Shown here: piece by piece, positions 1-64,000 of the stretch | Layout: every line of letters starts with the position of its first letter | Position numbering within the stretch: the first letter of the stretch is position 1 | DNA from: Parasphingorhabdus flavimaris | Lineage (GTDB): Bacteria > Pseudomonadota > Alphaproteobacteria > Sphingomonadales > Sphingomonadaceae | Assembly (NCBI RefSeq): GCF_013371215.1 | Contig: NZ_JABWMH010000003.1 | Coordinates: forward strand, 558,001 to 622,000 | Reading direction: 5' to 3' | Length of the DNA: 64,000 nucleotides | Made by a program: the position numbers and the translations under genes | Notes under the pieces: generated by a model | The model's database searches: none | What the model was told of the DNA's origin: nothing | Seen by the model: the letters and a program-made list of their open reading frames with translations, nothing else

Positions 1-203
1 GCGGTTCTGGCTGCTGCGGCGATCAGTTTCTCCGAAGCATCCATGCCGGCGGTCAGGGAAAAACGCGTGCCCGGTGCCATACGCGCGGCAGCAATGCTGC
101 TCATCAGTTCACCCATCTGGATCATCGTGAGATTGAGGGATTTTTCGACTTCATTGATTTTTTTGGCAATGGGGCGGGCGGCTTCGATACGTTGATTCAA
201 CAT
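1..203 (-). CDS. Partial hypothetical helical protein (N-terminal part)
   Basis: An open frame starts at an ATG at 201-203 and runs off the left edge of the window, giving about 67 residues. It begins MLNQRIEAARPIAKKINEVE and continues as a polar, probably helical segment rich in Met and Ala. A TGGAG ribosome-binding site lies about 7 bases upstream. It sits 59 bp downstream of the LuxR-type gene on the same strand, so the two may be co-transcribed. I do not recognise a family and the C-terminus is not visible. Confidence 0.6.
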   Translation of the reverse strand, partial: MLNQRIEAARPIAKKINEVEKSLNLTMIQMGELMSSIAAARMAPGTRFSLTAGMDASEKLIAAAART

Positions 204-262
204 GAGTGTCTCCAGACGCCGGACGACACCGGCGACGACTATTTGGTCAATAATTACAGAGA

Positions 263-790
263 TTAGTTGGGGTTGATCAACCGGCTCACGAGCATCGCTG
301 CAAGACAGACAAAGGCGAATGCAAAGGCGAGCTTGACCGAAAGGTCGGCGATCGCCCAAATTCGTGCCCCTTTGCTTAGATCATTACCCGTTTCTCCCTG
401 CCTGCGGAACGGCACCGACAGGAGCGGGTTCGAGGAAGTGGCATAAGACTGATAAGTCGTCTGCATTTCCCTGACCCTGTCCCGGTCCGGTGACGCTGCC
501 TGATGTCCAGGCAGGGGGTAAATTGCGTCGGATTTGGGCTTTTGGACAATGCCAATATCCTTGGGCACAATAAATTTGGGAGCGATCCCCTCGTGGTCAG
601 CCAGCATTCGCGCCGCCGCCTTGCTGCTGGTAACCTGCAGTTTCTGTCTTGCCGACCGCAACCGTTCGTTGATGATATTCGGCGTCACACCGATTGTCTG
701 GGCCGCGGTTTTGGCATCATGACCCTGCAAAAGCAGGTGGAGGGCCGCCTTTTCATTGTCGTTGAGATCATCACAAGCCACTCTGGTCAT
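263..790 (-). CDS. LuxR-type HTH protein with C-terminal membrane anchor
   Basis: A 175-residue protein. Residues about 7-60 form a LuxR/GerE-like helix-turn-helix: a DNEKAALHLLLQG scaffold helix, then AAQTIGVTPNIINERLRSAR as the recognition region. The middle is polar and unstructured. One hydrophobic segment near the C-terminus (VKLAFAFAFVCLAAMLVSRL) suggests a membrane tether. There is no receiver or autoinducer domain. This layout is common among sphingomonad HTH proteins with no assigned target. It probably binds DNA from the inner face of the membrane and may control itself or the next gene. The long upstream gap carries a dyad that is a candidate operator. Family call from sequence is firm; the regulon is unknown. 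Confidence 0.8.
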   Translation of the reverse strand: MTRVACDDLNDNEKAALHLLLQGHDAKTAAQTIGVTPNIINERLRSARQKLQVTSSKAAARMLADHEGIAPKFIVPKDIGIVQKPKSDAIYPLPGHQAASPDRDRVREMQTTYQSYATSSNPLLSVPFRRQGETGNDLSKGARIWAIADLSVKLAFAFAFVCLAAMLVSRLINPN

Positions 791-999
791 AACTGGATCA
801 TAAATGAGGTGGCTCCGTTTGGCAAAAAAGATCGACCGGAAATGTCTGATTCTGTGCGTGCTCTGCTTTCAAGGAGCATTTTACCCTCGTTTACCAGCGT
901 TAAATCGAATGTTACCGCTACAAAAGGTTAACAAAAATGCCGGAAAGCAAGTCATTTTTGACGGAAATCCAAGATGTAAATAGTTGTAACATTAACTTG

Positions 1000-1071
1000 T
1001 AACCCCTCTAGGGGTAGGTGACACGGGTTGAAACTCGAGAACTGTGCGCGACCGGCCCATAACCCGTCTAG
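1000..1071. promoter_or_regulatory. Candidate operator: perfect dyad plus a related half-site
   Basis: Within the 791-1458 gap, TAACCCCTCTAGGGGTA (1000-1016) is a dyad with arms ACCCCT and AGGGGT. A related sequence, TAACCCGTCTAG, lies at 1060-1071, 60 bp away, and keeps only the left half. The pair sits about 210-280 bp upstream of the LuxR-type gene start. Short dyads of this sort are typical sites for dimeric HTH regulators. Assignment to the neighbouring HTH protein is inference. Confidence 0.35.
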
Positions 1072-1272
1072 TTCGTTCGAGAATAGCGAGGCAACGTTCG
1101 TTCGGAATGGCGACATCATGGTTCCGGTCCCCCTGGATTCAGGTCAACATTGTTAAACATTCGTTGTCGTAAGACACGGAATATTCTGGTCAATGTTCTG
1201 CTGTCGGATAAAATTCCCGAGCTAACCCTAGATGAAGCGATTGATAGCCTGTCGCTTCTTTAGACAATCAAA

Positions 1273-1313
1273 TCCGGGTCGGTTCGCTCTCTCCCAGAGC
1301 GGATCGACCCGGA
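1273..1313. terminator. Strong intergenic stem-loop
   Basis: TCCGGGTCG (1273-1281) pairs with CGACCCGGA (1305-1313), and CGCTCT pairs with AGAGCG inside it. This gives about 15 base pairs around a short CTCCC loop with one small internal mismatch. No T-run follows on either strand, so it could be a factor-dependent terminator, an RNA-stability element or part of a non-coding transcript. The surrounding 791-1458 gap otherwise shows no supported gene. Confidence 0.35.
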
Positions 1314-1458
1314 CACGATTTCAACCGACAGGGCAAGTTCGTCCTCTGCCAAAACTTTGTTCTCGGATATTTCAGCGTGCCTGAAAACCGCAGTTGGCGA
1401 CAGGAATATGGGTCTCGGGCCAACCGGGATGGCCAAAATGCAGATGGAATGATTTGAG

Positions 1459-1569
1459 ATGAAATTAGGAAAGAAAGCCCGGAACCGGAGGGACAAGGAA
1501 CTCCTGCTTGGCAATCTTGTGACCTGGGGATCTCTGATTGCCGCCGTCACGCTGGCGATTTCGCTGTAA
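1459..1569 (+). CDS. Possible 36-aa single-pass membrane protein
   Basis: ATG at 1459 opens a 36-codon frame ending TAA at 1567-1569. The first 16 residues are very basic (MKLGKKARNRRDKELL). The remainder is a hydrophobic helix (LVTWGSLIAAVTLAISL) that ends at the stop. Basic-inside then hydrophobic is the classic layout of a small bitopic inner-membrane protein. An in-frame stop sits just upstream (1450-1452), so the start is fixed. No strong ribosome-binding site is visible, which keeps confidence moderate. Confidence 0.4.
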   Translation: MKLGKKARNRRDKELLLGNLVTWGSLIAAVTLAISL

Positions 1570-1635
1570 TTTCCTAAATCGTCCTCGCGATCGGTGCCCG
1601 GCGCGACAATATTCCCGCCGCCCCCGAAGCAATAT

Positions 1636-1848
1636 CTATAGCCTGCGCGCCTCTTCGACCAGCATCACCGGAATGCCGTCGCGTATCGGGTAGGCGAGCC
1701 CTGCCTTTTCGCTGATCAGTTCCCGGGCTTGCGAATCATGGACAAGGGGTCCCCGGCTTGCCGGGCAAACCAGTATCGCCAGCAATTCGGGATCAATTGT
1801 CTTGTTTTCCTGTCCGCCCGGCAGATCATCTGCTGCGTTGTCTTTCAC
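1636..1848 (-). CDS. Trm112/YcaR family protein
   Basis: 70 residues. The core [20 protein letters not shown], then [20 protein letters not shown], is the Trm112p-like signature: a small zinc-ribbon-like fold in which bacterial members often lack some cysteines. Only one Cys of the usual set is present here. Bacterial members are small and often unassigned; eukaryotic Trm112 activates methyltransferases. The start overlaps the stop of the upstream Lon-domain gene by four bases, indicating translational coupling in a three-gene unit with that gene and the thioredoxin-like gene. Confidence 0.85.
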
Positions 1849-2465
1849 TGCAACGTGACCCGATCGTCGTCACCGTCCTGCCGGCCGAAAAACTGCAGCA
1901 ACTGGATGATCAGTTCGGCGCGGTTGGCCAGGCCGTCGACTTCGAGCAAGGCCTGTTTCGATGCCGCATCGAAGGGCGCGATCTGGGCAATGCCGTTGAC
2001 AAAGGCTGTGTCGTCAAGCCGTCCGATACTGTCCCAGTCGACCTGATAGCCCTGCAATTCGGCAAATTTTCGGGATTCGATCTCCAGCGCAGCGCGCTCG
2101 GCGCTGGCCAGCACTTCATCCTGCTCACGGTCTTCCTCGATTTCGGCGCGAACCTGCCGAAAAGCGGTGGAGGCGTCGATTTCCTCGATAACCCGGAACC
2201 GGGCGACGCCCTCCAGCACGACGTTGAAGCGGCCGTCGTCCAGCGCCTCGATGTCGATGATCTTGCCGAGGCAGCCGACGTCGAACAGGGCAGGGTGACT
2301 TCCCGCTTCCTTGGGCTGGATCATCCCGATCTGCCGGTCACGCGCCATCGCGTCGTTGATCAGTGCCCGGTAACGCTCTTCGAACACGTGCAACGGAAGG
2401 TGCATGCCGGGAAACAGCAACGCTCCGGCCAGCGGGAAGATTGAAAGTCGTTTTGTTTCGGTCAT
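1845..2465 (-). CDS. LON peptidase substrate-binding (LON N-terminal) domain protein
   Basis: 206 residues from the ATG at 2463-2465, giving [20 protein letters not shown]. The protein is a stand-alone Lon N-terminal domain: [25 protein letters not shown], split across the first strands, matches the PUA-like fold. There is no AAA+ or protease part, so it is not a Lon protease. It may bind peptides or unfolded protein, although the function of stand-alone members is unresolved. The start codon overlaps the stop of the thioredoxin-like gene (ATGA), so I prefer it over a GTG/ATG further upstream. Downstream it overlaps the Trm112 gene. Confidence 0.88.
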
Positions 2466-3370
2466 CCGAACAGCACGGCGCTGAGTTTGCGGCGGGTGGC
2501 CGAAACCCACTCGTCCTCGAGACCGACCATTTCGAACAGCGAGAGCAGTTTCTGCCGTGCCGCGCCGTCGTTCCAGTCCTTGTCGGCAGCGATGATCGAC
2601 AGCAGATGCTCGGCTGCTCCGTCGTGGTCGCCGTTGGCGATCAGCGCACTGGCAAGGTCGAATCGGGCCTGATGGTTTTTCCCGTCGGCTGCAACCGCCG
2701 CTTCGAGCTCGGCAAGCGCTGCCGAATCGGGCTTGTCCTTGGCCAGCTGCAAAGTCGTCTGGGCGCGTTCGATCGCCGGGTCGCTGCGCATTTCTTCCGG
2801 CAACGAGCCGAGGGCGGTTTCCGCCTGGTCGAGATGGCCGGCTGCGATCATCGCCCGAATCAGTCCGCCAACCGCCAGCGCATTGTCGGGGTCCATCTCG
2901 GCAATCTGCCCGAAAATGCCGGCGGCCCGTTCCGAATCGCCTTCCGCCAATATTCCTTCGCCCATCGCGAGCAGCGGCGCGACATCCTGCTGCGGCGCTG
3001 CATCGCCGCCCACGGGCAGCTTCTCGAGCAGCTGGTCGAGCATGGCCGACAACTGGCTTTCCGTCCGGGCGCTGGTCAGGTCGGCCACCGGCTTGCCCTG
3101 AAATATGGCATAGACGGTGGGAATCGACTGCACCTGAAATTGCGCCGCGATAAATTTATCTTCGTCGACATTGAGCTTGGCCAATATAACGCCGCGGTCG
3201 GCATATTGCGCCGCGACTTTCTCCAGCACCGGCGTCAGCGCCTTGCACGGCCCGCACCATTCTGCCCAGAAATCGAGGATGACCAGCTTGTCCATACTGG
3301 GTGCGACCACCGCCTGTTGAAAGGCCTCGACCGATTTCTGTTCTTCGACTGTCAGTCCTGCTGTTGCCAC
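2462..3370 (-). CDS. Thioredoxin-TPR co-chaperone (YbbN/CnoX-like)
   Basis: 302 residues. The N-terminal thioredoxin fold (about 15-115) has the redox motif WCGPC at 38-42 and the cis-Pro region QSIPTVY. Residues about 150-300 are TPR-like repeats rich in Ala and Leu. This fusion is typical of YbbN/CnoX, a holdase that protects substrates from oxidation and hands them to chaperones. Unlike E. coli YbbN, which has a degenerate motif, both active-site cysteines are present, so reductase activity is likely. First gene of a coupled trio with the LON-domain and Trm112 proteins. Confidence 0.88.
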   Translation of the reverse strand: MATAGLTVEEQKSVEAFQQAVVAPSMDKLVILDFWAEWCGPCKALTPVLEKVAAQYADRGVILAKLNVDEDKFIAAQFQVQSIPTVYAIFQGKPVADLTSARTESQLSAMLDQLLEKLPVGGDAAPQQDVAPLLAMGEGILAEGDSERAAGIFGQIAEMDPDNALAVGGLIRAMIAAGHLDQAETALGSLPEEMRSDPAIERAQTTLQLAKDKPDSAALAELEAAVAADGKNHQARFDLASALIANGDHDGAAEHLLSIIAADKDWNDGAARQKLLSLFEMVGLEDEWVSATRRKLSAVLFG

Positions 3371-3592
3371 ATCATGCTCCTGTTATGGCGCAGCGGCCGA
3401 AGCCATATTCCGCGCCCAAATCGTTTAACTTATGGGCTTTATGTGGGGAGCGGCCCGTCAATGCCAAGGATATTTTTGCATTTGCGGGCAACAAGAGGTT
3501 GATTGGGGCTTGCGGGGTCGAAAAACCCATGCTAACCGCGCGCCTCAACTGCTGCTGACCAAGTGATTACCCAAGTGTCGCAGCAACGCCGA

Positions 3593-3667
3593 GCGGGCGT
3601 AGCTCAGGGGTAGAGCACAACCTTGCCAAGGTTGGGGTCGAGAGTTCGAATCTCTTCGCCCGCTCCA
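3593..3667 (+). tRNA. tRNA-Gly (GCC anticodon)
   Basis: A full cloverleaf. The acceptor stem is GCGGGCG (3593-3599) paired with CGCCCGC; the D arm is AGCTCAGGGGTAGAGC; the anticodon loop in ACCTTGCCAAGGT shows GCC; the T arm contains GTTCGAATC. The 3' CCA is encoded (3665-3667). No integrase or phage gene is next to it, but a tandem repeat starts about 20 bp downstream. Confidence 0.97.
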
Positions 3668-3668
3668 G

Positions 3669-3955
3669 TTTTTCGGAAAAAATGACAATCCGGCGGATTG
3701 TCATCCGAAAAACTCCCGACCGCAAGGGAGGGTGGAACACCCCAATATCCCTCAGTACCATCCCCCCGCGAGTTTCCCACCCCGAAGCAATGGCAATCCG
3801 GCGGATTGTCATCCGAAAAACTCCCGACCGCAAGGGAGGGTGGAACACCCCAATATCCCACAGCACCATAATCCTGCGAGTTTCCCATTTCGAAAAATGA
3901 CAATGCGGCAGATGTTTACCCAGAAAACTCCCGGTCGCGAGGGAGGGTTGGTTGC
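3669..3955. repeat. 107-108 bp tandem repeat (two full copies and a degenerate third)
   Basis: Two nearly identical units start at 3686 and 3794 (108 bp apart), and a diverged, shortened third starts at 3901. Each unit holds nested dyads: GACAATCC-GGC-GGATTGTC, CTCCC-(8)-GGGAG and GGGTGGAACACCC. In the first copy, AGTTTTTCGGA and TCCGAAAAACT flank the first dyad to make a larger hairpin. It reads as an open frame on the minus strand but with low-quality, repeated peptide content, so I treat it as a structured non-coding repeat. It lies directly after the tRNA. Confidence 0.8.
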
Positions 3956-4110
3956 CCCCCTTTCTACATCCACCCACATCTATAGAGTTTTCCACCGACG
4001 CAATTCTGCATCTATTCCTTGATGACAAAGATAAGTTAACGCGTTCCGGAGCCGACACCGGCGTAATGGCGGTTTTGTCTCGATAGCGGACGTTAGCTAT
4101 TCACTGCGGA

Positions 4111-4140
4111 AATGACCGAAACGGGTGGAAAGCGGTCATT
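4111..4140. repeat. Inverted repeat in the gap before the siderophore operon
   Basis: AATGACCG (4111-4118) and CGGTCATT (4133-4140) form an 8-bp stem around a 14-base purine-rich loop. It lies in the otherwise gene-free 3956-4401 stretch. The sequence GGTGGAAAGCGGTCATTC resembles a dispersed intergenic repeat I associate with sphingomonad genomes; that link is from memory and not tested. Confidence 0.35.
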
Positions 4141-4343
4141 CGATTGTAATGGCTAGAATTAGGCCCTCAGCGGACCGACTTCACTCGCGCAGAGAAATCA
4201 TCATAGCTGCCGTTCAAACGGCTCATGGGCTTAGCCGGCTGTTGCCGAATTCCCGCCCGTTGCCGGATCGGACCCGGACCCCTCGGTCCTTGGCCGCAAA
4301 TAGCGTCGGACCAGAGAGGAACACTCAAACCAATATATCTATT

Positions 4344-4367
4344 GCAAATGATAATGAGTCGCATTAG
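4344..4367. promoter_or_regulatory. Fur-box-like operator
   Basis: The stretch contains AAATGATAATGAGTCGCATT. Its core TGATAAT is an exact Fur half-site heptamer, with overlapping partial half-sites on each side. It lies about 35-58 bp upstream of the TonB-dependent receptor start, the place expected for an iron-responsive repressor site. Together with the siderophore-type operon downstream, this supports Fur control. Confidence 0.7.
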
Positions 4368-4401
4368 TAGAAAGCGCAAGATTGGGATGTGAGGGAAATT
4401 G

Positions 4402-6489
4402 ATGCGACTTCTGAAAACTGTCATGCTTTGCGCGAGTGCGCTGTCCTCTTTGCCGGCCTGGGCCGAGAGCGCGGCGGGGGATGCAGAGCAACGCACCATC
4501 GTTGTCACCGGTGCGCTGGAGGAAGGTAGCACCGCGACCAAGACCGACACGCCGATTATCGAAACCCCGCAACCGATCACGGTAATCGACGACGAGCTCT
4601 TTCTCGCCCAGGGCGCGGTCAGCATCGGCGATACGCTGAATTACGTGTCGGGTGTGACGGCCAACCCCTATGGCCCTGACAGCCGGGTCGACGGCGCCTT
4701 CGTCCGCGGCATCAACGCGCTGCAGTTCCGCGACGGCATGCGCGATATATACAGTTTTTACGCCAGTATCCGCGCCGATCCCTATAATTTCGACCAGGTA
4801 GAGCTGGTTCGTGGCCCGGCCTCGGTTCTGTTCGGCCAGGGCGCGCTCGGCGGGATCGTCAATCTGGTTTCCAAGCGGCCCGAGTTCGAGGCGAGCGGGG
4901 AAGTCTCGCTGCGCTATGGCTCGTTCGATCGCAAGGAAGCACTGGTCGACGTTACCGGTCCGCTTGGTGATACGGTCGCTGCCCGGGTCGTGGCCCGTGT
5001 CCGCGACGCCGGCACGCAAACCGACTATGTGCCGGACGACCGGATAATGGTCTCGCCATCGATTAGTTTCAAACCGTCGCCCGACACGGATCTGACGCTG
5101 ATCGGCCTGTATCAGGAAGATGACAGCGGCTCGACATCACAATTCCTGCCGCTGGTCGGGACGATCCTGCCCAATCCGAATGGCCAGCTGCCGAACGATC
5201 TGTTTGTCGGCAAGCCCGGCTGGGACCGTTACGACGGTCGGCTTTTGCAGGGAACCGCGCTGTTTGAACATCGTTTCGGGGATAGCGCCAAGCTCAACCT
5301 CAAGGCGCGCTATATCGACAGCGATCTGACCTATTTCACCCATTATCCGAATAATTATTCCAATCCGACCAACCCCTATCTCGACGCGGACCAGCGGATA
5401 ATCGGCCTCTATGTCGACGGCAGCATCGCGCGGATGGAAGTTTTCTCGACCGACAATAATGTCCAGTTCAACTTCAACACCGGATCTAATGTCGAACATA
5501 CGTTGCTCGCCGGTGTCGATTTCAGCTTCAATTCGGTCTACAAGACGGGCGGTTTCGGCTTCGAGACAATCGATATTTACGATATCGATTATAATGCACT
5601 TTCCGATTATGGCGGCGGCCTGCCGACACCGACCTATGTCTCCGAAGATGTCGATCAGGACCAGCTTGGCATATATGTGCAGAACCAGATGCGCTTCTTT
5701 GACCGCGTCTCGATCGTGCTCGGCGCGCGCCGCGACTGGACGAGCGCGCAGAGCATGGGCGGCGCGACCCGCGAAGATGCGGCCACGACCTTCCGCGCCG
5801 GCGTCATTGCCGAAATCGTTGAAGGCGTCTCGCCCTTCTTCAGCTATACCGAGAGTTTCGAACCGATCGCCGGAACCGCCAGTGACGGCAGCGCCTTCAT
5901 CCCGAAGGCGGGTCGCCAGTTCGAGGCGGGAGTCAAGATCCACCCGGCCGACAATATTCTGATGACTGTTACCGGCTATCATATCAGGGAAAGCAACCGG
6001 CCGGTTTCGGACGACAGCACCACCGACCCGTTCGACCAGATCCAGATCGGTTCGATGACTTCAAAAGGCATCGAGTTTGAGGGCAATGTCTCGCTGCCGG
6101 GCGAATTTGCCGTGATCGCCAACGCCAGCTATAATCAGGCCGAGGTGGAGGGCACCGGGCAGCAGCTCGACAATGTGCCGAAATTCAACGCCTCGCTTTG
6201 GACAACCAAGGGCTTTGCGCTGGGCAATGATACCAGCCTGCTGCTCGGCGGCGGTGTGCGCCATGTCGGCAAGCAGCGGTCCTTCGGGCCGGCCTTCCCC
6301 GATGGCGTGCTGACACCGTCCTTCACTCTGGTCGATATGCTGGCTGAAGTGACCTATGAGAACTGGAGTTTCGCGCTCAACGCCACCAACTTGTTCGACA
6401 AGCGCTATTATTCGGCCTGTCTGGCTCGTGGTGATTGCTTCATGGGCAGCGAACGCAATGTCATGGGCACCGTCAGCTACCGTTTCTGA
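4402..6489 (+). CDS. TonB-dependent siderophore receptor
   Basis: 695 residues from the ATG at 4402, with GAGGG at 4391-4395 as the ribosome-binding site. Residues 1-22 are a signal peptide ending AWA. A plug domain follows (about 45-165) with the typical VELVRGPASVLFGQGALGG stretch. The rest is a 22-strand barrel ending in a terminal aromatic (VSYRF). The strand motif with FRDGMRDIY and the late Cys pair (YYSACLARGDCF) match FhuA/FpvA-type ferric-siderophore receptors. It acts in the outer membrane with TonB-ExbBD energy. A Fur-like box precedes it. It leads a three-gene operon with overlapping junctions. The ligand cannot be read from sequence. Confidence 0.95.
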   Translation: MRLLKTVMLCASALSSLPAWAESAAGDAEQRTIVVTGALEEGSTATKTDTPIIETPQPITVIDDELFLAQGAVSIGDTLNYVSGVTANPYGPDSRVDGAFVRGINALQFRDGMRDIYSFYASIRADPYNFDQVELVRGPASVLFGQGALGGIVNLVSKRPEFEASGEVSLRYGSFDRKEALVDVTGPLGDTVAARVVARVRDAGTQTDYVPDDRIMVSPSISFKPSPDTDLTLIGLYQEDDSGSTSQFLPLVGTILPNPNGQLPNDLFVGKPGWDRYDGRLLQGTALFEHRFGDSAKLNLKARYIDSDLTYFTHYPNNYSNPTNPYLDADQRIIGLYVDGSIARMEVFSTDNNVQFNFNTGSNVEHTLLAGVDFSFNSVYKTGGFGFETIDIYDIDYNALSDYGGGLPTPTYVSEDVDQDQLGIYVQNQMRFFDRVSIVLGARRDWTSAQSMGGATREDAATTFRAGVIAEIVEGVSPFFSYTESFEPIAGTASDGSAFIPKAGRQFEAGVKIHPADNILMTVTGYHIRESNRPVSDDSTTDPFDQIQIGSMTSKGIEFEGNVSLPGEFAVIANASYNQAEVEGTGQQLDNVPKFNASLWTTKGFALGNDTSLLLGGGVRHVGKQRSFGPAFPDGVLTPSFTLVDMLAEVTYENWSFALNATNLFDKRYYSACLARGDCFMGSERNVMGTVSYRF

Positions 6490-7067
6490 TGATCGGTGAG
6501 CTCCTCTTCCTGACCGGTTCGGCGTGCGCCATTGCGGCGGTTTTGGTTTTGCGCTTTTCCTGGGCGAGACCGCTGCGCTCGCGGCCTCTTAACACCGCAG
6601 GCTGGTTCCTGATCGCAGTATCAATTGCCGCGGGATGGTCTTTCGCCGGAGCATGGGGTGTGACCGTCATGTTGCTATGGATGACCATGGCCGCCTTCTT
6701 CATCCTCGCCTTCGCGGCATGGAAGTCGCCACCAGCCAGGCGTAAGCCATCCAATCGCCGGGCAGGAATGCTCCCGGAATCAGGCGAACCGCTGCGACTC
6801 GGCAGCCGCTTCATAACATTTTTTCTCGTTGCGCTCGCCGCTATGGTCTCGTCCGTCGCTCTCGCAATCGCCACCCGCTGGATTGCGCTGATTGCGGACG
6901 CCAGCGACGCAAATGCCAATGTGCTGGCGCTTTTTGCGGCACCGCTCGGCTGGACGATTCTGGCGTTCCTCATCCTGATGAGCGACAGCCGCAAATGCCA
7001 GCTGGCAATCCTTGCCGTTCCGGTCGCTGCCGCCATTCCGGCATTCATTACAGGAAGCCCGCTATGA
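6489..7067 (+). CDS. Polytopic membrane protein of iron-uptake operon
   Basis: 192 residues starting at the ATG at 6489 that overlaps the receptor stop (TGATG). About five hydrophobic segments are visible, e.g. GELLFLTGSACAIAAVLVL near the N-terminus and a pair around residues 105-180, separated by a basic loop (ARRKPSNRR). I do not recognise a named family. Position between a siderophore receptor and a PepSY protein matches the small membrane proteins (DUF3325/DUF3649-like) common in such operons. Its stop overlaps the next start by four bases. A role in iron release or reduction is inferred from context only. Confidence 0.75.
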   Translation: MIGELLFLTGSACAIAAVLVLRFSWARPLRSRPLNTAGWFLIAVSIAAGWSFAGAWGVTVMLLWMTMAAFFILAFAAWKSPPARRKPSNRRAGMLPESGEPLRLGSRFITFFLVALAAMVSSVALAIATRWIALIADASDANANVLALFAAPLGWTILAFLILMSDSRKCQLAILAVPVAAAIPAFITGSPL

Positions 7068-8374
7068 ACGCGATCATCGAACCGGCGACGGTCAAGAAGG
7101 CCCTGTCCGCCCATGCGGCCATCGGCCTCGTTGCGGGCGCATTGCTCTACATCGTTTCACTGACCGGCACGGTCGCGGTCTTCTATCAGGAATTGCAGCG
7201 CGTCGAGCAACCGAACGCGCCCGAAATGGCCTCGATTGCGCCCGAAGCCGTGCAACGCGGCGTCGAGGCGGTTCTTGCCAGCGAAGCAGGCCAGCCGAGC
7301 ACAACCCATCTTTATGTCCATCTTCCCGACAGCGAGTTGCCGCGCACTACAGTCACCACCGATACGCAGGCTGTCCATCTGGCGCAGGACGGCTCGATCG
7401 CCGGGCCGGAACAGATCGCCTGGTCGGATTTTCTCGTGAAGCTGCATTATACGCTCAATCTGCCGACTCTCGTCGGGATCACGATCGTCGGCATACTCGG
7501 AGTGATGATGCTGGCGCTCGCGGTAAGCGGCGTGGTCGCCCATCCGCGCATCTTCCGTGATGCGTTTCGCCTGCGCGCCCGGAATGACAATGGCGTCGGG
7601 CTCGCCGACTGGCACAATCGCCTGAGCGTCTGGACCTTGCCCTTTTCCGTGGCGATCGCGCTGACCGGCGCGCTGATCGGGCTGGCCACCATTACCGCTT
7701 ATGGCATTGCCGCCGATGACTATGACGGCGACGTCGAGGCGGTCTACGGACCGATCTTCGGCGAGGAAGGCGAGGCTGATCCCCGGCCGGCAGCGGTGCC
7801 CGATGTCGCCGCTGTGCTTGCGCATATGGCCCGCGAATATCCCGCTGTGCGTCCGACCTACGCGATTCTCCACGATCCGCTGACCATGGGACAGCATGTC
7901 CAGATTGTCGGCGAACATGACCAGAGGCTCATTTTTGGCGAATATTATGGGTTCAACGCCGACGGCGGTTTCACGCATGTGGCGGGTCTCGCGGACGGTG
8001 AATGGGGACAGCAGGCAGCAGCCTCCACCTATCAACTCCATTTCGGTACGTTCGGCGGTCTTGCGGTAAAGCTTGCCTATCTCCTGTTCGGGGTCGCGCT
8101 TACCGCCATTTGCGCCACCGGCACTTATATCTGGCTCGGCAAGCGCCGACGCAGAGGAATTGAGGAACCGGGGCTCCGCGGTGCCTGGCACGGGGTCATC
8201 ATAGGCACGCCGCTGGCGCTGGCTATCACGCTGTCCGCACGGCTCGTCATGGGCAATGACTTTCCCTTTGCGATTACATTCTGGATCGTCCTGGCAGTCG
8301 CCGTTGCTGGCGGAGCGGAGGTCATGAGGCGAAACTCTGTCACGCGGATCGCCGCTTCGAGCCCGACCGTCTAG
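7064..8374 (+). CDS. PepSY-associated TM helix (iron-reductase-like) protein
   Basis: 436 residues from the ATG at 7064 (ATGA overlap with the previous gene). Membrane helices lie near residues 15-35, about 140-165, 190-215 and several at the C-terminus. Between them are PepSY-like periplasmic regions. The N-terminal layout HAAIGLVAGALLYIVSLTG and the later LHYTLNLP and DWHNRLSVWTLPFSVAIALTG stretches, with conserved His residues, match PepSY_TM proteins found beside siderophore receptors. The family is thought to reduce ferric-siderophore at the inner membrane. Third gene of the Fur-controlled operon. Confidence 0.88.
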   Translation: MNAIIEPATVKKALSAHAAIGLVAGALLYIVSLTGTVAVFYQELQRVEQPNAPEMASIAPEAVQRGVEAVLASEAGQPSTTHLYVHLPDSELPRTTVTTDTQAVHLAQDGSIAGPEQIAWSDFLVKLHYTLNLPTLVGITIVGILGVMMLALAVSGVVAHPRIFRDAFRLRARNDNGVGLADWHNRLSVWTLPFSVAIALTGALIGLATITAYGIAADDYDGDVEAVYGPIFGEEGEADPRPAAVPDVAAVLAHMAREYPAVRPTYAILHDPLTMGQHVQIVGEHDQRLIFGEYYGFNADGGFTHVAGLADGEWGQQAAASTYQLHFGTFGGLAVKLAYLLFGVALTAICATGTYIWLGKRRRRGIEEPGLRGAWHGVIIGTPLALAITLSARLVMGNDFPFAITFWIVLAVAVAGGAEVMRRNSVTRIAASSPTV

Positions 8375-8670
8375 CTTCAAATTTTCAGAGACTGGATTAA
8401 ATTTATCTCGTCAAAGCCGGGAACTGTATGCCGATGCGGAATGAGATGACTGCATGACTGCTTTTGATCGGATCTCGTGCAAAAACGAGCGCCCGTAACC
8501 GGAGCATAAAGCGGACGCAAGGTCACACAAACATCAATGTCCACTTCTGCAGCGCTAGCTGAAGAGCCGCCTTACGTCTCCAATGCCTTTTTTCCCCGCC
8601 ACACCGGACACATCGATCGGGCCTTACGCAACAGATGAAATAGCCTGCCAATGGGCCAGTTTTTCCCGGG

Positions 8671-9507
8671 CTAACCCTCGCGCCGTTGCAATATCCCGGT
8701 AACCAGTGCCAGATCATCCAGCTTGTCCACATCGATCGCGGCCTCGGCTATCGGCAATATGATCGGTCCGGCCCGCAAGCCCATGCGCTGGCCAGCCGTG
8801 CCCATCGCCTCGCTGAAGCCGATTGTCCGGCTGAGCGCGCGGAACAATAGCCGGGGGCCGAAATGGGCGAAGATTTTCCATCCCTTCTTGCGATCCTTCT
8901 CGACCGCAGACCAGAATGCTACAGCGGCTTTGGCCGCATCATTGTGCAGGGCGAACAGATTGGCGCCGCTATAGGCCCCGCCGTGAAATTTCAGCCAGGT
9001 CCGGCGGGCGTCGGGATAGGCGGCCAGCATCGTCTTGCGCTCGACCACCGCGACCGCGACATCCTGTCCGTCGTGCGCCCGAAAGAAATGGTCGAGGATT
9101 TCGCCGGTCAGCAAAGCATTGTCGGCGGTGGTCACCAGAACCGGCCACGGCGCAATGTCTGTGCCGATGATATTGTGAATGCTCGTCGCTATGCCGTTGT
9201 CCGAGGCGATGAAGCTGATCCGCTCCTGCATCGCAAGGTCGGGACTCAGTCCCGCCTTCAGCTCTTCGGGCGACTGGGCCAGGACGACGATCCTGCCGAT
9301 ATCTGCAGAGCCGATCAGGGCGCGCGTGACCCGTTCGAGCATCGTCTGCCCGTTGATCGGGATCAGCGCCTTGTGGGTGACGTGGCAATAAGCGGCCATC
9401 GGATCGCCCTCCGGACGCTGGCCCGCCAATATGATCGCCGTCCACAATGCATTCCTGTCGGGGTGCCCGTCACGGGGGCATGTCTCTGGCTGGCTAACAG
9501 GGGTCAC
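8671..9507 (-). CDS. MobA-like nucleotidyltransferase family protein
   Basis: 278 residues. The N-terminus carries the NTP-transferase signature AIILAGQRPEGDP followed by the KALIPINGQTMLERV motif, then a Rossmann-like fold with TTADNALLTGEILDHF near the metal site. The family couples NTPs to sugar phosphates, alcohol phosphates or cofactors. The start at 9507 is a GTG; no better ATG is available before the catalytic motif. A CDP-glycerol glycerophosphotransferase-like gene lies divergently alongside. One reading is that this enzyme makes the activated alcohol or sugar donor for it. Substrate is unproven. Confidence 0.82.
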   Translation of the reverse strand: MTPVSQPETCPRDGHPDRNALWTAIILAGQRPEGDPMAAYCHVTHKALIPINGQTMLERVTRALIGSADIGRIVVLAQSPEELKAGLSPDLAMQERISFIASDNGIATSIHNIIGTDIAPWPVLVTTADNALLTGEILDHFFRAHDGQDVAVAVVERKTMLAAYPDARRTWLKFHGGAYSGANLFALHNDAAKAAVAFWSAVEKDRKKGWKIFAHFGPRLLFRALSRTIGFSEAMGTAGQRMGLRAGPIILPIAEAAIDVDKLDDLALVTGILQRREG

Positions 9508-9733
9508 GGGCGTCCTTGATCTGGTCCATCGCGTCCTGCGAAAACCGGTTATGCTGACCGCCTGTTAGCTGCAGCGAACGCATTTGCAAAGCGGCCATGA
9601 GGTCATCGCTTCCGGTCTGGTCATGCGCCGCGCCCCGATCAGCTCTCCGTGGACTTTCGCGGCAAACCTGTTCAAGGACAGAAAGCGGCGGATTGGTTCC
9701 GCCCGTGGTTTGAGCGCAGATGAGGTCGGACAT
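9494..9733 (-). CDS. Possible small hypothetical protein
   Basis: A 79-residue frame from ATG 9733, starting MSDLICAQTTGGTNPPLSVL, ending 14 bases inside the nucleotidyltransferase start. Codon choice looks coding-like and the C-terminal half (SLQLTGGQHNRFSQDAMDQI) is well balanced. The overlap would allow translational coupling to the nucleotidyltransferase. There is no recognisable domain. It starts about 15 bp from the divergent gene at 9748, leaving almost no room for separate promoters, so it may be spurious. Confidence 0.35.
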   Translation of the reverse strand: MSDLICAQTTGGTNPPLSVLEQVCRESPRRADRGAAHDQTGSDDLMAALQMRSLQLTGGQHNRFSQDAMDQIKDARDPC

Positions 9734-9747
9734 CCGATGGAAATGAA

Positions 9748-10932
9748 ATGACGTCCGGTTCATCGACCGATCCGCAGCGTATCGGCTTTCTGTTCAATCA
9801 TGACGAATTGCACCAGGTCGCCCATACCGCGCCGATAATCTCGGCTCTGCAGCGTCAGGCCCCGCGCGCGCGGGTCGAGGTCATCACCTCGAGCGACCGC
9901 CAGGCCGATGCGGTGCGGCAATTTCTCGACCCCGCTTTGCCGACGCCCGCCTTCTGGTCGATCCGGCCCAATCGCTGGAGCCGGCTGGCCGAGAAGATTC
10001 TGGGGCAGGTGGTGCCGCTCAACCGGCTGAGCAGTCTGAAGCGAAGCACCGAATTGTTCCGGCATTTCGACGCGCTGGTGGTTCCCGAGACGACCACGAC
10101 CTTTCTCAAGAAAAGCGGCAAGATGGCCAGACCAAAGCTGATCTTCTTTCCCCATGGGGCCGGCGACCGGTCGATCGGCTTCTCGCCCGAAATCCGGCAG
10201 TTCGACTTTGTTCTGCTGCCCGGCAAAAAAACCCGCGACCGGATGCTCGACGCCGGCGTGATTCGCCCCGACGATCACCGAATCGTCGGCTATCCCAAAT
10301 TCGACGCCTTTGCCGCCCGCCCGCCGGTCAGGCTATTCGACAATGACAAGCCGGTCGTGCTCTACAACCCGCATTTCGATCCGCTGCTTTCGTCCTGGTT
10401 CCGTTTCGGCGAGCAGATTCTGGACTATTTCGCAGGCCAGACCGACTATAATCTGATCTTCGCGCCCCATGTCATGCTGTTCCAGCGCAAATTGCTGGCC
10501 TCGGTAGAGCACCGCATGCTGCGCTTTCGCCAGCAGGTCGATCCGCGCTTTGCCGCGTTCGATCATATCCATATCGACACCGGCAGCAGCCGCAGCGTCG
10601 ACATGACCTATACAAACGCCGCCGACATCTATCTCGGCGACGTCAGCAGCCAGATTTACGAATTTATCCAGAAACCGCGCCCGGCGATTTTCCTCAATTC
10701 GCACGGAGCGGAATGGCAGGGCAACGCCAATTATGAACATTGGAATTTCGGTCCGGTTCTGGACGATGTCTCGGGTCTCGGGGCGGCGCTGGACACAGTC
10801 TCGCCGCTATCCGAATCGTACAGCGAGGCCCAGGCGCGCGCCTTTGCCTATTCCTTCGATGTCGATGATCAGCATCCACCGGCGCAGCGCGCAGCCGCAG
10901 CAATCGCCGATTTCATGGATATTCCGCAATAG
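9748..10932 (+). CDS. CDP-glycerol glycerophosphotransferase-like protein
   Basis: 394 residues with no signal peptide. The fold reads as a GT-B-type transferase: an N-terminal Rossmann half with RIGFLFNHDELHQVAHTAPI, a middle FFPHGAGDRSIGF stretch equivalent to the HG motif of glyphosphotransferases, then GYPKFDAF and a C-terminal donor half with DIYLGDVSSQIYEFIQKPRP (the conserved D-S-S-x-xxE acceptor region). The family moves glycerol-phosphate from CDP-glycerol, or related donors, to surface polymers. In a Gram-negative it may decorate a capsule or glycolipid. A MobA-like nucleotidyltransferase lies divergently next to it. Confidence 0.75.
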   Translation: MTSGSSTDPQRIGFLFNHDELHQVAHTAPIISALQRQAPRARVEVITSSDRQADAVRQFLDPALPTPAFWSIRPNRWSRLAEKILGQVVPLNRLSSLKRSTELFRHFDALVVPETTTTFLKKSGKMARPKLIFFPHGAGDRSIGFSPEIRQFDFVLLPGKKTRDRMLDAGVIRPDDHRIVGYPKFDAFAARPPVRLFDNDKPVVLYNPHFDPLLSSWFRFGEQILDYFAGQTDYNLIFAPHVMLFQRKLLASVEHRMLRFRQQVDPRFAAFDHIHIDTGSSRSVDMTYTNAADIYLGDVSSQIYEFIQKPRPAIFLNSHGAEWQGNANYEHWNFGPVLDDVSGLGAALDTVSPLSESYSEAQARAFAYSFDVDDQHPPAQRAAAAIADFMDIPQ

Positions 10933-10948
10933 TTGCAGTCGAAACGCG

Positions 10949-11131
10949 CTAGAAGTCGACCGCAATGCCCTTGCGTTCCCAGTCGCCATAGCGGGTCGGG
11001 CCGTTTTTCTCGGTAATTTCCTCCGCCTTGTCCAGCGGATCGGGTTCCGGCACCGGCTTGTTCGGGGAAAGATGCGCGGGCGCCTTTACATGGGCTGGCC
11101 GCTCACCGGCTTTTCTATCGCTTTGGGTCAT
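10949..11131 (-). CDS. DUF1674 / succinate dehydrogenase assembly factor 4-like
   Basis: 60 residues from the ATG at 11129-11131. The C-terminus ends [16 protein letters not shown], the hallmark of DUF1674, the family of eukaryotic Sdh8/SdhAF4, which protects flavinylated SdhA during complex II assembly. The N-terminus is Lys/Pro-rich and disordered. A longer frame exists upstream but the conserved family starts near here. It stands alone, convergent with the glycerophosphotransferase gene and divergent from htpX. Confidence 0.88.
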
Positions 11132-11216
11132 ATTTTTGCCTGTCCGCCAATTTGAATCGTCCCGCCTCAAACCCTATATTGAGGTTGGAACGAGGATTAT
11201 CAAGCGAGCAGAGACG

Positions 11217-12116
11217 ATGAACTTTATGAAAACAACCATGTTGCTGGCGGCGCTGACCGCATTGTTCATGGCATTGGGCTATTCGCTGGGCGGCAGCGGC
11301 GGCGCGATCATCGCCCTGGTCGTCGCGGCGGGCATGAACCTGTTCACTTACTGGAACGCCGACAAGATCGTGCTGAAAATGCACAATGCGGTGGAGATTG
11401 ATGGCAAAAGTCACCCCGAATTCTACAAAATGGTCGAAAATCTGGCGAAAAGGGCACAATTGCCGATGCCGAAAGTCTATATCGTCGACCAGGCCCAGCC
11501 GAACGCCTTTGCCACCGGCCGCGATCCCGAACATTCGGCGGTCGCCGCCACCACCGGCCTCCTTCAGATGCTCGACCATGACGAGATCGAGGGTGTGATG
11601 GCGCACGAGCTGGGCCACGTGAAAAACCGCGATACATTGATCATGACGATGGTCGCGACGATCGCCGGTGCCGTCTCGATGCTGGCCAATTTCGGCCTGT
11701 TCTTCCGCGACCGCAACGCCGGCATTGCCGGTCTGATGGCGGTCCTGATCGCGCCGTTCGCGGCGATGATCGTGCAAATGGCGATCAGCCGCACCCGCGA
11801 ATTCGGTGCCGATGCCGCAGCCGCGCAGATCAGCGGCAAGCCGCTGTCGCTGGCCGCCGCCTTGGGCAAGATTTCCGGCGTTGCTGCCCGGACACCCAAC
11901 CCTGTCGCCGAACGCAATCCGGCGGCGTCGCAACTTTATATCGTGCCGGGCGGCGTCCGCCAGATGTTCTCCACCCATCCCGCCACCGAAGACCGGATAG
12001 CGGCGCTGGAGGCCATGGCGCAGGGCGGTGGCTCAGGCGGCTGGTCCGGAGGTCCCGATGAAATCGGCGCCACGGGACGGCTGCGCAAGCCAAGCGCGCT
12101 AGATCCGACGCGCTAA
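11217..12116 (+). CDS. htpX: Zinc metalloprotease HtpX
   Basis: 299 residues. Two N-terminal membrane helices (about 5-22 and 28-45) are followed by the zinc site [10 protein letters not shown], with HELGH at 130-134 and the third ligand region in [13 protein letters not shown]. Two more hydrophobic segments lie at about 140-200. Length fits HtpX (about 290). This inner-membrane M48 protease degrades misfolded membrane proteins alongside FtsH. The C-terminal [13 protein letters not shown] motif is also typical. Start chosen at the ATG at 11217 preceding the first membrane helix. Confidence 0.96.
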
Positions 12117-12152
12117 GGCTGCCTGCACATCATTTTGCGCGCCGAACGCCGA

Positions 12153-12941
12153 TCAGGATATCGCCCGGACAATGCCGCCATCCACGCGCAAGGCCGCGCC
12201 ATTTATCGCGGATGACTTCGGGCTGCAGAGATAGGTAACAAAAGAGGCGATTTCCTGGGGATCGATCAGGCGCTCAATCAGAGACGTTGCCCGATTTTCC
12301 TGCATGAACTTCTTCTCGGCCTGATCATATGGCAAATCGGGAAAAACATCCTGGACGAATTTTTCAACGCCCTCTGTCCGGGTTGATCCGGGAAGCACCG
12401 AATTGACCGTCACGTTCGTGCCTTTGGTTAGCTCTGCCAGACTTCTCGATAGCGATAATTGCATGGTCTTCGTCGCGCTGTAATGGGCCATTTCCGGCGC
12501 CGGGTTCAACGCGGATTCACTGGACATGAAAAGCACTTTGCCAGCGTTTCTGGCGAGCATGGCGCGCAGATAGTGGCGGGTCAGTCTCACGCCGCTCATG
12601 ATATTCACGTCAAACAGTCGCTGCCAGGACTCGTCGGTCTCGTCAAAGAAACCAACGGCTTCGTAAATGCCGAGATTGTTGACCAGGATATCCACTTCCG
12701 CGAACTTCTCGATAGTTGCCTGACAGCCGTCGGGCGTTCCATTGTCGGCGACAAGTCCGTTCAATTTGGCGTCGGCAACATCCTGTTTTATCGACTGGAT
12801 CGCCGTGTCGACGCTCGCCCGGGTGCGGCCATTGACGATGACGTTCGCCCCTTCAGCGGCAAGCGAGCGTGCAATTTCAAGGCCGATTCCTCCGGTTGAG
12901 GCAGTGACCAGAGCGGTTTTGTCATTGAGGTTCAGATTCAT
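12153..12941 (-). CDS. SDR family oxidoreductase
   Basis: 262 residues from ATG 12941. The cofactor motif TASTGGIG (13-20), the NNLG variant of NNAG, a Ser before the active site (SSESALNP), and the YSATK catalytic pair are all present. The C-terminus ends [13 protein letters not shown], the usual substrate-loop end of classical short-chain dehydrogenases. Probably NADP-linked given the Arg after the second strand (NGRTRAS). It diverges from a LysR-type regulator, which is the likely controller. Substrate unknown. Confidence 0.92.
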
Positions 12942-13029
12942 AATATATCTCTTTTCCGTTTCTAGCGGGACGGTTGCCCGCTGGTGATGCACCTCGTATG
13001 AAATATGTATTGTTGCGGAAAAAGAGGCT

Positions 13030-13060
13030 TATATGCATTAGATAATTGTTCTATATGCAA
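13030..13060. promoter_or_regulatory. Direct repeats TATATGCA in the SDR/LysR intergenic region
   Basis: TATATGCATTA (13030-13040) and TATATGCAATTA (13052-13063) are spaced 22 bp start to start, about two helical turns, and end at the LysR-type start codon. Between them, ATTAGATAATTGTTCTAT is a loose dyad. LysR-type regulators usually bind such sites between themselves and the divergent target. The position supports autoregulation plus control of the SDR gene. Confidence 0.4.
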
Positions 13061-13062
13061 TT

Positions 13063-13977
13063 ATGCAGATAAATTCCCAAGAACTCCTGACCTTCGTCAC
13101 GGTCGTCGATTGCGGTCAGGTCGGCCTTGCCGCGCAGATGCTCGGCCAGAATCCGTCCAGTATAAGCCGCACCCTCGCAATGCTTGAGGAAAAGCTTGGG
13201 GTAACCTTGCTGGCCCGCACGACCCGCCGGCAGCAATTGACCGAGGAAGGAATCTTCTTCCTCGATAAGGCGCGGCTGGTGCTGAGCGAGATGAAATCGG
13301 CCGAAGATATCCTCAGGGATCGTGACCGGACACCGTCCGGGCGCCTGCGGGTTGATGGGGCCTCGCCATTCATGCTGCATTGCGTTGTGCCGCACATCCC
13401 GCTTTTCTGCCAAAAATATCCGCGGATCGAGCTTGAGCTGACCAGCAGCGAAGGCAATATTGATCTGATTGAACAACGCACGGATGTCGCCTTGCGCATC
13501 GGCACGCTGAAGGATTCGGCGCTTCACGCGAGACCATTGGGCGTGTCGCAACTCCGGTTGCTGGCCAGTCCGGAATATCTGTCTCGCAGAAACGCACCCC
13601 AAACGGTCGAGGAACTGGGCCGGCACGACCTGATCGGTTTCACTCGACCCGAGAGCCTGAACATCTGGCCGCTCAAAACGCCAAACGGGGCCACATCGAA
13701 AGTGGACCCAAAGACCAGGGCGTCGAGCGGTGAAACGATCAGGCAACTCGCCTTGCACGGACAGGGTATTGCCTGCCTGGCCGACTTCATGACTCACGAG
13801 GACCAGCGGCAGGGACGGCTGATCCCGGTCCTTGCCGAACATACGATCCCCGATTGGCAAGAAATTAGCGCGGTCTTTTATCGACAGACCGAACTGGCGT
13901 CGCGGATCCGTGTTTTTATTGATTTTATCGTCGAGAATGCGGTTCAATCAGGAGGCTTGATTCGCCGCATGCCTTGA
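13063..13977 (+). CDS. LysR family transcriptional regulator
   Basis: 304 residues. The N-terminal winged HTH (about 1-60) has the AAQMLGQNPSSISRTLAMLE recognition region followed by LGVTLLARTTRRQQLTEEG. The remainder is a periplasmic-binding-like effector domain of the usual two lobes (SEGNIDLIEQRTDVALRIG at the hinge). Length is standard. Divergent from the SDR gene with a 121-bp shared control region. It most resembles the LysR subgroup that regulates adjacent oxidoreductases. Effector unknown. Confidence 0.94.
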   Translation: MQINSQELLTFVTVVDCGQVGLAAQMLGQNPSSISRTLAMLEEKLGVTLLARTTRRQQLTEEGIFFLDKARLVLSEMKSAEDILRDRDRTPSGRLRVDGASPFMLHCVVPHIPLFCQKYPRIELELTSSEGNIDLIEQRTDVALRIGTLKDSALHARPLGVSQLRLLASPEYLSRRNAPQTVEELGRHDLIGFTRPESLNIWPLKTPNGATSKVDPKTRASSGETIRQLALHGQGIACLADFMTHEDQRQGRLIPVLAEHTIPDWQEISAVFYRQTELASRIRVFIDFIVENAVQSGGLIRRMP

Positions 13978-14173
13978 CCAGGACGATAGCTCAAAAGCGT
14001 ATCGCGCTCAAATAGCCAAGGAAGGCGCGCTGTTTTGAAGCGGCGGCATTGCCTCATCCGGATCGGCCATGCCAGGCCGGACATCGCTTCGCGCTACACG
14101 TCCCTGCGGCACCGGCTGCAGGAATATCAGGTTCGGGAAACAGCCGAGAATTCGCGTTGGATAGGCATCAATC

Positions 14174-14201
14174 GCACGGCAGAGAAGAATCTCTGCCGTG
14201 C
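14174..14201. terminator. Perfect 11-bp stem-loop, probable bidirectional terminator
   Basis: GCACGGCAGAG (14174-14184) and CTCTGCCGTGC (14191-14201) pair perfectly around a 6-base loop. It lies between the convergent LysR gene and lipoprotein gene, 22 bp past the lipoprotein stop. There is no T-run on either side, so termination efficiency is uncertain. Confidence 0.5.
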
Positions 14202-14223
14202 CAAATGTTATGCCTGATTTGGG

Positions 14224-14550
14224 TTACTCGGCGAGCATTTCATCATAGACGGCGCAAGCTTCGACAATTCCAAAGCTTCCGTCGGCGGCACCCTTCTGCA
14301 TCTTCTCCTGAACTTCCTGCATCTTGCTGGTCATTTTCTGCATAGCTTCAGGATCGCTGGCCAGGCCTTGCATCTTTTCGCCAAGCTTCGTTGCTTTGGC
14401 CATCATCGCATCCTGGGTACATTCCTCAGTAGATACAGCCTCTGCAGTTTCTTCCGTTGCGGCAGTTTCCGATGTTTCATTGCTGGTACCGCATGCACTG
14501 AGCGCGAATGCGCTCGCAAAAACTGTCAAGGTCGCAATCGAATTTTTCAT
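14224..14550 (-). CDS. Small putative lipoprotein
   Basis: 108 residues. The N-terminal signal ends in the lipobox LSAC (ASAFALSACGTS), so Cys 20 is the probable lipidated residue. A Thr/Glu-rich linker follows, then a helical part rich in Met and Lys (KLGEKMQGLASDPEAMQKM) that may form a coiled coil. Two further Cys residues (STEECTQD and EACAVYDE) could form a disulfide. I do not recognise a family. It stands alone with a stem-loop downstream. Confidence 0.78.
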   Translation of the reverse strand: MKNSIATLTVFASAFALSACGTSNETSETAATEETAEAVSTEECTQDAMMAKATKLGEKMQGLASDPEAMQKMTSKMQEVQEKMQKGAADGSFGIVEACAVYDEMLAE

Positions 14551-14955
14551 AGTTGATTCCCGTTATTTTTATTGAATGCCGCCTTTGCTGGCAATGGGCC
14601 AGAACCCGGCAGCGGACGTGGTTTTTTTCACTGATCTTGCATCGGTGAAATTTCGGATTGATCCACCAATATTCCATTCGGACAGCTTTCTTGCGGCACG
14701 ATCACGGCAATGCACAGGGCAGCAGCGGTAGGCGAGATAGTCATCGTTAAAGGTCCCCGGGATCAATCCAGATGTTGACCTAGCGTGGCTCGCGAACGGG
14801 TGAGTGATGTAGATCACAACGTGACGGTGGGTAAATTTCGGTTTTCTGGCCTGATCCGCCTACATCCTAAAGCTTGATCGAAACGCGGGAGGGTCTATGC
14901 GGTGGGACAGAGCGAACCATCCGGGTTCTTCATGCCAAATTATCGCGGAATAAAA
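14551..14955. other. Gene-free stretch
   Basis: About 400 bp between the divergent lipoprotein and rsmB-like genes. Reading frames here are short and have unbalanced composition. I see no tRNA, repeat or clear hairpin. It must contain the promoters of both flanking genes, but I cannot place them with confidence. Confidence 0.4.
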
Positions 14956-16233
14956 ATGAACGAACCCAATAATAAAGTCCCCGGCCTCGCTACGCGCCAG
15001 TCCGCCATTCGCCTGCTCGACGCCGTCTGCCGGCGTGGCGAGACGCTGGATCAGGCGATGGCCGCGGCTACCGGCAAACTCTCCAATCCGTCGGACAAGT
15101 CGCTGGCCCATAATATCGCCGCCAATGTCCTGCGCTGGATGACCGCGCTCGATGCGATGATCGACAGCGCGACCCGCAACCGGCTGGCCGATGATGCCAA
15201 GCCGCGGATGGCGCTGCGCATTGCGCTGGCCCAGGTGCTGATCCTCGACACGCCGCAGCACGCCGCGATTTCCACCGCCCTGCCGCTGGTCCACGGTGGC
15301 CCCCGCCGGCTGGTCCACGGAGTGTTCTCGACCGTCATGCGCGGTGTCGAATCGGGCAAGCTGAAACTGCCGGAATATCCGGAAATTCCCGGCGAGACGC
15401 TCGATCGCTGGACCGGCAACTGGGGTGAGGATGTCGCCAATGCCGCGAGCCAGGCGTGGGCCAGGCCTGCGCCGCTCGATCTCAGCTTCCGGTCCGATGA
15501 TACAGGCTCGCTGGAAGGCGAGAAGCTTGCCCCGAACCATCTCAGGATGCTTCCAGCTCTTCCAGTCACCGCGCTTGACGGCTTCGACGACGGCGCCTTC
15601 TGGGTGCAGGATCTGGCCGCCTCGATTCCCGCTCGATTGTTCGGCGCAGGCGAGGGGCGGACGATATTCGACCTCTGCGCGGCCCCCGGGGGCAAGACCA
15701 TGCAACTGGCCAGCGCCGGCTGGAAAGTGATCTCGGTCGATAACAGCGCCAAGAGAATGGAACGCTTTCACGACAATCTGGTACGCACCAAATTGCAGGC
15801 CGATGAAGTCATCGCCGACCTGATGCAGTGGGAACCGGCGGAACCCGCCGACGCTGTGCTGCTCGACGCTCCGTGCAGCGCCACCGGCATCTTCCGCCGG
15901 CACCCCGACGTTCTTCATTGTATCGGTTCGCGCCAGATCGCCGATCGGGTCGACGTCCAGCGAGCCTTGCTCGACCGCACCGCGCCCTGGGTCAAGCCCG
16001 GCGGAACTCTGGTCTATGCGGTCTGTTCGCTCGAGCCGGAAGAAGGCGAAGAGCAGATCGAGGCGTTTCTCGAAAGGCATGAGGATTTCACGATCGATCC
16101 GGTCACCGCAGACGAATTGCCGGCGCATATTCTGCCCGGCGAATCCGGTTGCGTTCGTACCCTGCCGACCACGCTGGCGGAACAGGGTCATGTCGACGGA
16201 TTCTTCATCGCGCGCCTGCGCCGGAAAGCCTGA
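14956..16233 (+). CDS. RsmB-family rRNA (cytosine-C5) methyltransferase
   Basis: 425 residues from ATG 14956. The N-terminal NusB-like domain (about 10-140, with HNIAANVLRWMTALDAMID) precedes a SAM-dependent methyltransferase domain. That domain has the SAM loop DLCAAPGGKTMQLA, and the catalytic Cys motif DAPCSATGIFRRHPD plus the second Cys in VYAVCSLEPEEGE. This layout is RsmB, which makes m5C967 in 16S rRNA. A GTG at 14902 with GGGAGGG upstream is an alternative start that adds 18 residues. First gene of the rsmB-rpe-heparinase-purH run. Confidence 0.92.
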   Translation: MNEPNNKVPGLATRQSAIRLLDAVCRRGETLDQAMAAATGKLSNPSDKSLAHNIAANVLRWMTALDAMIDSATRNRLADDAKPRMALRIALAQVLILDTPQHAAISTALPLVHGGPRRLVHGVFSTVMRGVESGKLKLPEYPEIPGETLDRWTGNWGEDVANAASQAWARPAPLDLSFRSDDTGSLEGEKLAPNHLRMLPALPVTALDGFDDGAFWVQDLAASIPARLFGAGEGRTIFDLCAAPGGKTMQLASAGWKVISVDNSAKRMERFHDNLVRTKLQADEVIADLMQWEPAEPADAVLLDAPCSATGIFRRHPDVLHCIGSRQIADRVDVQRALLDRTAPWVKPGGTLVYAVCSLEPEEGEEQIEAFLERHEDFTIDPVTADELPAHILPGESGCVRTLPTTLAEQGHVDGFFIARLRRKA

Positions 16234-16353
16234 TTTTCTACATATTGTGAACCTGTCCCCAATCTGTCCACAAGGGACTGTGGAAAGGTCCGAAACGCGC
16301 CTTGCCTGCACCGGACAAAAATTATAGAGGCGGGCGCAGTTTAAGGAAGAGCC

Positions 16354-17013
16354 ATGTCCGACATCCGTATTGCCCCATCCATTCTCTCTGCCGACTTTGC
16401 CCGTCTGGGCGAAGAGGTGCAGGCCATCGACAAGGCCGGTTGCGACTGGATCCATGTCGATGTGATGGACGGCCATTTCGTTCCCAATATCACGATCGGT
16501 CCCGCCGTGATCAAAGCGCTGCGTCCGCACAGCGCGAAGCCGTTCGACGTCCATCTGATGATTTCGCCGGTCGACCAATATCTCGAAGCCTTTGCCGAAG
16601 CAGGCGCGGATATCATCTCCTTCCATCCGGAAGCCGGTGCCCATCCGCACCGTACGGTGCAGACTATCCATTCGCTGGGCAAGCAGGCCGGGCTGGTGCT
16701 CAATCCGGCGACTCCGCTCGACATACTCGATTACCTGATCGACGATCTCGACCTCATTCTGGTGATGAGCGTCAACCCGGGCTTTGGCGGGCAAAGCTTC
16801 ATCGACAGCCAGCTGCGCAAGGTCGAGGCGATCCGCAAGCGGATCGACGACACCGGCAAGGACATAAGGCTGGAGGTGGACGGCGGTATCGATCTCAAGA
16901 CCGCGCCCAAGGCAATTGCTGCTGGTGCCGATACGCTGGTAGCGGGAACCGCAACCTTCCGCGGCGGCCCGGATCAATATGCGGCCAATATCAGCGGCCT
17001 GAGGGGTGAATGA
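16354..17013 (+). CDS. rpe: Ribulose-phosphate 3-epimerase
   Basis: 219 residues, full length. The N-terminal APSILSADFARLGEEV, the metal-site WIHVDVMDGHFVPNITIG, the DVHLMI histidine, and the MSVNPGFGGQSFI phosphate loop are all intact. A TIM barrel that interconverts ribulose-5-P and xylulose-5-P in the pentose phosphate pathway, with a divalent metal. AAGGAAG lies just upstream as ribosome-binding site. Its stop overlaps the heparinase-like start by four bases. Confidence 0.97.
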   Translation: MSDIRIAPSILSADFARLGEEVQAIDKAGCDWIHVDVMDGHFVPNITIGPAVIKALRPHSAKPFDVHLMISPVDQYLEAFAEAGADIISFHPEAGAHPHRTVQTIHSLGKQAGLVLNPATPLDILDYLIDDLDLILVMSVNPGFGGQSFIDSQLRKVEAIRKRIDDTGKDIRLEVDGGIDLKTAPKAIAAGADTLVAGTATFRGGPDQYAANISGLRGE

Positions 17014-18797
17014 CCACCGGCGGGTCTGACCGGCTTGATCTGGGCGATGGCCACCCGGAAGAGCCAGCGACCCATGACGAAAATGCTGCCGCCGGAGAAG
17101 GCCGCAGCCTGACTCTCCGCCACGACCGCGATCGCGGCCAGTCGCTCGCCGAACAGGCGACCATGCTCTATTACCGGATGACCTGGCGGATGCCGATGCA
17201 CCGGCTGCGCCTGTCCGGCAAACTGCCTTTGCGCCTGCTGGCCGTTCCGGTCGATCCGGTTGACGGTGACCGCGTCCAGGGCATGGCGGTCCGCGCCGGA
17301 TATTTCCTGTTTCGCGGTCTCAAGAAGAAACACGAGAAAATCGATTTCGCCGAGCTCAGGCTGCCACCGCAATTTGAAGATTATGTCCACCGTTTCCAGT
17401 GGCTGCGCGATCTCGACACCGCCGCGTCGCGCGATCAGGCGGTGCCGGTGGCGGAAAATCTGATGAACCAGTGGCTCGATGCCAACGGCGGAGTCATTCG
17501 TCAGCCGGCGTGGCGGCCTGACAATTGCGCCTGGCGCCTGTTGATCTGGGCCAGCCATGCGCCGCTGATCCTGTCTTCCAAAGACCTGATCTATCGCTCC
17601 AAGCTGCTCAACAATATCGCCCGCACCGCCCGTCATCTCGACCGCACGGCGGACAAGGCCCAAAGCAGCCTCGGCCGGCTGGTCGCCTGGAGCGGCGTTG
17701 TTGCCGCTTCCCTGCTGCTGCCCGAAGGCCGGGTGCGCCAGATTGTTGGCGAAGCGGGTCTGGAAAAGGCGATGGGCGAATTTTTCTTTGCCGACGGCGG
17801 CACCGTCTCGCGCTCGCCGCTCAACCAGATGGAAGCGGTGATCCTGCTGTCGATGCTCAAGCAGGTCTATATTGCGCGCAAGGAAGACCCGCCGGTATTC
17901 CTCCAGGAAGCCCTCAACAAGGCGGTTCCGCCGCTGACCGCGCTCACCCATTTTGACGGATCGCTGGGCAATTGGCAGGGCAGCGGAGCGACATCGGCGG
18001 AACAGGTTGCGCAGGTGGTCGAGGCCAGCGGCGTGCGCGCACGGCCGCTGCGGCAGGCGCGCGAATGGGGCTATCAGCGGGTGTCCTCCGGGCGTTCGGT
18101 GCTGATCCTCGACGCGGCACCGCCGCCGATCGCGCGCATGGCGGTGGCCGGCTGCGCCTCGACACTGGCCTTTGAATTTTCCCATGGCGATTGCCGGATC
18201 ATCAGCAATTGCGGCGGCGCAGGACTGGTCGGCGCGACGATCCCGGCCGCGCTGGCACGGGGCCTGCGGACCACCGCAGCCCACAGCACCTTGTGCATCG
18301 CCGATAGCAACAGCACCTCGATCCTCGCCGATGGCAAGCTCGGCCGCGGGGTCAGCGAAGTCGAGCTGTTCCGCCGCGATGTCGAAAACGCGACCCGGCT
18401 CGAGGCCAGCCACGACGGCTACGCCCGCCGCTTCGGTCTGATCCACAAACGGCTGCTGCTGTCGCGCTCGGACGGTCTCGAATTGCGCGGCGAGGACATG
18501 CTGATTCCCGACGGCAAGAAACGCCGGCGACGCAAGGACGATATCGCCTATGCGTTGCGCTTCCATCTCGGACCGGATATTGAAAGCGATCTTGTCTCCG
18601 AAGGCAAAGGCGTCTTGTTGCGCCTCAAAGACGGGAATTTGTGGCAATTCCGCTCGACGAGCGGCGAAATTCAACTGGAAGAAAGCCTCTGGGTAGACGG
18701 CATGGGCATTGGCCATGAAGTCCGGCAGATGGTGATCAGCGGTGCAGTGGGCAGGGGCGGTGGTGCCACCGGCTGGCTGCTCAAACATATGGGGTAG
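17010..18797 (+). CDS. Heparinase II/III family protein
   Basis: 595 residues. The N-terminal half is alpha-helical ([18 protein letters not shown] onward), as in the toroid domain of heparinase II/III lyases. The C-terminal half is beta-rich with [18 protein letters not shown] and [15 protein letters not shown], matching the family's sandwich domain. There is no signal peptide, so a cytoplasmic or non-classical role is possible. Sphingomonads keep this gene between rpe and purH, but its substrate is not established. Translationally coupled to rpe (ATGA overlap) and 2 bp ahead of purH. Confidence 0.9.
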
Positions 18798-18799
18798 TA

Positions 18800-20392
18800 A
18801 TGACGGAAAATATCAAAATCAAACGCGCGCTTTTGTCGGTCTCGGACAAGAGCGGGCTCGCTGATCTCGGCAAGCAGCTGGCGGCGATGGGCGTGGCGCT
18901 GATCTCGACCGGCGGCACCGCCAAGACGTTGCGCGAAGCGGGCCTCGAGGTCGCCGATATTTCCGACGTCACCAATTTCCCCGAAATGATGGATGGCCGG
19001 GTCAAGACCCTCCACCCCAAGGTCCACGGCGGTCTGCTCGCCCGGCGCGACGACGCCGGCCATGTTGCCTCGATGGAAGAACATGATATCGCCGGGATCG
19101 ATCTGGTGATCGTCAATCTCTACCCCTTCGCCCAGACCGTCGCCAAGGGCGCAGAGCGGGACGAGATTATCGAGAATATCGACATCGGCGGCCCTTCTAT
19201 GGTCCGTAGCGCGGCGAAGAACCATGATTTCGTCACCATCGTCACCGATCCTTCCGACTATGACACCCTGCTCACCGAACTGCAGCAGAATGACGGCGGC
19301 ACCTCGCTGGCTTTCCGCAAGAACATGGCTGCCAAGGCCTTCGCCGCGACCGCCAGCTATGACAGCATGATCGCCCAGTGGTTCGGCTTTGCCGATCAGG
19401 GCAAGATGTTCCCCGATACGCTGCCGGTCACCATGAGCCGCCCGGTCGAGCTACGCTATGGCGAGAATCCGCACCAGAGCGCCGCGCTCTATCTGCCTGA
19501 CGGCCCGTCCGCGAGCGGTATCGCTCAGGCAGAACAGCTGCAGGGCAAGGCGCTAAGCTATAATAATTACAACGACGCCGATGCCGCGCTCGAACTGGTC
19601 AGCGAATTTCGCGACGGCCCGCCGACCGTGGTGATCGTCAAGCACGCCAATCCGTGCGGCGTTGCCAGCGCCGACAATATTCTCGACGCATATAAGGCCG
19701 CTCTGGCCTGCGACAGCGTCTCGGCCTTCGGCGGTATCATCGCGGTCAACCGCCCGCTCGACGGACCGGCGGCCGAAGCGATGACCGGCATCTTTACCGA
19801 AGTTGTCTGCGCGCCCGCCGCGAATGACGAGGCCAAGGCCATTTTTGCCAAGAAGAAGAATCTGCGCCTACTGCTGACCGGAGAGCTTCCCGATCCGGCC
19901 CGCACCGGCATGGGTTTCAAATCCATCGCAGGCGGATTTCTGCTCCAGTCCCGCGACAATGGACAGATTGCCCAGACAGACCTGAAATGCGTCACCAAAC
20001 GCCAGCCAAGCGAGCAGGAAATGAACGATTGCCTGTTCGCCTGGACGGTTGCCAAACATGTCAAATCCAACGCCATTGTCTATGCAAAGGGCGGCGCGAC
20101 GGCGGGCGTCGGTGCCGGCCAGATGAATCGTCTCGAATCGGCGCGGATTGCTGCGTGGAAAGCCAAGGATGCAGCTGAAAAAGCAGGTTGGAGCGAGGCT
20201 CGCACAAACGGTTCGGCGGTTGCGTCCGATGCCTTCTTCCCGTTTGCCGACGGTCTGTTGGCCGCGGTTGAAGCGGGCGCGACAGCGGTCATTCAGCCGG
20301 GCGGTTCGATCCGCGATGATGAGGTGATCGCGGCGGCGGACGAAGCAGGCCTGGCGATGCTGTTCACCGGAATGCGCCATTTCCGCCACTAG
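18800..20392 (+). CDS. purH: Bifunctional AICAR formyltransferase / IMP cyclohydrolase
   Basis: 530 residues. The N-terminal MGS-like IMP cyclohydrolase domain (about 1-150) shows [17 protein letters not shown] and [18 protein letters not shown]. The AICAR transformylase part carries the [14 protein letters not shown] and [10 protein letters not shown] motifs, and it ends [20 protein letters not shown]. Catalyses the last two steps of IMP synthesis in the cytoplasm. Last gene of the rsmB-rpe-heparinase-purH run and followed by a hairpin. Confidence 0.98.
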
Positions 20393-20410
20393 ATCCTCGC
20401 GACCATGAAT

Positions 20411-20443
20411 CCCGGTCCATATCCGAATGCGGGATGGACCGGG
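20411..20443. terminator. Hairpin between convergent purH and PilZ genes
   Basis: CCCGGTCCAT (20411-20420) pairs with ATGGACCGGG (20434-20443), with extra pairing inside the loop. It is placed between two convergent genes, 19 bp past the purH stop and 38 bp past the PilZ stop. TCTTC follows on the plus strand rather than a full T-run. Confidence 0.55.
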
Positions 20444-20480
20444 TCTTCAATGGATTAGCTGCGCCGCACGGACGGTTCGA

Positions 20481-20912
20481 TCATCCAACGATCTTGGAAA
20501 ACCGGTTGGTGACGCCGGGCCGTCTGGTCGAGCTTTGGGTCTTGAAACCGGTCCAGACATGGCCGTTACTGGTTGGTTGGACAAAATGACGCTGCTTGTT
20601 GTCATCGGTAAAATTGAACATTTCGACGTTTACAGGCTCCGAAAACAGCACCCCGAAATTCTGTCCTTCGGTCCAGCGGACTTCACCGACAATCCGTCCA
20701 TATCCTTTTTTTATGACCGTGATCAGCTCAAACGGCCGGAGAAAACCCTCGGTACGGCCACCCATGCCCTGTTCAGATAAATTGGTCACAATAGCCGAGA
20801 ATCCCGGTCCATTCTCTCGTTCGATCTCCACCCGGATCAGCTTGCGCGCTCGTGCCTCGCGTTCCGCGGCGGGAATTTGGTCGTGGAAATTGTCTGCGTT
20901 GCAACTAGTCAT
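20481..20912 (-). CDS. PilZ domain protein
   Basis: 143 residues. The start of the domain has RARKLIRVEIERENGPGFSAIVTNLSEQGM, carrying the D/N-x-S-x-x-G part of the c-di-GMP switch; the first Arg motif is present as EARARKLIRVEI. A second conserved segment is GEVRWTEGQNFGVLF. PilZ proteins bind c-di-GMP and change motility, polysaccharide output or virulence. The only diguanylate cyclase in the window is 11 kb away. No operon partner. Confidence 0.82.
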   Translation of the reverse strand: MTSCNADNFHDQIPAAEREARARKLIRVEIERENGPGFSAIVTNLSEQGMGGRTEGFLRPFELITVIKKGYGRIVGEVRWTEGQNFGVLFSEPVNVEMFNFTDDNKQRHFVQPTSNGHVWTGFKTQSSTRRPGVTNRFSKIVG

Positions 20913-21019
20913 GGTTTATATAACGGTAAAATCGGGTAACATTAAGCAATCAGGCCGGTCTCGGATTATTTTCTTACAGGCAGATATTGTTCTGCGATCA
21001 TGGCCCGGAAAGCAGCCGT

Positions 21020-21787
21020 TTATCGCGGCGTCGGCCAGGCGAAGGGCAGGCGGGTTTCGCCTGTCGCCAATCCCGAAGCCGCGAACCGGCGTTCGGTGAA
21101 CATCCCTTTGCCGCGGCGATCAACCGTCACCACCGTGCTGCACCGGGTCCCGTAGGTCGGGTTGCGGATAAAAATGGCCGAATGCTCGGGCTGCAGGCCG
21201 GTGGGCGAGGATTGACCGGAAAGGCCAGCGGGTTCGTGGGTGGTCTGGTCTAGCAGATGGTCGAACAGCTCTTCCGGATCGCTCGATCCTTTTGCCATCC
21301 ACTGTTCGAGAGCTCCGTTGAGCCGGGGCGACTTTGCCCAGGGTTGCCGGACCATGCCGTTGGACAGGCCGTGCACCCCGTGACCGAGCAGCTCTGTCTC
21401 GCTGTCGGGCCGGTTGCTGTGCACCCGCGCCTCGCCTTCTGCGACGGTTATCAGGTTGAACGGATTGAAATCCGAATAATCGGCAGCGCCGATATCGGCA
21501 TATTGCCCGTCTCCTAAGAGAAAATCTTTCAGCAGATCGCCCCGCGATGCGCGCTCCGCCACCGGCGGGCCATGGCCGTATAAATTGGTGACGACCGCAA
21601 AGCGGCCCTGTTCGGATATGCCCAGCCAGGTTCCGCCGGCCAATATATCCCTGCCCGCAAGCAAATGCTCCGCGCCTTCCCAGCGATGTGCAGCGTCTGC
21701 CGGTCGCGCGTGCAATTCATCGCGATTGCCGATGGCAACCAGCTGCCATTCGGGATGGGCTTTCCAGGCAAATGCAACGATACACAC
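21020..21787 (-). CDS. NRDE (TANGO2-like) family protein
   Basis: 255 residues from a GTG at 21785-21787, giving M-C-I-V-A-F at the N-terminus; the Cys at position 2 would be exposed after Met removal, as in Ntn-hydrolase-like proteins. The family name motif NRDE is at about residues 19-22 (LVAIGNRDELHARPA). GGTWLGISEQGRFAVVTNLY and NPTYGTRCSTVV are also typical. A longer frame runs upstream but adds a non-conserved hydrophobic leader. Bacterial roles are poorly known; TANGO2 relatives are linked to haem handling. Confidence 0.85.
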   Translation of the reverse strand: MCIVAFAWKAHPEWQLVAIGNRDELHARPADAAHRWEGAEHLLAGRDILAGGTWLGISEQGRFAVVTNLYGHGPPVAERASRGDLLKDFLLGDGQYADIGAADYSDFNPFNLITVAEGEARVHSNRPDSETELLGHGVHGLSNGMVRQPWAKSPRLNGALEQWMAKGSSDPEELFDHLLDQTTHEPAGLSGQSSPTGLQPEHSAIFIRNPTYGTRCSTVVTVDRRGKGMFTERRFAASGLATGETRLPFAWPTPR

Positions 21788-21968
21788 GGTCGCGATGATA
21801 GCCGGATATATCGAACTTGCGACCAAAATCTCGGCCACAAGGCGCAATAATCCGGCATAGTTGCTTAAACATTGCCCGGCTGCTCTAATGTCTGTACGAC
21901 TTGCAACGCCTTTCGGGCACCAACCGGTGTATTGATTACATCGTTCAATCAGGGAAATATAAACTCGT

Positions 21969-22316
21969 ATGCCGCCATTTTCAGAACCGACCTTTCAAGA
22001 ACGCACGCAAATGGCCGCCAAAGCCAAGCAGGCCGCACTCAAGCAGTTGAAGGCGCAGCCGACCGTCAGCGATGAAGTGCTTGCCGAACGCAAGGCTGCA
22101 CGCATTGCCCGCGAAGAGAAAAAGGCGAAAGCGCGCGAAGAGAAGCGCGCGGCATTCGAACTGGTAAAGGCGGAACGCAAGGCTGCGAAAGAGCAGGCTG
22201 CTGTTGAAAAGGCTGCCGCAGAAGAAGCAGCGGCTCCACCCCCGCCGCTCACCGAAGCCGAGAAAAAGGCCGCCCGCGACCTGCGCTATGCCAACCGGAA
22301 AAAGCGCCGGAAATAA
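21969..22316 (+). CDS. DUF6481 family lysine-rich protein
   Basis: 115 residues, very rich in Ala, Lys, Glu and Arg. It starts PPFSEPTFQERTQMAAKAKQ and carries a long charged helix (EKKAKAREEKRAAFELVKAE) that should form a coiled coil, then a short proline stretch and a basic tail KKRRK. This is the DUF6481 pattern common in sphingomonads and other alphaproteobacteria, sometimes beside cold-shock genes. The basic tail suggests nucleic-acid contact; function unknown. Confidence 0.78.
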   Translation: MPPFSEPTFQERTQMAAKAKQAALKQLKAQPTVSDEVLAERKAARIAREEKKAKAREEKRAAFELVKAERKAAKEQAAVEKAAAEEAAAPPPPLTEAEKKAARDLRYANRKKRRK

Positions 22317-22353
22317 AGTCCGGCCTTCGCGCCGCGTCTGTCCGCAGGGTTAA

Positions 22354-22644
22354 ATGGCAAAGAAGAAACTGTTTGTGGCTGCCGGAGATATTCTCTCGCT
22401 CGCCAGGAACGGCGAGCTGACCGTCAGGGTGACGCCCAATGCGGGTGACAACAGCATCAGCATGCCGAAAGACGATGACGCCGCGTGTGTCCTGTCGGTC
22501 CGCGTCACGGCGACGCCGGAGAATGGCAAGGCCAATGCGGCGGTTCTGAAGCTGCTGGCCAAGGCGCTCGGGCTGCCCAGGACATCCCTGGTGATTGTCC
22601 GCGGCAGCAATAGCCGCACCAAGACCATTGCCATTCCGCAATGA
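22354..22644 (+). CDS. DUF167 (YggU) family protein
   Basis: 96 residues with the DUF167 core: LTVRVTPNAGDNSI, then VRVTATPENGKANAAVLKLLAKALG and SLVIVRGSNSRTKTI. The motif P-E-N-G-K-A-N is the most conserved part of the family. Small alpha/beta proteins of unknown role. The gene is 37 bp after the DUF6481 gene on the same strand, likely one transcript. Confidence 0.92.
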   Translation: MAKKKLFVAAGDILSLARNGELTVRVTPNAGDNSISMPKDDDAACVLSVRVTATPENGKANAAVLKLLAKALGLPRTSLVIVRGSNSRTKTIAIPQ

Positions 22645-22706
22645 TGTCTGGATTTCCGCTTTACCGCTAAATTCTTGGTCAGGCCAATCAGGCGCGACCG
22701 GAACGA

Positions 22707-23114
22707 TTATTCCGGTGTCGCGGCCTGTGCATTTTGTCCGTCACCTTCCGGTGCGGCGATGATGTCGCGCGTTACGCTGCCCTTGTCGACGGTGAATGTT
22801 TCCGGATCACCCACCGAGGAGCGAATGCCTGCTTCGGAGCTGCCAGCCTGGCCGACAATCGCCGATTCGGTGACGCTGCGTGCTTGCGGTCCGCCGAACA
22901 GGGCTTCCAGAGTCTGCTGCTGCAAACCACCGGTCTGCGGACGAGGCTGACCGGGCTGAGGCGGGGTCAGCGTGAAATCGGGCGGGATGACCAGCGGAGG
23001 CTGGCGCGAAACCGCGAATTCATCGGGCCGTTCGCGGTCGAACAGGCCGCTGGAACCACAAGCCGTCAGGCTGGCCAGCGAAACAAGGCTGATGGCGACG
23101 GTCGATTTACGCAT
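22707..23114 (-). CDS. DUF3035 domain lipoprotein
   Basis: 135 residues from the inner Met at 23112-23114. The signal ends in a lipobox (SLASLTACGSSG). After it, RERPDEFAVSRQPPLVIPPD is the DUF3035 signature, followed by a Pro/Gln-rich stretch. The family is restricted largely to alphaproteobacteria and sits next to lspA-ileS, as here. Envelope lipoprotein of unknown role. Last gene of the minus-strand run beginning at purE. Confidence 0.9.
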   Translation of the reverse strand: MRKSTVAISLVSLASLTACGSSGLFDRERPDEFAVSRQPPLVIPPDFTLTPPQPGQPRPQTGGLQQQTLEALFGGPQARSVTESAIVGQAGSSEAGIRSSVGDPETFTVDKGSVTRDIIAAPEGDGQNAQAATPE

Positions 23115-23169
23115 GTTATTGTCCCTCAAAAATCTCTTACGGAGCCTGATAGCGCGCTCCTGTCACAGG

Positions 23170-23697
23170 TCAACTTTCGTCAAGCTGAACATGGTCTTTT
23201 GTCTCGTCCGTCTTTTCGCGGATTAACAGCGCCCGCGCAAGCAGGATTACCACGCCGATGCTGATCGATGCGTCGGCGAGGTTGAATATCAGGAACGGAC
23301 GGAATTCACCGATGTGCAGATCGGCAAAGTCGGCGACATAGCCGAGCCGCGCGCGGTCGACGATATTGCCCATTGCCCCTCCCAGCACCATGCCGAGCGC
23401 GATAATGTCCCACTTGGCCTTTTCCTTGTTCATCCAGACCCACACCGCGATCCCGATCAGTCCGGTCAGCGTGACCAGAGCCCAGCGCTGAAAATCGGTC
23501 GAGGCGGTGAGAAAACCCATCGAAACCCCGTAATTTTCCGCCCAGGTCAGGTTGAAGAACGGGATCAGCTCGATCTGGCCCTTGGTCGGCAGCTGGAGCA
23601 GCTGCATCACGACAAATTTGCTCGCCTGATCGATGAAGAAGATCATGAAGGCGATGATCAGGCCGGTGCGGCGGTATTTCTTGATGGGGTCGGTCAT
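23170..23697 (-). CDS. lspA: Prolipoprotein signal peptidase
   Basis: 175 residues from ATG 23697 (MTDPIKKYRRTG). Four membrane helices. The two catalytic aspartates are visible in GGAMGNIVDRARLGYVADFA and FNLADASISIGV. Cleaves diacylglyceryl-prolipoproteins at the +1 Cys in the inner membrane. It lies downstream of ileS as in many bacteria, but a palindromic repeat separates the two here. An upstream in-frame Met would add 23 residues, including repeat-derived sequence, so it is unlikely to be the true start. Confidence 0.95.
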   Translation of the reverse strand: MTDPIKKYRRTGLIIAFMIFFIDQASKFVVMQLLQLPTKGQIELIPFFNLTWAENYGVSMGFLTASTDFQRWALVTLTGLIGIAVWVWMNKEKAKWDIIALGMVLGGAMGNIVDRARLGYVADFADLHIGEFRPFLIFNLADASISIGVVILLARALLIREKTDETKDHVQLDES

Positions 23698-23761
23698 ATC
23701 AAATTCCGTTCCAAACAGCGCCACGGCGAGACAAAAAGTCGTCATTGTGAGGCAAGGCGTC

Positions 23762-23839
23762 GTCATCCTGAACTCGTTTCAGGACCCCGGCGGGCTTGGT
23801 GCTCTGTTGAGAGAGATCCTGAAACAAGTTCAGGATGAC
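23762..23839. repeat. REP-like palindromic repeat between ileS and lspA
   Basis: GTCATCCTGAACTCGTTTCA (from 23762) is complementary, with a few mismatches, to TGAAACAAGTTCAGGATGAC ending at 23839. The arms enclose about 35 bp. The arms are a very common dispersed repeat in sphingomonads and other proteobacteria. A separate small hairpin, AATGAGTG-CCTGT-CACTCATT (23841-23861), abuts it and overlaps the ileS stop codon. The element sits inside what is normally a tight ileS-lspA unit. Confidence 0.8.
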
Positions 23840-23859
23840 GAATGAGTGCCTGTCACTCA

Positions 23860-26757
23860 TTACGCCAAAACCTCCGCACAACGCCCGCAAAGCGCGCCGT
23901 CTTCTTCCACTTCCGGCAGCAACCGCCAGCAGCGGCCGCATTTGTGATTGTCGGTTTTGGTGACGGCAATCGCATCGCCATCACTGACGTCCGCGACAAT
24001 CGCGAGCTCGGCGAATTCTTCGGTGCTGATCGGCAGGTCGGTCATCGGATAGACGACTTCGGCTTCCAGACTGGAACGAATGGTTTTTTCCCGCCGCAGC
24101 GGTTCAATCGCCTCGGTCACCTTCTCGCGGGCATCGCGGATGGTCTGCCATTTGCCCGCCAGATCGTCATCCAGCCACCCGGCATCAACCTCGGGCCATA
24201 TCTTCAAATGGATCGAGTTATTCTCATCCGGGAACCGGCTCTGCCAGATTTCCTCGGCGGTAAACACCAGTACCGGTGCAATATAGCGGGTCAGCGCGTG
24301 GAACAATATGTCCATCACCGTCCGATAGGCCATGCGCTTCGGATCATCCTGCGCGTCGCAATAGAGGCAATCCTTGCGGATATCGAAGAAGAAGGCGCTG
24401 AGATCTTCCTGCGCAAAGGCGTTCAGCGTCCGCATATAGGGACCGAAGGCAAAATCATTCACATGTTGCTTCAGCTCGGCGTCGACCTCGGCCAGCCGGT
24501 GCAGGATATAGCGTTCCAGCTCCGGCATGTCTGCCACCGCGACCCGCTCGGCATCGGTGAAATCACCCAAGCCGCCCAGCATATAGCGGAAGGTGTTTCG
24601 CAGCTTCCGGTAACTGTCCGAAACCCCTTTCAGGATTTCATCACCGATCCGGTGATCCTCGGTAAAATCGACGCTCGCCGCCCACAGCCGCAATATGTCC
24701 GCGCCCTGCACGTCGATGATCTTCTTCGGATCAAGCGTGTTGCCGAGCGACTTCGACATTTTCTTGCCGCTCTTGTCGAGCGTCATCCCGTGGGTGAGCA
24801 CCGCCTTGTAGGGCGCCCGCCCCCGCGTGCCGCAGGACTCCAGCAGGCTCGACTGGAACCAGCCGCGATGCTGGTCGCTGCCTTCCAGATAGAGATCCGC
24901 CGGCGACTGCTGGTCCGGCCATTTGCCGCTTTCCAGCACGAAGGCATGGGTGCAGCCGCTGTCGAACCAGACGTCGAGAATATCGGTGATCACCTCATAA
25001 TCGTCGAGCGCATGGTCGTTGCCGAGAAAATCCTGATGATCGGCATTGAACCAGGCATCGGCTCCGCCAGCCTTGAACGCTTCGATAATCCGCGCATTGA
25101 CCGCCGGATCGTTGAGATATTCGCCACTCTTGCGATTCACATAAAGCGCAATCGGCACGCCCCAGGCCCGCTGGCGCGACAGCACCCAGTCGGGGCGGCC
25201 TTCCACCATCGATTCGAGCCGGCGACTCCCGCGTTCCGGCACAAAGCGCACCTTGTTGCGGATTTCGTCCAGCGCAACATCGCGGAGGGTGGCCCCTCCA
25301 CCATGCTGCGCATGGTCCCCCTCCCCGTCGCTGCGCGCCAGGGAGGATGCTTCCCCTTTTCCTCCCTGCGCCAAAGGCGTGGGGAGGGGGACCGCCGAAG
25401 GCGGTGGAGGGGCCGTGAGCGGCGCATCCATCGGCACAAACCATTGCGGCGTGCAGCGATAGATGATCTTCGCCTTCGACCGCCAGCTGTGCGGATAGCT
25501 ATGGGTAAAATCGGCGCTCGCCGAAAGCAGCGCCCCCGCCTCGCGCAGGTCCGAACAGATCGGGCCTTGCGGGCCGTTGAAATTCTTGTTGATCACCCCG
25601 CCGGCGCGCTCGTCGCCGCGCGGCAGCCATTCCCAGTCTTCGCGATAGACGCCATCGGCATCGACCGCGAACACCGGATTAATGCCATTGGCCTTGCACA
25701 GGTCAAAATCATCCTCGCCATGATCGGGCGACATATGGACGAGGCCAGTGCCCGCATCGGTGGTGACAAAATGCGAACCGTCGAGGAACGGGCGCGGCTT
25801 GGTGTAGAATTCGCTGTCGGGAAACTTGTCGGCCATTGGGTGTTTGGCGGTGGCATCCTGCAAAACGGAGCCTTTAAATGCGCGGATAGTATCCTGCCCG
25901 GCAAAAGCGGCAATCACTTTAGCTCGTTCAACTGACAGAACGTATCGGCGTCCATCTGCATGTTCAAATATTCCGTATTCAACATCCGCCCCATAAGCGA
26001 GCGCCTGATTGACCGGAATAGTCCACGGCGTGGTCGTCCAGATCACCGCATGGGCGCCAACCAACTCCGGCGCATTCGGCGCGTCGACAATCTCGAACGC
26101 CACATCAATCTGGGTCGAGACAATATCCTCATATTCCACCTCGGCCTCGGCCAGAGCGGTCTTCTCGACCGGCGACCACATCACCGGCTTGGCACCGCGA
26201 TAGAGCCGGCCCGCCTCGGCGAATTTCAGCAGCTCGGCAACAATCGCTGCCTCGGCGTCATAGTCCATCGTCAGATAGGGCTTGTCCCACTGGCCCATCA
26301 CGCCAAGGCGCTTGAATTCCTCGCGTTGCACATTGACCCACTGGTCGGCATAGGTCCGGCATTCAGCGCGGAATTCGCTGGCCGGAACCTCGTCTTTGTT
26401 GCGCTTCTTCTTGCGATATTGTTCCTCGATCTTCCATTCGATCGGCAGGCCATGACAATCCCAGCCGGGCACATAGGGCGCGTCCTTGCCGAGCAGAGAC
26501 TGCGAGCGCACCACCAGATCCTTCAGCGTCTTGTTGAGGCTGTGGCCGATATGGATATTGCCATTGGCATAAGGCGGGCCGTCATGCAGAATGAATTTCT
26601 CGCGACCGGCGCGGGCTTCGCGCAGCTTTTCATAGAGACCGATCTTCTGCCAGCGCTCCAATATCGCCGGTTCCTTTTGGGCAAGGCCGGCTTTCATCGG
26701 GAAATCGGTTTTCGGCAGGAAAACCGTGTCTTTATAATCTGCTTTGGGATCGGTCAT
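23860..26757 (-). CDS. ileS: Isoleucyl-tRNA synthetase carrying an in-frame insertion
   Basis: 965 residues from ATG 26757. Class I motifs are intact: HIGH at about 69-72 within NGNIHIGHSLNK, the KMSKS loop at about 664-668, and C-terminal zinc cysteines in CGRCWRLLPEVEEDGALCGRC. The editing CP1 domain lies between. Charges tRNA-Ile and proofreads valine. Odd feature: residues about 448-490, between WFVPMDAPL and LRDVALDEI, are a Pro/Gly/Ala-rich stretch encoded by a palindromic repeat; without it the length would be about 923. The gene is probably functional because the insertion keeps the frame and every motif survives. Upstream is ribF, downstream lspA. Confidence 0.97.
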   Translation of the reverse strand: MTDPKADYKDTVFLPKTDFPMKAGLAQKEPAILERWQKIGLYEKLREARAGREKFILHDGPPYANGNIHIGHSLNKTLKDLVVRSQSLLGKDAPYVPGWDCHGLPIEWKIEEQYRKKKRNKDEVPASEFRAECRTYADQWVNVQREEFKRLGVMGQWDKPYLTMDYDAEAAIVAELLKFAEAGRLYRGAKPVMWSPVEKTALAEAEVEYEDIVSTQIDVAFEIVDAPNAPELVGAHAVIWTTTPWTIPVNQALAYGADVEYGIFEHADGRRYVLSVERAKVIAAFAGQDTIRAFKGSVLQDATAKHPMADKFPDSEFYTKPRPFLDGSHFVTTDAGTGLVHMSPDHGEDDFDLCKANGINPVFAVDADGVYREDWEWLPRGDERAGGVINKNFNGPQGPICSDLREAGALLSASADFTHSYPHSWRSKAKIIYRCTPQWFVPMDAPLTAPPPPSAVPLPTPLAQGGKGEASSLARSDGEGDHAQHGGGATLRDVALDEIRNKVRFVPERGSRRLESMVEGRPDWVLSRQRAWGVPIALYVNRKSGEYLNDPAVNARIIEAFKAGGADAWFNADHQDFLGNDHALDDYEVITDILDVWFDSGCTHAFVLESGKWPDQQSPADLYLEGSDQHRGWFQSSLLESCGTRGRAPYKAVLTHGMTLDKSGKKMSKSLGNTLDPKKIIDVQGADILRLWAASVDFTEDHRIGDEILKGVSDSYRKLRNTFRYMLGGLGDFTDAERVAVADMPELERYILHRLAEVDAELKQHVNDFAFGPYMRTLNAFAQEDLSAFFFDIRKDCLYCDAQDDPKRMAYRTVMDILFHALTRYIAPVLVFTAEEIWQSRFPDENNSIHLKIWPEVDAGWLDDDLAGKWQTIRDAREKVTEAIEPLRREKTIRSSLEAEVVYPMTDLPISTEEFAELAIVADVSDGDAIAVTKTDNHKCGRCWRLLPEVEEDGALCGRCAEVLA
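25291..25414. repeat. Palindromic element inserted in frame within ileS
   Basis: A 124-bp inverted repeat. GGCCCCTCCACC (25291-25302) matches GGTGGAGGGGCC (25403-25414), and GGTCCCCCTCCCC (25314-25326) matches GGGGAGGGGGACC (25381-25393). Each arm has its own small hairpin (ACCATG-CTGCG-CATGGT and ACCGCC-GAA-GGCGGT) and a further stem lies at the centre. The result is a cruciform or cloverleaf-like fold. It encodes a low-complexity peptide (for example VPLPTPLAQGGKGEASSLA) with no stop codon in the ileS frame. Confidence 0.85.
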
Positions 26758-26834
26758 GATCGCGGGGATTAGGGGAGGCGGGGCTTGGGTGCAAGCGGGA
26801 TTTGTGCCACGCGAGAGCCACGCGATTTGCTCGT

Positions 26835-26908
26835 CATTGCGAGGGCTGGAAGCCCGTGGCAATCCAGTGCGGCGAGCGGCCCTGGATTGCTTCGCTTCGC
26901 TCGCAATG
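26835..26908. repeat. Palindromic repeat (CATTGCGAG type) upstream of ileS
   Basis: CATTGCGAG (26835-26843) pairs with CTCGCAATG (26900-26908), and GGCAATCCAG (26858-26867) pairs with CTGGATTGC (26882-26890). A 14-bp GC-rich loop lies between. This is a widespread alphaproteobacterial dispersed repeat. It is in the ribF-ileS gap, 27 bp before another element. Confidence 0.75.
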
Positions 26909-26935
26909 TCGTACAGGGCTGCTTAAACTCCTGCA

Positions 26936-27008
26936 TCCGTTAGCCCTGAGCTTGTCGAAGGGCGCTTTCCGACGAGAGGCGTGGTTCGACAAGCTCACCA
27001 CTAACGGA
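26936..27008. repeat. Palindromic repeat (GAGCTTGTCGAA type) between ribF and ileS
   Basis: TCCGTTAG (26936-26943) and CTAACGGA (27001-27008) are the outer arms. Inside them GAGCTTGTCGAA pairs with TTCGACAAGCTC. The core is one of the most frequent dispersed repeats of sphingomonads. It ends 20 bp after the ribF stop, so it may act as an mRNA 3' end or processing site. Confidence 0.8.
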
Positions 27009-27028
27009 TACGCTCTAACGGATAATCC

Positions 27029-27952
27029 TCAGGCCAGCAATTCCCGCGCCCGGTCGCAATCCTTCTCCATCTGCACCTTCAGCGCATCGAGATCATCGAA
27101 CTTCTCTTCCCCCCGCAGGAAATGGTGCAATTCGACCTCGATGGTCTGGCCGTAAAGATCCTCGCTGAAATCGAAGAAATAGGGCTCGAGCAATTCCTTC
27201 GGCGGATCAAAGCTCGGGCGGATCCCCAGATTGGCCGCGCCGTTCAGAACCCGCCCGTCGGGCAGGCGGCCCTTGACCGCGTAGATGCCATATTTGGGCC
27301 GCAGATAATGGCTCATGTCGACATTGGCGGTCGGATAGCCGAGCAGCCGGCCGTTCTTGTCACCGTGAATGACCTCGCCCTGTATGGTGAACGGGCGAGT
27401 GAGCAGGCGGCGTGCTTCTTCGCAAAGGCCTTCTTTCAACGCTTTGCGGATGCGGCTGGAGGAGATGACATCATCGCTGTCGCTGATCGCGCTGACCGCT
27501 TCGCTCTTCAGCCCGCGCGCCGCGCCGACTTCGCGCAGCACATCGATATTGCCTTTCGCGCCCTTGCCGAAAGTGAAATCAGCGCCGGTAACCACGCCCG
27601 CCGCGCCAAAACGCTCGACCAGCAGCTTGGCGACAAAATCCTCTGCCGTTGTTGCGGCCAGTCCGGCGTCAAATTCGAAGACCAGCATCGCGCTGGCCCC
27701 GGCATCGGCAAACAATCGCTGGCGCTGGTCAAGCGACGTCAGCCGGAACGGCGCGACATCGGGCTTGAAGAATCGCACCGGATGCGGATCGAATGTCGCG
27801 ATAATAGTCGGGCGGCCCTCTTCCCGGGCCCAGCTCAGCGCCTTGCCGGCCACCGCCTGATGGCCGAAATGAAAGCCGTCAAAATTGCCCAGCGCAATGA
27901 TCGCGCCGCGCAGGTCGCCCTCGATCCGCTCTTTTCCGTTCAGTCTTATCAT
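27029..27952 (-). CDS. ribF: Bifunctional riboflavin kinase / FAD synthetase
   Basis: 307 residues. The N-terminal FAD synthetase domain has ALGNFDGFHFGHQAV (nucleotidyltransferase HxGH-like motif) and ATFDPHPVRFFKP. The C-terminal riboflavin kinase domain starts near residue 180 with RRLLTRPFTIQGEVIHGDKN, then GRLLGYPTANVDM and LRGEEKFDDLDALKVQM. Converts riboflavin to FMN and FAD in the cytoplasm. Order ribF-ileS-lspA is conserved; here two palindromic repeats separate ribF from ileS. Confidence 0.97.
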   Translation of the reverse strand: MIRLNGKERIEGDLRGAIIALGNFDGFHFGHQAVAGKALSWAREEGRPTIIATFDPHPVRFFKPDVAPFRLTSLDQRQRLFADAGASAMLVFEFDAGLAATTAEDFVAKLLVERFGAAGVVTGADFTFGKGAKGNIDVLREVGAARGLKSEAVSAISDSDDVISSSRIRKALKEGLCEEARRLLTRPFTIQGEVIHGDKNGRLLGYPTANVDMSHYLRPKYGIYAVKGRLPDGRVLNGAANLGIRPSFDPPKELLEPYFFDFSEDLYGQTIEVELHHFLRGEEKFDDLDALKVQMEKDCDRARELLA

Positions 27953-27993
27953 CGAATCGCTATTGCGGGATTTTGCATTTCATTCAACAAATT

Positions 27994-28019
27994 CGTCATG
28001 CCAGCGCGGGCGGGCATCT
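27994..28019. repeat. Half REP-like element next to the dipeptidase stop
   Basis: CGTCATGCCAGCGCGGGCGG (from 27994) has an inner dyad (GCCAGCGC and GCGGGCGGGC) and resembles the GTCATGCCAGCG repeat arms common in alphaproteobacteria. It abuts the dipeptidase stop codon. A related-looking arm, CCCCAGCCTTGGCTGGAG, lies inside the gene's last codons at about 28060-28077. Confidence 0.45.
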
Positions 28020-29232
28020 AACCCGCATCCGTAGTGCGGTCATCGCGATCGGGTTGGTCCCCAGCCTTGGCTGGAGCGCCAGGTGCCGATAAAGGCACCA
28101 GACCCGCCCTGATCACCCGCAACGCATTCAGCCCCATCACCGCGCGAGTTTCCGCTTCGCTGAACCCCGCGTCCATCAGTGCCTGGGTAATATGGACAAT
28201 GCCGCTGGTGTCAAAACGCGTGGTGACCGCGCCGTCAAAGTCGCTGCCCAGCGCGACATATTCTATCCCGACCAGATCGCGGACATGCTTGACCGCTCTG
28301 GCTACAGTCGCCGGATCGGTATCGCACATCGCGCCGTCCCAATAGCCAAGACCGATGATCCCGCCGGTCGCCGCCACGCCCCTGATCTCCGCGTCAGTCA
28401 GGTTGCGGTTGACCCCGCACACCGCCTGGACGCCGCCATGGCTGGAGACCACGGGCCGCTTCGCCATTTTCAATATGTCGGCCACCGTCGCATGGCTGCT
28501 ATGGGCGATATCGACGATCATCCCCATCTGCTCCATGTCGCGAACGATTGTCCGTCCGAAATCGGTCAGCCCGCCCTTCTCAATCCCGTGCATCGATCCG
28601 GCCAGCTCATTGTCGAAAAAATGCACCAGCCCCGCCATCCGCATGCCGGCACCATAGAGCTTCTTCAGATTGGCGCGATCGCCTTCCAGCGTCTGCAATC
28701 CTTCGGCGGAGAACAGCACGCCGATCGATTTGTCGAGCCGGTCGAGATGCGCCGGCTGGCTGATCGAAGCCAGTCTGCCGCCCGATGCGGCAACCGCCTT
28801 GTCCAGTTTCTGCGCGTGATAAAGCTGGCGCTCGAGCAACGAAAACCAGGTCCGCACCGGCTGCAACTGGGTGATCGCGAGCGCGGTGATATTATCCGTG
28901 TCTGCGCTGTTGCTGTCGTAATTCTGGCCCTTGGGCGTCTTGGTCACGCTGGAGAATATCTGCAGCCCGACATTGCCCGCTTCCAACCGTTCGAGGTCGA
29001 TATGACCATAGTCGACGCTGTCGGTGATCTTGCGTTTCCACAATAATGTATCGCCGTGGAGATCAACGATCATCAGGCTGTCGTGCAACTCTTGCGCTTC
29101 CGCTCTGATCTCCGGCAGCGGCTTGCCGTCGACCATATTGGTCTGCTTGTCGAACCATGCCGGTCCGAAAATCAGGAAGGCGGCGAGGGCGATCCCGCCG
29201 AGGCCCAGAAGCGCCAGCAGGAATTTCCTCAT
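28018..29232 (-). CDS. Membrane dipeptidase (renal dipeptidase family M19)
   Basis: 404 residues. One N-terminal hydrophobic segment (KFLLALLGLGGIALAAFLIF) acts as signal or anchor, so the enzyme is probably periplasmic. The metal-site HGDTL follows in DSLMIVDLHGDTLLW, with MIVDIAHSSHATV and PVVSSHGGVQAVCG later, and EYVALGSDFDGAV near the end. Family M19 zinc dipeptidases cleave a range of dipeptides. The start overlaps the folA stop by four bases. The last roughly 25 residues (APGAPAKAGDQPDRDDRTTD) look non-conserved and may be encoded by repeat sequence. Confidence 0.92.
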   Translation of the reverse strand: MRKFLLALLGLGGIALAAFLIFGPAWFDKQTNMVDGKPLPEIRAEAQELHDSLMIVDLHGDTLLWKRKITDSVDYGHIDLERLEAGNVGLQIFSSVTKTPKGQNYDSNSADTDNITALAITQLQPVRTWFSLLERQLYHAQKLDKAVAASGGRLASISQPAHLDRLDKSIGVLFSAEGLQTLEGDRANLKKLYGAGMRMAGLVHFFDNELAGSMHGIEKGGLTDFGRTIVRDMEQMGMIVDIAHSSHATVADILKMAKRPVVSSHGGVQAVCGVNRNLTDAEIRGVAATGGIIGLGYWDGAMCDTDPATVARAVKHVRDLVGIEYVALGSDFDGAVTTRFDTSGIVHITQALMDAGFSEAETRAVMGLNALRVIRAGLVPLSAPGAPAKAGDQPDRDDRTTDAG

Positions 29233-29723
29233 CCGGTTTTCCTTTTTAGAGTGACGAAGCTGTAACCGGGCTTGTCATTTTTCGGCTCATGATCCTCGCG
29301 CATCGTCTCTTCCCAGACGCTGTCGTCGAAGGCCGGCATCTTGATATCGCCCTTCGGCTTGATATGCACTTCGGTCAGTTCGATCCGGTCGGCGCGGTCG
29401 AGAAAGACCTTGTAGATTTGCGCTCCACCGATCACCGCGATATGCGGTGAATTGGCTATTTTCAGGGCGTTTTCTGTGCTGGTTGCGATCTCCGCGTCAT
29501 CGGCTTCCCAATCCGTGTCCCGGGTCAGCACGATATGACGCCGTCCGGGCAACAGGCCGGGCAGGCTGTCGAATGTCTTGCGGCCCATGATCATCGGCTT
29601 GCCCATGGTCATGGTCTTGAAACGCCGCTGATCTTCCGGCAGGCGCCAGGGAATAGTGTCACCGTCACCAATCACGCCATTGTCGGCGCGGGCGAGGAAG
29701 AGAATGATTTCAGGATGGTTCAT
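29229..29723 (-). CDS. folA: Dihydrofolate reductase
   Basis: 164 residues, normal length. Visible motifs are NGVIGDGDTIPWRLPEDQRR (Trp/Asp active-site region), MGRKTFDSLPGLLPGRRHIV and AVIGGAQIYKVFLDRADRIE. Reduces dihydrofolate with NADPH. The stop overlaps the dipeptidase start. purK ends 35 bp upstream on the same strand, so purE-purK-folA-dipeptidase may form one operon. Confidence 0.97.
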   Translation of the reverse strand: MNHPEIILFLARADNGVIGDGDTIPWRLPEDQRRFKTMTMGKPMIMGRKTFDSLPGLLPGRRHIVLTRDTDWEADDAEIATSTENALKIANSPHIAVIGGAQIYKVFLDRADRIELTEVHIKPKGDIKMPAFDDSVWEETMREDHEPKNDKPGYSFVTLKRKTG

Positions 29724-29758
29724 GGGCGACGCCTAGCGCAGTTCCGGCAGACTGCAAA

Positions 29759-30829
29759 TTAGAAATGCAATTTTGTAACATGGCCCATTTTGCGACCCGG
29801 CCGACTCTCGCCCTTGCCGTAGAGATGGAGGTGGTTTGCACCGTCGGATAACAGGCTCTGCCAGTCGTCGGCCTGCGCCCCGATCAGATTGTGCATCTCG
29901 ACCTTTTTCGCCGCCAGTCCAGTATCACCCAATGGCAATCCACAAACCGCCCTTATGTGATTTTCAAACTGGCTGGTGACCGCCCCTTCGATCGTCCAGT
30001 GGCCGCTATTGTGCACGCGCGGTGCCATTTCATTGAACACCGGGCCGTCCCTGGTGGCAAAAAACTCGCAGGTCAGAACGCCGACATAGTTCATCGCCTC
30101 GGCCATTTGGGCGGCGAGCGCGCGGGCACTGTCCTGCTGTTCGATTATCTCGGCTGGAGCAGGCGCGGTCGAGACCGACAATATGCCGCCGACATGGACA
30201 TTGTGCGGCGTGTCCCAAAAACGGATCTCGCCATCCTGGCCGCGCACCAATATGACCGAAAATTCATGGTCGAATGTCACGAAGCCTTCTGCGACGCAGG
30301 GCTGATGCGCCACCGCTTCCCAATGCTGGTCGAGATCATCGCCCGGCTGAATCCGTGACTGGCCCTTGCCGTCATAGCCCATGCGGATGGTCTTGAGGAT
30401 CGCCGGCGCGCCGATCTCGGCAATCGCCTTGTCCAGTCCTCCCCGGTCGAGCACTTCGGCAAAGGGCGCGGTCGTCCCGCCATGGTCGCGGGCGAAAATT
30501 TTCTCGGCGATTCTATTCTGGGCAATGTCCAGCGCCGCGATCGGTGGATGCAGGGGCGCGCAGGCCTCGATCTGGTGGAGCGGATCGACCGGTACATTTT
30601 CAAATTCGAAGGTAATCACGTCACACGCGTCGGCAAAGCGGGTCAGCGAAGCAATGTCATCATCTTTCGCGCAGGTGAACTCCGCCGAGACTTCGGCCGC
30701 CACGCTGTCGGTGTCGGGCGCATAGATATGGCAGCGATAGCCCAGCTGTGCCGCAGCGACGCCGAGCATCCGGCCAAGCTGGCCGCCGCCCAATATGCCG
30801 ATGGTTGATCCGGGGGGAATTGTTCTCAT
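29759..30829 (-). CDS. purK: N5-carboxyaminoimidazole ribonucleotide synthase
   Basis: 356 residues from ATG 30829. The N-terminus has GSTIGILGGGQLGRMLGVAA, then ATP-grasp motifs (GAPAILKTIRMGYDGKGQSR) and NEMAPRVHNSGHWTIEGAVT near the C-terminus. Makes N5-CAIR from AIR, ATP and bicarbonate. Seven bases separate it from purE, its partner in the next step. A longer frame upstream runs antisense-like through purE and is not used. Confidence 0.97.
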   Translation of the reverse strand: MRTIPPGSTIGILGGGQLGRMLGVAAAQLGYRCHIYAPDTDSVAAEVSAEFTCAKDDDIASLTRFADACDVITFEFENVPVDPLHQIEACAPLHPPIAALDIAQNRIAEKIFARDHGGTTAPFAEVLDRGGLDKAIAEIGAPAILKTIRMGYDGKGQSRIQPGDDLDQHWEAVAHQPCVAEGFVTFDHEFSVILVRGQDGEIRFWDTPHNVHVGGILSVSTAPAPAEIIEQQDSARALAAQMAEAMNYVGVLTCEFFATRDGPVFNEMAPRVHNSGHWTIEGAVTSQFENHIRAVCGLPLGDTGLAAKKVEMHNLIGAQADDWQSLLSDGANHLHLYGKGESRPGRKMGHVTKLHF

Positions 30830-30836
30830 GCCGGCT

Positions 30837-31325
30837 TTATTCAGGCTGCTCGGCGACGGATTCGGTTTGCGCCGCGCGCCACGCATCCAGCCGTTCGGCC
30901 AGCGCCGGATCCTGATTGGCGAGAATGGCTGCTGCCAGCAGCGCCGCATTCTTGGCTCCCGCGTCGCCAATAGCCAAAGTGCCGACAGGAACGCCGCCGG
31001 GCATCTGGGCGATGGAAAGCAGACTGTCCATGCCGCTCAGCGCCTTTGACTGGATCGGCACGCCGAGTACCGGAGTGCGGGTCATCGACGCCACCATGCC
31101 GGGCAGATGGGCCGCGCCGCCCGCGCCGGCGATGATCACTTTCAGTCCGCGATCCACAGCCGAGGTTGCATATTCGTAAAGTCGGCCAGGGGTCCGGTGC
31201 GCGGAGACGATCTTGGTCTCATGCGCCACGCCGAGCTGATCGAGAATGTCGCTCGCGAGCTTCATCGTCGCCCAGTCGGACTGGCTGCCCATGATAATTC
31301 CAACCGGAGGAGGTGCTTCGACCAT
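30837..31325 (-). CDS. purE: N5-carboxyaminoimidazole ribonucleotide mutase
   Basis: 162 residues from ATG 31325, chosen because AGGGG sits about 7 bases upstream; a TTG 15 bases earlier is less likely. Motifs: [31 protein letters not shown] and [16 protein letters not shown], all of class I PurE. Converts N5-CAIR to CAIR. First gene of the purEK unit. Confidence 0.97.
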
Positions 31326-31546
31326 TTTTGCCCCTGACAAATGCTACGGAAGCAATGCGGTTTAGTAGGGAAGTGTCGCCGACGCAATGACACTTATGAC
31401 GGCTGTGAAAATTTCTGTCGATCCAGGCGGGGCCGCCGGAGCAGTGCTGAATCCCGACAAGTTCGGGAAATCCGCCGCTCCCCGTACGTCAAATAATTAT
31501 GTTGTTTATTCAGATAGATAAAATATAGACGGTCGCGAAACCAAGA

Positions 31547-32131
31547 ATGGCGAACAATATGCACCATGATGCAACAAGCAGCGAACAAAATTGTGCCAAC
31601 TGTAGTGAACTGGAGCAGCAAATAAGCGCGTTGAAAGACCAACTCGCTAAAATGGAGCAATATGCCTACCATGACGTACTGACCGGACTGTCCAACCGGC
31701 GGTTTTTTCTTGATAGCCTTGAAAGCCGGATTTCGCGATGTCAGCGATATGGCGACAATTGTGCTTTGCTGTTTCTCGATGTCGACGATCTGAAAGCGGT
31801 CAATGATCAGCACGGCCATGGTGCGGGCGACCTGCTGCTGGCCCGGCTGGCGGAAATATTGAAACTTCACACACGTACGTCTGATGTGGTTGCGCGGATC
31901 GGCGGAGATGAATTCGGCCTTCTGCTCGACAATCTCGATGCCGACGAGGTGGTCCGGAAAATCGCCTTTCTCGTAGACCAGTTCAGCAAGGCAAATTGCA
32001 CCTACGCCAACACCTCCCTGAAACTGGGTGCGGCGATAGGCTATTGTTTTGTCGGTCCCAAAGATACGGTCGGCGGCCTGATGTCCCGCGCCGATGCCGC
32101 CATGTACCGCGCGAAGGACAAGGCTCAATAA
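31547..32131 (+). CDS. Minimal GGDEF diguanylate cyclase
   Basis: 194 residues, soluble. An N-terminal coiled coil (about 18-38, ELEQQISALKDQLAKMEQ) leads into the GGDEF domain through the DVLTGLSNRR motif. The active site GGDEF is intact at 119-123. An inhibitory I-site, RTSD at 110-113, lies exactly five residues before it, so product feedback inhibition is likely. There is no sensor domain; two cysteines near residues 16 and 19 (CANC) could be a redox or metal element. Makes c-di-GMP, which the PilZ protein at 20.5 kb could read. Stands alone. Confidence 0.92.
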   Translation: MANNMHHDATSSEQNCANCSELEQQISALKDQLAKMEQYAYHDVLTGLSNRRFFLDSLESRISRCQRYGDNCALLFLDVDDLKAVNDQHGHGAGDLLLARLAEILKLHTRTSDVVARIGGDEFGLLLDNLDADEVVRKIAFLVDQFSKANCTYANTSLKLGAAIGYCFVGPKDTVGGLMSRADAAMYRAKDKAQ

Positions 32132-32158
32132 GCGGCCGCGCGCAACAGTCGCGGCTGG

Positions 32159-32845
32159 CTACCGCTCCGAGAGATAATAATGTTCGATCTCGTTCAGATC
32201 GTCGTCCAGCTCGTAGATGATCGGCTGGCCGGTCGGTATTTCCAGGCCGGTGATTTCGTCGTCCGGAATATTGGAGAGATGCTTGACCAGCGCGCGAAGG
32301 CTGTTGCCATGCGCGGAAATCAGGACCGTCTGGCCATTTTGTAATTCCGGTGCGATCCGCGTCTTCCAATAAGGCAATACCCGGACGATCGTGTCTTTCA
32401 GGCTCTCGGTCGCCGGCACTTCGATTCCCTTGTAGCGCGGGTCGTTGGACATCTGAAATTCGCTGTCGGTCGCCATTGGCGGCGGCGGCGTATCAAAGCT
32501 GCGGCGCCAGATATGAACCTGTTCGTCGCCATGCTTGTCACGGGTTTCCTGCTTGTTCAGACCGGTCAGGCCGCCATAATGACGCTCGTTGAGCCGGTAA
32601 TTTTTCTCCACCGGCAGCCACAGGCGGCCCATTTCCTCCAGCGCGAGATTGAGCGTCTTGATCGCCCGTGTCTGAAGGCTGGTGAAGCAGATGTCCGGAT
32701 CAATGCCGCGCTCTTTCATCAGCTGGCCCGCCGCCAGTGCCTCTTCAATGCCCTTCTCGGTGACGTCCACATCCCACCAGCCGGTAAAGCGGTTTTCGAG
32801 ATTCCATTGCGACTGGCCATGGCGAAGCAGGATGAGTTGTGGCAT
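32159..32845 (-). CDS. gpmA: 2,3-bisphosphoglycerate-dependent phosphoglycerate mutase
   Basis: 228 residues from ATG 32845. Active-site LLRHGQSQWNLENRFTGW has the phospho-accepting His 9. The second His is in VLISAHGNSLRALVKHL, and ERHYGGLTGLNKQETRDKHG is the mutase-specific stretch. Interconverts 3- and 2-phosphoglycerate in glycolysis. The frame is open far upstream, but the family starts here. Convergent with the GGDEF gene. Confidence 0.97.
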   Translation of the reverse strand: MPQLILLRHGQSQWNLENRFTGWWDVDVTEKGIEEALAAGQLMKERGIDPDICFTSLQTRAIKTLNLALEEMGRLWLPVEKNYRLNERHYGGLTGLNKQETRDKHGDEQVHIWRRSFDTPPPPMATDSEFQMSNDPRYKGIEVPATESLKDTIVRVLPYWKTRIAPELQNGQTVLISAHGNSLRALVKHLSNIPDDEITGLEIPTGQPIIYELDDDLNEIEHYYLSER

Positions 32846-32904
32846 CTTTGTGTCCTTACACTGGTGGATGATTTTCCCTAGCGGCGATGATGCTGGTCGC
32901 CAAG

Positions 32905-32944
32905 GGTGATTTCGGGATAATGCAACGGTGATTTCAGGATAATG
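32905..32944. repeat. 18-bp direct repeat upstream of the TonB receptor
   Basis: GGTGATTTCGGGATAATG (32905-32922) and GGTGATTTCAGGATAATG (32927-32944) differ at one base and are 22 bp apart start to start. GGTCGCC flanks the pair on both sides (32895-32901 and 32944-32950). Repeats of this spacing occur at ends of IS21-type elements and as regulator sites. No transposase gene is present. The rest of the 32846-33208 gap shows nothing else I can support. Confidence 0.45.
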
Positions 32945-33208
32945 GTCGCCGGACCTGCCGGCAAAGACAGCGAAGGCGGAAGCCTTTTGTGTGATTTTGG
33001 TGTCTCTCTGCCGATGGAATGCCTGATTTCCGCTATTCGACATTGTTACATTTTTGCAACGTTGTTTCCCTAATCGGCTTGGAGCGGTTGTTCACGGCTT
33101 GATTTAACGGCGCAATTAACGGACTGACACAACCGTAGCGGTCGGAAAAACAAGCCATCCCCCCAGGAAATCGGCGATGATGACCGCGAGTATAACTGGA
33201 GAAGATAA

Positions 33209-35754
33209 ATGAGAGCCTTCAATAAATTCCTCATGGCTGCACTTTGCACCACCGCCATGACCACCCCAGCTTTCGCGCAGGACGAAGCGCAAGAAGTTGA
33301 AGCCTTCGACGATAACGTGATCATCGTGACGGCAACCCGCCGTGCCGAAGACGTTCAGGACATTCCGATTGCCGTGACCGCGGTCAGCCCGGCTCAGCTC
33401 GAGCAGCAGGGCGTTGTCAATGTTCAGAATATCGGCAGCGTCTCGTCAAGCTTCTCGACCTCCAACGCGCAAACGGCATCCGGAACGGTTGTTCTGCGTA
33501 TTCGCGGTGTCGGTACGACTTCCAATAACATCGGCTTTGAATCCGCTGTCGGTATCTTTGTCGACGGTGCCTATCAGTCCCGTCCCGGCGTTGCGCTTGG
33601 CGAATTTGTCGACGTTGAACGCGTCGAGGTCCTCCGCGGCCCGCAGGGTACATTGTTCGGACGCAACACCTCGGCAGGCGCCCTGAACATCACCAACGTA
33701 CGGCCTGACCTCAACGATTTCGGTGGTTTCGTAAACGCGACCTATGGCAATTTCGACCATATGAGCCTCCAGGGCGCGATCAACGCTCCCCTGATCGAGG
33801 ACACTCTGGCGTTGCGCGTAACCGGTGCATACCGGAAGCGTGACGGCTATGTTGATATCATCGACAGCGCCGGCAACAGCGTAGGTGATTCGAACGACAC
33901 CGATCAATATCTGCTTCGCGGCCAGCTCGGCTTCGAAACGCCTGGTGGCATCAGCGGTCGTCTGATTGCAGATTATTCGAAGAGCACTGCAAGCTGCTGT
34001 GCGGCAATCGAGGTCCTGCATCTCCGGTTGAAACAGCTGGTCTCTTTGGCGCTGTAGGCCTCGGTGCACGCGGCGGCATGGCCGCTCCCGATGTTGCGGT
34101 GAACCCGTTTGATACGGTCACCATGCAACGCGCCTTGGATAACCGGATTGCGACCTCGGATCAGAGAGCCGACCCGTCCAATGATCAATGGGGTGTGACC
34201 GGCGAAATCGAATTTCCGATCGGCGACAGCGCAGACCTGATCTATATCGGTTCCTATCGCGAATTCCGTGCGGACGAATCCTATGACTCGGATTTCTCCG
34301 GTCTGGATGTGTTCAATGTTTTGCCAGGTGGCGGAACCGCGATCAATACCATGACCCACGAATTGCGCTTGCAAGGCGAAGCCTTCGGCGGCGCACTCGA
34401 ATGGCTGGTCGGTGGTTATTATTCCGACGAAGATATTACGCAGTCCGTCAACTTTGGTCTGGGTGCAGACTATGACCGTCTTGTCGGAGCCCTGCTGGCA
34501 GCCGGTACCGGCGGCGCATCGTTGAACCCGGCGAGCCCACTGTTTGCAGGTGCGACACCTTTGCAGACATTGACCGGTGTCGATCCGTCTACCGTTCGCA
34601 CCACCAATGACTACACGCAAAGCAGCAAAAGCTGGTCTATCTTCACGCACAACACTCTGGAAGTGGCCGAGGGTCTGAAGCTGACAGTTGGTCTGCGCTA
34701 TTCGGATGAAAGCAAAGACGGTTCCTTCTCGCAGCCATCGGTCAACAACGATCTCTGCCCCGCGACATTGGGCCAGATTTTTGCCGGAAACCTTCCCGGA
34801 GGTCCGGGCAGCCCGCTTACCAACAGCTATTTTGGACTGGGTTGTTTTGCCTTTGTCGCGCCAGCAATCGGAACGGATGCAAATCCATTCCCGCTGCCAC
34901 GACCATTCACCAGCAATTTTAGCGATGAAGAGCTGATCTACACCGGTAAAGTGAGCTATGAATTTGCTTCGCCCGTGACGGTTTATGCCAGCTTCACGCA
35001 CGGCTATAAATCGGGTGGTTTCAACCTTGATTCCACGGCCGCATCCGGTGGTGCTGATCCGCGCTTCGCTTCGGAAGAAGTCGATGCCTATGAAGTTGGC
35101 CTGAAAGCTAAATTCCTGGACAATGCGGTGACCTTGAATGTTGCGGGTTTCCATGAGGAATTCACAAACTTCCAGGTTCTGGAATTCACTGGTGCCCAGT
35201 TCACGACCTTCAACGTTCCGCTTGCGAAATCGACCGGTGTTGAAATCGAAACTGTGATTCGTCCGAGCGATAATCTGACGATTAACGGCGGATTGACTTA
35301 CACCAACGCCAGATATCCGGATAATTGTGCTGGCACGCAGACTTCGAACAATGTTCTCAGCCTGTGCGGAAATTCGCTGACCAACGCTCCGAAATGGGTG
35401 GGTATCATGGGTGCTACCTATGATCGCGATATTGGTGACAGCCTGAATTTCTTCATCAACGGTCAGTTGCGGATGGAAAGCGATCGTCGCACGTCGACGC
35501 AAGCCTTTGATCCGGCGGATCTGACGACGCGGACGCCAGTGCCATTTGATGTTCAGGATGGCAACATCAAGATCAACATGCGTGCCGGTCTCGGTGATAT
35601 CGACGGTGCATGGGGTGTTGAAGCCTGGGTTACCAACCTGACCAACGAAATCACGCGCGGTGTTACCTTTAACACTGTGCTGCGTTCCGGCTCGCGCTCG
35701 GCCTTCATTCAGGAGCCACGCATGTTCGGTCTGACCCTTCGCGGCAAATTCTAG
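33209..35754 (+). pseudogene. TonB-dependent receptor split by a one-base frameshift
   Basis: The first frame (33209-34057) starts with a signal peptide ending AFA, then a TonB-box-like region (VIIVTATRR), a plug domain with VERVEVLRGPQGTLFGRN, and the first barrel strands. It ends prematurely after a garbled tail. The second frame takes over at about 34018, reading ASPVETAGLFGAVGLGARGG, and runs to 35754 with the remaining strands and a terminal LTLRGKF. The two join if one base (a G in CTG-GCA) is restored near 34018. Total length would be about 848 residues. Class resembles sphingomonad receptors for unassigned ligands. Either a true lesion, phase variation or a sequencing error. A good terminator follows. 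Confidence 0.85.
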
Positions 35755-35795
35755 GTCCGAATGAAATGCGGCGGCAAATAGCCGCCAGATGAACA

Positions 35796-35821
35796 GGGGC
35801 CGGTTTTTCCGGCCCCTTTTT
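35796..35821 (+). terminator. Rho-independent terminator
   Basis: GGGGCCGG (35796-35803), loop TTTTT, CCGGCCCC (35809-35816), then TTTTT. It lies 42 bp after the TonB receptor stop and before the alcohol dehydrogenase gene. Confidence 0.88.
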
Positions 35822-35859
35822 ATTGCGCGGCACAGCCATCGGTGCAAAAGACTGATGCC

Positions 35860-37020
35860 ATGAAAAACTTTATCTTCCAGACCGTCCCCGTGCTTCATTT
35901 TGGCGAAGGCTGTCTCGCCGAATTGCCCGGTCAGATCGCCGTCCTGCGCGCGTCCCGCCCGATGATTGTTACCGACAAGGGGATCGTCGGCGCAGGCCTG
36001 ATCGCTCCGGTTGACCGGACCTTGCGGGAAGCCGGTCTCGAGGTCGCGATTTTCGATTCCGTGGTTGCCGACCCGCCGGAGGCGATCGTCCTGCAGGCTG
36101 TAGAAGCGGCAAAAGCGGCGGACGCGGATATTGTCATCGGACTGGGTGGCGGCAGCTCGCTCGATACCGCCAAGGTGGTTGCGGCGCTGGCCGTGGATGG
36201 CGCGCAACCGCTTTCCGATATTTACGGCATCGGCTTGCTGGAGCGCAAGGGCCTGCCGACCATCCTGATCCCGACCACCTCCGGCACCGGATCGGAAGTC
36301 ACCGCCATATCGATCCTGACCACCGGCGAAACCACCAAGGCCGGCATCATCTCGCCGCATCTCTTTGCCGATGTCGCGCTGCTCGACCCGGCGCTGACGA
36401 CCGGGCTCCCCGCCAGCGTCACCGCCGCCACCGGTATCGACGCGATGGTCCATGCGGTCGAATCCTATACCAGCCGCAACGGCAAGAATCCGGTCTCCGA
36501 CATGCTCGCGATCGAGGCGCTGAAACTGCTCACCGCGAATATCGAGACCGCCTGTTCCGACGGGAACAACATGCCGGCGCGCGAAGCGATGCTGCGCGGT
36601 TCGATGCTCGCCGGACAGGCTTTTGCCAATTCGCCCGTCGGCGCGATCCACGCGCTCGCCTATCCGCTCGGCGGCATCTATCATATCCCGCACGGCCTCT
36701 CCAACGCGCTGGTCATGCCCTATGTGATGCAGTTCAACCTGGAGGCTGCCGCACCGCTCTATGCCGAGCTCGCCGATGCCCTCGACCTGCCGCGCGGCAG
36801 CGAGAACAGCAGCGAAGCGCGGGCGCAGCAGCTGATCGACTATCTCGAGGCGCTGGCGGTCAAGGTGAAGGCACCACGCAAGCTGCGCGAAATCGGCATC
36901 GCACAGGACGCCACCACCGAACTGGCCGAGGCGGCGATGCTGCAAGGCCGGCTCTTGGACAATAATCCCCGAGAAGTGACGCTGGCCGACGCGCAGAGGA
37001 TATATGATGCCGCCTGGTAA
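35860..37020 (+). CDS. Iron-containing alcohol dehydrogenase
   Basis: 386 residues from ATG 35860. An N-terminal Rossmann-like half has GLGGGSSLDTAKVVA and TIPTTSGTGSEVT (as ILIPTTSGTGSEVTAI). The metal-site half has ATGIDAMVHAVESYTS and HALAYPLGGIYHIPHGLSN. This is the Fe-ADH family, which oxidises or reduces alcohols and aldehydes with NAD(P). Its 3' end overlaps the thioesterase gene, and an acyl-CoA dehydrogenase follows, suggesting a catabolic unit acting on acyl or alcohol substrates. Substrate unknown. Confidence 0.94.
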   Translation: MKNFIFQTVPVLHFGEGCLAELPGQIAVLRASRPMIVTDKGIVGAGLIAPVDRTLREAGLEVAIFDSVVADPPEAIVLQAVEAAKAADADIVIGLGGGSSLDTAKVVAALAVDGAQPLSDIYGIGLLERKGLPTILIPTTSGTGSEVTAISILTTGETTKAGIISPHLFADVALLDPALTTGLPASVTAATGIDAMVHAVESYTSRNGKNPVSDMLAIEALKLLTANIETACSDGNNMPAREAMLRGSMLAGQAFANSPVGAIHALAYPLGGIYHIPHGLSNALVMPYVMQFNLEAAAPLYAELADALDLPRGSENSSEARAQQLIDYLEALAVKVKAPRKLREIGIAQDATTELAEAAMLQGRLLDNNPREVTLADAQRIYDAAW

Positions 37021-37456
37021 GAGCCCCAGGGCCGAACCGCCACGGCGCGATGCCTATCGCACCGGCTCGGCGATTACCACGCGCTGGAACGACAATGATC
37101 CTTATGGTCACGTCAACAACGCGATCTATTATTTCTGGTTCGACACCGCGGTAAACCGCTATCTTATCGAGCAGGGCGCGCTCGACATCACCGGCGGCGC
37201 GACCATCGGACTGGTGGTCAACACCAGCTGCGACTATTTCGCGCCGATAGCCTTTCCCGACGAGGTGATGGCGCGGATCCGCGTCGACCGGCTCGGCAAC
37301 AGCAGCGTCACCTACGGCGTCGGCCTGTTTCGCGGTGACGAGGATGTGGCCTCGGCGGCCGGCAGCTTCACCCATGTCTATGTCGACCGCGAAAGCCGGC
37401 GACCGGTTCCGCTGCCATCTCCCTTGCGTTCCGCGCTGGAAGCGATAAAGGTTTAA
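37004..37456 (+). CDS. Acyl-CoA thioesterase, 4-hydroxybenzoyl-CoA type hotdog fold
   Basis: 150 residues. The motif RWNDNDPYGHVNNAIYYFWF holds the catalytic Asp region of the 4HBT hotdog family. A later VNTSCDYFAPIAFPDEV is also typical. The start overlaps the dehydrogenase gene by 17 bases, and AGAGGA sits just upstream, so translation is coupled; a second ATG at 37007 is equally possible. Hydrolyses acyl-CoA thioesters. Followed within 30 bp by an acyl-CoA dehydrogenase. Confidence 0.9.
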   Translation: MMPPGKSPRAEPPRRDAYRTGSAITTRWNDNDPYGHVNNAIYYFWFDTAVNRYLIEQGALDITGGATIGLVVNTSCDYFAPIAFPDEVMARIRVDRLGNSSVTYGVGLFRGDEDVASAAGSFTHVYVDRESRRPVPLPSPLRSALEAIKV

Positions 37457-37485
37457 TCAGACGATTAAATCGCTAGGAGAGAGAC

Positions 37486-38628
37486 ATGCTACGCCCCTTT
37501 GAAAATGAAGAGCGGCGCCAGTTCCGCGAAACCTGCCGCCGCTTTGCCGAAACCGAATTGCAGCCCTTTGCCAACGAGTGGGACGAAGCCGGGGAAATTC
37601 CCTGGGAGATGCACGAGAAAGTCGGCGCGCTTGGCGTCTGGGGCTTCGGTGTTGACGAAAAATATGGCGGCCTCGGCATGGACGATGTCTTCATGCGCGC
37701 GGCCTGGGGCGAGGAAGCGGCGCGGGCGCACAATGGCGGCACGCTGGCAGCGCTCGGCGGGCGCAGCATTTCGATCGGCCCGATCCACAAGCTCGCCTCG
37801 CAGGATATCAAGGACCGCATCCTGAAGGATATCGTGCTCGGCAAAAAGGGCTCCAGCCTCGGCATCACCGAACCGGGTGGCGGATCGGACGTCGCCAATA
37901 TGCAGACCACTGCGCGGCAGGATGGCAATCACTGGGTGATCAACGGCGCCAAGACGTTCATCACCGGCGGCATGACCGCCGACCATTATGTCATCGGCGC
38001 GCGCACCGGGGGCGAAGGCCTGAATGGCATTTCACTGTTTCTGGTCGACGCCGATGCCGAGGGCTTCTCGCGCACCGCGCTCGACAAGAAAATGGGCTGG
38101 TGGGCGTCGGACCAAGCCTCGCTCTATTTCGACGAAGTCCGCGTTCCGGCTGAGAATATGCTCGGCGAGGAAGGCCGCGGCTTCATCCAGATCATGCACA
38201 ATTTCAACCATGAACGGCTCGGCATGGTCGCCCAGTCGCTCGGCATGATGCGGGTGCTGCTCGAATATGCGATCGACTATGCGCAGCAGCGCGAGACCTT
38301 CGGCAAGCCGCTGATCCGGCATCAGGTGATCCGCCACAAGATCGCCGAGATGTCGGCCCGCGTCGACCGGCTCGACGCCTGGCTGAACCAGATATGCTGG
38401 CTCGCGGATCAGGGCGAAATGCCGGTGGCGCAAATCTGCAAAGCCAAGTTCAGCGCCACCAAGGATCTCGAATATTGCGCCAGCGAGGCGATGCAGATTC
38501 TCGGCGGGGCCGGCTATCTCCGCGGCAATCCGGTCGAGCGTTTCTACCGCGAGGTCAAGGTCATGGCGATCGGCGGCGGCTCGGAAGAAATCATGCGCGA
38601 TCTTGCGGTCCGGCAAATGGGCCTCTGA
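37486..38628 (+). CDS. Acyl-CoA dehydrogenase
   Basis: 380 residues with a good ribosome-binding site (AGGAGAG). Family motifs: GSSLGITEPGGGSDVANMQT (FAD contact), FITGGMTADHYVI, then C-terminal helices with RETFGKPLIRHQVIRHKIAE and QILGGAGYLRGNPVERFYRE. Flavoenzyme that makes the alpha-beta double bond in beta-oxidation. Third gene of the dehydrogenase-thioesterase set. Confidence 0.95.
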   Translation: MLRPFENEERRQFRETCRRFAETELQPFANEWDEAGEIPWEMHEKVGALGVWGFGVDEKYGGLGMDDVFMRAAWGEEAARAHNGGTLAALGGRSISIGPIHKLASQDIKDRILKDIVLGKKGSSLGITEPGGGSDVANMQTTARQDGNHWVINGAKTFITGGMTADHYVIGARTGGEGLNGISLFLVDADAEGFSRTALDKKMGWWASDQASLYFDEVRVPAENMLGEEGRGFIQIMHNFNHERLGMVAQSLGMMRVLLEYAIDYAQQRETFGKPLIRHQVIRHKIAEMSARVDRLDAWLNQICWLADQGEMPVAQICKAKFSATKDLEYCASEAMQILGGAGYLRGNPVERFYREVKVMAIGGGSEEIMRDLAVRQMGL

Positions 38629-38679
38629 TCCCGCTTGCCATTTCGGGCGATCCGGCGATAACCGGCGAGACTTGAAAAC

Positions 38680-38706
38680 CCGTTCGTGCTGAGCCTGTCG
38701 AAGCAC
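38680..38706. repeat. Single arm of the GAGCCTGTCGAA dispersed repeat
   Basis: CGTTCGTGCTGAGCCTGTCG followed by AAGCAC is one arm of the same repeat class found at 26936-27008. The partner arm is absent here. It sits between the acyl-CoA dehydrogenase stop and the transporter start. Confidence 0.6.
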
Positions 38707-38732
38707 CGGGACTGGGGCAATTGGAACACTAT

Positions 38733-39656
38733 ATGGCTGACATAATATCCCCTGACCCACGATCCGAAAACGCCCCGATCCTGCTGCCGGCGGGCTCGGT
38801 GCTCTTCGGTCTGCTCACATTCGCGATGATGGACGTCGCGATGAAAAGCCTGTCGATCGAGCTGGGTGCCTATAATGCCATTCTCTGGCGGGTGCTGCTC
38901 GCGCTTGTGATTGTGTCCTTGGTCTTCTTCGCCCGCCGCCCGAGAATGCCGGGCAAGGCCGCCCGCAAGGTCCATCTGCAGCGCGGCATCATCATCGTCT
39001 TCATGTCCTATCTGTTCTTCTGGGGCCTGGCGCGGGTGCCACTGGCCGAAGCCATTGCGCTGTCCTTCATCGCACCGATTATCGCGCTCTATCTCGCAGC
39101 GGTTTTTCTCGGCGAGACCATCCACCGCAACGCCATCTACGCCTCGGCGCTGGGCTTTGCCGGGGTGCTGGTGATCGCATGGGGCAGGGCGAGCGGCACA
39201 TTTGAAAAAGAGGCGCTGCTCGGCATTGGTGCCATACTTGTGTCGGCGGTACTCTATGCCGGCAATCTGGTGATCCAGCGGCAACAGGCGCTGCTCGCCG
39301 GCCCAATCGAGATCAGCTTTGCCCAAAACCTCGTCGTCGGCGCGTCCTTCCTGCTGCTCGCACCGTTTTTTGCGGTCGTGCCGGACATGCAGTCGCTGCC
39401 CTATATCGGTGCGGCTGCCCTGTTGTCGATCATCTCTGCGGTGTTCATCGCCTGGGGCTATGCCCGGGCAGAAGCGCAGAATCTGATCAATCTCGAATAT
39501 AGCGCTTTCATCTGGGCGGCGATCTTCGGCTGGCTCTTCTTCCGCGAACCGATCACGCTGACCACCGTTTCCGGCGCGGCCATGATCGTCATCGGTTGCA
39601 TATTGGCCACCCGGCGCGACCGGAAAGTCGCGCATATCGAAACCACTGCAGTCTGA
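38733..39656 (+). CDS. DMT superfamily (EamA) transporter
   Basis: 307 residues from ATG 38733. Ten hydrophobic helices in two EamA halves: the first begins VLFGLLTFAMMDVAMKSLSI, the second around LLGIGAILVSAVLYAGNLVI. The NAILWRVLLALVIVSLVFF helix and the EPITLTTVSGAAMIVIGCIL end are typical. Inner-membrane exporter of small metabolites; substrate unknown. The following YcaQ-type gene starts almost at its stop. Confidence 0.9.
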   Translation: MADIISPDPRSENAPILLPAGSVLFGLLTFAMMDVAMKSLSIELGAYNAILWRVLLALVIVSLVFFARRPRMPGKAARKVHLQRGIIIVFMSYLFFWGLARVPLAEAIALSFIAPIIALYLAAVFLGETIHRNAIYASALGFAGVLVIAWGRASGTFEKEALLGIGAILVSAVLYAGNLVIQRQQALLAGPIEISFAQNLVVGASFLLLAPFFAVVPDMQSLPYIGAAALLSIISAVFIAWGYARAEAQNLINLEYSAFIWAAIFGWLFFREPITLTTVSGAAMIVIGCILATRRDRKVAHIETTAV

Positions 39657-39663
39657 TTGGGTG

Positions 39664-40830
39664 ATGCTGCGGATCGACAACCGGAAGGCGCGCTGGCTCT
39701 GGTTGCAGGCGCAGGGTCTGTCCGATACCCCGATCGGCCCGCTCGACCTGCCGGAGATGATCCGGCGTCTCGGCTATGTCCAGCTCGACACCATCCAGAA
39801 TGTCACCCGCGCCCACCATCATATCCTGTGGAGCCGCAACCAGAATTACCGCGAACCGATGCTCGACCGGTTGCTGGGCGAGGACAGGGCGGTGTTCGAG
39901 CATTTCACCCATGACGCCTCGGTCCTGCCGATGGAATTTTACCCGATGTGGCAGCGCCAGTTCCGGCGTCTCGGTGACAAGGTGGCGGGCTATGCCTCGT
40001 TCAAAAAAGCGGTCGCGGAGATCGGGGGCGAAGAGATAAAGGCGCGGATCGCGGCGGAAGGGCCGCTGTCGACACAGGCCTTTGATACGAAGGTTACCGG
40101 CAAGAAACAGATGTGGGACCGCCCGCCGCACAAGCGCGTAATGGACCAGCTCTGGTATTCCGGCGAACTGGCGACCTCGCACAGGCTCAACTTTACCAAA
40201 TATTACGACCTCAGCGAGCGGGTGATCCCCTCGCATCATCGCGAGGCGACCGATGACGACGAAAGCCAGATCGACTGGCTGTGCCGCAACGCCCTCGACC
40301 GGCTGGCCTTCGGCTCGCTCGGCGAAATCCAGCGTTTCTGGGACGCGGTGAATGCGAAGGAAACGCGGCTGTGGGCAGATTCGGCCAAGGACGCTGTTAC
40401 GGTCGAGGTCGAGAACCATGAGGGCCAGTGGCTCAAGGCCCTGGCACCGCCCGATATCGAGGTCCGTCTGGCAACCCTGTCCCGACCAACCACGCGCCTG
40501 CGCATCATCAATCCGTTTGATCCAGCTGTCCGCGATCGCAACCGCCTGCTGGCCCTGTTCGGCTTCCACTATCGCAACGAAATGTTCGTGCCCGCGGCCA
40601 AGCGGCAATGGGGCTATTATGTCTATCCGATCCTAGAGGGTGACCGCTTTGTCGGCCGGATCGAGATCAAGGCGGACCGGGCGGCAAGCCATTTGCGCGT
40701 CACGCAATATTGGCCCGAGCCGGCGGCACGCCGGTCCGCCGCCCGCCACGACAGGCTGAGCGCGGAACTGGCGCGGCTGGCCCGCCTGATCGGGGTCGAG
40801 CAAGTGCTGTGGGAATGTGATCGACTGTGA
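39664..40830 (+). CDS. YcaQ/AlkX-type winged-helix DNA glycosylase
   Basis: 388 residues from ATG 39664 (a GTG at 39661 is one codon earlier). The HTH_42 (DUF1006) family: the catalytic Q-hydrophobic-D motif appears as QLD in RLGYVQLDTIQNVTRAHHHI, as in the AlkX/YcaQ branch. RYLPMEFYPMWQRQFRRL-like segments and FDPAVRDRNRLLALFGFHYR are also characteristic. E. coli YcaQ removes bulky and crosslinked alkylated bases. Directly follows the EamA transporter. Confidence 0.88.
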   Translation: MLRIDNRKARWLWLQAQGLSDTPIGPLDLPEMIRRLGYVQLDTIQNVTRAHHHILWSRNQNYREPMLDRLLGEDRAVFEHFTHDASVLPMEFYPMWQRQFRRLGDKVAGYASFKKAVAEIGGEEIKARIAAEGPLSTQAFDTKVTGKKQMWDRPPHKRVMDQLWYSGELATSHRLNFTKYYDLSERVIPSHHREATDDDESQIDWLCRNALDRLAFGSLGEIQRFWDAVNAKETRLWADSAKDAVTVEVENHEGQWLKALAPPDIEVRLATLSRPTTRLRIINPFDPAVRDRNRLLALFGFHYRNEMFVPAAKRQWGYYVYPILEGDRFVGRIEIKADRAASHLRVTQYWPEPAARRSAARHDRLSAELARLARLIGVEQVLWECDRL

Positions 40831-40844
40831 CGCGCGGCCAGGCC

Positions 40845-41432
40845 TTATTTGACGATGCCGCGAAAGCGCAGTTCACCGGATGCGCCGGGGGCGATCGGGG
40901 ACGTCAGGACCCAGCGGATATGGGTGACATCGGACGCGACCGCCGGGCGGCTGGTCTGCACCGGAGCAGCCGTTTCGCCAGTTTCTTCGGTGCCAGTCGC
41001 CACCGTTTCCGTGACGGTCAGTTCGGACAATTTGCCGAAATTCTTGCCGCCATCGACCGAGACCAGAGCCCAGTCCTCGACCACTTCTGTCAGGGCGACC
41101 GCAGCGTGGACGGGATTGTTGACAACAAATCCTGTCACCGCATTCTGGCCGGTATTGCGATAGGCGTTGACGAACAGCAATTTGTCGCCGGGAATGACTT
41201 TGACAGTCGCGGGATCAAGCAGCTTGGTCACCGTTTCGCCGGATGCGCTTGTTTCGCTCCGTTCGACCATTATCGTGCTGTCAATTTTTACATCGGCCCG
41301 CGGATCGGTTGCTGCGGCCTGAGCCGAGGCTGAAAGCGGCGTCGCATGTGCAACCTGAGATACGGTCATACCAGCCAGCAACACGCTGGTCACCATCGCC
41401 GCTTCGATCAAAATCATACGCATATCAGACAT
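40845..41432 (-). CDS. Secreted DUF11-like domain protein
   Basis: 195 residues. A signal peptide (hydrophobic segment 10-30, cut near HATPLSA) is followed by one DUF11/conserved-repeat type domain: VIPGDKLLFVNAYRNTGQNA, then SVDGGKNFGKLSELTV and DVTHIRWVLTSPIAPGASGE. Beta-rich, probably periplasmic or surface. Such single-domain proteins are widespread in sphingomonads and of unknown role. Divergent from tamA. Confidence 0.75.
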   Translation of the reverse strand: MSDMRMILIEAAMVTSVLLAGMTVSQVAHATPLSASAQAAATDPRADVKIDSTIMVERSETSASGETVTKLLDPATVKVIPGDKLLFVNAYRNTGQNAVTGFVVNNPVHAAVALTEVVEDWALVSVDGGKNFGKLSELTVTETVATGTEETGETAAPVQTSRPAVASDVTHIRWVLTSPIAPGASGELRFRGIVK

Positions 41433-41649
41433 TTTTAACGATCCTGTTGAACATTTGCCGACCCGTCAAAAGCGACCGGTCCCTATTCACCGGAAAATAT
41501 GGCCCATGTTGGTTAACGATAGATTAAAGTCGACCATCAAAATGGCGACATAATGACGGCGTCACGGAGTATCCTGCAAAAAGAATAGCTTGGCGAAAAG
41601 CCGTTCTTATTCATTGGCGTCGGGATTATCCAAGGCTAAAGAGACTGCA

Positions 41650-43743
41650 ATGGGTCTGATCGCTTATCGTAGCTGCTTCGGTATGCTTGTTGTTCTGCTG
41701 ATGGGTTCGCCCGTTCGGCCGATCTACGCTCAAACCGCCGACCCGGTGGTCTCCGCTCCCGACGATCAGGGGGAATTTGACGAGCCGCTCGACCCGGATC
41801 AGGAGCTGACCGAATTCCCGGATTTCGGCGTCGAATGGCCGGATCTCGAGCAAGTCGCCGAACCGGTGTTCGAGGAAAGCGAAGAGGAGAGCGAGCCTGC
41901 GCTGGCGGAAAATGACGAAGCCGATGATCAGACGATCCAGACGGCATCGGAAGAACTGGCCGCCGATGCCCCGCTGAACGTCTACCGTCCGACCGATGCG
42001 CTGGCCGAAACCGCTTACCGGATATCCTTCGACGGCCTGCCCGAGGCGATCGGGGAAGCGTTCATGACCCGCTTCAACATATTGTCGGTCCTCGAGCAAT
42101 ATCGCGGTGACGAAGCCAATTTCGCCCAGATCCGGCGGAGGGTGCAAAGTGACGAAGAGCTGGTCGAGCGCCTGCTCCGGATCGAAGGCTATTATGACGC
42201 GGTCGTGCAAAGCCGCTTTGAAGCAGATGGCGACGAACGGCTGGAGGTCATCATCAACGTGCAGGCGGGGCCGCAATATCAGCTCGACGAGATCGCCTTG
42301 CCCGGTCTCGAAAGCGCGCTTGCCCCCGATCCGGAAAATTTCCGCGAACGCTTTGGCCTGGAGTCGGGAGAGGTCATCAACAGCGACCGGATCATGGATG
42401 CCAAGGGACGGCTCGATCTGGCGATGGCGGAAAATGGCTATCCGTTTGCCGAAACCGCAGAACCGGAACTGGAAATCGACCATGCCGAACGGCTCGGTGA
42501 TCTCGATATAAAGGTCACGCCCGGCGGCAAATATAACTTCGGTTCGATTGTCATGGACCGGACCGACCTGTTCGGTCCCGATCATGTCCAGATGATTGCC
42601 CGCTTTGATCCCGGTGATGTCTATCAGGCGTCCGATGTCGAGGACCTGCGGCGCGCCCTGATCGCGACCGGACTGATCTCGACAGTCTCGATCGACCCGG
42701 TTGTTGCGGAAGACCCGGCCGCGGTTGATATCGCCGTCAATGTAACCCCGGCACCGCTGCGCACGATAGCCGGCGAGCTGGGCTATGGCACCGGCGAAGG
42801 CGCGCGCGCCGCGGCCAGCTGGGAGCATCGCAATTTCTTTCCGCCCGAAGGGCTGATCCGCTTCTCCGGCGTGCTCGGGACCCAGGAACAATCGGGCAGT
42901 ATCGCCTATCGCCGCAGCAATTACCGGCGCCGTGACAATATATTGAACGGGCGCACCGCATTGAGCGTTGTCGATCGGCCGGCGTTCAAGGCCCAGACCT
43001 TCTCGGTCGCTGCAAATATCGAGCGGCTCAGCAATCTGATCTATCAGAAACGCTGGAGCTGGTCGGCGGGTATCGAGCTGCTTGCATCGCGCGAAACCGA
43101 TGTCACCGGCCCCGCTGACGCCACTGGCAGGGAAACGTTTTTCATCGGATCATTGCCGGGGCTGGTCACCTATGACGCCAGCGACGACCTGCTCGATCCG
43201 ACCAGTGGCTTTCGCCTCTCCGCACGCGTCGCTCCCGAAGCCTCGCTGCAAAATGGCAGCTTCTTCTATGTCCGCAGCCAGGTTGACGGCAGCGCCTACT
43301 TCCCGGTCTCGGATAAGATTGTGCTTGCCGGCCGCGCGCGGCTGGGATCGATTGTCGGTGCCGGCAACAACCGCATCGCCCCGTCGCGCCGTCTCTATTC
43401 CGGCGGCGGCGGTTCGGTGCGCGGCTATGGCTATCAGAGCATCGGACCGCGCGATGCGAATAATGATCCGGTGGGCGGCCGTTCGCTGGTGGAATTTTCG
43501 CTCGAAGCACGCGTCCGCACCGGTTTCCTGGATGGCAATCTCGGCATCGTACCCTTCATCGACGCGGGCAATGTCTATACCAGCAGCACCCCTGGTGTTT
43601 CCGGCATGCGCTACGGCGCCGGTCTCGGGATGCGCTATTACAGCGATTTTGGGCCGATCCGGATCGACGTCGGCACGCCGATCAATCCCCAGCCCGGCGA
43701 CTCTCCGGTCGCGGTCTATGTCTCGCTCGGGCAGGCGTTCTAG
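41650..43743 (+). CDS. tamA: Translocation and assembly module TamA (Omp85 family)
   Basis: 697 residues from ATG 41650; a TTG 60 bases upstream is an alternative. Signal peptide to about residue 27 (RPIYAQ). A strongly acidic linker follows (about 30-100, e.g. FDEPLDPDQELTEFPDF). Then come POTRA domains (YRISFDGLPEAIGEAFMTRF and DERLEVIINVQAGPQYQLDE) and a 16-strand barrel with the Omp85 lid motif GGSVRGYGYQSIGP. Works in the outer membrane with TamB to move proteins or lipids across the periplasm. Ends directly at the tamB start. Confidence 0.93.
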   Translation: MGLIAYRSCFGMLVVLLMGSPVRPIYAQTADPVVSAPDDQGEFDEPLDPDQELTEFPDFGVEWPDLEQVAEPVFEESEEESEPALAENDEADDQTIQTASEELAADAPLNVYRPTDALAETAYRISFDGLPEAIGEAFMTRFNILSVLEQYRGDEANFAQIRRRVQSDEELVERLLRIEGYYDAVVQSRFEADGDERLEVIINVQAGPQYQLDEIALPGLESALAPDPENFRERFGLESGEVINSDRIMDAKGRLDLAMAENGYPFAETAEPELEIDHAERLGDLDIKVTPGGKYNFGSIVMDRTDLFGPDHVQMIARFDPGDVYQASDVEDLRRALIATGLISTVSIDPVVAEDPAAVDIAVNVTPAPLRTIAGELGYGTGEGARAAASWEHRNFFPPEGLIRFSGVLGTQEQSGSIAYRRSNYRRRDNILNGRTALSVVDRPAFKAQTFSVAANIERLSNLIYQKRWSWSAGIELLASRETDVTGPADATGRETFFIGSLPGLVTYDASDDLLDPTSGFRLSARVAPEASLQNGSFFYVRSQVDGSAYFPVSDKIVLAGRARLGSIVGAGNNRIAPSRRLYSGGGGSVRGYGYQSIGPRDANNDPVGGRSLVEFSLEARVRTGFLDGNLGIVPFIDAGNVYTSSTPGVSGMRYGAGLGMRYYSDFGPIRIDVGTPINPQPGDSPVAVYVSLGQAF

Positions 43744-46700
43744 ATGGCCGAAAGCCCCGACAAGCCGCGCTCCAAACTGGTGACCTGGCGCTGGCCCATG
43801 CGCAGTCTGGTGGCTTTGGCGGTACTGCTCATCCTTGGGCTGATCGGGGCCGCGATCTGGCTGGACAGCGATTCCGGCCATCGCTTCATCATCAGGCAGG
43901 TCGAGGCCCAGGCACCGGAAAACGGCCTGCGTATCCGCATCGACGATATCGAAGGGTCGATCTACGCAGGTGCACAGGTTCAGGGTCTGGAGCTTGCCGA
44001 CCCCAAGGGGCGGTTCTTCCATGCCGGTACGGTTGCGGTCGAGTGGAACCCGCTCGCCTGGATATTCAACGAACTCAACATCTCCGAAGCGGTCATTACC
44101 AGGGCGAAGCTCGATCGCCTGCCGGAACTGATCGACAGCGGGGAAGACCAGCCCTTGCTGCCGAATTTTGACATATTCATCGGGGCTTTTCGGGCGGATA
44201 ATCTGGAACTCGGGCCCGCGATCACAGGCTCCAGCCAATTTGCCGACCTGTCCGGCTCGGCCGACATCCGCGCCGGTCGGGCGATGGTGCTGCTGGATGC
44301 TGCGACGACGCGCAGCGGTGACAAGATATTGCTTGCCCTCAATGCCGAACCGGATCGTGAAAAGCTCGATATCGACGCAGAGATAATCGCGCCTGCTGGC
44401 GGGGTTCTCGCGGGGATGCTGGGCCTCGAGCAGGATCTGTCCGTCACCCTGGAAGGGGACGGCAGCTGGCGCAAATGGGATGGCGAGTTCAAGGCGCTGA
44501 TCAACGGCGATCCGGCGGCCCAGGTCACTCTCGAGGCCAGGGAAGGCCTGTTCGCTTATGACGGCCAGCTGACCGCATCGATGCTGCCCGACGGGGTCGC
44601 GCAGAAGCTGGCCGCACCCAATCTGGTGCTGAATGGCACCGCCAGTTTCGAAAATCGTCTGGTCGCGCTCGATCTCGAGGCGCGTTCCGCCGCCTTGTCC
44701 TTCACCGCCAAGGGCGGAATTGATCTCGGGCGCAACAGCCTTGATGCGATGCGGCTCGAGACAAGGCTGATCGATCCATCCGCGCTGGCGGCCAATTTGA
44801 AGGCGCAGGATTTCGAGCTCAAGGCACTGCTCAACGGAAAATTCTCCGAACTGCGCTATCAATATCTGCTGACCGCGCCGCAACTGGCCTTGGGCAAGAC
44901 CCTGCTGACCAATGTCCGGGGCGAGGGTGAAGGACAGCGCGATGCCGGCGGCTGGAGCATTCCGGTGGAGCTGTCTGTCGCCAAGCTGATCGGCAACGGC
45001 GAATTGCTCCAGCAATTGCTCTCGGGCTTCAACGCCAAAGCCTTGCTGCGCTATGAAAACGACCTGTTGTTTGCCGAGCGCGCCCGTGTCGCGACCAACG
45101 TCGCAAACGGCACATTGGATCTTGAACTGCGACCGTCGACCGGCGATTTCTCGGTCGATATCGATGCCAATGCTCCCGGCTTTGCCGTGCGAGGGGTCGG
45201 GGTGGCTGATATTGTCGCCAGCATCAATCTCGGTCCGGCTTCCTCGGGACTATCGGTCGACGGTCAGGTCAACGCCAGGCTGCGTCGTTTCGATATCGGC
45301 TTTCTGCGGGAGTTGGCGGGTGGCTTGCCCGAATTGCAGACCGGCCTGGCTCTCGGCCCGGACGGATTGCTGCGGTTCACCGATCTTGTCGTCAAGGCTC
45401 CGGAAATTTCGTTCAGGGGTTCCGGCAAACAGACCGGAGCGGCGACTTTCGCCTTTCAGGGGTCCGGCAGGCAAGATACCTACGGTCGTTTCGATCTCAA
45501 GCTCGACGGCGCGCTCGACCGGCCCAGAGTGGCGCTGCTGTTAGACAGTCCGCTGCCCGCACTCGGTCTGTCTGCGGTCAGCCTGCAACTTACCCCGGCG
45601 ACGGCCGGTTTCGCCTATATCGCATCCGGTGGATCGACATTGGGGCCGTTCAGCAGCAATGGCATGATCGTGACCGCAACGGGTCAGGATACGGCGGTCC
45701 GGGTCGATCGCCTGCTGGTATCCGACACGCTGGCGACCGGGACGATCAGGCCGACCGCCCAGGGTCTGGCCGGAAGGCTCGCGATCAGCGGTGGCGGCGT
45801 CAACGGCGATGTGGTTTTCCGTCCGGGCAGTGACCGGCAATTGATCCGCGCCAATCTCAAGGCCGAAAATGCCCGCTTCGACGGCAATCCGCCGATTTTC
45901 ATCCGCACCGGCGTGCTGGATGCCGATATCGTGCTGATCGACGGCAAGTCGAATATCGACGCCACGCTGCGGGCGCAGGGCATCAGCCGCGGCGAACTGA
46001 TGGTCGGTCGCATCGCCGCCAATGCCAAGCTGGTCAACGGAAGCGGTAGCGCGACATTCACGGTGGCCGGCACCCGCGGCAGCACGTTTGAATTCCAGGC
46101 CAAAGCCGACATCACACCGGATCGCTATCAGCTGACCGGCAGCGGCCAGTTCGAAGGCCGCGTCCTGCGCTTGACCCAAAAGCTCGACCTCCGGCGGTCG
46201 GGCGATGGCTGGACGATGGCCCCGACCACGATCAGCTACGGCAGAGGCAGCGCCCGCATGTCCGGACGATGGGCGACGGGGAATTCCAATCTGGTGATGG
46301 CCCTGACCAAAATGCCTTTGTCTCTGGTCGATATCGCCTATCCCGACCTCGGGCTGGGCGGCACGGTCAACGGCACGGTAAAGCTGACCCAGTCGCGCTC
46401 GCAGGTCCCGGTCGGCGAAGCGAAATTGACCGTGAAGGGCCTGACCCGATCCGGCCTGATCCTGACCTCCGCTCCGGTGGACCTGGGTCTCAATATCGCC
46501 ATTTCGCAGCGCAATGCTGCGGCACGGGGGATCATCAAGTCTCCTGAGGGTAAAACCATCGGCCGGTTCCAGGGACGGGTCACCGGCCTGGGCGGAGGAC
46601 GTTGGCAGGACGAACTGATGCGCAAACCGCTGTTCGCCCAGGCCCGGTTCAGCGGCGGTGCGGAAAGCCTGTGGCGGCTTACTGGCGTGGAAACCTTTGA

Positions 46701-47913
46701 CCTCACCGGACCGGTGTCGGCGAGCGCGGATGTCAGCGGCAGCCTCGCCAATCCGCAGATCGAGGGTCTGGTCCGGACCAGCAACGCGCGGCTGGAAAGC
46801 CCGCTGACCGGCACCGTCGTCTCCAACATCAAGACGGTTGGCCGCTTTGACGGTTCGCGTCTGGTCCTGCCCAAATTGACCGGTGTCACAAGCGGTGGCG
46901 GAACCGTCAGCGGCAGTGGCAGCTTCAACTTCGCGGTCGAACCGGACGAAGGCATCGGGATCGTGATGGACATCAATGCCCAGCAGGCAGCGTTGATCGC
47001 GCGGGATGATTTTGCCGCCACGGTGACCGGTCCGATCAAGATACGCAGTTCGGCGGATGGTGGCCTGATCTCGGGCGATGTCACTCTCAATCGCAGCTTC
47101 TTCCGCTTTGGTCAGGCGAGCGCGACCGCGAGCCTGCCCGACATCAAGACGCGCGAGATCAATCGCCGGGCCGACGAACGGCCGGTACAGGTACGCAGCC
47201 GGCCATGGCGCTTTGACCTGACGGCGGATGCCCCCAACCGCTTGCGGGTTGAAGGGCTCGGTCTCGACAGCGAATGGGGTGCCAATCTCAAAATTACCGG
47301 ACCGGTGGATAATTTCATCATGGTCGGCGACGCCAATCTGATCCGCGGGAATTATACGTTTGCCGGCCGTCGCTTCCGTCTCGAGCGCGGACGGATCCGC
47401 TTTGTCGGCAACCAGCCGGTCAATCCGATACTGGATATCGAGGCGGAGGCCAATCTGACCGGGCTGAACGCCACGATCAATGTCACCGGCACCGGCAACC
47501 AGCCCGAAATCGCCTTTACCAGCATCCCGGCTCTGCCCCAGGACGAGTTGCTGTCACGCGTCCTGTTCGGTGCGTCGATTGCCGATCTGTCGGCACCCGA
47601 GGCAGTCCAGCTGGCGGCGGCGGTGGCCTCGCTCAACAGTGGTGGCGGCCTCGATCCGATCAACCAGTTGCGCAAGGCAGTGGGTCTCGATCGTTTGCGG
47701 ATATTGCCGTCCGATACCGACACCGGTTCGGGCACCTCGATCGCGGCCGGCAAATATATCACCCGCCGCGTCTATGTGGAACTGATCACCGACGGCAAGG
47801 GCTATAGCGCCACCCAGCTGGAATTTCAGATCACCCGCTGGCTGTCGATCCTGTCAACCATCTCGACCCTCGGCCGCCAGAGCGCCAACGTGCGGATCAG
47901 CAAGGATTATTAA
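43744..47913 (+). CDS. tamB: Translocation and assembly module TamB
   Basis: 1389 residues. One N-terminal membrane helix (about 21-40, SLVALAVLLILGLIGAAIWL) anchors a long beta-rich periplasmic body. The C-terminal DUF490/TamB domain is clear: PILDIEAEANLTGLNATINV, IPALPQDELLSRVLFGASI and YSATQLEFQITRWLSI. Forms a lipid-conducting beta-taco bridge with TamA. Starts the base after the tamA stop, so the two are one operon. Confidence 0.95.
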   Translation: MAESPDKPRSKLVTWRWPMRSLVALAVLLILGLIGAAIWLDSDSGHRFIIRQVEAQAPENGLRIRIDDIEGSIYAGAQVQGLELADPKGRFFHAGTVAVEWNPLAWIFNELNISEAVITRAKLDRLPELIDSGEDQPLLPNFDIFIGAFRADNLELGPAITGSSQFADLSGSADIRAGRAMVLLDAATTRSGDKILLALNAEPDREKLDIDAEIIAPAGGVLAGMLGLEQDLSVTLEGDGSWRKWDGEFKALINGDPAAQVTLEAREGLFAYDGQLTASMLPDGVAQKLAAPNLVLNGTASFENRLVALDLEARSAALSFTAKGGIDLGRNSLDAMRLETRLIDPSALAANLKAQDFELKALLNGKFSELRYQYLLTAPQLALGKTLLTNVRGEGEGQRDAGGWSIPVELSVAKLIGNGELLQQLLSGFNAKALLRYENDLLFAERARVATNVANGTLDLELRPSTGDFSVDIDANAPGFAVRGVGVADIVASINLGPASSGLSVDGQVNARLRRFDIGFLRELAGGLPELQTGLALGPDGLLRFTDLVVKAPEISFRGSGKQTGAATFAFQGSGRQDTYGRFDLKLDGALDRPRVALLLDSPLPALGLSAVSLQLTPATAGFAYIASGGSTLGPFSSNGMIVTATGQDTAVRVDRLLVSDTLATGTIRPTAQGLAGRLAISGGGVNGDVVFRPGSDRQLIRANLKAENARFDGNPPIFIRTGVLDADIVLIDGKSNIDATLRAQGISRGELMVGRIAANAKLVNGSGSATFTVAGTRGSTFEFQAKADITPDRYQLTGSGQFEGRVLRLTQKLDLRRSGDGWTMAPTTISYGRGSARMSGRWATGNSNLVMALTKMPLSLVDIAYPDLGLGGTVNGTVKLTQSRSQVPVGEAKLTVKGLTRSGLILTSAPVDLGLNIAISQRNAAARGIIKSPEGKTIGRFQGRVTGLGGGRWQDELMRKPLFAQARFSGGAESLWRLTGVETFDLTGPVSASADVSGSLANPQIEGLVRTSNARLESPLTGTVVSNIKTVGRFDGSRLVLPKLTGVTSGGGTVSGSGSFNFAVEPDEGIGIVMDINAQQAALIARDDFAATVTGPIKIRSSADGGLISGDVTLNRSFFRFGQASATASLPDIKTREINRRADERPVQVRSRPWRFDLTADAPNRLRVEGLGLDSEWGANLKITGPVDNFIMVGDANLIRGNYTFAGRRFRLERGRIRFVGNQPVNPILDIEAEANLTGLNATINVTGTGNQPEIAFTSIPALPQDELLSRVLFGASIADLSAPEAVQLAAAVASLNSGGGLDPINQLRKAVGLDRLRILPSDTDTGSGTSIAAGKYITRRVYVELITDGKGYSATQLEFQITRWLSILSTISTLGRQSANVRISKDY

Positions 47914-48165
47914 AGACAGGGCTGACGGAGCCTGAGCGCGAAAGCCGGGGCTGCGGCGACGGGCAGGCATGGCTTCCGCCCCAGCGCTGACAGCTATTCT
48001 CCTTGCTTTGCACGCACTTCACTGTTGCAGTACTCGAGATAATCCTTGTCCATCTCCCCGATCGAAGGCAGGTTGCGACTGACATTCCGGAAAATGCCGG
48101 ATGATCAGGGGCGTCCAGCAGTTGCTTCGGCTTCGAAGCTGGGGCTACCGACAGGGAGAGAGAGA

Positions 48166-49626
48166 TTGACTGAAGCCATCATGGCGCCTTCATCCGTCCG
48201 CAAACCGTCGCTCTGGACAAAATTGGCTTATGGTTTCGGCACCGTGGCATATGGCACCAAGGATGCCGGTCTCAAATATTTCCTGCTGCTGTTCTATTCC
48301 CAGGTGGTCGGGATGGATTCCCGTCTCGTCAGTCTCGCCATCTTGGTCGCACTGGTCTTCGATGCGATCAGCGACCCGATAGTCGGCTACTGGTCAGACA
48401 ATTTCCGATCCAGATGGGGCCGAAGACATCCGTTCATGTACGCCGCCGCCCTCCCGGTCGCCGTCAGCTATTATTTCATCTGGACGCCGCCCGAAGGCTG
48501 GAGCGACGAGGCCCTGTTCGGATATGTCCTGGTCCTGGCCATCACAATTCGCACCTTCATCACCTGCTACGAGACGCCCAGCACCGCGCTGGCGCCGGAG
48601 CTGACCGATGATTATGACGAGCGCAGCAGCATCTTGAGCTTTCGCGGTTTCTTTGGCTGGGTCGGCGGCAATGCGATGACGGTCATCGCCTTCACGATTA
48701 TCTTCCCTGCGTTCGTGACGGTTGCGATTCCCGACGGGCAGTTCAATCCGGATGCTTATGCTTTTTATGGCCTGATGGGATCTGTAGCAATTTTCTGCGC
48801 GATCATGATTTCGGCCCTGGGTACGCATCACTATATTCCCAAACTGAGGCAAGCGCCGCCAAAGCGGGACATGACGCTCAAGATGATCTTTAAAGAGATT
48901 TATCAAACCGTCGCTAGCGGTTCCTTTTTCGCTCTTTTCTCTGCCTCGCTCATAGCCTTTACCGCCAGTGGTTTTGCTGCAGGCCTGTCGTTCTATTTTT
49001 CCATCTATTTCTGGGGATTTACCTCCGCACAGATCGGCCTGATCACGCTAGGTGTGTTTTTGGCGGCGGTTATCGGAGGTTCGCTGGCACCATTTGTGAC
49101 ACGAAAACTGGGCAAGAAACGCGGGGCTCTCACCGTTGGTCTGGTTGCCTTTATCGGACTGCCGCTACCGATTTTCCTCCGGCTGATTGACATGTTGCCG
49201 GAAAATGGGACTCCAGAGATTTTCTGGATAATAGCGGTCGCCAACACGCTCGATGTTGGCCTGATCATTTGTTACCAGATACTCGCGATGTCGATGATGG
49301 CCGACCTGGTGGAACAAGGTGAAGCAAAAACGGGAAACCGATCGGAAGGCCTGTTTTTTTCGGCCTATACATTCATGCGTAAATTTGGCGAAGGCTTTGG
49401 CGTTGTGATTGCAGGCTTTGTTCTATCAGCAGTTGGTGTAGCGGCCGGAGCCACGCAGGGTCAACTGTCGGACAGCACATTGTGGAATCTGGGAGCGGTC
49501 TATGTGCCGGTCATATTGGGGCTTTTCCTTACGGTTCTCGTAATCATCAGCTTTTACAAGGTCGACCGGGCCAAGCATGAAAAGACGGTGAGGGATCTGG
49601 CGGCACGGAAAGTCGCGTCATCATAG
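48166..49626 (+). CDS. GPH-type MFS sugar:cation symporter
   Basis: 486 residues from a TTG at 48166, chosen because GGGAGAGAGA ends about 4 bases upstream; ATG 48181 lacks a ribosome-binding site. Twelve helices. The glycoside-pentoside-hexuronide features include YGFGTVAYGTKDAGLKYFLL at the start, DAISDPIVGYWSDNFRSRWG after helix 2 and CYETPSTALAPELTDDYDER. Typical substrates are glycosides; not identifiable here. Stands alone. Confidence 0.9.
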   Translation: MTEAIMAPSSVRKPSLWTKLAYGFGTVAYGTKDAGLKYFLLLFYSQVVGMDSRLVSLAILVALVFDAISDPIVGYWSDNFRSRWGRRHPFMYAAALPVAVSYYFIWTPPEGWSDEALFGYVLVLAITIRTFITCYETPSTALAPELTDDYDERSSILSFRGFFGWVGGNAMTVIAFTIIFPAFVTVAIPDGQFNPDAYAFYGLMGSVAIFCAIMISALGTHHYIPKLRQAPPKRDMTLKMIFKEIYQTVASGSFFALFSASLIAFTASGFAAGLSFYFSIYFWGFTSAQIGLITLGVFLAAVIGGSLAPFVTRKLGKKRGALTVGLVAFIGLPLPIFLRLIDMLPENGTPEIFWIIAVANTLDVGLIICYQILAMSMMADLVEQGEAKTGNRSEGLFFSAYTFMRKFGEGFGVVIAGFVLSAVGVAAGATQGQLSDSTLWNLGAVYVPVILGLFLTVLVIISFYKVDRAKHEKTVRDLAARKVASS

Positions 49627-49697
49627 GCGGGGCGCAACAGCCTTTTCCCGATCCCGCTTGAGAGCCTGCGCCGATGATTTTTTCACCGGCTCGCCAC

Positions 49698-49730
49698 TAA
49701 AAAGCCCGGAGCAATCGCTTGCCCCGGGCT
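49698..49730 (-). terminator. Rho-independent terminator of glnA
   Basis: On the minus strand AGCCCGGGGCAA, tetraloop GCGA, TTGCTCCGGGCT forms a 12-bp stem (one G-T pair), followed by TTTTA. It lies 27 bp past the glnA stop. The GNRA loop and T-run make it convincing. Confidence 0.9.
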
Positions 49731-49756
49731 TCCTGTTTCCAGTCTGATCGGAAGGA

Positions 49757-51169
49757 TCAGCTCGAATAATACATGTCGAACTCGACCGGGCTCGGTGTGG
49801 TTTCCCAACGGCTGACTTCTTCCCATTTCAGTTCGGCATAGGCATCGATCTGGTCCTTGGTGAACACGTCGCCCTTGAGCAGGAACTCGTAGTCTGCTTC
49901 CAGCGCTTCCAGTGCTTCGCGGAGCGAACCGCAAACCGTTGGCACTTCGGCCAGCTCTGCCGGTGGCAGATCATAGAGATTCTTGTCCATGGCTTCGCCC
50001 GGGTGAATCTTGTTCTCGATGCCGTCGAGACCCGCCATCAGCAGGGCTGCTGACGAGAGATAGGGGTTGGCAAGCGGATCGGGGAAGCGGAACTCGACGC
50101 GCTTCGCCTTGTCGCCCGCTCCGTAAGGAATACGGCAGGATGCGGAACGGTTACGGCTCGAATAGGCGAGCAGCACCGGCGCTTCAAAGCCGGGAACCAG
50201 ACGCTTGTAGCTGTTGGTCGTCGGGTTGGAGAATGCGTTGACCGCCTTGGCATGTTTGATCACGCCGCCGATATAGTGCAGGCACATTTCCGAGAGGCCG
50301 GCATATTCGTTGCCGGCGAAAAGTGGCTTGCCGTCTTTCCAGATCGACATATGTGTGTGCATGCCGCTGCCGTTATCGTCCTTGATCGGCTTGGGCATGA
50401 AGGTTGCGGTCTTGCCATAGGCATGGGCAACCTGCTGCACGACATATTTGTAAACCTGAACGCGGTCGCAGGTCTGGGTCAGCGTGCCGAAGGTGATGCC
50501 GAGCTCGTGCTGGGCGGATGCAACTTCATGATGATGCTTGTCCATCGGCAGGCCCATTTCCAGCATCGTCGCAACCATTTCGCCGCGAATGTCGACGCAG
50601 CTGTCAACCGGAGCGACCGGGAAATAGCCGCCCTTGGCGCGCGGGCGGTGACCCATGTTGCCGACATCATAGTCGCGGCCGCTGTTGGTCGGCAGCTCGA
50701 TATCGTCGATCTTGAAGCCGGAGCGGTCGTAGCCGGTTTCGAACTTCACATCGTCGAACATGAAAAATTCGGGTTCCGGTCCGACAAAGACGGTGTCGCC
50801 GATGCCGGTCGATTTCAGATAGGCTTCTGCGCGGACAGCGGTCGACCGGGGGTCGCGATTGTACAGCGAGCCGTCACCCGGTTCGACAATATTGCAGACC
50901 AGGATCATCATCGGCGTAGCCGAGAACGGGTCCATATACATGGCGTCGAGATCGGGACGCAGGATCATGTCGGATTCGTTGATCGCCTTCCAGCCCTCGA
51001 TCGAGCTGCCGTCGAACATGAAACCTTCTTCCAGCACATCTTCGTCGATGACACCGGCGCACATTGACAGATGCTGCCATTTGCCGCGTGGATCGGTGAA
51101 GCGAACATCGACCCATTCGATCTCATGTTCCTTGATCAGTTTAACAATATCGGATGCTGTATAGCCCAT
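49757..51169 (-). CDS. glnA: Type I glutamine synthetase
   Basis: 470 residues, full length for GSI-beta. Motifs: [20 protein letters not shown], the [17 protein letters not shown] region, [20 protein letters not shown], and the adenylylation site NLYDLPPAE. Makes glutamine from glutamate, ammonia and ATP; the Tyr in NLYDL indicates control by GlnE adenylylation. glnB lies 48 bp upstream on the same strand, the classic glnBA operon. Confidence 0.98.
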
Positions 51170-51217
51170 TAGTTAGTCCCTTGGTTCTGGTGTGTTTATT
51201 TGGTTGCGGAAAATAGA

Positions 51218-51640
<423 letters not shown>

Positions 51641-51731
51641 CTATTCAATTACCATGCCAGAATCGATTCGCTCTTAGAATCGCTGATAGGCGTTGATCCA
51701 TTGCTATAGGCTATTCGGACCGCTGACAATG

Positions 51732-51781
51732 CTGCCCAAAAAACAGGCATCTGCAGCGGCCGATGTCCATTTTTTGGGCAG
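51732..51781. terminator. Bidirectional terminator-type hairpin
   Basis: CTGCCCAAAAAA (51732-51743) is perfectly complementary to TTTTTTGGGCAG (51770-51781). Inside, GGCATC pairs with GATGTC. Read either way, the inner stem is followed by a T6 run, as in bidirectional terminators. It lies 28 bp past the stop of the PQQ dehydrogenase gene. Confidence 0.7.
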
Positions 51782-51808
51782 GTGTTTTTTGCTGCCGATA
51801 GCGCGAAT

Positions 51809-53932
51809 TTACCGCGGCGTCGGTGCCGTCATTTCCGGCAGGTTTTCCTTGGTCCAGCGTGACCGGTTGACCACATAGTGACGGATATTCTCCACCTGGG
51901 TTTCGCTCAGCTGTTTTCCGAAGCTCACCATGCCGGCATGTTTCAGCGCCCCGCCGGTGACCACCGATGCCCAGGCATCCTTGTCACCGAGCACGCCGCT
52001 GACCCTGAGGTCGGGCGTGAAGCCGTTGCCGATCGCGCTATCGCCGTGACAGACGATGCAATTGCGACCGAACAATGCCTTGCCGGCGGCGATCTGTTCG
52101 GGGGTTCCTTCCTGTACCGGAGGTTCCCAGATCACTTCGCCTTTTTCAGGCAGGGCCGGCAGTTTTGCCTTTCCGCCGAGTTTCATCACCACCAGCCGGG
52201 GGATGTTGGGAAGCTGGCGCGTTACCCCGCCAGCGACACCGGCGACCAGCGGAAAGGCACCGCCCTTGCTGGTCAGGAAGGCGACATATTGCTCACCGTC
52301 GATCATATAGGTCGATGGCGCGCTGACGATGCCGGACTGCATCTCCATGCTCAGCAGTTCCTCGCCCTTGTCGGCGGAATAGGCCTTTAACAGGCCGGTG
52401 CTGGTGCCCTGGAATACCAGATTGCCGGCGGTGGTCATCGTGCCGCCATTCCAGGCCGCCGGATAATCGCTGCTCCATTCGACCTTGCCGGTTTTCGGGT
52501 TGAACGCCACCAGCTTGCCGGTGGTCGCGGCGATCGCCGCCCTATAGGCATCCTTGTCGTCGGGAAGCTGGCCGATCGACCAGCCAATGCCGACGTTGAA
52601 GCCGAGTCGTTCGCGTTTCTTGTCGATCTCGCTGACCGGCACGTCATAGCCCTGCGGGATCTGCTGGGCCGGAATATAGACGAGGCCCGTCTCCGGATTA
52701 TAGCTCATCGGATGCCAGTTATGCGCGCCCAGAGCGCCGGGGATCGCGATAAACGGCTTGCCGGTCTTGTAGAATCGCGCGTCCGGATTCTCGATCGGTC
52801 GGCCGGTTGTCAGGTCATAGCCGGTGGCCCAGTTGATCCCGTCGACAAAGGGTTCGGCGCTGATCAGGGTTCCGTCGATCCGGTCGATGACAAAGAAAAA
52901 CCCGTTCTTCGGCGCGTGATAGAGCACCTTGCGCATCACGCCGTCGATTTCGAGTTCGGCCTGAATGATATGCTGGGTGGCGGTATAGTCCCAGGTTTCC
53001 GCCGGGGTTTCCTGATAATGCCAGAGATATTTGCCGGTGTCGGGGTTGACCGCGACAATCGACGAGAGGAACAGATTGTCGCCTTCGCCGCCGGAGCGCA
53101 GCCCGTGGTTCCACGGATTGCCGTTGCCGACGCCAAAGTAAAGCTGGTCGAGGTCCTCGTCATAGACGATGCTGTCCCAGACCGTGCCGCCGCCGCCGGA
53201 TTCCTTCCACTCGCCGTCGCTCCAGGTCTTGGCCGCCGCCTTGGCGAAAATCTCGTCGCTCGCGGCACCATCCGGTTTCCCTTCCGGATTGGGGACGGTG
53301 TAGAAGCGCCATTTCAATGTCCCGTCGCGGACATCATAGGCCGAGACATAGCCGCGCACGCCGAATTCCGCGCCGCCATTGCCGATGATCACCATATTCT
53401 TGACCACCCGCGGCGCGCCGGTGATGGTATAGGGCTTGCTGTTGTCGGTGGTCTGGGTTTCCCAAAGCCGTGCGCCGCTGATCGCGTCGAGCGCGATCAG
53501 GCGACCGTCGATGGTCCCGAAGAATAATTTGCCACGGTTGATGGCGACTCCGCGATTGACGACGTCGCAGCAGGCGTCGACCGCTTTCTCGCCCGAGACT
53601 TCCGGATCATAGGACCAGAGTTCCTCGCCGGTCTTTGCATCATAGGCAAAGACCTTGGACCATGCGGTCGAGATATAGAGCTTGCCGTCGACGACCACCG
53701 GAGTCGCTTCCTGGCCGCGCGCGTCGGGCAGGTCCTTGAACCAGGCGATACCAAGCTCGCCGACATTGCTTTCGTTGATCTGGTCGAGCGGGCTGTGCCG
53801 CTGTTCCTTGGCGTCAAAGCCGATATTGTTCCAGTCCGCGTTGACCACCGCATCGGGCGCCGCCGGATCATCGGCCTGATTCTGGCAAGCCACCAGCAAA
53901 AGTGGAGCCAATAAAAATCCCAGCCTGCGCAT
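51809..53932 (-). CDS. PQQ-dependent quinohemoprotein alcohol dehydrogenase
   Basis: 707 residues from ATG 53932. The N-terminus is a lipoprotein signal with lipobox LLVACQ. The eight-bladed PQQ propeller contains the vicinal disulfide pair in EKAVDACCDVVNRGVAI and tryptophan-docking repeats such as GELLSMEMQSGIVSAPSTYM. The C-terminal cytochrome c domain has the haem motif CIVCH in GRNCIVCHGDSAIGNG. Oxidises alcohols in the periplasm and passes electrons to the respiratory chain. Being a predicted lipoprotein is less usual for the family. No PQQ synthesis genes lie nearby. Confidence 0.95.
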   Translation of the reverse strand: MRRLGFLLAPLLLVACQNQADDPAAPDAVVNADWNNIGFDAKEQRHSPLDQINESNVGELGIAWFKDLPDARGQEATPVVVDGKLYISTAWSKVFAYDAKTGEELWSYDPEVSGEKAVDACCDVVNRGVAINRGKLFFGTIDGRLIALDAISGARLWETQTTDNSKPYTITGAPRVVKNMVIIGNGGAEFGVRGYVSAYDVRDGTLKWRFYTVPNPEGKPDGAASDEIFAKAAAKTWSDGEWKESGGGGTVWDSIVYDEDLDQLYFGVGNGNPWNHGLRSGGEGDNLFLSSIVAVNPDTGKYLWHYQETPAETWDYTATQHIIQAELEIDGVMRKVLYHAPKNGFFFVIDRIDGTLISAEPFVDGINWATGYDLTTGRPIENPDARFYKTGKPFIAIPGALGAHNWHPMSYNPETGLVYIPAQQIPQGYDVPVSEIDKKRERLGFNVGIGWSIGQLPDDKDAYRAAIAATTGKLVAFNPKTGKVEWSSDYPAAWNGGTMTTAGNLVFQGTSTGLLKAYSADKGEELLSMEMQSGIVSAPSTYMIDGEQYVAFLTSKGGAFPLVAGVAGGVTRQLPNIPRLVVMKLGGKAKLPALPEKGEVIWEPPVQEGTPEQIAAGKALFGRNCIVCHGDSAIGNGFTPDLRVSGVLGDKDAWASVVTGGALKHAGMVSFGKQLSETQVENIRHYVVNRSRWTKENLPEMTAPTPR

Positions 53933-54090
53933 CACCCGTCTCCCAAAAAGTGCCGGACGCTTGCCATCCGTACATTTAACTGACTAGCTAAATCGGGAGC
54001 ACTTGGTCAAGGCTTATAGGAAGGGGCGTCCGGTCGGCGCGACTTTCCGGGCTGGCCGCGTTTGAGGATCCCCGAATCCGGGATCGGCGG

Positions 54091-55182
54091 CTATGCCTCG
54101 GCCAGACTGGCGAGTCTCAGTTCCATGCCGTGGCCACTGGCGCGCCAGTCAAGCGATGCGCCGAGCGAGCTTGCCAGCGAATTAATCACGCGCGTTCCCA
54201 GGCCCGATGCCGACGCGGCGAGCGCGGCATCCTTTGTGTCGGCCGATCCATTGTCCTTGCAGACGATCGACCATTGATCCTCCTCTGTCGTAATCACGAA
54301 CTCGATTCTGCCCCCGGTTTCCGTCAGTCCGTGTTTCACGCTGTTCGACACGAATTCGTTGACGATCAGCAGCAGGCCGTTCGCCAGATGCGGGGACGCC
54401 CGTCCCCCGCGCACATCGGCGGACAGCGAAACACCTTCGGGAAGCAATTGCTCGAGATCCATGCAGACCCGGCGGAACAGCGATTCGAGGTCGACCGACT
54501 GGCCCTCTTCGAGATCGTGCAATTCGGCGTGCAGCGATGACAGCGACCGAATTCGCATGCTCGCGTCTTCCAGCGCGATCCGCACATTTTCGTCCGGCGC
54601 GGTTCTTGCCTTCATTGAAAACAGCGAACCGATCGACGCGAGCGAGTTTTTCACTCGATGGTCGATTTCACGGCGCAGCATCTGCTCTCTTTCCAGCGCC
54701 TGACGCAAATCCAGTTCCCGCATGACCTGGTGCGAGAGCGCCGTGATCACCTTGCGCTGCAAGTCGCTGAGCACGCGCGGCTGGTGGTCGAGCACGCACA
54801 GGGTGCCGAGCGGCAGCCCGTGGCTCCCTTTCAACACCGCACCGGCGTAAAAACGGAATCCGGGATCGCTGGTACAGAGAGGATTGTCGGCCATCCGCAC
54901 GTCGGCGAGCGTATCGGGGATTTCGACGAACTCGTCCTGCAATATCACATGGCCACACAGGCTGGTTTCGAGCGGCGTCGACCGCACGCCCAGACCCGTT
55001 TCCGCCTTGAACCACTGCCGGTCCTTGTCGATGAAATTGACCACCGAGACCGGCGCTTCACACAATAGTGCCGCCAGTTCGACAATTTCGTCAAACGCCT
55101 GTTCGCGGTCGGTGTCGAGTATGCCATAGCGGCGAAGTTCGCGGAGACGCTCTGTCTCCTGGGGGTGCTGTTCGGGCTTCAT
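54091..55182 (-). CDS. GAF-domain sensor histidine kinase (HisKA_2/HWE type)
   Basis: 363 residues, soluble. N-terminal GAF domain (about 20-165) with the common ETSLCGHVILQDEFVEIPDT stretch. Then a dimerisation helix carrying the phospho-accepting His in RREIDHRVKNSLASI, and an HATPase_c domain with LIVNEFVSNSVKHGL (N box) and a GLGTRVINSLASSL G2-like box. This class is common in alphaproteobacterial light and general stress pathways. No response regulator is adjacent. The GAF ligand is unknown; no conserved chromophore Cys can be assigned. Confidence 0.92.
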   Translation of the reverse strand: MKPEQHPQETERLRELRRYGILDTDREQAFDEIVELAALLCEAPVSVVNFIDKDRQWFKAETGLGVRSTPLETSLCGHVILQDEFVEIPDTLADVRMADNPLCTSDPGFRFYAGAVLKGSHGLPLGTLCVLDHQPRVLSDLQRKVITALSHQVMRELDLRQALEREQMLRREIDHRVKNSLASIGSLFSMKARTAPDENVRIALEDASMRIRSLSSLHAELHDLEEGQSVDLESLFRRVCMDLEQLLPEGVSLSADVRGGRASPHLANGLLLIVNEFVSNSVKHGLTETGGRIEFVITTEEDQWSIVCKDNGSADTKDAALAASASGLGTRVINSLASSLGASLDWRASGHGMELRLASLAEA

Positions 55183-55558
55183 CCCGCGTTATTAGCAGAT
55201 TGTCTTGGCGAAGGAAGGGGCTGTCGCGCCGGACATCATATCTGCAAAATGCGGTCGGAATTTTTGTCGATCACTGGCCGTTTGCGATCAGCGCCGCAGC
55301 CGCCGGTCCGGTTCCCCGCTGCAACGGTTCGCCCCGCGCCGGTCTCGGAACGTCCCCATAATGGGCGCCCATGCCGGCGGTGTTCATCGGGCAGACAGGA
55401 TGACGCGACCAGTCGGGAGGGCGACAAGTTCACGGGTGGTCGAAAGGCCGCGCATTTGTGCCGCCAACCACGAGGGAGACCGGGAGGCGGCACATCATCC
55501 CGAATCCGGCGAGGCGGAGCCGGACAATCATGACGAACCATTTTGAAGGAGAAGACTA
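55183..55558. other. Gene-free stretch
   Basis: 376 bp between the divergent kinase and OmpA-like genes. Several overlapping short frames exist on both strands, but their composition (Arg/Pro/Gly-rich) is what GC-rich non-coding DNA gives. I see no repeat or clear hairpin. GAAGGAGAAG at 55545-55554 is the ribosome-binding site of the OmpA-like gene. Confidence 0.4.
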
Positions 55559-56440
55559 ATGAGCAATATTTCCACCATCAACCGGGCGAGCCTGCTGCTC
55601 GCCACTGCCGCCCTGCTGGCCCCGGCCAGCGTTTCCGCGCAACAGGAAAACCGCGAGGATATCGTCGTCTCGGGACAGCAGGAGGCGCAGGCCATCGTCG
55701 ACCTGTCCGAAGCCCCCCGCGGACCGGAGATCGAAGGCATCATCTCCGCACGCGACAGCAGCCGTCTGCAGGTCACCGCGGACGATGGCAGCAAGACGAT
55801 CGTCGGCTTTTCCGACCAGACCGAGATCAAGGCCAGCAAGGGCCTGTTCGGCCTCGGCCGCAAGGCGCTCGCCACTGACGCGCTGCTCAACGGCCTGCCG
55901 GTCAGCGTCGAAACCGTCCAGGTCGGCGACGAACTGGTCGCCAGCCAGATCAGCCTGCGCGACAAGGATCTCAAGACCGCGAGCATGATCCACAATGGCA
56001 CCGCCCAAGGCTTTGCCGAACAGACCGCGGCAACCGAAGCGCTGCGCAGCCGCGTCGGCGATATCGACAAATATAACGTCAAGGGCACGACCAACGTGAA
56101 CTTCGACACCGGCAAGGCGACCCTGTCCTCGCAGGGCAAGGCCGATCTCTGCGCCACGGCACAGCAGGCCGACGCGATGGACAATGCGCTGTTGCTGGTC
56201 GTCGGCTACACCGATTCCACCGGCGATTACGAATATAACCAGCAGCTCAGCGAAAAGCGGGCCAGCCGCGTGGTCAACTATATCCAGCAGAATTGCGGTT
56301 GGAAGCCCTATCGCATGCTGACCCCGACCGGCATGTCCGAAGCCGATCCGATGGCCAGCAACGACACCGCCACCGGCAAGGCGCAGAACCGCCGCGTCGC
56401 GGTCAATATCCTGGTCAGCAAGGGCCTCGACGGACTGTAA
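55559..56440 (+). CDS. OmpA family protein with DUF5666-like middle region
   Basis: 293 residues. Signal peptide to about residue 28 (PASVSAQ). The middle (about 60-165) is beta-rich, with EGIISARDSSRLQVTADDGS, like DUF5666 domains. The C-terminal OmpA domain has NVNFDTGKATLSSQGKADLC, LLVVGYTDSTGDYEYNQQLS and AQNRRVAVNI, and should bind peptidoglycan. Two Cys (DLCATA and QNCGWK) may form a disulfide. No barrel is evident, so it may be periplasmic or lipid-free outer-membrane associated. Confidence 0.9.
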   Translation: MSNISTINRASLLLATAALLAPASVSAQQENREDIVVSGQQEAQAIVDLSEAPRGPEIEGIISARDSSRLQVTADDGSKTIVGFSDQTEIKASKGLFGLGRKALATDALLNGLPVSVETVQVGDELVASQISLRDKDLKTASMIHNGTAQGFAEQTAATEALRSRVGDIDKYNVKGTTNVNFDTGKATLSSQGKADLCATAQQADAMDNALLLVVGYTDSTGDYEYNQQLSEKRASRVVNYIQQNCGWKPYRMLTPTGMSEADPMASNDTATGKAQNRRVAVNILVSKGLDGL

Positions 56441-56446
56441 AATCGC

Positions 56447-56473
56447 GCGGGGGCGGGCCTGGCCCGCCCCCGC
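56447..56473 (+). terminator. GC-rich stem-loop after the OmpA-like gene
   Basis: GCGGGGGCGGGCC (56447-56459) and GGCCCGCCCCCGC (56461-56473) are perfect complements around a minimal loop, 7 bp after the stop codon. No T-run follows; strong stems of this type still mark transcript ends in GC-rich genomes. Confidence 0.6.
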
Positions 56474-56553
56474 TCATATCCTGTCGGATGATGGCAGGGA
56501 AAAATGCTTTGGTAGCCACGCTGCGAAAGCAGGCGGCGGTCCGGATCAGCGGC

Positions 56554-56697
56554 CTAGCGCGGCTCGCTTCTGCGATCCCCCTTGCGCCGGTCCCCGCTGC
56601 GGCGCTCCGGCCCCTTATAGTCCGGATCGTCCTGCACGCGCCGGTCTGATGAGCGGCGATCGGATGATGATCCGTCGCCCGGATTTTCGCTAGACAT
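56554..56697 (-). CDS. 47-aa hydrophilic protein with DRR repeats
   Basis: ATG at 56695-56697, stop TAG at 56554-56556. The upstream GGGAGGAG with 7-base spacing is one of the best ribosome-binding sites in the window. The protein starts MSSENPGDGSSSDRRSSDRR and continues with YKGPERRSGDRRKGDRR, so Asp-Arg-Arg appears four times and GPERR once. Very charged, no hydrophobic core, likely disordered. Similar GPERR/DRR segments occur in small alphaproteobacterial proteins and near PilZ domains; no function is known to me. Stands alone between the OmpA-like and peroxiredoxin genes. Confidence 0.72.
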   Translation of the reverse strand: MSSENPGDGSSSDRRSSDRRVQDDPDYKGPERRSGDRRKGDRRSEPR

Positions 56698-56843
56698 ACT
56701 CTTTGCTCCTCCCGAACAAATTTGCGCGCCCTTTCAAAAGCTTATTCCAAAGATTAAAGACTGTAAACCATATTCGGGCAAGCCACCGGGCGGCGCGGAT
56801 TGCCGCCGTTGTCGCGCCCGTCCCGCATTACCACCCGACGATT

Positions 56844-56884
56844 GCCAGCCCGGTTGCCGGGCCAAGGGGGCCCGCCGGGCTGGC
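56844..56884 (-). terminator. Stem-loop after the peroxiredoxin gene
   Basis: GCCAGCCCGG (56844-56853) and CCGGGCTGGC (56875-56884) pair perfectly, with more GC pairing in the loop. It lies 35 bp downstream of the peroxiredoxin stop on the minus strand. Confidence 0.5.
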
Positions 56885-56918
56885 GTCGCGCTGTCTGGGG
56901 AGGGACAGATCAGCGCGA

Positions 56919-57548
56919 TTAGCTGACGTCGGTGGTCCGCAGATAGGGCCGGTGCTCGGTCCAGCCTTGCGGGAACAGGCCTTTCGCCTCTTCGTCGCTG
57001 ATCGACGGCGGGATGATCACTTCCTTGCCGATCTGCCAGTCGGCGGGCGTCGCGATCCGCTTGCGGTCGCTCAGCTGCAGCGCGTCGATGACCCGCAGGA
57101 TCTCGTCAAAATTCCGTCCGACGCTCATTGGATAGGTCATCGTCAGCCGCACCTTCTTGTCGGGATCGATGATGAACACCGACCGGACCGCCGCGGTCTC
57201 GCTCTCGTCGGGATGGATCATGTCGTACATCTTGGCGATCGCCAGATCGGCATCGGCGACGATCGGGAAGGTGAGGTTGGTATTCTGCGTGTCGTTGACA
57301 TCGGCAATCCACTTGCGATGCTCGTCGGCGGTGTCGGTCGACAGGCCGAGCGGCTTGGTGTTGCGCGCGTCGAACTGTTCGGCGAGCTGCGCCGTGCGCC
57401 CCATTTCGGTGGTGCAGACCGGGGTGAAGTCGGCCGGATGGCTGAAGAAGAATACCCAGCTGTCGCCGGCCCAGTCGTGCAGGCTGATCTCGCCGTTCTG
57501 GGTGTCGACGGTAAAGTCGAGGGCGGTGTCTCCAATATGCAATGTCAT
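56919..57548 (-). CDS. 1-Cys peroxiredoxin (Prx6 type)
   Basis: 209 residues. The active site is FFFSHPADFTPVCTTEMGR with Cys 45; no other cysteine occurs, so it is a 1-Cys enzyme. The Prx6-type C-terminal extension is present (TPADWQIGKEVIIPP then GWTEHRPYLRTT). Reduces peroxides in the cytoplasm with an external thiol. A tandem AAGTGAAC/AAGTGAAT sequence upstream may be an operator. Confidence 0.95.
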   Translation of the reverse strand: MTLHIGDTALDFTVDTQNGEISLHDWAGDSWVFFFSHPADFTPVCTTEMGRTAQLAEQFDARNTKPLGLSTDTADEHRKWIADVNDTQNTNLTFPIVADADLAIAKMYDMIHPDESETAAVRSVFIIDPDKKVRLTMTYPMSVGRNFDEILRVIDALQLSDRKRIATPADWQIGKEVIIPPSISDEEAKGLFPQGWTEHRPYLRTTDVS

Positions 57549-57603
57549 GTCATTTCCTTTCTGATGGTGGAGAGTTTTTACCGCCCCGATCCTGAAATAT
57601 CCA

Positions 57604-57640
57604 ATTCATTTACTCAATTACATTAAGTGAACAAGTGAAT
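57604..57640. promoter_or_regulatory. AT-rich repeats upstream of the peroxiredoxin gene
   Basis: AAGTGAACAAGTGAAT (57625-57640) is a tandem 8-bp repeat, and ATTCA (57604-57608) mirrors TGAAT (57636-57640) to make a loose dyad. It is 55-90 bp upstream of the peroxiredoxin start in a notably AT-rich patch, so promoter and operator are likely here. The regulator is unknown. Confidence 0.35.
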
Positions 57641-57843
57641 ATGAAGGGAAGCCGAAAAACGCACCCCCGCCGTCACTGCCCCGAGCCCAAGACGACGCGG
57701 CAATCCGGCACGCCAAAAGACGCAGCGGATCGCTCCGCCGCGCGCAAGTCCGTCAATCCATCCTGATCCGTCCGGCAAAGGCCTCGGTACCATCAGCCTT
57801 CAGGCCGATACCGCGCCGTCACCCGAAGCCGCAGCCAGCCCGC

Positions 57844-58185
57844 TCAGCGCTGTTTTTTGGCGATCGTCGCGTTGAAGTCCGGGTCCTTCTTCGCCACCCA
57901 GTCGACAAATTTGCGCACCGCCGGATCGGCGAGCAGCCCCTCGACGTCCATCCCGTGGCGCTGCAGCTCGCTGTTGCTGAACTGGGTGATCAGCATCTTC
58001 TGGCAAATCGCATGCATCGGCACGGTATCGCGCCCGCCCCGGCTCTTCGGCACCGGATGATGCCAGACAATCGTCTCCCCGGTCGACCGCGCACACAGCC
58101 AGCAGGCCGGCGCCTCGGCCGGAGCTTCTTCCGCGTCGGGCTGCAGATCCTGCCAGCCGCCATGTTTCGAATGTTTGCGGGCCAT
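57844..58185 (-). CDS. HNH endonuclease-like protein
   Basis: 113 residues from ATG 58185. The zinc/active-site region is CWLCARSTGETIVWHHPVPK, with SRGGRDTVPMHAICQKM after it, so the HNH core (H-H, then N replaced by later residues) and a CxxC are visible. The C-terminus is helical and Lys-rich. Stand-alone small HNH proteins like this are conserved in sphingomonads; DNA target and role are unknown. A longer upstream frame is not supported. Confidence 0.82.
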   Translation of the reverse strand: MARKHSKHGGWQDLQPDAEEAPAEAPACWLCARSTGETIVWHHPVPKSRGGRDTVPMHAICQKMLITQFSNSELQRHGMDVEGLLADPAVRKFVDWVAKKDPDFNATIAKKQR

Positions 58186-58341
58186 GTTTCGGGGTCTCGG
58201 TTGGTGGGAGGTGAGGGGCTTGCCTAGCGGCGGACGGTCGGGATGGCCAGATAAAGCTGGCTGGCGCAAAACTGTCTTGGCCTCTTTACAAGCCCCGCCT
58301 GCACCAATAATATGACGATCCGTCTGCAAGGAGCATCAGCC

Positions 58342-58590
58342 ATGGCCACCGTCCGCAAGACCATCACGCTCAGCGCGAGCCAGGACGCATGGATAAAATC
58401 CCGGATTGCCGACGGCGAATTCACCAATGACAGCGAATATATCCGCGATCTGGTCAAGCGCGACCAGTCGCAGCAGGACCGGCTGGCCACGTTGCGCGCG
58501 GCGATAGCAGAGGGCCTCGACAGCGGCACCAGCGACCAGTCGCTGGACGATATATGGACCGCCGCCGAAGACCGCGCCACAAATGGCTGA
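58342..58590 (+). CDS. parD: ParD family antitoxin
   Basis: 82 residues from ATG 58342 with AAGGAG upstream. N-terminal ribbon-helix-helix (VRKTITLSASQDAWIKSRI, then FTNDSEYIRDLVKRD) for DNA binding and autorepression; the C-terminal acidic helix (SLDDIWTAAEDRATNG) should wrap the toxin. Overlaps the toxin start by eight bases, the usual coupling. At the left side of the accessory island. Confidence 0.93.
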   Translation: MATVRKTITLSASQDAWIKSRIADGEFTNDSEYIRDLVKRDQSQQDRLATLRAAIAEGLDSGTSDQSLDDIWTAAEDRATNG

Positions 58591-58873
58591 CCTGCGCCTG
58601 AGCAGGCGCGCCGCCAGCGATCTGGCCGAAATAGCCGATTACACCATAGCCGAATTCGGCATCGACCAGGCCCGGCGCTATCGCGACCAGTTGCACGCCT
58701 GTTTCCAGTCCCTGCTCGCCAACCCGCAGCTCGGTCGCAGCGCGGAGGCAGTCGCCCCGGGCCTGCGCCGCATCCGCCAGCAGGCACATGTTGTGTTTTA
58801 CAGAGTTGAGCGGGAGGGGTTGCTGATCGTGCGGGTGCTGCATCACAGCATGGATTTTGAGCGGCATCTATGA
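58583..58873 (+). CDS. parE: ParE/RelE family toxin
   Basis: 96 residues. The fold shows LRLSRRAASDLAEIADYTIA, an ARRYRDQLHACFQSLLANPQ helix and a strand pair with LRRIRQQAHVVFYRVE and LLIVRVLHHSMDF. This is the ParE branch, which usually poisons gyrase. It overlaps parD by 8 bases. A second, N-terminally truncated copy lies 1.95 kb downstream (60600-60815). Confidence 0.93.
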   Translation: MADLRLSRRAASDLAEIADYTIAEFGIDQARRYRDQLHACFQSLLANPQLGRSAEAVAPGLRRIRQQAHVVFYRVEREGLLIVRVLHHSMDFERHL

Positions 58874-58900
58874 TGGTGCGGTGAAATCATGAGATGTGGG

Positions 58901-58937
58901 TCTGGTGTATTTGGTAAGCTGTCACCCTAATCCATAT
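58901..58937. repeat. Flanking motif, copy A (downstream of parE)
   Basis: TTTGGTAAGCTGTCACCCTA followed by ATCCATAT. Related sequences occur at 60567-60600 and 60861-60891, giving three copies in the same direction with a shared CTGTCACCGTAAT-like core. It begins 28 bp after parE. Confidence 0.6.
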
Positions 58938-59123
58938 CATCAAGCCGGTGATTTCCGCTATATTTTACAAAGTGTTCCATTCGTGTATATTCGTCACAGG
59001 GGAGCGGCGATCAGGAGTTTCCGAACGTCGCGCTGATCTGGGTGAGATATTCGGTAGCCTCTGATCCATTGAAGGAAATGAAAAGGAAGCAATATTCTTT
59101 TCTTTCCTTTCGGGGGATATATC

Positions 59124-60503
59124 TTGGAATCAGCTTCTCTGGCGGGGCCTTCGAGCCAGCCCGTATTTCTGGCCGAAAACAGAAACCTGCGCCTGTTCAC
59201 AATATTCCTGCTCTATGCCGGGCAAGGCATTCCGCTTGGCCTGTTCGATTTCACCATACCGGCGTGGATGGCAGTCAGCGGCGCTTCCGCCCGGGATATC
59301 GCGTTCGTGGTGGCGATGACCGGGATACCCTGGAGTTTCAAGTTCATCGCCGGGTTCATGATGGACCGTTACACGCTGCTCGCCATGGGGCGTCGAAGAA
59401 TCTGGATCATCGGTGCGCAAATCGTCATGATCGCGCTGCTGGCAATTTTCGCGATCATCAGTCCAGGACCGCGTGATGTACTCATTCTCGGCCTCGTTGC
59501 CCTGGCGGTCAATACGGCCACGGTGTTTCAGGATGTCGCGGTCGACGGCCTGACCGTGGACATTCTCCCCGAGGAGGAACGATCGATGGGCGGGGCGCTG
59601 GCATCGGGCGGTCAGGTCATCGGTATCGCCGTATCGGCGGGCCTGACGGGCACCATGGTCTATGCCTTTGGCGCGAGTGCGGCCTATATCGCCTGCGCGC
59701 TGCTCGTCGTTCTGGTCACCGTACATGTCATTTGGGTGCGGGAACGTGTGGGCGAGCGCCGCCTTCCCTGGTCCCGCGGCGAGGCCCAGCAAGTGAATAT
59801 TCTGGCCCAGGCCGATCACTGGCTGCCATTGCTGAAAGGCGCGCTGCGCAACACGTTTTCGCGGCAAAGCCTCAGCTATTTCCCGATACTGGTCAGCGTC
59901 GGCCTGACATACGGAATATGCCTGATCGCCGTGCCGATGATCGCCACCGGCGAGACCGGCTGGGCGGAAGATCAGCTGGGATCCCTCAACGGCACCGCAC
60001 AGCTGGTCGCGGGCGTTGCCACCATCGCCATCGGCGGGTTCGCGGTCGGCAAGCTGGGCGCCCAGCGCGCGTTCTGGATATCACGCTGTGCGTTTATCGC
60101 GCTCACCGGGTGGATGATATGGGTGGCCGACAGCTGGAGCGATCCGCGGGTCCTGATCATTTTTGTGCTCGGCTGGACCGTGCTGCATTTTTTCGGCGCC
60201 ATCAGCGAAGTCGTCATCAACATGCGGCTCAGCCCGCCGGCGATCGCGGCGACCCAGTTTTCGATCTTCATGGCCTTTTCCAATATGGGCATCAGCCTGG
60301 CCGGCATTTTGATCGGATCGATCGCGATGCTCTCCGAACCAAAGGCCATGCTGATGTTTCTGATCGGCGTGCATATTTTGTCGGTGTTGATCTTGCTGGT
60401 GGTTAAATATCCGACCCGCCAGATCGGCGCCCTCGATATACCAGCGGCCACCGGGACAGATCCCGCCGTCGCTGACCCGATAGCCCATCCAGCGCGCGAC
60501 TAG
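59124..60503 (+). CDS. MFS transporter (AmpG-like)
   Basis: 459 residues from a TTG at 59124 with GGGGGAT upstream. Twelve hydrophobic helices. Features: LFTIFLLYAGQGIPLGLFDF at helix 1, IPWSFKFIAGFMMDRYTLLA then MGRRRIWIIG between helices 2 and 3 (the MFS A-motif position), and VFQDVAVDGLTVDILPEEER, which resembles the AmpG/PucC-type group. Substrate unknown. It lies between the intact and truncated parE copies, so it may have entered with the island. Confidence 0.85.
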   Translation: MESASLAGPSSQPVFLAENRNLRLFTIFLLYAGQGIPLGLFDFTIPAWMAVSGASARDIAFVVAMTGIPWSFKFIAGFMMDRYTLLAMGRRRIWIIGAQIVMIALLAIFAIISPGPRDVLILGLVALAVNTATVFQDVAVDGLTVDILPEEERSMGGALASGGQVIGIAVSAGLTGTMVYAFGASAAYIACALLVVLVTVHVIWVRERVGERRLPWSRGEAQQVNILAQADHWLPLLKGALRNTFSRQSLSYFPILVSVGLTYGICLIAVPMIATGETGWAEDQLGSLNGTAQLVAGVATIAIGGFAVGKLGAQRAFWISRCAFIALTGWMIWVADSWSDPRVLIIFVLGWTVLHFFGAISEVVINMRLSPPAIAATQFSIFMAFSNMGISLAGILIGSIAMLSEPKAMLMFLIGVHILSVLILLVVKYPTRQIGALDIPAATGTDPAVADPIAHPARD

Positions 60504-60566
60504 TTTTCCCGGCGGATCGGGGAATGGGGGCAGAATGCCGGGCGCGGGTGAACGCAGACGGTGTGG

Positions 60567-60600
60567 ATTTGGTGCATTGGATAGTCTGTCACCGTAATCG
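60567..60600. repeat. Flanking motif, copy B
   Basis: ATTTGGTGCATTGGATAGTC then TGTCACCGTAATCG. The CTGTCACCGTAATC core matches copies A and C. It joins directly to the start of the truncated parE copy, so the break in parE is at this motif. Confidence 0.6.
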
Positions 60601-60815
60601 GCATCGATCAGGCCCGGCGCTATCGCGACCAGCTGCAGGCCTGTTTCCGGTCCCTGCTCGCCAACCCGCAGCTCGGCCGCAGCGCCGAAGAAGTTGCCCC
60701 GGGTTTGCGGCGCATCCGTCAGCAGGCGCATGTTGTGTTTTTCAGGGTTGAAGGGGAGGGGCTGCTGATCGTGCGGGTGCTACACCACAGCATGGATTTT
60801 GAGCGGCAGTTTTAG
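60600..60815 (+). pseudogene. Truncated second copy of parE
   Basis: From codon IDQARRYRDQL to the stop (TAG 60813-60815) this copy is open and matches the intact parE closely, ending DFERQF instead of DFERHL. By eye most bases agree. It lacks about the first 27-30 codons, has no start codon after the upstream stop at 60582, and no parD. It therefore cannot make a normal toxin. The left break falls at the repeated flanking motif. It shows a segmental duplication or an insertion/deletion event in the island. Confidence 0.85.
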
Positions 60816-60860
60816 GATCATGGTGGCGGTGCACTTTTTCTAGGGATCACCATGATGAAG

Positions 60861-60891
60861 TTAATGGTGCACTGTCGCCGTAATTCCATAT
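60861..60891. repeat. Flanking motif, copy C
   Basis: TTAATGGTGCACTGTCGCCG then TAATTCCATAT. Copies A and C both follow a parE copy and both end CCATAT, suggesting that parE plus its downstream DNA was duplicated as a unit. TTGACC at 60892-60897 just beyond may be a -35 element for the nuclease gene, but no convincing -10 spacing is present. Confidence 0.6.
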
Positions 60892-60951
60892 TTGACCGCT
60901 TATTCTCGATATTAGGATAGATATTATACAGTTGTCTGTTATTCTTTTGCT

Positions 60952-62526
60952 ATGCCAGATCAATACATCGAGAAAATCCATCTAAAAAATTTTAAGGGAT
61001 TTAGAGATCGAAAGGTTCAAAGCCTCGACAGTGGGTTGAACATCTTTGTTGGAGATAATGAAACCGGTAAGAGCTCGATTTTGCTAGCGGTAGAATTGGT
61101 TCTCGGTGCAAATCCCTATCGAGTAGAGTCTATTGGTCTGGACAGGTTACTCAATCAGCAAGCCGTCGCAGAGTTTTTGGCCAAAGACCAACGCAAGTTC
61201 GAAGATTTACCAGAAATGGAAATCGACATATATCTCGGCGGTTGCAGTCAAGAAGAGTTCGATGGCCAAGCTAACCTTGAGCATACCGACGCATTTGGCA
61301 TTTACCTACGTTGTCGGCCGAGAGATGATCTGCACGAAATTATCACGCAACTGATTTCAGCGGCCGATCCAACATTCCCATTCGAATACTATATGATTGA
61401 GATCAAAGGATTTAGCGGTAGTCCGATCACTCCGTACAACAAGCCGATCAATCATCTCTTGATAGACAATACTCAGATTAGCAATGAACATGCTTCGCGG
61501 GCTTATGTGCGTAAGATGTACGATGAGTATACCGTAGAAAATGAGAAACAGCGTCTAAAATACGAGTATCGACAATCGAAAGCGATATTTTCAAAAGAGC
61601 AGTTCGAGGAGTTAAATAAACGCATAGAAGGGGATTACGCTTTCGCTGTGAAGAGTAATTCAAAAGCAAACCTCGAGACCGACCTCACTATCGCAGCTGC
61701 AGGCGTTGATATCGAAAACATGGGAATGGGTGCACAATGCTTCATCCGGACCGAATTTGCGCTTTCCAAGCAAACCAAGATCGATGTGGTCCTGCTTGAG
61801 GAACCGGAAAACCATTTGAGTCATGAGCGAATGAAGGAATTGGTCAAGATTATCGGCGACGCCAGCCAATCTCAAGTCTTCGTGGCCACACACAGTTCTC
61901 TCATATGCTCGCGACTTGATCTTCGGCGCGCAGTTTTCCTTGGAGACCTGTATGCCGATCCGATCAAGCTTGATAGGCTGTCAGAAACAACAGCCAAGTT
62001 CTTTATGAAGGCACCGAACAGCGCAGTACTGGAATTCGCGTTGGCTAAGAAATGCCTGCTGGTTGAAGGGCATGCCGAATATATGTTGATTGAGACCTTT
62101 TTTCAGTCTGTGACCGGCGGACCGCTCTCGGGGTCAGGAGTCAGCGTGATTTCAGTTGGGGGTCTGAGCTTCCCAAGGTTTCTTGAGATAGCTCAGTTTC
62201 TGGGCATTAAGACTGCTGTCGTGACCGACAATGACGGTGACTGGCAGCACACCTGCGTTGATCGGTATAAGGCATTCGCTGGTTCGGAAAACATCGAAAT
62301 ATTTGCTGACAACAACAATCAGCGAAGTACCTTTGAAATCTGCCTATATGAAGACAATTCTGCGTTATGTGATGAACTATTTGAGAAAGGCCGGAAAACA
62401 CTTTCTGTTCAAGACTATATGCTGTCGGACAAGGCTGAAGTGGCTTATCAGTTGGCCTCCAATCTGGGCGACAAACTCACATGCCCTGAATACATCAAGA
62501 ACGCGATCACATGGCTAAACAGCTAA
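60952..62526 (+). CDS. OLD-family ATPase/TOPRIM nuclease (GajA-like)
   Basis: 524 residues. Starts YIEKIHLKNFKGFRDRKV as SMC/RecF-type ATPases do. Walker A is GDNETGKSS (34-42); Walker B is LLEEPENH (281-288), followed by VFVATHSSLICSRL. A C-terminal TOPRIM nuclease has the glutamate in LLVEGHAEYML (Glu 372) and the aspartates in VVTDNDGDW (426-430). This is a class 2 OLD nuclease, defined by a UvrD-like helicase next to it, the layout of Gabija GajA. Known GajA is about 580 residues, so this one is a little short. The gene is visibly AT-richer than its neighbours. No strong ribosome-binding site precedes the ATG. Confidence 0.88.
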   Translation: MPDQYIEKIHLKNFKGFRDRKVQSLDSGLNIFVGDNETGKSSILLAVELVLGANPYRVESIGLDRLLNQQAVAEFLAKDQRKFEDLPEMEIDIYLGGCSQEEFDGQANLEHTDAFGIYLRCRPRDDLHEIITQLISAADPTFPFEYYMIEIKGFSGSPITPYNKPINHLLIDNTQISNEHASRAYVRKMYDEYTVENEKQRLKYEYRQSKAIFSKEQFEELNKRIEGDYAFAVKSNSKANLETDLTIAAAGVDIENMGMGAQCFIRTEFALSKQTKIDVVLLEEPENHLSHERMKELVKIIGDASQSQVFVATHSSLICSRLDLRRAVFLGDLYADPIKLDRLSETTAKFFMKAPNSAVLEFALAKKCLLVEGHAEYMLIETFFQSVTGGPLSGSGVSVISVGGLSFPRFLEIAQFLGIKTAVVTDNDGDWQHTCVDRYKAFAGSENIEIFADNNNQRSTFEICLYEDNSALCDELFEKGRKTLSVQDYMLSDKAEVAYQLASNLGDKLTCPEYIKNAITWLNS

Positions 62527-63554
62527 TTTTTGCCGTTGCTGGATCCGGAAAAACGACGAAAATTCTCGATGCTATCGATGATAATCAACGGTCGTTGATC
62601 ATTACCTACACCCACGAAAACCGTCGCAGCCTGGAAGCTGGTATCGTTCACAAATTTGGTCATTTGCCGAAACATGTGACGGTCGTAACTTACTTTTCAT
62701 TCCTTTATCGTTTCTGCGTCCGTCCCTATTTTTCTTACGAGTTGAGAGACAGATCTTTCACGTGGAAAGCACCGCCGAGGTTTCCTTCATGGAGAAAAAA
62801 CGACGACCGCCATTACATGAATGGAGCTGGATATATCTATGCAAATCGTGCCGCCAAGTTGATTTCCGAATTTGATGCAGTCAACGACATAAACGCCCGA
62901 CTCGCGCGGCATTTCGATTGTTTTTTCGTTGATGAAGTCCAAGATTTTGCTGCCAACGACTTTAACCTTCTGCTTGCGCTTACAGATGCTGATCTTGAAA
63001 TCATGCTTGTCGGCGACTTTTTCCAGCATACGTTTGATACTAGCCGTGATGGGCAGGTTAAAAAGAACCTCCATAAAAAGGGTGTAGAAGCGTATTTAAA
63101 CGAATTCCGCAGGGTTAATATCGACATTGACACGAAGTCGCTCGACAAGACCTATAGATGTAGTCCCTCGGTATGTGATTTTATCACGAATGTGGTTGGT
63201 ATTCCGATCATTAGTCACCGAACGGAAGATAGTACCGTTCAGTTCGTTGATGATGCGGAAACAGCGTTGAACCTAGCTCGCGCCCCAGGAAACGTGACTT
63301 TATTTCTTCGAAATTATCGCAAATTTGATTGTCATGCGAATAATTGGGGTCGCAGCAAAGGACTAAACTCTTATCAAGATGTTTGCGTAGCTCTGAACCC
63401 CGGCACTTTCAAACACGTCTCGCGCGGAACAGTGGATCAGTTACCTAATGAGACCCGAAACAAGCTCTATGTAGCTTGCTCCAGAGCGCGAGGGGATCTT
63501 TACTTGTTTGAGGAGAAGTTTCTGACCAGTCTGCGCTATTCATCGAGCGTATAG
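62511..63554 (+). CDS. Compact UvrD-like SF1 helicase (GajB-like)
   Basis: 347 residues, overlapping the nuclease gene by 16 bases. Superfamily 1 motifs: Walker A AVAGSGKTT (8-16), Walker B FFVDEVQDF (138-146), motif III LVGDFFQHTF (166-175), motif IV TYRCSPSVCDF, motif V SKGLNSYQDV and motif VI YVACSRARGDLYLF (320-333). It lacks the 1B/2B insertions of UvrD and ends soon after motif VI; GajB in the best-studied system is about 490 residues. Likely senses or unwinds DNA ends and works with the nuclease. A decayed frame overlaps and follows the stop. AT-rich like its partner. Confidence 0.85.
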   Translation: MAKQLIFAVAGSGKTTKILDAIDDNQRSLIITYTHENRRSLEAGIVHKFGHLPKHVTVVTYFSFLYRFCVRPYFSYELRDRSFTWKAPPRFPSWRKNDDRHYMNGAGYIYANRAAKLISEFDAVNDINARLARHFDCFFVDEVQDFAANDFNLLLALTDADLEIMLVGDFFQHTFDTSRDGQVKKNLHKKGVEAYLNEFRRVNIDIDTKSLDKTYRCSPSVCDFITNVVGIPIISHRTEDSTVQFVDDAETALNLARAPGNVTLFLRNYRKFDCHANNWGRSKGLNSYQDVCVALNPGTFKHVSRGTVDQLPNETRNKLYVACSRARGDLYLFEEKFLTSLRYSSSV

Positions 63555-63634
63555 CGGAGTATGAGGACAGGCCAGCTCGAGAACAGAAAACGGCTTTCAA
63601 GCCGAGTTGGCAAGACTTAAGGAGGAGCGGGAAA

Positions 63635-63778
63635 TTGAAAGATAAAGACTTCACCGGCATCATCGCCGGCATCAAGGATGCAACCGCCTTCGTTCAACGC
63701 AACCAATCCCGCGCGCGAGTGGTGCGACCACAAAAACTCAATAAGGCGGACAATCCAGCCCGGCCGCACTCTTCGTAA
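63635..63778 (+). CDS. Truncated HTH-antitoxin-like ORF overlapping map
   Basis: TTG at 63635 with GGAGGAG at 63621-63627, an excellent ribosome-binding site. 47 codons, stop TAA at 63776-63778. The first 30 residues (KDKDFTGIIAGIKDATAFVQ) resemble the N-terminal helix of NadS/HigA-type HTH antitoxins, but the HTH itself is missing. The last 13 codons lie over the 3' end of map on the opposite strand. Best read as a broken gene left by insertion or deletion at the island edge. Confidence 0.45.
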   Translation: MKDKDFTGIIAGIKDATAFVQRNQSRARVVRPQKLNKADNPARPHSS

Positions 63779-64000
63779 AAATCTCGTTCCCGTCTTCGGT
63801 AATCCCGATACTATGCTCGAACTGCGCGGTTAGCGAGCGGTCGCGGGTGACCGCGGTCCAGCCGTCGTCGAGCATCTTGCAGGCATATTTGCCGATATTG
63901 ATCATCGGCTCGATGGTGAAGAACATGCCGGGGCGCAGCTCCGGGCCGGTGCCGGGGCGGCCGGCGTGGACGACTTCGGGGGCGTCGTGGAACATCTGGC
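63738..64000 (-). CDS. map: Methionine aminopeptidase, C-terminal part
   Basis: The gene enters from the right edge; about 87 residues are visible. It reads QMFHDAPEVVHAGRPG, then LRPGMFFTIEPMINIGKYAC and QFEHSIGITEDGNEIFT, which hold the metal-ligand glutamates (FTIEPM and QFEHS) of type I MetAP. Removes N-terminal Met from nascent proteins. Its 3' end is overlapped by the truncated HTH-like ORF, placing the island junction right at map. Confidence 0.95.
   Translation of the reverse strand, partial: QMFHDAPEVVHAGRPGTGPELRPGMFFTIEPMINIGKYACKMLDDGWTAVTRDRSLTAQFEHSIGITEDGNEIFTKSAAGLDCPPY

Follow-up and report, generated by a model that had tools for sequence, protein, structure and literature searches.

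The isoleucyl-tRNA synthetase gene (ileS) of Parasphingorhabdus flavimaris, located in the 64,000-nucleotide stretch of DNA analysed here (the window), contains, in its reading frame, a composite palindrome of a clade-specific family whose members are built from inverted two-hairpin half units with covarying stems. In relatives, the same loops of conserved proteins are occupied by other palindrome families, by apparent remnants, or by nothing. A DUF559 (Vsr-like nuclease) gene downstream of purL has half units of the ileS family on both sides, and many further DUF559 genes, whether at other locations or in other genera of the order, lie between ends of other CCTCYCC-type palindromes. The reading that we favor, with a probability of roughly 0.6, is that the dispersed palindromes are gene-less REP- or MITE-like relatives of a DUF559-bearing element, that a cognate protein recognizes the hairpin, and that it is the nucleic acid that is kept.

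The Palindromic Insert in ileS

The first-pass annotation had described a 124-bp inverted repeat with nested hairpins inside ileS, in frame and free of stop codons, and the arms, the folds, and the open frame confirm this description (Table 1). The outer arms, at 25291-25302 and 25403-25414, are complementary over all of their 12 nt (100%), and more arms are nested inside them. The RNA of the coding strand between 25285 and 25420 has a predicted folding energy of -92.2 kcal/mol (z -6.6), and the plus-strand DNA of the same interval gives a z of -6.7; none of 200 shuffled sequences equaled either fold. The copy is open in six of its six frames.

Table 1. Positions in the window of ileS and of the components of its insert
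Feature	Position	Strand	Remarks
ileS, isoleucyl-tRNA synthetase	23860..26757	-	ATG to stop; frame open across the palindrome
Composite palindrome, in frame	25291..25414		About 42 residues (453-494 of the 970-residue frame)
Half unit 1, two hairpins	25294..25346	-	Covariance-model match, 72.7 bits
Spacer of 14 nt between half units 1 and 2	25347..25360		
Half unit 2, two hairpins	25361..25411	+	Covariance-model match, 63.2 bits

The residue numbers in Table 1 refer to a frame counted from 26772; when counted from the ATG at 26757, the insert comprises residues 448-489; the first-pass annotation had given a peptide of about 40 residues at about 448-490. The HIGH and KMSKS motifs and two CGRC motifs are present; the annotation had listed HIGH, KMSKS, and zinc motifs as surviving. 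The alignment with the nearest solved IleRS structure (8c9e) stops at residue 414 of that protein and resumes at 426; between these points the present enzyme has residues 448-504. On the basis of sequence alignments, the site of insertion may be a surface loop. Another region of IleS, residues ~270-298, varies in length among relatives and had no palindrome in those that were read (18 genomes valued, lowest z -2.7).

The ileS copy is the sole member of its palindrome family within the window. Its two half units have the -/+ arrangement that is also found on either side of a DUF559 gene described below. A search of Rfam over 23000-28000 returned no family at its gathering score and four sub-threshold matches that were taken as chance. 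Derivation of the ileS copy from one particular genomic copy is not proposed, because the halves of the family are too alike for the source to be told.

Half-unit Structure and Copies across the Genome

The element consists of two half units of ~53 nt that are inverted copies of one another. A half unit forms two hairpins: a CCTCC...GGGGAGG hairpin that is followed by a second hairpin with the end GGAGGGG. The CCTCC and GGAGGG ends of the half units are fixed by the construction of the search pattern. The stem tips covary over 27 copies, with 44 double-change cells as compared with a shuffled mean of 16.8 (0/500 shuffles as high). At stem positions 6-8, T.G pairs are present in 29 of 34 half units and no A.C occurs on the same strand; the half-unit strand as written also folds better than its complement. 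Two subtypes are distinguished by their ends. Subtype A, with 21 of the 34 half units including both halves of the ileS copy, ends in GGTGGAGGG and has no CGTC tag there, and subtype B, with 12, ends in GACGGAGGG, so that CGTC adjoins the second hairpin on the opposite strand.

When the 3.35-Mb genome was searched with a covariance model, 40 half units had E < 1e-6, so that the element is dispersed, which supports the first-pass annotation on this point, and occurs outside ileS. By position, the half units form 19 inverted pairs and two singles, 38 of the 40 being paired in opposite orientation. Sixteen pairs are +/-, with the first hairpin outward, and three are -/+, namely the ileS copy and one pair on each side of the DUF559 gene. 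The annotation had proposed to count the copies inside genes; of the 21 elements, six are in frame in conserved genes, namely those in ileS, truB, dnaE2 (three places), and glyS, the glyS copy being a single half unit. By inspection, and with neighbors that are partly annotated, none of the remaining 15 elements was seen inside a conserved protein. TruB, DNA polymerase III alpha, GlyS beta, DUF559, and Y1_Tnp were assigned with Pfam; purL, lspA, and the "2" of dnaE2 are names that we presume from recognition of the sequences. In the 17 pairs examined, 3 to 6 of the six frames are open (shuffled means, 2.1 to 4.4).

Neither transposition nor an excision product nor a clear target-site duplication was observed. 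At the dnaE2 and truB sites, for which few close empty sites are available, no consistent target-site duplication was recognized. The AAAAC that flanks dnaE2 site 3 in genome G000 is not claimed as such a duplication because AAAAC is not repeated in G014 and G007.

Occupation of the Same Loops in Relatives

A search for IleS in 60 genomes, from which 30 loci were fetched, provided 28 readable loops, that of P. flavimaris included. The loop has a fold z of -3.4 or below in 13 genomes and is non-palindromic in the other 15. Six of the 13 palindromic loops contain the family found in the window, and seven contain other families, which are of GAGCTTGTCGAA or TCGACTTCGC types, CCCCTCCC types, and one GTCATCCCAGCG type; by inspection, at least four families are represented. 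Locus L061 (Sphingorhabdus sp. 109) has the same insert as the window, L069 has a different palindrome at the same spot (z -6.4), and the inserts at this spot in L067 (z -3.2) and L074 (z -1.4) resemble other repeats. The comparison of this loop among relatives that had been suggested thus finds the family missing in 22 of the 28 genomes, and the five relatives that share it have near-identical palindromic DNA, not the same peptide encoded by divergent non-palindromic DNA. The proposal that ileS tolerates the palindrome in frame is supported.

The pattern seen for ileS recurs in the truB loop, read in 19 genomes, and at three sites of dnaE2 in 16 genomes, the site 1 insert of G005 including a run of unread bases. 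When the ileS, truB, and three dnaE2 loops are combined, 48 of 95 have a z of -3 or below and belong to several families; therefore, within a single genus, a small set of loops has repeatedly been occupied by different families. According to the model, the family of the window is present in 20 of the 60 genomes and in 14 of 32 of the same genus, the source of the window being counted.

Sequence Divergence within the Inserts

Over six genomes, the ileS insert has a pS of 0.026 as compared with 0.359 for the rest of the gene. The 60 flanking codons on each side have pS values of 0.326 and 0.395, codons of the same kinds elsewhere in ileS have 0.321, and none of 901 segments of insert size elsewhere in the gene has a pS as low. 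Two non-palindromic ileS loops that served as controls (pS 0.44 and 0.51) are similar to the rest of the gene. The mean nucleotide difference of the insert is 5.1%, and its pN (0.049) is not lower than its pS.

Low pS is a feature of in-gene palindromes of several families in three genes: in nine of nine comparisons, the value inside the palindrome (0.000-0.174) is below that of either flank (0.18-0.56). These comparisons are of groups picked for sharing a family at the site; the genomes are shared between them, so that they are not independent, and three are of single genome pairs. Segments elsewhere in the gene with a pS as low as the insert number 9/248, 33/225, and 33/288 in the three truB comparisons and 18/1103 for dnaE2 site 1. 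The pN is approximately equal to or greater than pS in seven of the nine inserts and lower in two truB comparisons that involve other families; beyond ileS the inserts vary, with pN up to 0.16. Among the six ileS copies, paired stem changes amount to two pairs (66/500 shuffles as high), and variable columns make up 6 of 24 unpaired and 9 of 100 paired positions (p ~0.04). This pattern suggests maintenance of the nucleic acid, or a slowing of change by repair, rather than retention of the peptide.

A DUF559 Gene Bracketed by the Palindromes

Downstream of purL, at C5:132000-132317, the genome contains a DUF559 gene (PF04480 match of 101.4 bits; cut-off, 20.6) that is flanked on both sides by a -/+ pair of half units of the family inserted in ileS. 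In this genome, therefore, the gene-bearing element and the dispersed palindromes share their ends. All eight fetched loci of the purL location have the arrangement half(-), half(+), gene, half(-), half(+). Variants of the half unit lie beside DUF559 genes at two further locations, L296 and, in another taxonomic family of the order, L298. In an alignment of 48 DUF559 cores, columns D82, D103, H107, and R119 are 100% conserved and E45 and E101 are 98% conserved. Several DUF559 reading frames seemingly extend into the flanking palindromes.

Bracketing was scored as the inverted-repeat score between 250-nt flanks, with a threshold of 40. This score was reached by 37 of 52 DUF559 loci and by none of 360 random placements, which were mostly within coding DNA. 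The 52 loci, which remain from 57 fetched out of a longer list of DUF559 matches after the frameless L263, L269, L270, L271, and L273 are set aside, represent 17 locations, 11 of which have a member scoring at least 40. Five of 265 neighboring genes, used as a control with real genes, also scored at least 40: from their loci and sequences, L253, L257, and L288 were read as antisense frames of DUF559 genes and L327 as a DUF559 gene that the motif had not picked up, and the fifth, L290, is a neighbor of the purL-linked DUF559 gene. In a second sample from other genera of the order, 13 of 22 DUF559 loci (of 23, L382 being left out) scored at least 40, and none of the 167 placements or of the 17 neighboring genes did so. 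The link is weak in a class-wide sample, with 3 of 29 DUF559 loci at 40 and 7 of 29 at 36 (of 30, L327 being left out). The second DUF559 gene of the P. flavimaris genome (L266) has a flank score of only 24.

When 87 loops were compared with the ends of DUF559 elements, 36 matched with scores of 42-119, the other 51 scored 35 or less, and the maximum for shuffled sequences was 34. Among the 48 loops whose z is -3 or below, 15 lack such a match; they are of GAGCTTGTCGAA, GTCATCCTGAAC, and other types. In-gene inserts of G008 (82% complete) and G011 match DUF559 ends, and no DUF559 match was found in either of these genomes. The region downstream of purL was read in 21 genomes: the element is present in eight, ten have no palindrome by eye, G008 has an apparent decayed palindrome without the gene, and G001 and G004 have another small gene. 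The DUF559 gene has the same orientation as purL in G000, G002, G007, G010, and G014 and the opposite orientation in G003, G005, and G015.

In a tree of DUF559 sequences, eight of the nine locations with more than one member form one group each, with weak support for two of these groups. The gene thus looks stable, and its recent hopping is unsupported. TnpA-REP (RAYT) genes are usually single-copy, vertically inherited, and stable rather than hopping, and the DUF559 gene resembles them in this respect.

Comparison with Known Palindromic Elements

Palindromes in frame are of a known kind, represented by the Rickettsia palindromic elements (RPEs) and by GTAG/CGTC REPs (PMC3733652). As described by Di Nocera et al. 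(2013), GTAG/CGTC REPs are often inverted dimers and are mainly intergenic, with some in frame; the genes named as containing them include DnaE2, for which that text gives no species, tRNA synthetases, and truB (PMC3733652). The tRNA synthetase and truB cases come from S. alaskensis and E. litoralis, both sphingomonads, so that such events, which the first-pass annotation regarded as little described in sphingomonads, were already in print (PMC3733652). Insertion at the same site is reported there for recB of two Xanthomonas species, and other genes have insertions at different sites (PMC3733652). The present elements are similar to REPs so described in their pairing in opposite orientation, in their in-frame copies, and in the involvement of DnaE2, tRNA synthetases, and truB. 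As to the tag, CGTC adjoins the second hairpin in subtype B (12/34) and is absent at that place from subtype A, to which the ileS copy belongs. The present elements differ in that the half unit is larger and has two hairpins, the positional link is to DUF559 and not to a Y1 transposase, and several families reuse the same loops in one genus.

RPEs are palindromes of 105-146 bp that form in-frame fusions in unrelated conserved proteins (PMC2229807, PMC3733652), and RPE-1 lies inside truB of R. conorii (PMC3733652). The 124-nt ileS element is within this span, and copies of its family lie in conserved genes and, by inspection, between genes. The host lineage and the half-unit architecture differ from those of RPEs, and the likeness drawn here is one of description. 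In REPtrons, TnpA-REP genes are flanked by REPs (PMC3733652, PMC8266576). The arrangement here is similar in that a gene is flanked by palindromes that are dispersed elsewhere, whereas the gene is of the DUF559 nuclease type and is not a Y1 transposase. The same DUF559 domain is found in Caulobacter VsrA, a Vsr-like protein predicted to be a mismatch-repair endonuclease that may cause DNA damage (PMC12907096); "palindrom" has no occurrence in that text.

As far as was searched, in literature that covered few subscription journals, the bracketing of DUF559 genes by palindromes, the reuse of loops by several families within a genus, and the low synonymous difference were not found in print. Titles and abstract openings of the DUF559 papers found contain no link to palindromic repeats, one of them mentioning CRISPR, and the papers found on Vsr together with REPs are, judged by their listings, on other subjects.

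Origin and Maintenance of the Insert

In the favored reading, the dispersed palindromes would be the gene-less kin of the DUF559-bearing element, and one copy would have landed in ileS in the ancestor of a sub-clade. It may have survived there because its six frames are open, it is in a fitting phase, and additional residues are tolerated in the loop. The hairpin would be what the cognate protein recognizes, so that the nucleic acid, rather than the peptide, would be retained. Judged by position alone, a DUF559 nuclease might act on the hairpins, and DUF559 may move or maintain the palindromes. A more specific version of this scheme is put forward tentatively and is, on balance, rather improbable: DUF559 and the CCTCYCC-type palindromes would form a REPtron-like system of their own, in which a Vsr-type nuclease recognizes the T.G hairpin and spreads it, C.G-biased mismatch-directed repair preserves the palindromes, and the ileS insert is a solo end held at the level of nucleic acid.

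Chance self-complementarity of a GC-rich coding sequence is refuted by the fold z of -6.6, the 40 related half units in the genome, and the covariation. A somewhat unlikely role for DUF559 is that of a passenger or homing-type nuclease gene that uses the palindromes as safe landing sites, something else spreading them. Vsr-fold homing nucleases exist, most DUF559 locations form one tree group and look vertically inherited, as would a site-specific settler, and the difference between genomes in orientation relative to purL fits a gene between inverted repeats. A passenger is less easily reconciled with the tight and symmetrical placement of the gene within half units in 8/8 loci, with the same build in other families, and with the DUF559 frames that appear to enter the flanking palindromes. 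Movement of the palindromes, as REP-like elements, by a Y1 transposase of the IS200/TnpA-REP type is unlikely. The genome does have one Y1_Tnp gene of 181 residues and a fragment, the hairpins are REP-like with T.G pairs at stem positions 6-8 in 29/34 half units and better folding of that strand, and CGTC adjoins the second hairpin on the other strand in the 12 subtype B half units. However, neither Y1_Tnp locus (L242, L243) has a half-unit match up to E 1e-4, and Y1 was rejected as the partner because no half units are near it; the 21 subtype A half units, including both of ileS, are without CGTC at that place.

Two other explanations concern the preservation of the insert. Co-option as an mRNA or protein feature, for which the insert would be kept whatever its mobile origin, is improbable. 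Near-invariance in six genomes (mean difference 5.1%, as compared with synonymous differences of 33% and 40% in the flanking 60 codons) speaks for it, but pS is below both flanks in all nine in-gene palindromes of three genes and several families, and the effect therefore looks like a property of palindromes and not of ileS. Moreover, the same loop of close relatives does without the insert, its pN (0.049) is not less than its pS (0.026), and paired stem changes are few and not above those of shuffles (2 pairs; 66/500). Alternatively, the low divergence may be mutational, the hairpin arms correcting each other with a G.C bias so that the palindrome is preserved without selection; this is possible, although we consider it short of probable. 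The stems are mainly G.C, pN roughly equals or exceeds pS in seven of nine inserts, and the variable columns of the ileS copies tend to be unpaired (6/24 versus 9/100, p ~0.04). Against it, correction of an unbiased kind would, by reasoning, leave divergence between species unslowed, so that a strong bias must be assumed, and pN is less than pS in the two truB comparisons with other families.

Catalogues of in-frame palindromes in conserved genes go back to the work on Rickettsia. What moves or keeps such families where there is no known transposase is a question for which the bracketed DUF559 nuclease is a testable candidate, since within one bacterial order it is bracketed far more often than the controls are. 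Loops of IleS, TruB, and DnaE2 stand out as naturally permissive sites because different families have used them repeatedly. The low level of synonymous change in coding palindromes departs from ordinary codon evolution and calls for a cause at the level of DNA or RNA. If the REPtron-like scheme is true, mismatch-directed repair biased to C.G would keep palindromes almost without change even when they lie deep inside essential genes.

Inverted repeats within and beside ileS

Three inverted repeats flank ileS in the window. The one adjoining the 3' end of the gene, of the type TCGTCATCCTGAAC...GTTCAGGATGACGA, has arms of 25 nt each (96%), and repeats judged by eye to be of this type lie in frame in truB of four relatives (G001, G010, G014, and G015). 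One of the two repeats upstream of ileS belongs to the GAGCTTGTCGAA type, a palindrome that some relatives also have in their ileS loop, where it is read in frame.

The ileS genes of relatives vary at other sites as well. After SIHLKEWP, a palindromic in-frame insert is present in two genomes (G028, locus L144, and G015, locus L158), where its fold scores against shuffled sequences are z = -3.1 and -4.3, respectively; most of the remaining genomes read have a short stretch at this position. The region of residues ~270-298 is highly variable in length across genomes of the same genus (loci L141-L169), and no palindrome was present there in the sequences read among these loci. The short in-frame stretches in the truB loop of G020 and at dnaE2 site 2 of G007 look like remnants of palindromes from which the middle has been deleted.

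Positions of the repeats
Feature	Sequence	Coordinates
Inverted repeat adjoining ileS 3' end	window	23760-23841
Inverted repeat 5' of ileS	window	26859-26890
Inverted repeat 5' of ileS	window	26935-27009
Recurring half units	G010, C1	1936106-1936660

Half units and the site downstream of purL

In G010, the half unit (the ~53-nt two-hairpin repeat, two inverted copies of which form the ileS palindrome) recurs every 208 bases, a spacing that suggests a tandem array. Downstream of purL (loci L331-L340), the DUF559 nuclease gene, which is bracketed by half units, is oriented like purL in five genomes and against it in three, as if the gene had been inverted between its flanking repeats. At the site of this element, G001 and G004 (loci L337 and L341) have another small gene or gene pair that, from its sequence, looks like a toxin-antitoxin pair.
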